Below, one piece after another: positions 1 to 24,563 of a stretch of DNA of 24,563 nt. The stretch's first letter is position 1; the number at the start of each line of letters is the position of its first letter. The stretch spans positions 1 to 24,563 of IMG/VR virus record IMGVR_UViG_3300023257_000558; one strand, 5' to 3'. Source of the stretch: a virus. Below the pieces are notes generated by a model. The model had not been told where the DNA came from. It made no database searches and saw only the letters and a list, made by a program, of their open reading frames with translations. Position numbers and translations under genes: made by a program.

Positions 1-348
1 ACAAGTATCGCTAATTGGGCTGGTGGAGGAACTATGACATTTGGAACAATAACAACCGAGACAGCTAGATTCTCCATTATTGGTAGAACTTGTTATATAA
101 ATGCTTTTGTTCAAGGAACAACTGGTGGTACTGCTTCGGACAATATAACTTTTACTGTTCCTGTCGCATTTAAAGAATCAACCCAATACTACAATACAGG
201 TGGGTGTATGGCAGATGATGGATCTTTCTATGGAGGATTATATTTTAATAGTAATGCTACATTAGTAGCGGTTAAGAGATATGACAATGCTAACTTTGGT
301 TTAGGAGCAGGAAGAGGATTTGGTGTTAATTTCCATTATGAAATTTAA
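1..348 (+). CDS. Tail fibre/receptor-binding protein, C-terminal part (5' end outside window)
   Basis: The frame is open from base 1, so this is the C-terminal end of a longer protein that starts upstream; the ATG at 34 is probably internal. The last ~95 residues align by eye with the end of the next gene: both have a 'GRTC' motif, an 'FTVP' segment, 'KRYDNA' and a final 'YEI'. They therefore share a beta-rich terminal domain, probably a trimerising or receptor-binding tip. The stop lies two bases before the ATG of the next fibre gene, consistent with an operon of paralogous fibres. A tail fibre role is inferred from this pairing and from the lysis genes downstream; I do not recognise a named family for the tip. 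Confidence 0.6.
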   Translation, partial: TSIANWAGGGTMTFGTITTETARFSIIGRTCYINAFVQGTTGGTASDNITFTVPVAFKESTQYYNTGGCMADDGSFYGGLYFNSNATLVAVKRYDNANFGLGAGRGFGVNFHYEI

Positions 349-350
349 TT

Positions 351-1745
351 ATGAGTAATTTTTGGGACAATAGAGATGATAGACCTATAACTTTTACCAC
401 TAAAGGTAGGGCTAAACATGATGATTTTGATAGTAATGAGACTTTCCTTGAGAAGTACAGGTCTTTTAATAATGTCTTAATTGTTGATACCAACTCTACA
501 ACTGATGAAGAGGCTGATTTTGATAATATCCAAATGGCTTTAGACGAAGCAAAAGATACTGGTTATGGCTATCATATTTTTATAAGAAATGGTACTTATA
601 ACGAAACACTAGATAATACTCAAGATGGTGTTACTTTAGAGGGAGAGAATAAAAGTCAGACTATTCTTAAAAATGGTACTACTACACATTGTCTTTATAA
701 TAGTGGAGATTATGTTACTGTAAAGAGTCTTACTTTAACAAAAGATACTCAAAATGGTTTCGTTATAGACATATCTACTTCTGAAAATTTCTCATTAATA
801 GATTGTAACCTTAATTCAGATCAGGTTAATCACATGCTTAACTGTAACCATGACTTAAATTATGGTACTTATGATAATTACTTAATTAAGAATTGTTATT
901 TTTATAGTACCGCCGCTAATGCTAATTCTATAATAAAGTTCTATTGTTATTCAGCTACTGGTGTAACAAATGCTACCACAAAGAATATTCATATTATAAA
1001 TAATAAGATTGTAGCTAATGGAAATATAGCTAGTGATAATGCTGCTATTCAAATACAATGTCTTAAAGGAACTGATATTTTAAATAGTGTTATTGAACAA
1101 GTTGTTATATCTGGTAATAGAATATATGTTGATGGGACAGGATCTACAAATGCTTATGGTATTTATATGTCAGCAGCTTTAGATTATAGAGCAGATATAA
1201 GGGAAGTCTCTATTAATGATAATCTAATTAGTGTAACTGGTGCTACTAATAATTATGGTATTGCTGCTTCAGCTTATGACGGGGCTTCAATAACTTATTT
1301 AGAGATTGGCGAGGGTAATAATATAATAGCTGATGAAAACAAAGAGGTTTATATTCTTGGAAATGTAACTGAATACTCTACTGGTGGATATTGGCTTGAT
1401 ACATGGACACCTGCATTTAATTCTGGTGCTAGTATGGGATATATAGGAATTACTTATAAGGCTTTTTATTCAATAGTTGGTAGAACTTGCTTTATAAGAC
1501 TTTATTCTATTGGAGAAACAAATGGAATAGCTGAAGATTATATTCAGTTTACTGTTCCGATAGTTTTTAAAGATGCAACTAGTGGAGAAAGTGCTTGTGG
1601 TTCTTGTATGGTTGGAATAACTTTTTTACAAGGTTTATTCTATAATAGTGGTACTACTAAAGTTTCTATAAAGAGATATGATAATGCAGTTTTTCCGATT
1701 GGTGCGAATACAAGAATAGGAATAGACTTTGCTTATGAAATCTAA
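351..1745 (+). CDS. Tail fibre/tail spike with right-handed beta-helix (pectate-lyase-like)
   Basis: A 464-residue structural protein. Residues ~1-40 form a short N-terminal region; ~45-340 read as a right-handed parallel beta-helix of the pectate-lyase superfamily, with a 'DFDNIQMALDEAK' start, a glycine/asparagine-rich ladder and repeated short strands such as 'IHIINNKI' and 'VVISGNRI'. This fold is usual in phage tail spikes that bind or cut surface polysaccharide. The last ~110 residues repeat the C-terminal tip of the preceding gene. I see no clear catalytic triad, so binding is as likely as cleavage. No SD precedes the ATG. The end overlaps the next gene by 11 bases. Confidence 0.7.
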   Translation: MSNFWDNRDDRPITFTTKGRAKHDDFDSNETFLEKYRSFNNVLIVDTNSTTDEEADFDNIQMALDEAKDTGYGYHIFIRNGTYNETLDNTQDGVTLEGENKSQTILKNGTTTHCLYNSGDYVTVKSLTLTKDTQNGFVIDISTSENFSLIDCNLNSDQVNHMLNCNHDLNYGTYDNYLIKNCYFYSTAANANSIIKFYCYSATGVTNATTKNIHIINNKIVANGNIASDNAAIQIQCLKGTDILNSVIEQVVISGNRIYVDGTGSTNAYGIYMSAALDYRADIREVSINDNLISVTGATNNYGIAASAYDGASITYLEIGEGNNIIADENKEVYILGNVTEYSTGGYWLDTWTPAFNSGASMGYIGITYKAFYSIVGRTCFIRLYSIGETNGIAEDYIQFTVPIVFKDATSGESACGSCMVGITFLQGLFYNSGTTKVSIKRYDNAVFPIGANTRIGIDFAYEI

Positions 1746-2016
1746 TGAAGATAAGTGTCAAGAGATACACAAAGAATTAAATCAAATGATTATGAAAGAT
1801 AAGATAGAAAATGAAAGAAGGGTTACTTCTGTTGAGGTTCATGTTAAACAGATTAATAAGTCAGTTGACGAAATTAAAGATAGTGTTAAAATATTCGTAG
1901 AAAAGGCTGATAAGAAGTTTGCTAGTAAGGTTGTAGAAAAAATTGTTTATGGTATGGTTGGAACTATACTGGTTGCTGTATTATTGGCTATTGTTGCACT
2001 CGCTTTGCCTATCTAA
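1735..2016 (+). CDS. XhlA-like coiled-coil protein with C-terminal membrane anchor
   Basis: A protein of about 93 residues. The first ~65 are charged and helical, with heptad-like spacing of V/I residues, followed by one hydrophobic segment of ~25 residues (from 'GMVGTILVAVLLAIVALALPI') ending at the C-terminus. This resembles XhlA-type hemolysin/holin accessory proteins, which sit on the cytoplasmic face and assist lysis. It lies between a tail fibre and an M23 endolysin, which supports a lysis role. A TTG at 1729 is possible, but I chose ATG 1735, which overlaps the fibre gene's stop. The XhlA assignment is by architecture only. Confidence 0.55.
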   Translation: MKSNEDKCQEIHKELNQMIMKDKIENERRVTSVEVHVKQINKSVDEIKDSVKIFVEKADKKFASKVVEKIVYGMVGTILVAVLLAIVALALPI

Positions 2017-2032
2017 TAATTAATAACAATAT

Positions 2033-2683
2033 ATGCCATTTTTGGATATATTTAAAGATGTACCACCCGATATGATACTACCGATTGATGAAAAAAATTT
2101 AAAAGGATATGGCTACCGAAATGGTCAATGGACTTTCTATGGCGTTAGACATAGAGGAGATGATTTTGTTTGTAATGTTGGAACTCCAGTTAAAGCCGTA
2201 GCAGACGGTCAGGTGGTCAAATCAGGCTGGGATGGTTCCATGTCTGGTAATGTAGTAAAGATACGCCACAACAGCCAAATTTACTCTTACAATGCCCATT
2301 TAAGCCGTATCATGGTAGGAATAGGACAATATGTGTCAGAAGGAGAGATAATTGCTCTATCTGGTGGAAAAAGTGGAGGGTATGGCTCTGGTATATCTAC
2401 TGGTCCACATCTACATTTTCACATACAAATAGCTAACAAATACGATTCAATATATAATTATTTAAAACCACCTATGAATATCATAGATAAGCTCGTTAAA
2501 GGGCAAAAACAAAAGTTTCAAGACATAATGGACGGGAAAGTAGTATTTATGTTTTCTAAAGGGAAGACATATATTATAAGAGATGGCAAGAAAACAAAGA
2601 TAAAACCAACAGAAGCTCTAGTTAATCTTCTATCAGTAGGAGCAACAGAAGAGGATGCTCGTAAAATTCCAGATAATAAGTAA
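2033..2683 (+). CDS. M23 family metallopeptidase (endolysin or tail-associated lysin)
   Basis: A 216-residue zinc peptidase expected to cut peptide cross-links in peptidoglycan. The LytM/M23 signature is complete: H40 and D44 in 'RHRGDDF', H89 in 'YNAHLS', and the final H-x-H pair (H128, H130) in 'GPHLHFH'. The core glycine-rich sheet runs from ~45 to 130 ('GTPVKAVADGQVV'). The ~80 residues after the catalytic core are polar and could bind the cell wall or virion. There is no signal peptide, so release would need a holin; one-segment membrane proteins lie on both sides. The family call is firm; endolysin versus virion enzyme is open. Confidence 0.88.
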   Translation: MPFLDIFKDVPPDMILPIDEKNLKGYGYRNGQWTFYGVRHRGDDFVCNVGTPVKAVADGQVVKSGWDGSMSGNVVKIRHNSQIYSYNAHLSRIMVGIGQYVSEGEIIALSGGKSGGYGSGISTGPHLHFHIQIANKYDSIYNYLKPPMNIIDKLVKGQKQKFQDIMDGKVVFMFSKGKTYIIRDGKKTKIKPTEALVNLLSVGATEEDARKIPDNK

Positions 2684-2694
2684 TTTTAAATATT

Positions 2695-2880
2695 ATGAGT
2701 AAGTTATTTAGTAGAAAGTTTATTTTAACTTTGCTATTCGTAATTATTGTATGCCTAGATTTCTGGGTATTCGACAAAGCTATTGGATGGGAAGTCCTAA
2801 CAGTTCTAGGTGGAACTATTGGAGTTTACAATCTATCCAATGCCATTAAAGGTTACAGAGACATTAAAAAGAAGAAATAA
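2695..2880 (+). CDS. Small holin-like membrane protein
   Basis: A 61-residue protein with two hydrophobic segments (about residues 9-27 and 31-48) and a strongly basic end ('DIKKKK'). The size, short hairpin topology, charged tail and position directly after an M23 lysin fit a class II holin. The start has no SD ('ttaaatattATG'). It is the last gene of the left-hand operon and is followed 23 bases later by a terminator. I cannot assign it to a named holin family. Confidence 0.55.
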   Translation: MSKLFSRKFILTLLFVIIVCLDFWVFDKAIGWEVLTVLGGTIGVYNLSNAIKGYRDIKKKK

Positions 2881-2903
2881 ATTAAATCAGTCGTAAAAGA
2901 ATT

Positions 2904-2930
2904 CCGCTAGTATTAGCGGTTTTCTTTTGT
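2904..2930 (+). terminator. Rho-independent terminator of the tail/lysis operon
   Basis: A perfect 6-bp stem, CCGCTA/TAGCGG (2904-2909 with 2914-2919), has a 4-base loop and is followed by TTTTCTTTTG. It begins 24 bases after the holin-like gene's stop and separates it from the promoter at 2958. Confidence 0.85.
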
Positions 2931-2957
2931 TTTATTAAAGTTATCCACATGAAGGTC

Positions 2958-2986
2958 TTGATTAGTCTTGAAAAGTATGGTAGTAT
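2958..2986 (+). promoter_or_regulatory. Sigma-70-type promoter for the early/replication region
   Basis: TTGATT (2958-2963), a 17-bp spacer and TAGTAT (2981-2986) lie between the terminator and the small gene at 3026. The position, spacing and absence of other coding sequence support it. The predicted transcript start is near 2993, leaving a leader of about 30 bases without an SD. Confidence 0.6.
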
Positions 2987-3025
2987 ATAAACATAAGAAA
3001 CAAGACAATTAATTTAAACAAAATT

Positions 3026-3175
3026 ATGAACAAGAGACAACTAAAGGCAAAATTAAGATCAATGGCTTATCTAGATACTATTAATGATGTGAGAGACGTA
3101 CTAAAAGTATGTATCGGCACTCTAGGTTTAGCAACAACTTTAATTGCTGTTATATTATTAATACAAGTATTATGA
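3026..3175 (+). CDS. Small single-span membrane protein, unknown function
   Basis: A 49-residue reading frame, first gene after the promoter at 2958. It has a basic N-terminus ('MNKRQLKAKLR') and a C-terminal hydrophobic segment of about 20 residues ('LATTLIAVILLIQVL'). Its stop overlaps the next start as ATGA, a typical coupled-operon junction, which is the main reason to believe it. The function is not known. Confidence 0.55.
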   Translation: MNKRQLKAKLRSMAYLDTINDVRDVLKVCIGTLGLATTLIAVILLIQVL

Positions 3176-3348
3176 ACCAATTAACATTAGACCAAATAAA
3201 ACAAAACGAGATAAATATGCGTATCTGTATAGAATGTAGTAAACCTAAAGACCCTTCAGAAGAAGTATGCAACGAATGTATGGAAGAATTATACAATAAG
3301 TCAGATAGCTATTGCCAAGATCAAATATTTAATAAATCAATAATTTAA
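3172..3348 (+). CDS. Small zinc-ribbon-like protein
   Basis: A 58-residue protein. I placed the start at ATG 3172 because it forms an ATGA overlap with the preceding stop; the longer open frame from 3109 would run through the upstream gene. It has two Cys-x2-Cys knuckles, 'CIEC' and 'CNEC', 12 residues apart, which suit a single zinc-bound ribbon, with a further Cys in 'SYCQD'. Such short ribbons are common among early phage genes, where they may bind nucleic acid or a host protein. No specific function can be given. Confidence 0.6.
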   Translation: MNQLTLDQIKQNEINMRICIECSKPKDPSEEVCNECMEELYNKSDSYCQDQIFNKSII

Positions 3349-3352
3349 ATGT

Positions 3353-3505
3353 ATGAGCATAGAAAATAAAATAGAGGCTAACAACGAACAATTAATGGAA
3401 GCTTTTGGAAAAGACTATCATGGAACAGATGATGATATGCCTGATAGTTATGAGAGATGGTTAGCAGAATTAACCCTTGAAGAAATTAATAAGATAATTA
3501 AATAA
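3353..3505 (+). CDS. Small acidic protein, unknown function
   Basis: A 50-residue, strongly acidic frame (several D and E, including 'TDDDMPDSYERW') with a short helical end ('LTLEEINKIIK'). It sits in tight order between the zinc-ribbon gene and the SSB-like gene, with gaps of 4 bases on each side. Codon use resembles the neighbours. I do not recognise it. Confidence 0.55.
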   Translation: MSIENKIEANNEQLMEAFGKDYHGTDDDMPDSYERWLAELTLEEINKIIK

Positions 3506-3509
3506 ACCC

Positions 3510-4085
3510 ATGAAAAAAGAAAAAAATTACATCCAAAAAGTTATTACGGTCGCAAGTTGGAACTCAAAAGATGGTAGGCATTCAATTAGAGATCACGAAG
3601 GAGAGTGGTATTCATTCTTCGACAAAGAGTATCAAAAACCAACAGAGACAGAAGCTTTAAGAACATTTAGAGATTTAGGCATTAAGGACAACAGCACTTG
3701 TAAGGTAACTTATTATGAGACACCGAATGGAGATCAAGTATATAAGAACATTACAATCTTCGAAAAAGCTAGTGATAAAGAAAGTGAAGACATACCACCA
3801 TTTGTTGAAGCAAAAGATGTACCAGATAAATTTGAAGAGGCTAGAAAACAGAACTCTGATGGTCAGTCATGGGGTAATGCTAAAACTAATGCAGTAACAT
3901 TATATAGAGTATTAGTTAAACTGCACCCAGAGATGGAAGACGAGATAGCAAGAAGGAAGTTTATCATAGATGAGGCTAATTGGTTACATAATCTCGAACC
4001 AATGGAGCAACCTACAGCAGAAGATAAGAAAGTTATGCAAGAGGATGTTCATGGAGAAGATCCTGATGATCCTCTACCCTTCTAG
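3510..4085 (+). CDS. Probable single-stranded DNA-binding protein
   Basis: A 191-residue protein. The extreme C-terminus is acidic and ends in 'DPDDPLPF', the tip by which bacterial and phage SSBs recruit partner proteins. Residues ~5-85 have alternating hydrophobic strands with aromatic residues ('VITVASWNSKDGRHSI', 'CKVTYYETPNGDQVYKNITIF') that fit an OB-fold, although I cannot match them to a specific SSB family. Residues ~110-165 are helical and could be a second domain. It heads a group with several nucleases, in keeping with replication or recombination. The call rests mostly on the tip and general layout. Confidence 0.6.
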   Translation: MKKEKNYIQKVITVASWNSKDGRHSIRDHEGEWYSFFDKEYQKPTETEALRTFRDLGIKDNSTCKVTYYETPNGDQVYKNITIFEKASDKESEDIPPFVEAKDVPDKFEEARKQNSDGQSWGNAKTNAVTLYRVLVKLHPEMEDEIARRKFIIDEANWLHNLEPMEQPTAEDKKVMQEDVHGEDPDDPLPF

Positions 4086-4096
4086 TCATTTCCTTG

Positions 4097-4132
4097 GTTA
4101 CCATACTCATATCACGATAAGTTTATGGTAAC
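4097..4132 (+). other. Intergenic stem-loop after the SSB-like gene
   Basis: A perfect 9-bp inverted repeat, GTTACCATA/TATGGTAAC, with an 18-base loop. No T-tract follows, so it is not a standard terminator. It starts 11 bases after the SSB-like stop and could be an RNA stability or processing hairpin, or a DNA-binding site. Confidence 0.5.
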
Positions 4133-4158
4133 GGGATGAGATGATTAATAAAAATAAT

Positions 4159-4266
4159 ATGAATTGGAAATACTTTTTTAACGCATTATTCGTAATAGCC
4201 TTAATAGTATTATTCTGGGCAGTAGTTATTTCGGTAGCATTAATTATTTTATATACAAATTATTAA
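4159..4266 (+). CDS. Very small membrane protein
   Basis: A 35-residue frame, almost wholly hydrophobic from residue 9 to 32, with a short N-terminus ('MNWKYFFNA') and a polar end ('YTNY'). It lies alone between the stem-loop and the cysteine-repeat gene and fits a single-span membrane peptide. The evidence is composition and position only. Confidence 0.45.
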   Translation: MNWKYFFNALFVIALIVLFWAVVISVALIILYTNY

Positions 4267-4278
4267 ACAATAAAAAAA

Positions 4279-4794
4279 ATGAAAGACACAAACGAAAATT
4301 CAGAAAATTTAAAAGATTGCAATTCCTGCTATTCCTGCAATTACTGCAATTACTGCTATTACTGCAATTACTGCGATTCCTGCTATTCCTGCGATTCCTG
4401 CTATTACTGCTATTACTCTAAAGGATTAAGAATGTCAGAAAAAATGATATTTTGTCTTGGAGAAGGAAGACATAAAAGTAAAGGAATTGGTTATCAGAAA
4501 AACCATATGGCTTTTAATAAAAAAGTTTCAGAAGAAAGATATGATGAAATTTTAGGTGAATTAAGAAAAATATTAGAAGATTTAAAATTAGAACTAAACG
4601 AAGAATCTTGGTCAGATGAATGGAAAAAAGTAACCAGAAAACAATGGATTGAAATATCTAAAATACCTGAATTTGATAAAGGAGTTGTTGAAGGAATAAC
4701 TGGCATTGAATTAGATTTAGATAAGACAGAATTATATTCAAAGGAAACTATTGAAAATGCTAAAAGAATATTGAAAGATGTTGGGGAGTTATAA
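4279..4794 (+). CDS. Cysteine-triplet-repeat protein, unknown function
   Basis: A 171-residue protein in two parts. Residues ~14-46 are eleven tandem three-residue units of the form C-[N/Y/D]-[S/Y], so cysteine falls at every third position. The remaining ~120 residues form an ordinary-looking mixed, charged domain beginning 'MSEKMIFCLGEGRHKSKGIGYQ' (split here as two short motifs: 'MSEKMIFCLGEG' and 'RHKSKGIGYQ') with long helices after residue ~85 ('RYDEILGELRKILEDLKLEL'). A three-residue cysteine period could bind metal or Fe-S, stack as a helix, or form a disulfide ladder; I cannot choose. The A-rich upstream has no SD. Uniform codon use in the second part shows this is a true gene. Confidence 0.75.
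   Translation: MKDTNENSENLKDCNSCYSCNYCNYCYYCNYCDSCYSCDSCYYCYYSKGLRMSEKMIFCLGEGRHKSKGIGYQKNHMAFNKKVSEERYDEILGELRKILEDLKLELNEESWSDEWKKVTRKQWIEISKIPEFDKGVVEGITGIELDLDKTELYSKETIENAKRILKDVGEL
4318..4416 (+). repeat. In-frame 9-bp tandem repeat (11 units, DATTMCTGC)
   Basis: Eleven consecutive 9-base units encode the cysteine triplets. Written from the x codon, each unit is [A/T/G]AT T[C/A]C TGC. Only two of nine bases vary and both changes alter the amino acid; no synonymous change is seen. Confidence 0.9.
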
Positions 4795-4812
4795 TAAATT
4801 AACAATAAAGGT

Positions 4813-4965
4813 ATGAAAGAAAAACCAATTTATAATGAAGATGGCGAAATTGTAGGAGTACATAGAAGTTATGAAATTACACCCAACAAAGAAAAGATAG
4901 AAAGTTCATGTGTAGCTGGTGTTCTAGCAAAGTTTAGTTATGAAGAAGAAGAAGATGATAATTAA
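4813..4965 (+). CDS. Small acidic protein, unknown function
   Basis: A 50-residue frame starting 'MKEKPIYNEDGEIVGVHRSY' and ending in an acidic run ('YEEEEDDN'). It fits between the cysteine-repeat gene and the transglycosylase gene, with gaps of under 20 bases on each side. Composition is like the neighbours. I do not recognise it. Confidence 0.5.
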   Translation: MKEKPIYNEDGEIVGVHRSYEITPNKEKIESSCVAGVLAKFSYEEEEDDN

Positions 4966-4983
4966 ATAAAAGAATAAAATAAC

Positions 4984-5322
4984 ATGCTAATCCTACTATT
5001 TAATCTAATATTCATGATGCAACCTGTAGAAGTACCAGAGTTTGTTGAACAGATAGACACAATGACCTGCTCGTTAAATGTTGTTTCTTGTGGAGAAAGT
5101 TGGGAAGATACATTAACAGATACAGAATATAGGATAATGATGTGTGAGAGTAAGGGAAATAATTTTGCAGAAAATCCAAATTCTTCAGCTAAAGGAATTT
5201 TTCAATTTCTTGACGGTACTTGGGAAAACTACTGCACAGGTGACGTTTTCAGCCCAGAAGATAACCTAAAGTGTTTCAGAAAGTTATATCCACGACACCC
5301 CACATGGTGGGAATGTCGATAA
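4984..5322 (+). CDS. Exported lytic transglycosylase/lysozyme-like protein
   Basis: A 112-residue protein with a short hydrophobic N-terminus ('MLILLFNLIFMM') that suits a signal peptide or anchor. The lysozyme-like core starts at 'YRIMMCESKGNNFAENP': E55 is the expected catalytic glutamate, and 'SAKGIFQFLDGTWENYC' matches the conserved 'S-x-G-x-x-Q-F-x-x-x-T-W' segment of Rpf/SLT folds. Six cysteines (29, 36, 54, 84, 97, 111) suggest disulfides and an extracytoplasmic site. Its place in an early-type operon, apart from the M23 lysin, suggests cell-wall remodelling, entry or exclusion rather than only final lysis. It is short for the family but the core looks complete. Confidence 0.75.
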   Translation: MLILLFNLIFMMQPVEVPEFVEQIDTMTCSLNVVSCGESWEDTLTDTEYRIMMCESKGNNFAENPNSSAKGIFQFLDGTWENYCTGDVFSPEDNLKCFRKLYPRHPTWWECR

Positions 5323-5329
5323 CCAACTA

Positions 5330-5353
5330 TGGTATAATTAGAGTACGGTACTC
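5330..5353 (+). promoter_or_regulatory. Extended -10 promoter with operator-like palindrome
   Basis: TGG-TATAAT (5330-5338) is an extended -10 element with a perfect hexamer; no good -35 is seen. The palindrome GAGTAC-G-GTACTC (5341-5353) covers the expected transcript start near 5345, where a bound repressor would block initiation. The gene at 5380 follows with a strong SD. Confidence 0.6.
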
Positions 5354-5379
5354 AATAGAACAAGAAGGAGGCATTGGAT

Positions 5380-5577
5380 ATGTGCTATGCAGGAACATTC
5401 GACAAGAAGAAGCATGGACTTGAAGCTTTCAGAAAGATGAGACATCTCCACCAGAGAAAATGTGAGTGTATAACTTGCAGGAAGGATGTAACCGTAACTG
5501 TAACTGGTTACGGAAACAAGAAAGTTGCCATCTGCCCGAAGTGTAACAAACTGGCTTACAGTAAGAAAGGAAGGTGA
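5380..5577 (+). CDS. Small zinc-ribbon protein with own promoter and strong SD
   Basis: A 65-residue basic protein. Four cysteines in two pairs, 'CITC' and 'CPKC', around a glycine-rich turn ('VTGYGNKKVAI') form a convincing zinc ribbon of the rubredoxin/TFIIB-like type; the extra 'CEC' precedes the first knuckle. I chose ATG 5380 over TTG 5374 because AAGGAGG ends 8 bases upstream of the ATG, the only textbook SD I found before a substantial gene here. By my count about 84 of 198 bases are G or C (42%), well above its AT-rich neighbours. These traits suggest a separately controlled, possibly recently acquired gene, for example one that targets a host nucleic-acid machine. The target is unknown. 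Confidence 0.65.
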   Translation: MCYAGTFDKKKHGLEAFRKMRHLHQRKCECITCRKDVTVTVTGYGNKKVAICPKCNKLAYSKKGR

Positions 5578-5589
5578 TTAAATCTCCCA

Positions 5590-5647
5590 GCCCAGGGTAA
5601 CGGGCATGTTCTTTACTGGTTATGGTGTTCCAGTATAAAAAAACACC
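5590..5647 (+). ncRNA. Predicted H-type RNA pseudoknot with A-rich loop
   Basis: Stem 1 is TACTGG/CCAGTA (5614-5619 with 5630-5635). Stem 2 is GGTGTT/AACACC (5624-5629 with 5642-5647). Loop 1 is TTAT, no base separates the stems, and loop 3 is TAAAAA. This is classic H-type geometry, with an A-rich strand able to lie in the stem 1 minor groove. A small GCCC/GGGC hairpin (5590-5605) precedes it. It ends 26 bases before ATG 5674, so a leader control or ligand-sensing role for that gene is plausible. Confidence 0.55.
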
Positions 5648-5673
5648 GCCTAAAAAAATTAACTAAAACAAAT

Positions 5674-5820
5674 ATGAAAAGAATTATTAACTGGTTACTA
5701 GGTAGATGTAGATTCTACCCCATGTGTAAGAACAGAGATAATTTAAATGCTTGTTGTATTGGTTATGAGAAGTCTAGTTATTGTGGATATGCAAGGGAAC
5801 AATACAAAAATGATAAATAG
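5674..5820 (+). CDS. Small cysteine-rich protein, unknown function
   Basis: A 48-residue frame with a basic, amphipathic N-terminus ('MKRIINWLLGRCRFYPMC') and five cysteines in a 'C-x5-C ... CC ... YCGYAR' pattern that looks like a small metal-binding finger. The compact 'C-Y...YCG-Y' ending is reminiscent of many tiny phage and archaeal Cys-rich proteins. It directly follows the predicted pseudoknot and its last 11 bases overlap the HNH gene. It is probably real because a longer HNH start would run through it. The function is unknown. Confidence 0.6.
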   Translation: MKRIINWLLGRCRFYPMCKNRDNLNACCIGYEKSSYCGYAREQYKNDK

Positions 5821-6226
5821 AAAAAAGATAAATAATAGAATAAAAGAATACAGAAAGACACATTCTAGAAAAGAAGAATATAAGAAGAGATATGTAGAAA
5901 ATAAATTATTATATAAAAAACATGTTGACAAACGTAATAATTTAATTAAGAAATATGGTGGTACACATACTTTAGGAGAATGGAATGATTTAAAAATAAA
6001 ATATAATTATACTTGTCCATGCTGTAATACAAGAGAGCCAGATATTATATTAACTGTAGATCATATTGTATCAGTAAGTGTTTGGGGTGAATGGATAAAA
6101 GAAAATAAACATATAAAGTATATGTATGATGATATAAAAAACATACAACCATTGTGCTTAAAATGTAATCTTTCTAAACAAAACAAAGTAATAACTTACA
6201 GAGACAAATGTTCAAACTTGAAATAA
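5810..6226 (+). CDS. HNH endonuclease (freestanding, homing-type)
   Basis: A 138-residue nuclease. I chose ATG 5810; a start at 5747 would overlap the Cys-rich gene fully and adds residues that look unlike the family. Residues 1-60 are very basic and helical and probably bind DNA. The HNH core holds C69-x2-C72, the 'VDHI' motif (D84, H85), N111 in 'DIKNIQPLC', and C116-x2-C119 before 'NLSK', giving the usual zinc-stabilised beta-beta-alpha-metal fold. Its last 19 bases overlap the next gene's start. Very AT-rich codon use and a location within a tight gene series fit a mobile homing gene. Confidence 0.8.
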   Translation: MINRKKINNRIKEYRKTHSRKEEYKKRYVENKLLYKKHVDKRNNLIKKYGGTHTLGEWNDLKIKYNYTCPCCNTREPDIILTVDHIVSVSVWGEWIKENKHIKYMYDDIKNIQPLCLKCNLSKQNKVITYRDKCSNLK

Positions 6227-6747
6227 CAACTGAACAGAAAGAGTACGCCTGGAAGTTAGTAAATGAATGTAATTTTGGTAATAGAGGTGTCTTTGATGGC
6301 AATAAAGAGAGACAATATACAGGAATACTAGGAGAAGTAGTTATGGCTGATGGTATAGGATTTGGAAGACCACTTGGAGGATTAGGAAGTGATAATGGTA
6401 TTGACTTCATAATTCACGATATGGCAATAGATCTTAAAACAATGGGCAGAACAGTTGATCCTACAAATAATTATATCAATAATTTAGTAGCTTCACAGGT
6501 AGAATCAGAGACAGAAATGTATGTATTCGCATCAATTAACAAAGGAACACTAGAAATGACGTTTTGTGGCTTCATAAAGAAGGAGAATCTTGATAAGTAT
6601 TTCCTCCCTAAAGGCACAAAAAGGATAAGATTTGATAAAACATCGTTCATATTTAAGGTAGATACATACGAAATACCTAATAAAGAGCTGATAAACGCAG
6701 ATAGCTTCAGCGAATTAACTAATAAAATACATCAATATTCATTATGA
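6208..6747 (+). CDS. Putative PD-(D/E)XK-fold nuclease
   Basis: A 179-residue protein. 'YTGILGEVVMADG' followed by 'NGIDFIIHDMAIDLKTM' places an acidic residue, then Asp, then D-x-K (IDLK) in the order and spacing expected of a PD-(D/E)XK nuclease core (E in LGE; D in GIDF; DLK). The remaining strands ('EMYVFASINKG', 'MTFCGFIKKENL') fit the same fold as seen in restriction-type and phage resolving enzymes. It sits between an HNH and a NinG-like gene, an area rich in nucleases. It could be a recombination nuclease or a restriction-like enzyme. I have not matched it to a named family. Confidence 0.55.
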   Translation: MFKLEITTEQKEYAWKLVNECNFGNRGVFDGNKERQYTGILGEVVMADGIGFGRPLGGLGSDNGIDFIIHDMAIDLKTMGRTVDPTNNYINNLVASQVESETEMYVFASINKGTLEMTFCGFIKKENLDKYFLPKGTKRIRFDKTSFIFKVDTYEIPNKELINADSFSELTNKIHQYSL

Positions 6748-7115
6748 GAATAAAGATACTAAAAGAAGATACAATATTTAGTAAATACATAAGGGATAGA
6801 GATAAATGGACTTGTCAGAAATGTACTACTAAATACTACCCACCAGCTAGAGGACTTGAATGTTCACATTTTTGGGGAAGAGGTAATTGGGCTGTAAGGT
6901 TTGATGAAGATAATGCTGATGCTTTATGTACTGGCTGTCATATGAGGTCAGAAGGAGAGAAGCAAGGATGGTACAGAGACTTTAAAATAAAACAGTTAGG
7001 AGAGGAAAGATACAATAGATTAAGGAGGAAAGCAAATAGTACGCTGAAAAAGGAGGAAGCAATCAGGAGATTTAATAAGAAAATAGCTCAATTAAATATA
7101 TCAAAAGACGATTAG
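6744..7115 (+). CDS. NinG/Rap-like recombination endonuclease
   Basis: A 123-residue protein resembling the lambda NinG (Rap) family, which cuts recombination intermediates. Features: 'DTIFSKYIRDRDKWTCQKC' near the N-terminus with C24/C27, 'LECSHFWGRGNWAVRFD' with C40/H42, 'DNADALCTGCH' with C62/C65/H66, then a helical region containing 'LGEERYNRL'. The zinc cysteines and HNH-like histidines are all present. Length is shorter than lambda NinG, mainly at the C-terminus. It is start-coupled to the previous gene (ATGA overlap) and followed by a structured intergenic stretch. Together with the SSB-like protein it suggests a phage recombination module. Confidence 0.7.
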   Translation: MRIKILKEDTIFSKYIRDRDKWTCQKCTTKYYPPARGLECSHFWGRGNWAVRFDEDNADALCTGCHMRSEGEKQGWYRDFKIKQLGEERYNRLRRKANSTLKKEEAIRRFNKKIAQLNISKDD

Positions 7116-7136
7116 AGTTATTTTCCTTCGAAATTT

Positions 7137-7201
7137 GTAGTGGTAGTAACTAGAACCTGTTAAACAGGCAGAGTGCTATCACTACGGTTTTGTGGGACAA
7201 A
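7137..7201 (+). ncRNA. Structured intergenic element (nested stem plus hairpin)
   Basis: GTAGTGGTAG (7137-7146) pairs with CTATCACTAC (7176-7185) over 10 bp with one G-U pair. Inside is CCTGT-TAA-ACAGG (7156-7168), and just after is TTTGT-GGG-ACAAA (7189-7201). The whole fills the gap before the helix-turn-helix gene. It does not fold as a tRNA. It may be a leader RNA or small structured RNA; no family recognised. Confidence 0.5.
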
Positions 7202-7210
7202 TAAACAACT

Positions 7211-7411
7211 ATGCAATTAAAAAAGGACAAGTATTACAAACCAAAAGACATAGCAGACAATGGCTGGATAGTTAATTCTAAAGGCAATCCTGATTACTAT
7301 TTTATTTTACGACACATAAAATTAGGTAATATTAGCGCAAAAGACTATTGTTCAACAAAAAAGAACTACTTTTTAATAAGAGGTAGTGAGATATTAAAAT
7401 TTAATGAATAA
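7211..7411 (+). CDS. Small helix-turn-helix/excisionase-like DNA-binding protein
   Basis: A 66-residue protein. The order 'YYKPKDIADNGWI' then 'YYFILRHIKLGNISAKDY' then 'YFLIRGSEILKF' matches the winged-helix pattern of MerR/Xis-type proteins: a first helix choosing a cell-type 'PKDIA' motif, a recognition helix, then a beta wing ending in an aromatic-basic segment. Such proteins bind one operator or act as directionality factors. It is followed by the start of the methyltransferase gene, now interrupted. The 15-base piece encoding 'ILRHI' also occurs at 9392, outside any gene. Confidence 0.6.
   Translation: MQLKKDKYYKPKDIADNGWIVNSKGNPDYYFILRHIKLGNISAKDYCSTKKNYFLIRGSEILKFNE
7304..7330 (+). 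repeat. Repeat copy 1 (inside the HTH gene), partner at 9392-9428
   Basis: ATTTTACGACACATA (7304-7318) is identical to 9392-9406. The next matching block, AAAATTAGGTAAT, is 12/13 identical to 9416-9428, where about 10 extra bases intervene. This copy codes for the HTH recognition-helix region. Confidence 0.75.
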
Positions 7412-7415
7412 TCAA

Positions 7416-7445
7416 ATGAAAATACTCAATCTTTATGATATTTGA
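7416..7445 (+). pseudogene. Severed 5' end of the C5 methyltransferase gene
   Basis: Five bases after the HTH gene's stop, ATG opens a 9-codon frame reading MKILNLYDI before a TGA. The first seven residues M-K-I-L-N-L-Y parallel the current methyltransferase start M-R-I-L-N-A-Y 540 bases downstream and match the usual start of phage C5 methyltransferases. The HNH unit lies between them. Confidence 0.65.
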
Positions 7446-7470
7446 CTTTATAACATAGATTTGATAATAT
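7442..7470 (+). promoter_or_regulatory. Promoter of the HNH gene at 7477
   Basis: TTGACT, 17 bp, TAATAT. The expected transcript start falls at or next to ATG 7477, so the message may be leaderless. The same hexamers and spacing recur before the HNH gene at 18667. Confidence 0.6.
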
Positions 7471-7476
7471 TAATAT

Positions 7477-7968
7477 ATGGAAAGAAATAAAAAAGGACAA
7501 TTTATAAAAGGAACAAACGGTGAAACTTATGATGGTTTTGGTATTTGGTATGACAAAAAAGGATATGCAAATATTTGGATAAATATGAAATCTATTAAAT
7601 TACATATTTATATATGGGAAAAAGCTAATGGAGAAAAACTAAAAGGATATGATATACATCATAAAGATTTTAATAAAAGAAATTATAAATTATCTAATTT
7701 AGAATTATTAAATAAGTCTGACCATTTAAAAATACATGCTGGTTGGATAAGAAAAAATAACAAATGGATATTAAAGCCATGTAAAGATTGTAAAAAAATA
7801 TTGCCCTTGGATAAATTTTATCAAAGGAAAGGATTAACACCATCAAATATTTGTATTAAATGTAGTTTAATTATGTGGAAGAAAAAAAGAAAAGATAAAA
7901 AGTGGGTTGAAGAAAAAAAGAAATATTTAAGAAACTATTATAAAAATAAAAAAATATGCGTATCTTAA
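7477..7968 (+). CDS. HNH homing endonuclease with C-terminal zinc finger
   Basis: A 163-residue nuclease. Residues ~15-50 resemble the beta-strand DNA-contact region found before HNH_3 cores ('YANIWINMKSIKLHIYIWEKANG'; motif 'LHIYIWEKANG'). The core reads 'YDIHHKDFNKRNYKLSNLELL' (H61, H62, N74) and 'SDHLKIHAG' (H83, H87). A zinc finger follows: C102-x2-C105 and C126-x2-C129, then a very basic tail. The last 13 bases overlap the start of the methyltransferase gene, and a severed copy of that gene's start lies just upstream, so this unit has been inserted there. Its extreme A richness agrees with a mobile origin. Confidence 0.82.
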   Translation: MERNKKGQFIKGTNGETYDGFGIWYDKKGYANIWINMKSIKLHIYIWEKANGEKLKGYDIHHKDFNKRNYKLSNLELLNKSDHLKIHAGWIRKNNKWILKPCKDCKKILPLDKFYQRKGLTPSNICIKCSLIMWKKKRKDKKWVEEKKKYLRNYYKNKKICVS

Positions 7969-8573
7969 ATGCTTATTCAGGGATAGGCGGTAATAGAAAG
8001 CCCTGGGGAAACAAATATCAAGTGACTGCTATTGAAAATGATCCAGATATAGCAAAAATATATAGTGATCTATTTCCAAAAGATAAAGTCATTGTTGCAG
8101 ACGCTCATCAATACATATTAGAACACTACAAGGAGTTTGATTTTATTTGGAGTAGCCCACCTTGCCAAAGTCACTCAAGTTTTAGAAAAAATATTTGTGT
8201 TAGGTATCGTGGTACAGAACCGGTTTATCCAGATATGACACTGTATCAAGAGATATTATTCCTACAGCATCACGCTGACTGTAAGTGGGTTGTAGAAAAT
8301 GTAAAACCATATTATAAGACATTGATTGGACCATCAGTCATATTGCAAAGGCATTTATTCTGGTCAAACTTTGAAATACCAATTAGAGAATTCAAGAAAG
8401 ACAATATCAGAACAGCACAAATACCAGACTTGCAAGAGAAATATGGGTTTGATTTGTCAAATTATAAACTGAAAAACAAAAGGCAAGTTTTAAGAAATTG
8501 TGTTGAGCCAGAAGTAGGAAAGCATGTGTTAGATTGTGCTATGGGAAAACAGAAACAAAAGAATTTATTCTAA
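7956..8573 (+). CDS. C5 cytosine DNA methyltransferase
   Basis: A 205-residue enzyme expected to methylate cytosine at carbon 5, probably to guard phage DNA from restriction. Visible motifs: I, the SAM loop 'AYSGIGGNR' (residues 6-14); II-like 'AIENDPDIA'; IV, 'SSPPCQSHS' with catalytic C70; VI, 'VVENV' with E114. The target-recognition part is short and the final motif ('NCVEPEVGKHVLDCA') is intact, so this is a small phage-type member. No partner restriction enzyme is adjacent, though a PD-(D/E)XK-like gene lies 1.2 kb upstream. The start lies inside the HNH gene's last codons, a rearranged position. Confidence 0.85.
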   Translation: MRILNAYSGIGGNRKPWGNKYQVTAIENDPDIAKIYSDLFPKDKVIVADAHQYILEHYKEFDFIWSSPPCQSHSSFRKNICVRYRGTEPVYPDMTLYQEILFLQHHADCKWVVENVKPYYKTLIGPSVILQRHLFWSNFEIPIREFKKDNIRTAQIPDLQEKYGFDLSNYKLKNKRQVLRNCVEPEVGKHVLDCAMGKQKQKNLF

Positions 8574-8577
8574 CTAC

Positions 8578-8606
8578 TTGACAGATATAAAAAAGTAGTC
8601 TATCAT
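8578..8606 (+). promoter_or_regulatory. Sigma-70 promoter (unit 1 of the control region)
   Basis: TTGACA (8578-8583), 17-bp spacer, TATCAT (8601-8606), starting 5 bases after the methyltransferase stop. A strong hairpin with a T-run lies about 45-75 bases downstream of the expected start, so most transcripts would be short. Confidence 0.7.
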
Positions 8607-8655
8607 GTAAGTACATTCCTTCACAGCAATACATTTAAATTTATTCAGTGTACAC

Positions 8656-8687
8656 AAGAGGTCTTCGGGAATGTGGACCTCTTTTGT
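8656..8687 (+). terminator. Terminator/attenuator of unit 1
   Basis: Perfect 8-bp stem AAGAGGTC/GACCTCTT (8656-8663 with 8676-8683), a 12-base loop and TTTTGT at the 3' side. It would end the transcript from 8578 after roughly 75 bases. Confidence 0.75.
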
Positions 8688-8961
8688 ATTCGCTACAATT
8701 TAATAAGGCCAGTTTTACCCTTGATTTTACTGGATAATCTAAATCAAGCCAATCTAACTTAATTCCGAGTATGCGTTAAGGACAGGTTGTCGCCAGATAT
8801 AAAACCTAGCAATGTCGTCCCCTGACAACTAGGTCTCTTACTTGTTGATAACTTGATAAATCGAATCTTATTAATACATAAAAAAATCTTTTTAACGCTT
8901 ATATAATACAATAAGAGTATAGAGGGGAATACCTTATGCGTCGTAAAACGTAAGAATAGAG
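8688..8961 (+). other. Non-coding control region with competing inverted repeats
   Basis: No credible gene in about 270 bases. It contains overlapping, mutually exclusive hairpins (CCAGT/ACTGG with TTGATTT/AAATCAA around 8709-8755) and a pair of interleaved stems, GTTGTC/GACAAC with ACCTAG/CTAGGT (8787-8834). A TATAAT at 8902 has no good -35; a 5-codon frame (MRRKT) at about 8935 follows an AGGGG sequence. Lying just before the packaging genes, it could hold a pac site or leader RNAs; I see no direct proof. Confidence 0.45.
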
Positions 8962-8989
8962 TTGACAAACTATTTCTATATGATAGAAT
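8962..8989 (+). promoter_or_regulatory. Strong sigma-70 promoter (unit 2, packaging operon)
   Basis: TTGACA (8962-8967), 16-bp spacer, TAGAAT (8984-8989). The expected start is about 8996, which is also an ATG opening a 10-codon frame (8996-9028, MKRGNKRLII). A terminator follows within 60 bases and the packaging genes follow that. Confidence 0.75.
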
Positions 8990-8995
8990 AAGTAC

Positions 8996-9028
8996 ATGAA
9001 GAGAGGAAACAAAAGATTAATAATCTAA
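8996..9028 (+). other. Possible leader peptide or small RNA
   Basis: The short transcript between promoter 8962 and terminator 9031 carries MKRGNKRLII plus stop, and a small AGATT/AATCT inverted repeat. It may be a leaderless leader peptide, or only the body of a ~60-base small RNA. No SD. Confidence 0.3.
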
Positions 9029-9030
9029 TC

Positions 9031-9056
9031 CAACGCAATTTTAGCGTTGTTTTTTT
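9031..9056 (+). terminator. Strong terminator abutting the packaging operon
   Basis: Perfect stem CAACGC/GCGTTG (9031-9036 with 9044-9049), a 7-base loop and seven Ts (9050-9056). The next base is the A of ATG 9057, so packaging genes are reached only by readthrough. Confidence 0.9.
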
Positions 9057-9392
9057 ATGAATATAAGTGAAATAATAGTTGAATTAAGGGATGTGGAGAA
9101 GTTGTCCATATTAACTCCAGCTCAATTATCAGAGTATCTATGTTTACTTTCAGCCAGAATAGATGTAGTAGGCAAACATATCATAGAGAAAGAACAGGCA
9201 TACAGCTTTAAATGGGATGAAATAAGAGAACTAACAGATTCTGACAAACAGGCTGATAATAAGATTAAACAAACAGATCAATACAAAGAACTAGAACAGG
9301 CAAAATATATATACAAGGCAGTAATGGAATCAATCAGAAGCCTTAAGAAGATGCTGACAGTAAAGAGTGATGAATTAAGGAATATGTGTTAA
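9057..9392 (+). CDS. Helical protein before terminase, unknown function
   Basis: A 111-residue, mostly helical, charged protein with few aromatic residues; 'LTPAQLSEYLCLLSARIDVVG' could be a small helical bundle (motif 'TPAQLSEYL'), and the rest ('ELEQAKYIYKAVMESIRSLKKML') suits a coiled coil. Its start codon directly follows a terminator T-run. The position before the small terminase gene suggests a packaging or head role, but nothing in the sequence identifies it. Confidence 0.65.
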   Translation: MNISEIIVELRDVEKLSILTPAQLSEYLCLLSARIDVVGKHIIEKEQAYSFKWDEIRELTDSDKQADNKIKQTDQYKELEQAKYIYKAVMESIRSLKKMLTVKSDELRNMC

Positions 9393-9428
9393 TTTTACGA
9401 CACATAGACTTGGCTAAAGTTAGGTAAT
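9392..9428 (+). repeat. Repeat copy 2, fragment of an HTH-type gene
   Basis: This non-coding copy matches 7304-7330 in two blocks (15/15 and 12/13) with ~10 extra bases between them. Read in the same frame it gives LRHIDLAKVR and a stop, so it looks like a decayed piece of an HTH gene. Confidence 0.6.
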
Positions 9429-9446
9429 TAAGTAAGTAATAATACT

Positions 9447-9833
9447 ATGGGATCAGTACCAGAGAATTTTCATGGAGTGAAAGGAAAAAGTGGAAGGAAA
9501 TCAATGTATCAAGAAAAGATGGATGCAGAGTTTTTGGCTAAAATGTTTTTTGAGGATCAGGATGAAGAAGACCTAATTAAACAGATAGAATCAGGAAAGT
9601 TCTCAATAAAGACAAGGTTACTGTTAAAGGCTATGGAAGGTAATGAAAAGGTAATGCTAGAGTTTTTTAAGAAGATATACCCAGATAAGATCGAAAGCAC
9701 TATACAGGATGATAGGGTGGAAGAGGCATTGAAATCATTAAAAGAATTAGGTAATGAAGACAAGGACGTACAAAGCAGCGGAGATACTGTTCAAACTGGA
9801 GAACAAGCCCCTGATAATACCACCAAGGTTTAG
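9447..9833 (+). CDS. Putative small terminase subunit
   Basis: A 128-residue protein directly before and overlapping the large terminase by 80 bases. The N-terminus is basic ('GVKGKSGRKSMYQEKMD'), residues ~35-85 are helical and could oligomerise ('LIKQIESGKFSIKTRLLLKAM'; motif 'SIKTRLLLKAM'), and the end is acidic and polar, as in small subunits that bind DNA at the N-terminus and the large subunit at the C-terminus. 'LKAMEGNEKVMLEFFKKIYPDK' (motif 'EFFKKIYPDK') resembles the usual 'a-x-F-x-K-x-x-P' segment. Evidence is position plus layout. Confidence 0.55.
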   Translation: MGSVPENFHGVKGKSGRKSMYQEKMDAEFLAKMFFEDQDEEDLIKQIESGKFSIKTRLLLKAMEGNEKVMLEFFKKIYPDKIESTIQDDRVEEALKSLKELGNEDKDVQSSGDTVQTGEQAPDNTTKV

Positions 9834-11115
9834 AGAATTATTTGATATTATATATAAGAGAAAGTATCCCAGAACTAATGTAATAGCTCCAACACAGGAT
9901 GGTAAGAGTTTAACTATTGGAGCAGCGGTAGCATGTAGAGCAGCAATATATAAAGAGAAATTCACGATACTAGCACCTTCACAAAAGAAAGCTGATATTA
10001 TCATGGCTTATGTTATTGATTTTGTTACACAAAACCCTATATTATCTGACAAGTTGTTATTAGATAAGAACGAGAAGTTAGACAGTTTAAGAAGAGAAAG
10101 GAGTAAGAAACACATCACATTCAAAGGTGGTGGAGGAGTTCAGACACTTACTTTAGATGCTAGGAATAGTAGAGCCTCAATGGAAGCTGCTATGGGATTT
10201 GGTGCAAAGAATATTATAGCTGATGAAGCAGGGCTTATTGATGATCCTATATGGTCAACTGTTATGCGTATGCTTGGTGGTGCTGGTAAGTATAAAGATA
10301 CCTTTCTGTTAAAGATTGGTAATCCTTTCTATAGAAATCACTTCCATAAAAGCTCTATATCTAACAGGTATCACCAGATAAGACATACTTATTTAGATAG
10401 TTTACAGGATAGCCAAGACGGTTATCATGGTTTTGATGAGACATTCATGGAAGAAATGAAGGGTGAAGCTAATTGGGAGGTCTATTATGAGTGTAAATTC
10501 CCTAATGAAGACGAGATAGATGCTAGAGGTTATAGAACACTTATTCCTATGGACTTACTGATTGATAGATATGTTGATAAGAAGACAGATGGGGATAACT
10601 TAAGACTAGGAGTTGATGTAGGTGGTGGTGGAGATAAGAATGTTTATGTCTTGAGAAATGGTAAATGTGCATGGATAGAGAGTTCAAACAAGTCTAATGA
10701 TACAATGACCAATGTTACAGAGATTGTAAGATTGATAAAGGAATATAATATAACACCCCAAGATGTATTCATAGATGATATAGGAATTGGCAGAGGTGTT
10801 ACAGACAGACTTATTGAAATGGGACATCCTGTTAGTGGAGTATCAGTTGGTGGTTCAGCTACTGAAAATGATAAGTATTCTAATATCAAAGCAGAGGTAT
10901 CATGGAAAGCAAGAACATGGTTAAAAGAAGGTGGTAAGATAGTTAGAGATGATGGCTTTAATCAGCTTAATTGGATTAAGTATAAGGTTAATACAGAGAA
11001 GTTAATGAAGATAGAACCAAAAGCTGATTTAAAGAAAAGAACAGGTAAATCTCCTGATTATGCAGATGCTTTCTTCTTAACATTTGGAGAATCTAATTTA
11101 CCATTTGTTTATTAA
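9754..11115 (+). CDS. terL: Terminase large subunit (ATPase and nuclease)
   Basis: A 453-residue packaging motor. The ATPase has a Walker A-like 'APTQDGKS' (residues 45-52) in the variant form seen in many phage terminases, motif 'ILAPSQKKADI', and Walker B 'NIIADEAG' with D157-E158. A coupling-type motif, 'LKIGNPF', follows near 187-192. The RNase H-like nuclease has D288 in 'LGVDVGGGGD', D341/D342 in 'VFIDDIGIGRG' and the final acidic cluster in 'SPDYADAFFLTF' (~436-447). Length and motif order are normal. It overlaps the small-subunit gene, the usual arrangement. The ATG at 9754 is kept because residues before 45 fit an adenine-binding region. Confidence 0.92.
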   Translation: MKTRTYKAAEILFKLENKPLIIPPRFRELFDIIYKRKYPRTNVIAPTQDGKSLTIGAAVACRAAIYKEKFTILAPSQKKADIIMAYVIDFVTQNPILSDKLLLDKNEKLDSLRRERSKKHITFKGGGGVQTLTLDARNSRASMEAAMGFGAKNIIADEAGLIDDPIWSTVMRMLGGAGKYKDTFLLKIGNPFYRNHFHKSSISNRYHQIRHTYLDSLQDSQDGYHGFDETFMEEMKGEANWEVYYECKFPNEDEIDARGYRTLIPMDLLIDRYVDKKTDGDNLRLGVDVGGGGDKNVYVLRNGKCAWIESSNKSNDTMTNVTEIVRLIKEYNITPQDVFIDDIGIGRGVTDRLIEMGHPVSGVSVGGSATENDKYSNIKAEVSWKARTWLKEGGKIVRDDGFNQLNWIKYKVNTEKLMKIEPKADLKKRTGKSPDYADAFFLTFGESNLPFVY

Positions 11116-11340
11116 TATTTCTAGCTTCTTCTTTTGAAGGAGTAAAATAGATAGGTCTTTCCTCTCTGGCTAGGACGCTTGAGGGGAGGCTAGAGGTATT
11201 AATTGTTTGTTGCATCTTGAGCGGGATTGTAAAAAAGAGGTACAATTTCTTGGTTATTAATGGGTATTAGCCATGAAAATATCTACAAAATCATATACAC
11301 ATTTACCCGCTCGAGATTTAATAAATAATAATATATAAAA
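11116..11340 (+). ncRNA. Structured non-coding region; predicted three-way-junction RNA
   Basis: No convincing gene in 225 bases (two frames of 21-22 codons, from 11260 and 11273, are weak). P1 is GAGCGGG/CCCGCTC (11219-11225 with 11306-11312). It encloses P2, ATTGTA/TACAAT (11226-11231 with 11241-11246), which abuts P1, and P3, GGTTATTA/TATTAGCC (11252-11259 with 11265-11272). A separate hairpin TCCTCTC/GAGGGGA lies at 11160-11187. A weak promoter (TTGAGC, 18 bp, TACAAT) overlaps P1/P2. It is the leader of the sugar operon or a separate RNA. Confidence 0.5.
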
Positions 11341-11634
11341 ATGGAAAACAAAGTAAAGAACAAAATTTTAGACAAGCAGTTGTTAAAACTTAACGAAGAA
11401 ATGGTTATGACAATATTGCGTCTTGAAGAATTAAAAGAGAGTAAAGATGATGACAAAATAAATGTCATGAATCAAATGACTGGAAAGACAGAGGAAAAGA
11501 CAGTCAAAGAATTAACCGAAGGTAATAAGGCTCATTTAATTGATTTAGAAAAGAAAGAAAAATTAATAATTAAATTAAAAGAAAATGATATTCTCAATGA
11601 AGAAGACAAAGGAGAGAAGGTTGAAGGAAAATAA
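11341..11634 (+). CDS. Coiled-coil protein, unknown function
   Basis: A 97-residue, highly charged, helical protein, rich in K and E with leucine spacing that fits a coiled coil over residues ~8-45 and ~60-90. A break with 'NVMNQMTGKTEEK' lies between the two helices. It is the first clear gene after the non-coding RNA region and opens a run of three small helical genes before the sugar genes. I cannot name its family. Structural or scaffold-like use is possible but unsupported. Confidence 0.6.
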   Translation: MENKVKNKILDKQLLKLNEEMVMTILRLEELKESKDDDKINVMNQMTGKTEEKTVKELTEGNKAHLIDLEKKEKLIIKLKENDILNEEDKGEKVEGK

Positions 11635-11830
11635 AGCTATGTGTAGAGCCGAATTAGAGGCTGATAGTCTTAAAGCATTAATAGGTATGAGAGAGTTAGA
11701 AACTAGGAAACCGATAGATAAAAAACTTATTCCAGTTTTTGAAAAGGATATGGCAGAGTTTAATAATAGGCTAGATGGTAATAATTTAAAGATTGAAGGA
11801 TTAAAAAACATTACAATTAACCATATATAA
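11585..11830 (+). CDS. Small helical protein, unknown function
   Basis: Up to 81 residues from ATG 11585; an internal ATG at 11597 ('MKKTKERRLKENKAMC') is equally likely since both overlap the previous gene. The protein is basic at the start and helical throughout, with a central 'LKALIGMRELETRKPIDKK' (motif 'ALIGMRELETRKP'). The stop touches the ATG of the next gene. Composition like both neighbours suggests these three small genes work together. No family recognised. Confidence 0.55.
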   Translation: MIFSMKKTKERRLKENKAMCRAELEADSLKALIGMRELETRKPIDKKLIPVFEKDMAEFNNRLDGNNLKIEGLKNITINHI

Positions 11831-12130
11831 ATGTTAGATAAAGGATTTAAGAAAGCAATTAAAGATTCATTAATGGGAGCAAGAAAATCTTGTGTAGCAC
11901 ATAGAGTTAATGAGTTATTATTTGAGAACAAATTAAAAGATTTAGGTAAGGTTAAAAAGCCAAAGTGTTATGGCAACGATAAGTTAACTGATGACCAAAA
12001 GAAGGCTACTGATATTTATGATAGATATGTAAATAAATCACTTGATTTGAATACAAAGTATTTACAGTCAAGAGAAGATAGAGAGAATATGCAAGAGGTT
12101 GTAAAAATTATTGAAAACAATGATCTATAA
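11831..12130 (+). CDS. Small helical protein, unknown function
   Basis: A 99-residue basic helical protein starting immediately after the previous stop. 'KDSLMGARKSCVAHRVNEL' and 'KKPKCYGNDKLTDDQKKATDIYDRY' (motif 'LTDDQKKATDIYDRYVN') are its most distinctive parts; the two cysteines are far apart. Its last 11 bases overlap the deacetylase gene. No recognised domain. Confidence 0.6.
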   Translation: MLDKGFKKAIKDSLMGARKSCVAHRVNELLFENKLKDLGKVKKPKCYGNDKLTDDQKKATDIYDRYVNKSLDLNTKYLQSREDRENMQEVVKIIENNDL

Positions 12131-12755
12131 AAAGATAGGGAATATTTATTTTACTACCAGTTGGGATGATGGACACCCACTAGATTTAAGAATAGCTGAA
12201 TTATTAAAAAAATATACTTTTACTGGAACATTCTTTATTGCTCCAAATAATCCAGAAAGAGAAGTAATGAAACCAACTGTAATATCAAAGCTATCCTATG
12301 ATAGATTATTTGAGATAGGTGGTCATACAAATACACATGTAGAATTATCTAAAGTATCACCAGAAGTTGCTATTGCTGAAATCAGAGAAGGTAAAAGAGT
12401 TTTAAGGAGAGGTCTTTATAGACAAACACTAGATTCATTTTGCTATCCTAAAGGAAGATATAATGAGGATGTAAAAGCAATGGTAAAGAAATGTAAGTTT
12501 AGGGAAGCAAGAACAGTTGATGTTTTAAATAATAAACTACCAAAAGATAATTATGCTATCAAGCCAACAATACATGTTCATCCTAGTAGGAAAGAATACA
12601 ATGGAAAGAATTGGTTGGAAGTAGCTAAAGAAGTTTGGAAAGATCCAGAAACAGAATATTTCCATTTATGGGGACATAGTTGGGAAATAGAAAAGTATGG
12701 TTTGTGGGATGAGTTAGAAGAATTATTTAAATTTATTAAGAGTTATGAAGATTAA
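12120..12755 (+). CDS. Polysaccharide deacetylase (NodB/CE4 family)
   Basis: A 211-residue metal-dependent deacetylase. All main NodB motifs are seen: 'TTSWDDGHPLD' with D16-D17, 'GGHTNTHVEL' with metal ligands H69 and H73, 'FCYPKGRYN' (a variant of R/Y-x-P-x-G-x-Y/F), and 'HLWGHSWE' with H186. It would remove acetyl groups from a sugar, either on the cell surface or on a phage-linked glycan. There is no signal peptide, so it acts in the cytoplasm, perhaps on sugar intermediates. I used ATG 12120 rather than TTG 12111. It opens the sugar-gene series and overlaps the next gene by 11 bases. Confidence 0.85.
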   Translation: MIYKKIGNIYFTTSWDDGHPLDLRIAELLKKYTFTGTFFIAPNNPEREVMKPTVISKLSYDRLFEIGGHTNTHVELSKVSPEVAIAEIREGKRVLRRGLYRQTLDSFCYPKGRYNEDVKAMVKKCKFREARTVDVLNNKLPKDNYAIKPTIHVHPSRKEYNGKNWLEVAKEVWKDPETEYFHLWGHSWEIEKYGLWDELEELFKFIKSYED

Positions 12756-13605
12756 ATTATATATATCAAACTTTAGCAACACAAGCATTGGTGGAGGTTG
12801 GACTTTTCTTCGTAATTTATTAAAAGGATTAGAAGGGAAAGTAGAGATAGTTGATAATTGGAAAGAATGTGATATATATTTTGTATTCGGTATAACCACA
12901 ATAGACAAAGGAGAGATTTATAATGCTCTTTCATCTGGTAAGAAGCTTGTTTTAAGGGTTGATAATATACCTAGAAAATCAAGGAATAAAAGACAGTCTC
13001 CTGTTGCTAGATTAAAAGAGTTTGGTAACCTAGCTGACGCTGTTATATATCAAGGAGAATGGTGTAAGTATTATGCTGGTTATTTTATAGACAATAAGAA
13101 AGAATATATTATTAACAATGGCGTAGATACATCTATATTCAATGAAAAAGGTAGAGAAACAGGCGAAAAGACCTATTTATACATCAATTATAACGATAAT
13201 CCTAACAAGCGATTTGATGAAGCATTGTATAGATTTGACATGGAATGGCGTAAAAACAATGGAATTAAGCTTATAATTGCTGGTGATGCGCCTAGAATCT
13301 ACAAAGAACACCCAGAATATGACTGGGATTTACCTATTCCTGCTGATATTGAATATGTTGGTATAAAGAATGAGCCAAAAGAAGTGGCTGAATTAATGAG
13401 AAAGTGCGATTATTTATTGTATCCTTCATTCTGTGAGGCATACCCTAACACTTTGTTAGAGGCTATGGCTTGTGGAATGAAACCTCTATATCTTAACTCC
13501 GAAGGTGGCAGTCTTGAACTGTACAAAAAGAATCTGAATGGAGTTAAGACCATCCAAGTGATGGCAGACGAGTATATGGAGGTATTCAAAAAATTAGTTC
13601 TTTAG
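12745..13605 (+). CDS. Glycosyltransferase, GT-B fold, family 4-like
   Basis: A 286-residue enzyme. The N-terminal half begins 'SNTSIGGGWTFLRNLLKGL', with the glycine-rich acceptor loop; the C-terminal half carries 'NNGVDTSIFN', 'LIIAGDAP', and the nucleotide-sugar motif 'SFCEAYPNTLLEAMACG' with the E-x7-E pattern of GT4 enzymes. It is shorter than usual (~350), mostly in the first domain. It likely transfers a sugar from an NDP-sugar. The gene ends 70 bases before the next large gene, with a small structured element in the gap. Confidence 0.85.
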   Translation: MKIKLYISNFSNTSIGGGWTFLRNLLKGLEGKVEIVDNWKECDIYFVFGITTIDKGEIYNALSSGKKLVLRVDNIPRKSRNKRQSPVARLKEFGNLADAVIYQGEWCKYYAGYFIDNKKEYIINNGVDTSIFNEKGRETGEKTYLYINYNDNPNKRFDEALYRFDMEWRKNNGIKLIIAGDAPRIYKEHPEYDWDLPIPADIEYVGIKNEPKEVAELMRKCDYLLYPSFCEAYPNTLLEAMACGMKPLYLNSEGGSLELYKKNLNGVKTIQVMADEYMEVFKKLVL

Positions 13606-13669
13606 GGGGAATCACATGAAATGGGAGTTACCTGACCCCAGCTGTATTGCAAATCCCCCGCAATTTTAA
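13605..13669 (+). other. Stem-loop with SD and possible 17-codon gene
   Basis: GGGGGA (13605-13610) pairs with TCCCCC (13654-13659); the inner TGGG can pair with CCCA at 13637-13640. The same GGGGG is an SD 7 bases before ATG 13616, which opens MKWELPDPSCIANPPQF (13616-13669). Translation of this frame would need the stem to open. Either a regulatory hairpin, a true micro-gene or a remnant. Confidence 0.4.
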
Positions 13670-13674
13670 AAATT

Positions 13675-14241
13675 ATGAGTTATTATAGTGAACAATTAAC
13701 AGACTTTATTGCTAGGCTTGAAATTAAAGCAGATAGTGTTCTTGATATTGGTTCTAGTCAAAAAAAAGTATTTGATAGAACAAAAGGTTGGGATGTAAAA
13801 GAATATATAACATTAGATTTAGAAGTTCCTCATGAGGGAGAAAAATCAGATATAGTGTGGGATATAAATGAGAAGAGTGGCATTAGAAAAGATTTATATG
13901 AGACTTTTGACATAGCATTCTGCCTAGAAGTAATGGAATATATATACGATCCTGTTAATGCTTTAAGTATTGTATGTGGGTTTTTAAGGAAAGGTGGAGA
14001 ACTATACATATCTTTCCCTTTTGTTTATTGTATCCATAAGCCTGTTAAGAATGATTATCTACGATATACAAGGATGGGAGCTATTAAATTACTAGAAAAT
14101 GCTGGATTTGAGATAGAAATGATTATGGATAGAGTAGCAAAAGACCCTGAAAAGTTAAGAGATTTCTATAAGTCAGATGGAATGCACGTTGGAGGAGATT
14201 CAAATGTAACAGGATTTATAATTAAAGCTATAAAAAGATGA
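13675..14241 (+). CDS. SAM-dependent methyltransferase (class I)
   Basis: A 188-residue enzyme of the methyltransferase-11/23 type. 'SVLDIGSSQKKVFD' is motif I (SAM loop), 'YITLDLEV' the acidic strand-2 end, 'FDIAFCLEVMEYIYDP' motif IV, and 'GGELYISFPF' strand 5. The target is probably a sugar or lipid intermediate, since it lies between two glycosyltransferase genes and overlaps the second one (ATGA). Substrate is not readable from sequence. No SD. Confidence 0.8.
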   Translation: MSYYSEQLTDFIARLEIKADSVLDIGSSQKKVFDRTKGWDVKEYITLDLEVPHEGEKSDIVWDINEKSGIRKDLYETFDIAFCLEVMEYIYDPVNALSIVCGFLRKGGELYISFPFVYCIHKPVKNDYLRYTRMGAIKLLENAGFEIEMIMDRVAKDPEKLRDFYKSDGMHVGGDSNVTGFIIKAIKR

Positions 14242-15119
14242 AATTAAGCATACACACAACAATAACTAATCCAGACTACTGGCAATACGCATGGAAAGAA
14301 TCTATTGAATCATTCTTGGCATTGGCTGATGAAGTAATAGTCATTTATGGTTCTGAAACAGACTTGAGGTTATTACAGAACATAGATGTACCACATGGAA
14401 AGGAATTAAAATGGGCTTATCTTGAATGGCCTTATAATTTTAGTTGGGATGAGATAAGTAGGCACAATAATCTAGGCTATTCACTATGTACTGGTGATTG
14501 GGTAATGAAGACTGATTGTGATTATGTATTCCATGAGAACGATATTAAGAATATGAGAACACAGCTCGAGAAGTATTTAGAAGAGGGTTGGTTAGCATGT
14601 TCTTTTATGAAATATACAATAATGAATAAAGATAGAGCTTATCAGAAGGTTCATCTACCATTCATTTTGAATAAGAAGATGTTAGGAGATACAGTAGGCT
14701 ATGGCCCATCAACAACAGAGAATACAGCTTGGGGATACCCTATTCATAGAGACGAGTTTGATGATGAGTTAGGATTACCTAAAGGAAGGTCAATAGATCC
14801 TAGTGTAGTTAGATCAACTGGTGTAGATTGCTGGAATTATGATAACTTCTTCAAGGATAAGAAGATAACAGGTGAACAGTTCTTGAGATTCAGTCATTCT
14901 AGAGATAAAGCAGGGTTTGGTGCAACTTGGGGTAAGACTAAAGAAGAAGCTTTAAAGAAGTTTTGTGAGATGTCTGCTAGTAGATTAAAGAAGACTGGAG
15001 CTACTTATAAGCCTTTATCATTAGACGATCATCCTAAATTTGTAAGAGATAAGGTAAAGAATATGACAGAAGATCAGATGGGGTATAACAACTGGAATAA
15101 TTTTGAAGGAATACTATGA
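14238..15119 (+). CDS. Glycosyltransferase, GT-A fold, family 2-like
   Basis: A 293-residue protein. It starts 'MKLSIHTTITNPDYWQ', lacking the typical IIPT loop but keeping the strand order; 'ALADEVIVIYGSETD' and 'CTGDWVMKTDCDYVF' follow, the latter with a D-x-D metal motif at the expected position. 'SRHNNLGYSLCTGDW' resembles the 'ARN-x-G' segment of GT2 enzymes. The C-terminal third ('TGVDCWNYDNFF', 'FLRFSHSRDKAG') probably holds the acceptor site. Start and stop both overlap neighbours by 4 bases. Confidence 0.7.
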   Translation: MKLSIHTTITNPDYWQYAWKESIESFLALADEVIVIYGSETDLRLLQNIDVPHGKELKWAYLEWPYNFSWDEISRHNNLGYSLCTGDWVMKTDCDYVFHENDIKNMRTQLEKYLEEGWLACSFMKYTIMNKDRAYQKVHLPFILNKKMLGDTVGYGPSTTENTAWGYPIHRDEFDDELGLPKGRSIDPSVVRSTGVDCWNYDNFFKDKKITGEQFLRFSHSRDKAGFGATWGKTKEEALKKFCEMSASRLKKTGATYKPLSLDDHPKFVRDKVKNMTEDQMGYNNWNNFEGIL

Positions 15120-15400
15120 AGATTTTTAATAGTTATTTTATTTATACTCTAAAAAGATACTTGTTTGGTGGCTTCATGGATTTATTCTGTATTCTTAAAA
15201 TGACTGGTTATGGTAATAAGAAAGATACTATAAGTATGATGTTTGCTGAAATTGGAATTAGTACATTGGAAAAGATTATAAAACAAGCTAAAGATGTTAA
15301 TAATGGAGAAACTGTATATTCAAACCTTACACGGATTTATTTAAATACTATATCAAAAAGATGTAGGAAAATTTATAAACCTTTTAATTTAGATGATTAA
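15116..15400 (+). CDS. Hypothetical protein
   Basis: A 94-residue protein with a partly hydrophobic N-terminal third ('YFIYTLKRYLFGGFMDLFCILK'; motif 'YLFGGFMDLFCILK') and a polar helical rest ('AEIGISTLEKIIKQAKDV'). It is start-coupled to the preceding gene by ATGA. I do not recognise it; a membrane-associated role is possible because of the N-terminal aromatic cluster. Confidence 0.55.
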   Translation: MKIFNSYFIYTLKRYLFGGFMDLFCILKMTGYGNKKDTISMMFAEIGISTLEKIIKQAKDVNNGETVYSNLTRIYLNTISKRCRKIYKPFNLDD

Positions 15401-15683
15401 TAAAAAAAAGATGACAAATAACATAAGCAAAATACTTGAGGAGTTTGATAAGCTAATAGCTGATATTGGTTATAGAGCTTTGCATGGTAAAAAATACGAT
15501 TCAGAGAAGGAAACTAAAGACTTCATAAAACAATCAATAGAGAAATGCCTTGATGAGATGTTATATAAGTTGGATAAATTTGAAGAGGAGACAAACAATA
15601 ACTGTCAAAGAATAAATATAAACCCATCTTTTGATGAGACAAAAGAATTTCTTGAAGAAAAAATCAATAAGATAAAAGAATAA
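15393..15683 (+). CDS. Hypothetical helical protein
   Basis: A 96-residue protein, charged and helical throughout, with 'SKILEEFDKLIADIGYRALHG' at the front (motif 'DKLIADIGYRALHG') and 'TKEFLEEKINKIKE' at the end. The alternative start at 15411 avoids the 8-base overlap with the previous gene. No known domain is visible. Confidence 0.55.
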   Translation: MINKKKMTNNISKILEEFDKLIADIGYRALHGKKYDSEKETKDFIKQSIEKCLDEMLYKLDKFEEETNNNCQRININPSFDETKEFLEEKINKIKE

Positions 15684-15684
15684 T

Positions 15685-15744
15685 ATGGGAGAAATAACAA
15701 ATACAGCAACATGGGAGAAAACAGGTGGCGAATATGCTATTGAT
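15685..15744 (+). repeat. Duplicated gene start, copy 1 (partner 16350-16409)
   Basis: The first 60 bases of the two adjacent methyltransferase genes differ at only about 3-4 positions; similarity stops sharply after the codons for 'GGEYAID'. Third bases are also conserved, so this is a recent duplication or conversion. Confidence 0.85.
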
Positions 15745-16350
15745 TATATGAAAAGATATAATTTAGTTTCGTACGACGAATATATAGAATCACAACTTGC
15801 TAGAGTTAAATCAAAGCAAGGTACTTTTTTAGAACAACCAGATAGATTAGAAATGTTTAAGAAAATAGCAAACACAGCAGGAGAAAAATTACCAAAACTA
15901 AAAAGGATAGTTTGTATGGGAGTAAAAAATGGTGCTGAATGTTTTGAATTTAAAAAGAATAGATTTTATTGCGAAGCAGAAATACATGGAGTTGAATTAA
16001 GCGAATTAGTTAAGACTGCTAAAGGAGATGATGGTTTAAAGTTTCATCAATTAGACTTTAATGAATTACCTGATGAGTGGGAGGATAAGTTTGACTTTCT
16101 TTATAGCAATAGTTTAGATCATGCTTACTTGTTAAAAGATACACTAGACGAATGGTATAGAATAATGCACTCAAGGGGATATATGCTTCTAACCTTAAGT
16201 AAAGGATTGATTACAGAATGTGATATATACTCTTTTGATGAGAAAGACATTGATAAGTCATTAGATAAAGATAAGTTTGATTTAGTTAAGCTATGGAAAG
16301 AGAAGAATCAAGAAAACAGCTTTAATATATTATTAAAAATAAAAAAGTAA
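15685..16350 (+). CDS. Methyltransferase-like protein A
   Basis: A 221-residue protein of the class I SAM methyltransferase type. 'IVCMGVKNGAECFEF' takes the place of motif I, 'AEIHGVELSE' of strand 2 and 'FDFLYSNSLDHAYLLKD' of motif IV, with 'GYMLLTLSKG' as strand 5. Motif I is unusual (G-V-K-N-G-A). The first 20 residues, starting MGEITNTATWEKTGG, are nearly identical to the start of the next gene in protein and in DNA, while the rest differs. It ends at the next start codon (TAATG). Confidence 0.7.
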   Translation: MGEITNTATWEKTGGEYAIDYMKRYNLVSYDEYIESQLARVKSKQGTFLEQPDRLEMFKKIANTAGEKLPKLKRIVCMGVKNGAECFEFKKNRFYCEAEIHGVELSELVKTAKGDDGLKFHQLDFNELPDEWEDKFDFLYSNSLDHAYLLKDTLDEWYRIMHSRGYMLLTLSKGLITECDIYSFDEKDIDKSLDKDKFDLVKLWKEKNQENSFNILLKIKK

Positions 16351-16949
16351 TGGGAAAAATAACAAACACAGAAACATGGGAGAAAACAGGTGGCGAATAT
16401 GCTATTGATCTTGATAGAAGATTGAAACAATCTGGCAAAAATCCTTATGTTATACAAAGAAAGTTCGCATTAGACGCATTAAAGAAGATTAATTTTAAGA
16501 CAGCACTTGAAGTTGGTTGTAATAATGGCAGGATATTAGAGCCTTTATTCAAGCATTTTCCTAAAAGACACATAGAAGGATGTGATATAAGCCGAGAAGC
16601 TTTGGATATTTTGCAAGAAAGATGCCCTAAAGCAGAGTTAAGAAAGGTAAATATAGTAGAAGGATTACCATATAAGGACAATGAGTTCGATTTAGTATAT
16701 ACAAGTGAGTGTTTATGCCATATTGCTTACTATGATATTGATAAAGTAAGAGATGAACTAAAGAGGGTAGCTAAAAAGGTTATTTTCTTGAGTGAACCAT
16801 TTAGACCAATCTATCCAGATAAGCATACAGTAAATGTAGGTAGTGATAGTCATGGTGGAACTTTTTGTCATCATCACGAGAAATACTTTGATAATTGTGA
16901 GACAGATTTTATGGAAAGAATAGCTAAAAATTATTTAATAACATTATGA
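16350..16949 (+). CDS. SAM-dependent methyltransferase B (class I)
   Basis: A 199-residue enzyme with a clear class I core: 'ALEVGCNNGRILEPL' (motif I), 'EGCDISREALDIL' (strand 2), 'NEFDLVYTSECLCHI' (motif IV) and 'AKKVIFLSEPF' (strand 5). 'SHGGTFCHHHEKYFD' near the C-terminus has several histidines that may bind metal or substrate. Its first 20 residues copy those of the preceding gene. The likely substrate is a sugar or sugar-lipid in the same pathway. Its stop overlaps the fragment at 16946. Confidence 0.82.
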   Translation: MGKITNTETWEKTGGEYAIDLDRRLKQSGKNPYVIQRKFALDALKKINFKTALEVGCNNGRILEPLFKHFPKRHIEGCDISREALDILQERCPKAELRKVNIVEGLPYKDNEFDLVYTSECLCHIAYYDIDKVRDELKRVAKKVIFLSEPFRPIYPDKHTVNVGSDSHGGTFCHHHEKYFDNCETDFMERIAKNYLITL

Positions 16950-17002
16950 GAGTATTAATAACACCAGTGAAACATGAGTATTTAATAAATAATTTAAAAT
17001 AA
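16946..17002 (+). pseudogene. Orphan 5' end of a glycosyltransferase-like gene
   Basis: An 18-codon frame, MRVLITPVKHEYLINNLK, with an ATGA overlap to the preceding stop. The first six residues match those of the next gene (MRILIT). It looks like the start of another GT-B gene cut off after its first strand and helix. Confidence 0.5.
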
Positions 17003-17003
17003 T

Positions 17004-18593
17004 ATGCGTATTCTAATAACAAATGACGTGGAAGGTTGGGCTATTGGAAACCTAACTGATGCCATTATCAAGCACAACAAGAATAGGTTTAATTTTATTA
17101 AAGTTCCAGTACATCCTAGGGGAGTTGGAGAATCATTAATTCCTTTAAAAGATGCGATAGATGTTAAAGGAGTTGATCTTTGGCATGGACAATATTGGAA
17201 CAGTTCGCTAAAGATGTTTGATTACTTCCCTCATTTAAGAAAGCAGACAAGCCTATTAACTCATCACAACCATCATTGTTTAAACAAGGACACTTGGGAA
17301 GACTTTAACTCTTTGAATGAAATGACACAATGGGGAGTAGATAAGTTAAGTAAGATACACGAAAATGTGTTTAAAATACCTCATGGAATTGATTTAGATA
17401 GGTTTGCTTACATTGATGAGCTAACAGAAAACAAGAATATAGGGTATATCGGTAGAGTAGTACCTTGGAAATGCCTAAAAGAGATATGTGAAGCAGCTAA
17501 TAAGTTCGAATATAATGTAGTTGGATCAGGATATATTGATGATGTTAAGTATTGGGAAGAGATACCAAGGGATAGATTAGAGTTTAATGGTGGTACTTGC
17601 AGGGCTGAAATGGCTTCAGCATCGTTTAAAGACGACTTATATGAAGATATGATGTGTTTTGTCATGTATTCTACTGGTGAAAAAGAATCAGGAACATTAC
17701 CTTTACTAGAAGCAATGGCGAGTGGAGTTCCTATTTTAGCTACAGAACAGGGTATGGCTAGAGATTTGATTAAAGATGGAGTGAATGGAGTATTCTTTAA
17801 TGAAGAAAACTTTGAAGAGAAGCTTCAACTTGTCATGGAAGATAAGAAGTTAAGAGAAAAGATTAGAAAGAATGCTTGGGAGACTATAAAGAACTATAGT
17901 GAATCAAAGATGGCTAGAGATTATGCAAAGGTTTATTACAAGACTGTATTCAAAGATAATCCTGTTATCTCTGTTATTATCCCAACATTTGATAGAGCAG
18001 AAAAGCTATATGACATAATTGAATCTATTGATAGTCAAACTTATCCTGCTAAAGAGATTATTATAGTTGAAGATGGTGATGATGGAGGTAAGACAAAGAA
18101 AGTATGTGAAGAGATAAAGAAACACCTTAAGACACCAGTTATTTATATGAATACTGGCAATGCTAATGACTACTATGGATTGGCTCAAGCTAGGAACATG
18201 GGAGCATGTGAAGCACTAGGTGAGGTACTTCTATTTTTAGATGATAGATATGCACTTGAACCTGATGCACTAGAACATATATCTAAATGTAAGAATAACC
18301 ACTTTGACTTTGGTGTAAAGGTTATTAAGGGTAAAGAATCTACAAAGAAAGCATTTATTGAGAACTTTGCATGGATAAGAAAGAAAGACTTCTTCAAAGC
18401 TGGAATGTTTAATGAAAGACTTAATATGTATGGTGGTTTAAGCCAAGAAACTAGAACTAGATTTAATGCTCAAGGATTCAAAATGAACCAAGATAAGAGT
18501 GTAAAATGTAAAGAGATATTAAGTTCAAGAAAAAATAAGAATAAGAGTGAGATATGGAAAGCTAAATTTTTATTAAGCAAAATATATGAATAG
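17004..18593 (+). CDS. Bifunctional glycosyltransferase: GT4-like domain fused to GT2-like domain
   Basis: A 529-residue two-domain enzyme. Residues ~1-315 form a GT-B domain: 'PHGIDLDRF', 'IGYIGRVVPWKCLKE' and 'STGEKESGTLPLLEAMASG' with an E-x7-E nucleotide-sugar motif. Residues ~318-529 form a GT-A domain: 'PVISVIIPTFDRAEKLYD', 'EIIIVEDGDDGG', 'AQARNMGACEALGEVLLFLDD' ending in the metal-binding acidic pair. Each active site appears complete, so two successive sugars may be added by one chain. The gene starts 1 base after the orphan fragment and its stop overlaps the severed start of the next glycosyltransferase. Confidence 0.88.
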   Translation: MRILITNDVEGWAIGNLTDAIIKHNKNRFNFIKVPVHPRGVGESLIPLKDAIDVKGVDLWHGQYWNSSLKMFDYFPHLRKQTSLLTHHNHHCLNKDTWEDFNSLNEMTQWGVDKLSKIHENVFKIPHGIDLDRFAYIDELTENKNIGYIGRVVPWKCLKEICEAANKFEYNVVGSGYIDDVKYWEEIPRDRLEFNGGTCRAEMASASFKDDLYEDMMCFVMYSTGEKESGTLPLLEAMASGVPILATEQGMARDLIKDGVNGVFFNEENFEEKLQLVMEDKKLREKIRKNAWETIKNYSESKMARDYAKVYYKTVFKDNPVISVIIPTFDRAEKLYDIIESIDSQTYPAKEIIIVEDGDDGGKTKKVCEEIKKHLKTPVIYMNTGNANDYYGLAQARNMGACEALGEVLLFLDDRYALEPDALEHISKCKNNHFDFGVKVIKGKESTKKAFIENFAWIRKKDFFKAGMFNERLNMYGGLSQETRTRFNAQGFKMNQDKSVKCKEILSSRKNKNKSEIWKAKFLLSKIYE

Positions 18594-18618
18594 AAAACTA
18601 AAAGTATATGTTGACTAG
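18586..18618 (+). pseudogene. Severed 5' end of the downstream glycosyltransferase gene
   Basis: ATG 18586 overlaps the preceding stop by 8 bases, as genuine operon genes here do, and reads MNRKLKVYVD then TAG. This is a typical first beta strand of a GT-B enzyme. The gene at 19203 lacks such a strand and is in an open frame upstream only to 19182 (TDHV before its ATG). Confidence 0.6.
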
Positions 18619-18639
18619 TAAAGAATATTAGTATAATAT
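18611..18639 (+). promoter_or_regulatory. Promoter of the HNH gene at 18667
   Basis: TTGACT (18611-18616), 17 bp, TAATAT (18634-18639), the same hexamers and spacing as at 7442-7470. An overlapping TATAAT (18632-18637) gives a 15-bp spacer. The -35 coincides with the broken glycosyltransferase codons. Confidence 0.6.
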
Positions 18640-18666
18640 TTAGGTATAACTATTAATAATAAAATT

Positions 18667-19143
18667 ATGCCTAAAACAATTTATAGAGTTCCAATAGGAA
18701 CAAAAATTACAGAGAAAGAAACTGGTTATATAAGAATTAAAATAAAACCTGGATTATGGAGAAGAGAACATTGTATAATAATGGAAAAAAAGATCGGAAG
18801 AAAGTTAATGAAAGGAGAACAAGTACACCACATTAACAGAGTAAAAGATGATAATAGACTTGTTAATCTATCGCTATGTACAAATTCCAGTCATCATAAA
18901 TTAGAGTATAGTGGTTCAGGTTTAGAGAAATACAATAAAGAAAAACATGTCAAAAACAAAAAACAATTTAAGGTTTGTAAGTGTTGTAAAAAACAATTCT
19001 CTAAATTTGACAAGGAGTATAAATCAAGCGATAAAATATGGGAAAAAACAAAGTATTGTAGCATTAAGTGTAGAAACCTTGATAGTAAAAATTGGAATCA
19101 TTTATCAATAAAATTTAATAATTATGAAAAAAAGAAAGGATAG
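18667..19143 (+). CDS. HNH homing endonuclease with C-terminal zinc finger
   Basis: A 158-residue nuclease. The front has beta-strand segments ('GYIRIKIKPGLWRREHCI'), then the core 'GEQVHHINRVKDDNRLVNLSL' (H54, H55, N67; motif 'VHHINRVKDDNRLVNL') and 'SSHHKLE' (H76, H77). A zinc finger follows with 'CKCCKKQF' (C104, C107) and 'CSIKC' (C131, C135). The layout equals that of the HNH gene at 7477, though identity is low. It carries its own promoter, lies between the severed start and the body of a glycosyltransferase gene, and is followed at once by a long hairpin. Confidence 0.82.
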   Translation: MPKTIYRVPIGTKITEKETGYIRIKIKPGLWRREHCIIMEKKIGRKLMKGEQVHHINRVKDDNRLVNLSLCTNSSHHKLEYSGSGLEKYNKEKHVKNKKQFKVCKCCKKQFSKFDKEYKSSDKIWEKTKYCSIKCRNLDSKNWNHLSIKFNNYEKKKG

Positions 19144-19190
19144 CCATGTGGGAGCAAAGCGCAAACTTCGCGTTTTTGTAACCACATGGC
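19143..19190 (+). other. Long hairpin at the right end of the HNH insertion
   Basis: Perfect 9-bp stem GCCATGTGG/CCACATGGC (19143-19151 with 19182-19190). An inner bulged stem pairs CAAAGCG with CGC and TTTG. The stem starts on the last base of the HNH stop codon and ends 12 bases before ATG 19203. No T-run follows, so it is not a standard terminator. Confidence 0.65.
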
Positions 19191-19202
19191 ACTGATCACG
19201 TT

Positions 19203-20192
19203 ATGCACTACTACGATTTGTTTAATGCCTTAAAGGAATATGCAGACTTCTATGTTTGTTATAACCACGCTAGAGAATGGAAAAGCAATAACTTCTTATC
19301 AGCTAGACCTATACCAGAAAATGCTACATTTGTTTGTGGCTATGAGCCTGGGATTTATGATTTTGCTATTCTTAATGTAGATCAACAAATAACAAATCCA
19401 TTATTAGGTAAGACACATGTTTTTAAGGAATTGTTTGATACAGTACAAGATATTCCAAAGGTAGTTATTAATCATGCTACACCTGTATATCCAGAACATC
19501 TGAAAGCACATGGTATGAATTTTAATGATGCAGAAAATGAATGTAAAAGAATAATTAAAGAATTATTAGGAGATACGCCAATGATTACTAATAGTCATAC
19601 TGCATCATCTGAAAGTGAATGGGGATGGGGTTATCCTATTATCCACGGAATGAATAAAGAAGAATATTTTGATTTACCAAAAGAACCTCGTGCTTTTACA
19701 GCTTTAAGTCCAGCAGGTTGTGATAAATATTATAATAGAGATGTAATGGATAGAGTTATTTCAATAATGAGAGATGAACATGGCAGAACTGTATTATGGG
19801 CTAAAAAGAATGTTCAGACAGATAAATCTTTTGAATGTTATCGTGATTATTTAGGAAGGTCTTTAATCTATCTTGATACTTCAATTAGGACACCAATGAA
19901 TAGAGCCAGAACAGAAGCAATGTTATCTGGATGTTGTGTTGTTCAAGTTAATGGTTGCCACGATCAAGATAAGTTTTTTAAAGATAGAGAGAATTGTATA
20001 ATTGTTCCTAATAATCCTTTTGAAATTGCTGAAATACTAGAAGATTTATTAGAGAATAAATATAAAGAGTGTTTAGCTATCGGACAAGCAGGAAAGAAAA
20101 TGGCCCAAGAAACATTTACTAGAGAAAGGTTTGCACAAGATTGGCTTAAATTTATTAAAGAAGTATTAAAAATAGATTATGAAAAGATTTAA
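19203..20192 (+). CDS. Glycosyltransferase, GT-B fold (N-terminus severed)
   Basis: A 329-residue protein. Recognisable parts: 'VVINHATPVYPEHLK', 'PMITNSHTASSESEWGWGYPIIHGMN', 'FTALSPAGCDKYYN', and the donor-site region 'TPMNRARTEAMLSGCCVVQVNG' (motif 'NRARTEAMLSGCCVV'), followed by 'FEIAEILEDLLENK' and 'FTRERFAQDWLKF', the usual GT-B closing helices. The ATG is internal: the first strand of the fold is missing and is found at 18586 beyond the HNH insertion. The protein may still fold, or be inactive. The stop overlaps the next small gene by 14 bases. Confidence 0.72.
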   Translation: MHYYDLFNALKEYADFYVCYNHAREWKSNNFLSARPIPENATFVCGYEPGIYDFAILNVDQQITNPLLGKTHVFKELFDTVQDIPKVVINHATPVYPEHLKAHGMNFNDAENECKRIIKELLGDTPMITNSHTASSESEWGWGYPIIHGMNKEEYFDLPKEPRAFTALSPAGCDKYYNRDVMDRVISIMRDEHGRTVLWAKKNVQTDKSFECYRDYLGRSLIYLDTSIRTPMNRARTEAMLSGCCVVQVNGCHDQDKFFKDRENCIIVPNNPFEIAEILEDLLENKYKECLAIGQAGKKMAQETFTRERFAQDWLKFIKEVLKIDYEKI

Positions 20193-20286
20193 AGGAAGTC
20201 CAGCATATCTAATATTTTGGGTATTAGTATTTTTCCCATTTGCAGTTGTATATTGGGCTGCTAAACAAGAAGTAATAAAAGAATAA
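20179..20286 (+). CDS. Very small membrane protein
   Basis: A 35-residue frame with a basic start ('MKRFKGSPAY'), one hydrophobic span ('LIFWVLVFFPFAVVYWAA') and a charged end. It overlaps the glycosyltransferase stop by 14 bases and ends two bases before the dehydrogenase gene, so it fits operon spacing. It may be a membrane anchor for the sugar enzymes; unproven. Confidence 0.5.
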   Translation: MKRFKGSPAYLIFWVLVFFPFAVVYWAAKQEVIKE

Positions 20287-20288
20287 TT

Positions 20289-21065
20289 ATGGAAGTTGCA
20301 ATAATTGGTTATGGTGTAGTAGGTATGGCTTATAATAAGATATTTGATAATGCTTATATTTATGACAAGGTAGGTTTTAGTGATAATAAAGAAGATATTA
20401 ATAAATGTGATTTAGGTATTATTTGTGTTCCAACACCAGAAGGAAAAAATGGTAAGACAGATCTATCAGCCATAGAAGATGTGCTTAAATGGTTAGAAAC
20501 ACCCCTTATTCTGATTAAAAGTGCTGTTCCACCTAGTACCACCACCTATCTAAAAAAGAAGTATAAGAAGCGTATTTGTGTATCTCCTGAATATGTTGGA
20601 GAAAGTAAGTATTATATACCAGATAAATATTTAGATCCAACAGACCCCAGAAAACATCCATTTCAAATATTTGGAGGAGACAAAGAAGATACTAAAGAGA
20701 TAGTAGATATATTCCAAGAGCAGTTAGGACCAACAGTAAGATATATTCAAGTTAGTAGTGAAACAGCAGAGCTTACTAAATATATGGAAAACTGTTTTTT
20801 TGCCACAAAGGTTACATTCTGTAATGAGTTTTATGAGATAGCAAAAGGATTTGATGTTGACTATAACGAATTGAGAGAATGCTTTATAGAAGACCCAAGG
20901 GTTTGTAATATGCACACATCAGTTTTTAAAGAGAATAGAGGGTTTGGTGGTAAATGCTATCCTAAAGATTTAGCAAGTATTATATCTTCTAGTGAAAAGA
21001 AAGGATATAAACCAATGTTATTAAGACAAGTAAGAACATCTAATAATAAATTTAAAAAACTATGA
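20289..21065 (+). CDS. Short UDP-glucose/GDP-mannose dehydrogenase-like protein
   Basis: A 258-residue NAD-dependent dehydrogenase that would oxidise an NDP-sugar to its uronic acid. Visible: Rossmann 'AIIGYGVVG' (4-12), 'GIICVPTPEG', K174 in 'ENCFFATKVTFCNEF', and catalytic C223 in 'GFGGKCYPKD'. The family usually runs ~430 residues with a C-terminal UDP-binding domain; here the protein stops about 30 residues after the catalytic cysteine. The NAD-binding and central domains are intact. It may have a different substrate, or use another protein for nucleotide binding. It overlaps the next gene by 4 bases. Confidence 0.8.
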   Translation: MEVAIIGYGVVGMAYNKIFDNAYIYDKVGFSDNKEDINKCDLGIICVPTPEGKNGKTDLSAIEDVLKWLETPLILIKSAVPPSTTTYLKKKYKKRICVSPEYVGESKYYIPDKYLDPTDPRKHPFQIFGGDKEDTKEIVDIFQEQLGPTVRYIQVSSETAELTKYMENCFFATKVTFCNEFYEIAKGFDVDYNELRECFIEDPRVCNMHTSVFKENRGFGGKCYPKDLASIISSSEKKGYKPMLLRQVRTSNNKFKKL

Positions 21066-21916
21066 AAACAGGAATATTAACCTATCAGATAAAACATGGG
21101 AGAGCTAAAGGATCTATTGGTTCATCTGTTATTAGGGGAGATTGGTTAGTGGATGCGTGGGAAGATGCAGAATTATGGCACAATGGAGGTCTTTATGATG
21201 CTATGATATTTCAAAAGGTTTATTGGAATTTCTTTATGGAGGATTTTAAAGGCGTAAAAATTCTAGATATGTGCGACCCAGATTGGATGCACAATCAAAT
21301 AAACTTAAAAGAGATTTCACTCTTGGTGGATGCTATTACCACTTCATCAGAACCATTAAAAGAATATATAGAAAAAATAGTTGATTGCCCCGTTGTCTTT
21401 GTTCCAGATCGAGTTAATACTAGGATGTTACCTAAACCAAGAACGCATAAAAAGGAAGCAAAAACAGTTGTCTGGTTTGGATATTCTGGTAATGCTGATG
21501 AGGTATTAAGACAAGTATTACCCTCATTAAAAGCCAATGGATATAAACTATTAGTAGTATCAGAAGCAGAGTTTAATCCTGTTAATAACTTTGGTGTAGA
21601 GATAGAGAATGTAATATGGAACAATGAAACAGCCCACATGAATATAAGAAGTGCTGATTTTGCTATAAATCCGAGATCAATTAAGAGAAATTTTAAATAT
21701 AAAAGCACCAATAAAACTCTTATTTCATGGGCTTTAGGACTACCAGTAGTTGAAACTGCTGATGATTTAGCTAAATATAAAGACCCAGTTGAGAGACAGA
21801 AAGAATCAGATTTAAGATTAAAAGAGATAGAAGAAAAATGGGACATAAAACATAGTGTTAATCAATTAAAAGAACTAATATGGGATTTGAAAAAAAATCA
21901 AGAGAAGAAACAGTAG
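21062..21916 (+). CDS. Glycosyltransferase-like protein, GT-B type
   Basis: A 284-residue protein. 'ILTYQIKHGRAKGSIGSSVIRGDWLVDAW' at the front (motif 'KGSIGSSVIRGDWL') resembles the acceptor loop seen in phage and capsule glycosyltransferases; 'DAITTSSEPLKEYI' is the usual segment joining the two domains, and 'VVWFGYSGNADEVL' with 'INPRSIKRNFKYKSTNKTLISWALGLPVVE' (motif 'YKSTNKTLISWALGLPVV') forms the donor domain. Specificity is unknown. It is the last sugar gene and its end overlaps the next small gene by 37 bases. Confidence 0.65.
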   Translation: MKTGILTYQIKHGRAKGSIGSSVIRGDWLVDAWEDAELWHNGGLYDAMIFQKVYWNFFMEDFKGVKILDMCDPDWMHNQINLKEISLLVDAITTSSEPLKEYIEKIVDCPVVFVPDRVNTRMLPKPRTHKKEAKTVVWFGYSGNADEVLRQVLPSLKANGYKLLVVSEAEFNPVNNFGVEIENVIWNNETAHMNIRSADFAINPRSIKRNFKYKSTNKTLISWALGLPVVETADDLAKYKDPVERQKESDLRLKEIEEKWDIKHSVNQLKELIWDLKKNQEKKQ

Positions 21917-22053
21917 AAGATTTCCACGCTTATTTAGATGTTGTATTAAGGGATATTCCTTATGGTAAACTTGAAATTGATATAGAAGATGGATTACCTA
22001 AAGAAATGATTACCATTATCAGATCAAAGAGAATGGATCTAAAAAGAAAATAG
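21880..22053 (+). CDS. Small hypothetical protein
   Basis: A 57-residue frame overlapping the glycosyltransferase end by 37 bases. 'TVEDFHAYLDVVLRDIPYGK' and 'LEIDIEDGLPKEMITIIRSK' suggest a small alpha/beta fold with a basic tail. It ends the sugar operon, two bases before the portal promoter. Not recognised. Confidence 0.5.
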   Translation: MGFEKKSREETVEDFHAYLDVVLRDIPYGKLEIDIEDGLPKEMITIIRSKRMDLKRK

Positions 22054-22054
22054 C

Positions 22055-22083
22055 TTGACAAGTGTAAAAAAAATAATTACAAT
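22055..22083 (+). promoter_or_regulatory. Strong sigma-70 promoter for the portal gene
   Basis: TTGACA (22055-22060), a 17-bp spacer and TACAAT (22078-22083). The 15 bases CTTGACAAGTGTAAA also occur at the promoter at 24440. CTTG-A-CAAG around the -35 is a small palindrome. Confidence 0.8.
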
Positions 22084-22107
22084 ATAACTAAAGATAATTC
22101 GCTGCTG

Positions 22108-22135
22108 ATGAGGAATTACATAATTAACTCCTCAT
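22108..22135 (+). promoter_or_regulatory. Leader hairpin before the portal start
   Basis: ATGAGGA (22108-22114) pairs perfectly with TCCTCAT (22129-22135), with an inner AATT/AATT. It ends 5 bases before ATG 22141. No T-run, so it may affect message stability or translation rather than termination. Confidence 0.55.
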
Positions 22136-22140
22136 TAAAT

Positions 22141-24324
22141 ATGCCAAATAAATTTAGAGAATTTTTCAATCAGGTTTTTACAGATAAGAAACCTAGTAAT
22201 AATAGTGAGCCTAAAAAAGATTTAATACCTTTTTCAGCTAGTGCTACTTATAAGACACCCGTTCTAACATCCACAGCGTTGGATCTAATGGGATTATATC
22301 AGAAGAATGGTTGGGTTTATGCTTGTGTAAATAAGATAGCACAAGAAGCGGCGAGTATTGATATTAATTTATATAAAAAGAATAAGGATGGCGAAATCGA
22401 GAAAGTCGAAAACCATCCTGTTTTAGATTTGCTTGATAGAGTGAATCCATATATGACTTTTCATGCTTTAAAACAAACTACATTTTCATATCAGCAAATA
22501 ACTGGTTCAGCTTTTTGGTGGTTAGTAAAGAATGATTCAGGAAAAGAGATATTAGAAATATATCCTTGGTTGAATCCTGCTAACATGAAAGTATTACCAG
22601 ACCCAGAAAAGTTTATATCTGGTTATCAATACCAAATTCCTGGTGGAACATTTATTAAATTTGAGCCAGAAGATATAATCTATTTTAAAACATTTGATCC
22701 ATTAGATCCTTATGTTTCTACATCTCCACTTAAAGCTTCACAACTTGAAATATTAAATGATATTGAAGCAAAGGATTGGAACTATGCTTTTTTCAGAAAC
22801 TCTGCTAGACCAGATGGAGTATTAGAAATGGATGGAGCATTAACACCAGAACAAGGGGATAGAATAAAAGAAAATTGGTTAAAGAATCATGGCTCTGGAA
22901 ACCAAAAAGAACATTCGATAGCAATTATCGGTAAGGGTAAATATAAAGATATTGGATATTCACAAAAAGATATGGACTTCTCCTCATTGCTTAAATCATC
23001 AAGAGATCAGATACTTGCTTTTTATGGAGTACCGAAAACAGTATTAGGAATAACAGAGGATGTTAATTATGCTAATGCAGAGCAAACAAAGAAAGCATTT
23101 TTAGAATTTACTATTGTTCCAATAGTTATTAATTTTGTTGAAATGATGAATGAGTTTTTATTACCTCAATTCGACAATGCTGATGAATTATTTTTTGATT
23201 ATGAAAATCCTATAAATGAAGATGTTGAATTAGATTTAAAGAGATATGATAGTGGTATAAGAAATGGATGGTTAAGCCCTAATGAAGTTAGAGCAATGCA
23301 AGGATTAGAACCATTTGAAGGTGGAGATGAGATTGGTAGATCAACACAAGGAAATGATGGAGAAATATTTACTGAAAATGTTGGTAAGAGTAAAGTTGTT
23401 AAAAAGATAGTACCGAACATAAAACCTAAAAAGAAAAGTAGAAAACAGTTAGACATAGAAAGGCTGAAACAACTAGCAATGAAAGATAAAAATATTCTAG
23501 ATAAACTATCTAAAATATCAAAAAAAAAACAACTAAAACAAGTTAGTAAAGTATCTTTAGTTGAAAAAGATTTAGAAGCTAGATGGAGGTCAAAGATTGC
23601 TTTAACAAATAAACAAGAGATACCTTTTCAGAATCAAATTATAAGAGAATTTACTAGACAAGAAAAAACTGTTTTAGAATCATTAAGGAAGAAAAAGATA
23701 CAGACAGTAGAGGATGTTCAATTTGAATTTAATGTTGAAAAAGAAGTTAAGATTGTAAGTGAACATGTAGCACCAATGATGTTAGCTCTAGCTTTTTTCT
23801 GGGGTCAGAAAGGTAATGAAGAAATAAATTTACCTCTTGATGATTTCAGAGTAACGCCTTCTTTGATTAAATGGTCAAAAACATATTCTAAAAAGATGGC
23901 TACAAGTATGAATCAGACAACACTTGATAAACTTAAAAAACATATAGAAACTGGTTTGAATAAAGGAGAAGGATTGCCAAAGATTGAAAGTAGAATAAAA
24001 GGAATATTTGAAGAAGGAAGAAATGTAAGGTCTAAAGTAATGGCAAGGACAGAAGTATCAAGGTCAGTTAATGAAGGAAGGATAGAAGCTTGGGAACAAT
24101 CAGGAATAGTTGAAAAGAAAAGATGGGTTACAGCAGGAGATGAGAGAGTATGTGATTATTGTGGACCAATGGAAGGTAAAACAATTAGTTTAAGAAGTGA
24201 TTTTTTTAAAAAAGGAGATGAATTTTTAGGAAATTCAAAGACACCATTAAAATTAGATTATGATTCTGTTCCAGGGAATCCATTACATGCAAATTGTAGA
24301 TGTGATTTAGTACCAATACAATAA
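22141..24324 (+). CDS. Portal protein fused to MuF-like head morphogenesis domain
   Basis: A fused protein of 727 residues from ATG 22141; an in-frame ATG at 22108 adds 11 residues but sits in the leader hairpin. Residues ~1-400 are an HK97/SPP1-type portal ('VYACVNKIAQEAAS', 'SAFWWLVKNDSG', 'GVPKTVLGITEDVNYANAEQ' as key parts). About 400-480 is a lysine-rich linker. The rest is a MuF/SPP1 gp7-like minor head domain: 'MARTEVSRSVNEGRIEAW', 'DERVCDYCGPMEGKT' and 'HANCRCDLVP', with the paired cysteines that hold the fold. Such proteins form the DNA gate and carry a protein delivered with the DNA. Fusions of the two are known in some phages. Confidence 0.88.
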   Translation: MPNKFREFFNQVFTDKKPSNNSEPKKDLIPFSASATYKTPVLTSTALDLMGLYQKNGWVYACVNKIAQEAASIDINLYKKNKDGEIEKVENHPVLDLLDRVNPYMTFHALKQTTFSYQQITGSAFWWLVKNDSGKEILEIYPWLNPANMKVLPDPEKFISGYQYQIPGGTFIKFEPEDIIYFKTFDPLDPYVSTSPLKASQLEILNDIEAKDWNYAFFRNSARPDGVLEMDGALTPEQGDRIKENWLKNHGSGNQKEHSIAIIGKGKYKDIGYSQKDMDFSSLLKSSRDQILAFYGVPKTVLGITEDVNYANAEQTKKAFLEFTIVPIVINFVEMMNEFLLPQFDNADELFFDYENPINEDVELDLKRYDSGIRNGWLSPNEVRAMQGLEPFEGGDEIGRSTQGNDGEIFTENVGKSKVVKKIVPNIKPKKKSRKQLDIERLKQLAMKDKNILDKLSKISKKKQLKQVSKVSLVEKDLEARWRSKIALTNKQEIPFQNQIIREFTRQEKTVLESLRKKKIQTVEDVQFEFNVEKEVKIVSEHVAPMMLALAFFWGQKGNEEINLPLDDFRVTPSLIKWSKTYSKKMATSMNQTTLDKLKKHIETGLNKGEGLPKIESRIKGIFEEGRNVRSKVMARTEVSRSVNEGRIEAWEQSGIVEKKRWVTAGDERVCDYCGPMEGKTISLRSDFFKKGDEFLGNSKTPLKLDYDSVPGNPLHANCRCDLVPIQ

Positions 24325-24439
24325 CAATTAATTAAAATAAAAACATGACAAGTACAAAAGATTTATATGCTAAAATACCAAGAGGAAAACAAACATGAAA
24401 TAGAATTAGATTGGTACGAACATACACCTAACGCATAAC
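24325..24439 (+). other. Intergenic stretch with two tiny frames
   Basis: No firm gene. A 17-codon frame from ATG 24345 (MTSTKDLYAKIPRGKQT) and an overlapping 23-codon frame from 24367 to 24438 are possible micro-genes or a decayed gene start. TGACAAGTACAAAAG here partly copies the TTGACAAGTGTAAA promoter element. Confidence 0.3.
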
Positions 24440-24468
24440 TTGACAAGTGTAAATAAATTCAATAGAAT
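24440..24468 (+). promoter_or_regulatory. Strong sigma-70 promoter (unit 3)
   Basis: TTGACA (24440-24445), 17-bp spacer, TAGAAT (24463-24468), with a further TATAAT at 24474-24479. ACTTG-A-CAAGT centred on the -35 is an inverted repeat. A terminator follows about 25-55 bases after the expected start. Confidence 0.8.
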
Positions 24469-24495
24469 ATAAGTATAATATAATTGGCTGCGGAA

Positions 24496-24528
24496 CGAGC
24501 AATTCTATACTAGATTTGCCCGTTTTTT
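24496..24528 (+). terminator. Terminator of unit 3, before the next gene
   Basis: GCAA-T-TCTA pairs with TAGA-T-TTGC around a TAC loop (24499-24519), with an outer CG/CG pair beyond one mismatch, followed by six Ts (24523-24528). It sits 17 bases before the next ATG. Confidence 0.8.
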
Positions 24529-24545
24529 ATTATTAATAAATAGAT

Positions 24546-24563
24546 ATGAAAAAAAAGCAGTAC
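24546..24563 (+). CDS. Start of the next gene (partial)
   Basis: ATG 24546 opens a frame reading MKKKQY to the window's end. After a portal gene a scaffold, protease or head protein would be expected, but six residues tell nothing. No SD is seen. Confidence 0.4.

What the first reader, a model, noticed from the sequence alone, without database searches (positions are those of the whole stretch)
4318..4416. 9-bp repeat with only amino-acid-changing variation (C-x-x triplets)
Eleven units of [A/T/G]AT T[C/A]C TGC. Seven of nine positions never change, including every third codon base; the two that change always change the residue (N/Y/D and S/Y). A young array would be identical and an old one would show silent changes. 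This pattern suggests selection for varied surfaces on a cysteine ladder, or a targeted mechanism. The N/Y/D changes at an A position recall A-directed mutagenesis of retroelements, but no reverse transcriptase is visible here.
Basis: seen in the sequence. Interest (0 to 1): 0.7.

Follow-up and report, generated by a model that had tools for sequence, protein, structure and literature searches.

The report
Self-homogenising cysteine-triplet array in phage proteins
A phage gene carries a run of Cys-x-x triplets whose DNA copies are kept identical at every silent base while the two non-cysteine residues differ from copy to copy; over fifty related phage genes repeat the pattern, which looks like fast repeat recombination plus very strong selection for a varied surface, as in the mammalian gene PRDM9.

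Summary
Window 4318-4416 holds eleven 9-bp units TGC-[A/T/G]AT-T[C/A]C in a 171-aa ORF (4279-4794). I found 57 arrays of this kind (51 after removing near-duplicates, 862 units) in uncultured phages, joined to a conserved C-terminal domain. Within an array the third codon bases are almost fixed (28 of 2,580 deviate, 1.1%) while 42% of the x residues differ from the array's commonest one. Which third bases are fixed differs between arrays. Neutral repeat turnover gives a nonsilent:silent ratio of 0.6-1.6; observed 25. Tyr is spelled differently at the two x positions of the same array (193/195 codons follow the position), so codon bias is excluded. Lone silent deviants sit almost only in the last Cys codon, the signature of inter-unit recombination. 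The neighbouring domain evolves normally (median dN/dS 0.19). No reverse transcriptase was found in 30 phage records. The C-terminal domain is homologous to that of phage pentapeptide-repeat proteins, so the array probably replaces a pentapeptide solenoid. Best reading: a solenoid-like recognition or shielding array kept uniform by recombination and diversified by strong selection. Ligand and fold are not shown.

The parts
4279..4794 (+). ORF of 171 aa: leader, (C-x-x) array, conserved C-terminal (cap) domain
4279..4317 (+). 13-residue leader MKDTNENSENLKD, Asn-rich; similar MxDTN..N leaders in relatives
4318..4416 (+). Array of 11 units TGC-[A/T/G]AT-T[C/A]C (C-[N/Y/D]-[S/Y]); third bases fixed (template C,T,C)
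4417..4791 (+). Cap domain (SKGLRMSEKMIFCLGEG...GYQKN..FNK...W...ITGIE), of the family that is homologous by profile to the C-terminus of phage Pentapeptide_2 proteins
4426..4455 (+). Most conserved cap motif, residues 50-59 (LRMSEKMIFC); used for array-blind DNA scans

Best explanation
The feature is the array part of a phage accessory protein: an N-terminal (C-x1-x2)n array of 4 to 40 units followed by a conserved cap domain. Shown: silent sites are uniform within an array and differ between arrays, x1 is mostly N/D/Y/K, x2 is mostly S/Y/F, and unit order is scrambled even between close copies. Inferred: recombination between the 9-bp units (slippage, unequal exchange, exchange with paralogues or other phages) continually renews and shuffles the array and erases silent differences. 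Very strong diversifying selection on the two non-cysteine residues keeps restoring and maintaining differences there. Inferred with less certainty: the array folds as a short-strand solenoid with a Cys ladder inside, standing in for a pentapeptide-repeat solenoid, and the x1/x2 residues form a variable outward surface that binds or evades a fast-changing partner in the infected cell.
For: 51 non-redundant arrays, 862 units: 28/2,580 third-base deviants against 720/1,724 minority x residues. Templates CCC, TCT, CTC, CCT, TCC, TTT and TTC all occur. Neutral turnover simulations give N:S 0.6-1.6 and at most 13% of arrays with N>0.5 and S<=0.02 per unit pair; observed 25.3 and 85%. Caps: median dN/dS 0.19, dS often saturated. 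Tyr codons follow position, not amino acid, in 193/195 cases. x1 third-base changes that alter the residue (to K, E or Q) occur in 15 arrays, silent ones in 3, although silent ones are transitions. In 5 of the 6 arrays whose silent deviants are confined to a single unit, that unit is the terminal one and includes the last Cys codon. Recombination is seen directly: L103's array is a fusion of two neighbouring copies in the near-identical phage L104. Order is no better than shuffled between adjacent paralogues with 97% identical caps and between window and L057. PRDM9 shows the same figures: 2 of 228 possible synonymous differences among human fingers (PMC2794550). Cap homology to Pentapeptide_2 proteins: hhalign 99.6%, E 5.5e-25.
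Against: No binding partner, expression data or solved structure. AF2 gives pLDDT below 50 for most of the window's array, with bridge-like E--E--E only in the last units, and a second model of a long array was poor (pLDDT 55), so the solenoid is inference. Homogenising recombination alone would also erase x1/x2 differences, so the required selection is extreme. Ancient balanced alleles should carry linked silent differences and, except perhaps in L024, do not, so the nonsilent changes must recur quickly.
Confidence: 0.62

Rival explanations
1. A dedicated, position-targeted mutagenesis system rewrites the x1 and x2 codons on a fixed unit template, like a diversity-generating retroelement but of another kind.
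For: The signature (template fixed, chosen positions scrambled) is what such a system leaves; unit states show almost no autocorrelation along arrays; two near-identical phages differ by two array substitutions, both nonsilent, against five in about 7.6 kb elsewhere.
Against: No RT in 30 whole records up to 117 kb and no second template array seen. The altered base depends on the residue gained: A/G/T at x1 base 1, C/A/T at x2 base 2, third-base transversions for K, second-base changes for S/T/I/G. His and Cys outcomes are nearly absent, so selection filters residues in any case.
Confidence: 0.13
2. The same evolutionary process, but the varied residues are selected only to avoid monotony (solubility, anti-aggregation, array stability) on a metal-binding or disulfide Cys scaffold, with no specific partner.
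For: Unit order looks random and is not conserved between relatives; Cys every third residue would suit metal binding; the x classes are polar or aromatic.
Against: If monotony of the DNA were the problem, silent changes would break it equally well and are not seen; selection for mere heterogeneity of residues should not keep changing them at this rate. Metal content cannot be tested here.
Confidence: 0.18
3. Third bases are held fixed by a DNA, RNA or codon-usage constraint while the x residues drift neutrally.
For: Third bases hardly vary within an array.
Against: The fixed bases differ freely between arrays (seven templates); Tyr is TAT at one x position and TAC at the other in the same array; third bases do change when the residue changes (K).
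Confidence: 0.04
4. Recent expansion of a few polymorphic founder units, with no selection.
For: A 27-bp higher period in the window; block repeats in a few arrays such as L022, L071 and L085.
Against: Neutral simulations fail; no general autocorrelation; the same contrast recurs in 51 arrays on seven different templates.
Confidence: 0.03

Closest known systems
PRDM9 zinc-finger array (mammalian coding minisatellite)
   Same: Tandem coding units nearly free of silent differences within a gene (2 of 228 in human) but divergent between genes; strong positive selection on a few contact residues; silent exceptions in terminal units (PMC2794550)
   Different: 28-codon zinc-finger units that bind DNA, in animals; here 9-bp Cys triplets in phages, no known ligand, no sequence homology
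Phage Pentapeptide_2 (PF01469) proteins with the same C-terminal domain: Roseobacter phage CRP-811 XYH46297.1, Clostridioides phage AR1086-1 WMU95219.1
   Same: Short-period repeat region followed by a homologous cap (hhalign 99.6%, E 5.5e-25)
   Different: Five-residue NTG-type repeat, not C-x-x; silent variation among units is ordinary, with several deviant third bases per array of 10-21 units
PHROG families phrog_15341 and phrog_14105 (unknown function)
   Same: Match the array (15341, best E 9e-11) and array plus cap (14105, best E 4e-8) of several members
   Different: Undescribed families; the window protein itself matches only 15341 and weakly (E 0.0055)
Diversity-generating retroelements
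   Same: Fixed backbone codons with variation confined to chosen codons
   Different: No RT, no template repeat seen, not adenine-specific
TAL effector repeats (recalled, not tested)
   Same: Near-identical units with two hypervariable residues per unit
   Different: 34-residue alpha-helical units of plant pathogens; no homology tested

Membership tests
Phage repeat-plus-cap proteins (cap shared with Pentapeptide_2 proteins) | Homologous C-terminal cap domain | tested here: met
   tblastn E 8e-10 and 3e-6 with the flavour-1 cap; hhalign 99.6% E 5.5e-25
Pentapeptide repeat proteins | Five-residue repeat period matching a pentapeptide Pfam model | tested here: not met
   Period is 3 residues; no pentapeptide Pfam hit
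Diversity-generating retroelement | Reverse transcriptase in the genome | tested here: not met
   PF00078 absent from 30 of 30 records; positive controls ring; records may be fragments
Diversity-generating retroelement | Template repeat copy of the variable region | tested here: not met
   The array pattern occurs in the window only at 4321-4410; no separate template array was seen among the matches listed for 30 records, though the list was cut
Diversity-generating retroelement | Variation confined to template adenines | tested here: not met
   x2 varies at C/A/T base 2; x1 base 2 (A) rarely varies
PRDM9-like mode of evolution | Silent homogeneity within, divergence between arrays | tested here: met
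   1.1% deviants within; seven templates between
PRDM9-like mode of evolution | Nonsilent excess confined to a few positions while the rest of the protein is conserved | tested here: met
   N:S 25 in arrays; cap median dN/dS 0.19
PRDM9-like mode of evolution | Silent deviants at terminal units | tested here: met
   Five of six arrays with silent deviants confined to one unit have them in the terminal unit, at the last Cys codon; small numbers
PRDM9-like mode of evolution | Variable residues contact a ligand | not testable with these tools
   No ligand known
Metallothionein-like metal scaffold | Binds metal through Cys thiolates | not testable with these tools
   Needs expressed protein
Beta-solenoid | Coils of short strands with the Cys ladder inside | tested here: inconclusive
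   E--E--E bridges near the cap at pLDDT about 75-84, rest of array below 50; second model poor; no PDB match

The most novel reading that the evidence does not exclude
Phages of uncultured bacteria carry a non-retroelement diversity-generating process: a 9-bp coding microsatellite that is continually re-founded from a uniform unit and re-diversified at two codons, giving each phage a different order of about nine unit types, which reads like a modular recognition code.
Probability: 0.15. Interest if true: 0.9.

Novelty: new variant of a known kind. Interest (0 to 1): 0.66.

Why it matters
PRDM9-style evolution (recombination homogenises, selection diversifies contact residues) is best known from animal zinc fingers. 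Here it appears in phages in a unit of only three codons, in more than fifty arrays, with a normally evolving domain in the same protein as an internal control. If the x residues are a recognition surface, this is a fast counter-adaptation device of phages of uncultured bacteria, and its target would reveal an unknown arms race. The contrast is measurable from metagenome reads, so the selection-or-mutator question can be tested directly.

Tried and rejected
Codon bias (Tyr spelled by position). Neutral turnover. DGR. Known domains: no Pfam, NCBIfam or PADLOC match above cut-off. PDB sequence and fold searches empty; BFVD only weak matches to viral proteins of unknown function. tblastn of array-containing queries in the phage collection found nothing, probably because low-complexity masking hides the array; a long cap query worked. 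Positional conservation of unit order: none beyond near-identical phages. Conserved neighbour: no gene is shared by all loci; six flavour-3 loci share an unnamed gene just upstream, without Pfam match. Host: one hit in a Saccharibacteria MAG contig, but in no other of 380 genomes of that phylum, so the host is open. Literature searches found no description of such arrays.

Full report
What is there. Window 4318-4416 is 99 bp, eleven units TGC-[A/T/G]AT-T[C/A]C in frame inside ORF 4279-4794. The protein reads MKDTNENSENLKD, then C-[N/Y/D]-[S/Y] eleven times, then a cap domain. The window is a virus record with terminase and portal genes. An independent contig from IMG/VR carries the same array.

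The family. A protein search, a degenerate array pattern and three cap-only DNA scans that ignore the array gave 57 arrays with a cap, 51 after removing near-duplicates. Nearly every locus from the cap-only scans had a cap-linked array, so cap and array belong together. Caps come in three flavours: KGLRMSE..FCLGEG..GYQKN..FN, KNLKMTEYN.FCYS..FQQKRYR.FN and KNLVNGFMCINLKF..KYWIFNKEV. Arrays run from 4 to 40 units. x1 is N 338, D 287, Y 164, K 31; x2 is S 524, Y 217, F 100. Some phages carry two copies (L032, L054, L104). Unrelated phages can share only the array gene (window and L057: 478 bp at 91%), so it seems to move as a single cassette.

The silent-site contrast. Within an array the third bases of Cys, x1 and x2 are nearly constant: 28 deviants among 2,580, against 720 minority residues among 1,724 x positions. 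Between arrays the constants differ (CCC 14, TCT 10, CTC 9, CCT 8, TCC 5, TTT 4, TTC 1). In 19 arrays with different constants at x1 and x2 and Tyr at both, 193 of 195 Tyr codons follow the position, which rules out codon preference. The caps of the same genes evolve normally: median dN/dS 0.19, dS often saturated. Phage pentapeptide arrays with a homologous cap show several silent deviants per array of 10 to 21 units, an in-family control.

Not neutral. Simulated arrays with mutation, block duplication and deletion, and full tolerance of N/D/Y/K and S/Y/F give nonsilent:silent ratios of 0.6-1.6 and at most 13% of arrays as skewed as the typical real one; real arrays give 25.3 and 85%. This control assumes the allowed residues are equally fit. 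The third base of x1 changes when that makes K, E or Q (35 units, 15 arrays, transversions) more often than silently (10 units, 3 arrays, transitions). Change therefore follows residue outcome, not the base.

How it probably works. Recombination between units is seen directly in L103/L104, where one array is a fusion of two neighbouring copies. In five of the six arrays whose silent deviants are confined to a single unit, that unit is the terminal one and includes the last Cys codon, as expected if end units escape exchange; PRDM9 shows the same (PMC2794550). Unit order is no better than shuffled between adjacent paralogues in L054 or between window and L057, while near-identical phages L032 and L046 differ by two array substitutions, both nonsilent, against five elsewhere in about 7.6 kb. 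Homogenisation would also erase x differences, so selection must keep restoring them. This step is inferred. A dedicated mutator is not excluded, but no RT was found in 30 records and no separate template array was seen.

What the protein is. The flavour-1 cap is homologous to the C-terminus of phage Pentapeptide_2 proteins, so the C-x-x array takes the place of a pentapeptide solenoid. AF2 supports triplet bridges only next to the cap and fails on a long array. Solenoid and surface roles are inference. No function is known; phrog_15341 and phrog_14105 are of unknown function.

Limits. Records are metagenomic fragments; host assignment rests on one MAG contig that may be a binning error. The list of pattern matches was cut. 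No reads were available, so rates within a population are not measured. The number of independent founding events is below 51 because arrays sharing a template may be related.

Noticed in passing
L032 3566-3700 (also L046, L068): A second tandem array, 12-bp units TTTACCACACG[C/A], differs in unit number between phages that are otherwise over 99% identical.
   Followed up: partly
window 4420-4434: A cap Met (ATG at 4432) is preceded by AAAGGATTAAGA, a Shine-Dalgarno-like AGGA; a cap-only product from an internal start is possible.
   Followed up: no
window 12111-21065: Sugar-related genes in a phage: polysaccharide deacetylase, glycosyltransferase, a methyltransferase, UDP-glucose/GDP-mannose dehydrogenase.
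   Followed up: no
window 22108-24324: One 738-aa ORF matches portal protein at its start and head morphogenesis (minor head) protein at its end, an apparent fusion.
   Followed up: no
L103 1463-1735, L104 3184-3456 and 3866-4039: A variant alphabet: x1 is mostly Ser (TCA), x2 is S/Y/D; two tandem genes in L104, one fused gene in L103.
   Followed up: yes
L024 2851-2988 (minus strand): Exceptional array in which the Ser codon differs (TCC or TCT), apparently tracking the x1 residue; the only hint of linked silent differences.
   Followed up: no
L126 286-819: Erysipelotrichaceae MAG contig with an unrelated protein bearing CNSCNSC triplets at both ends.
   Followed up: no
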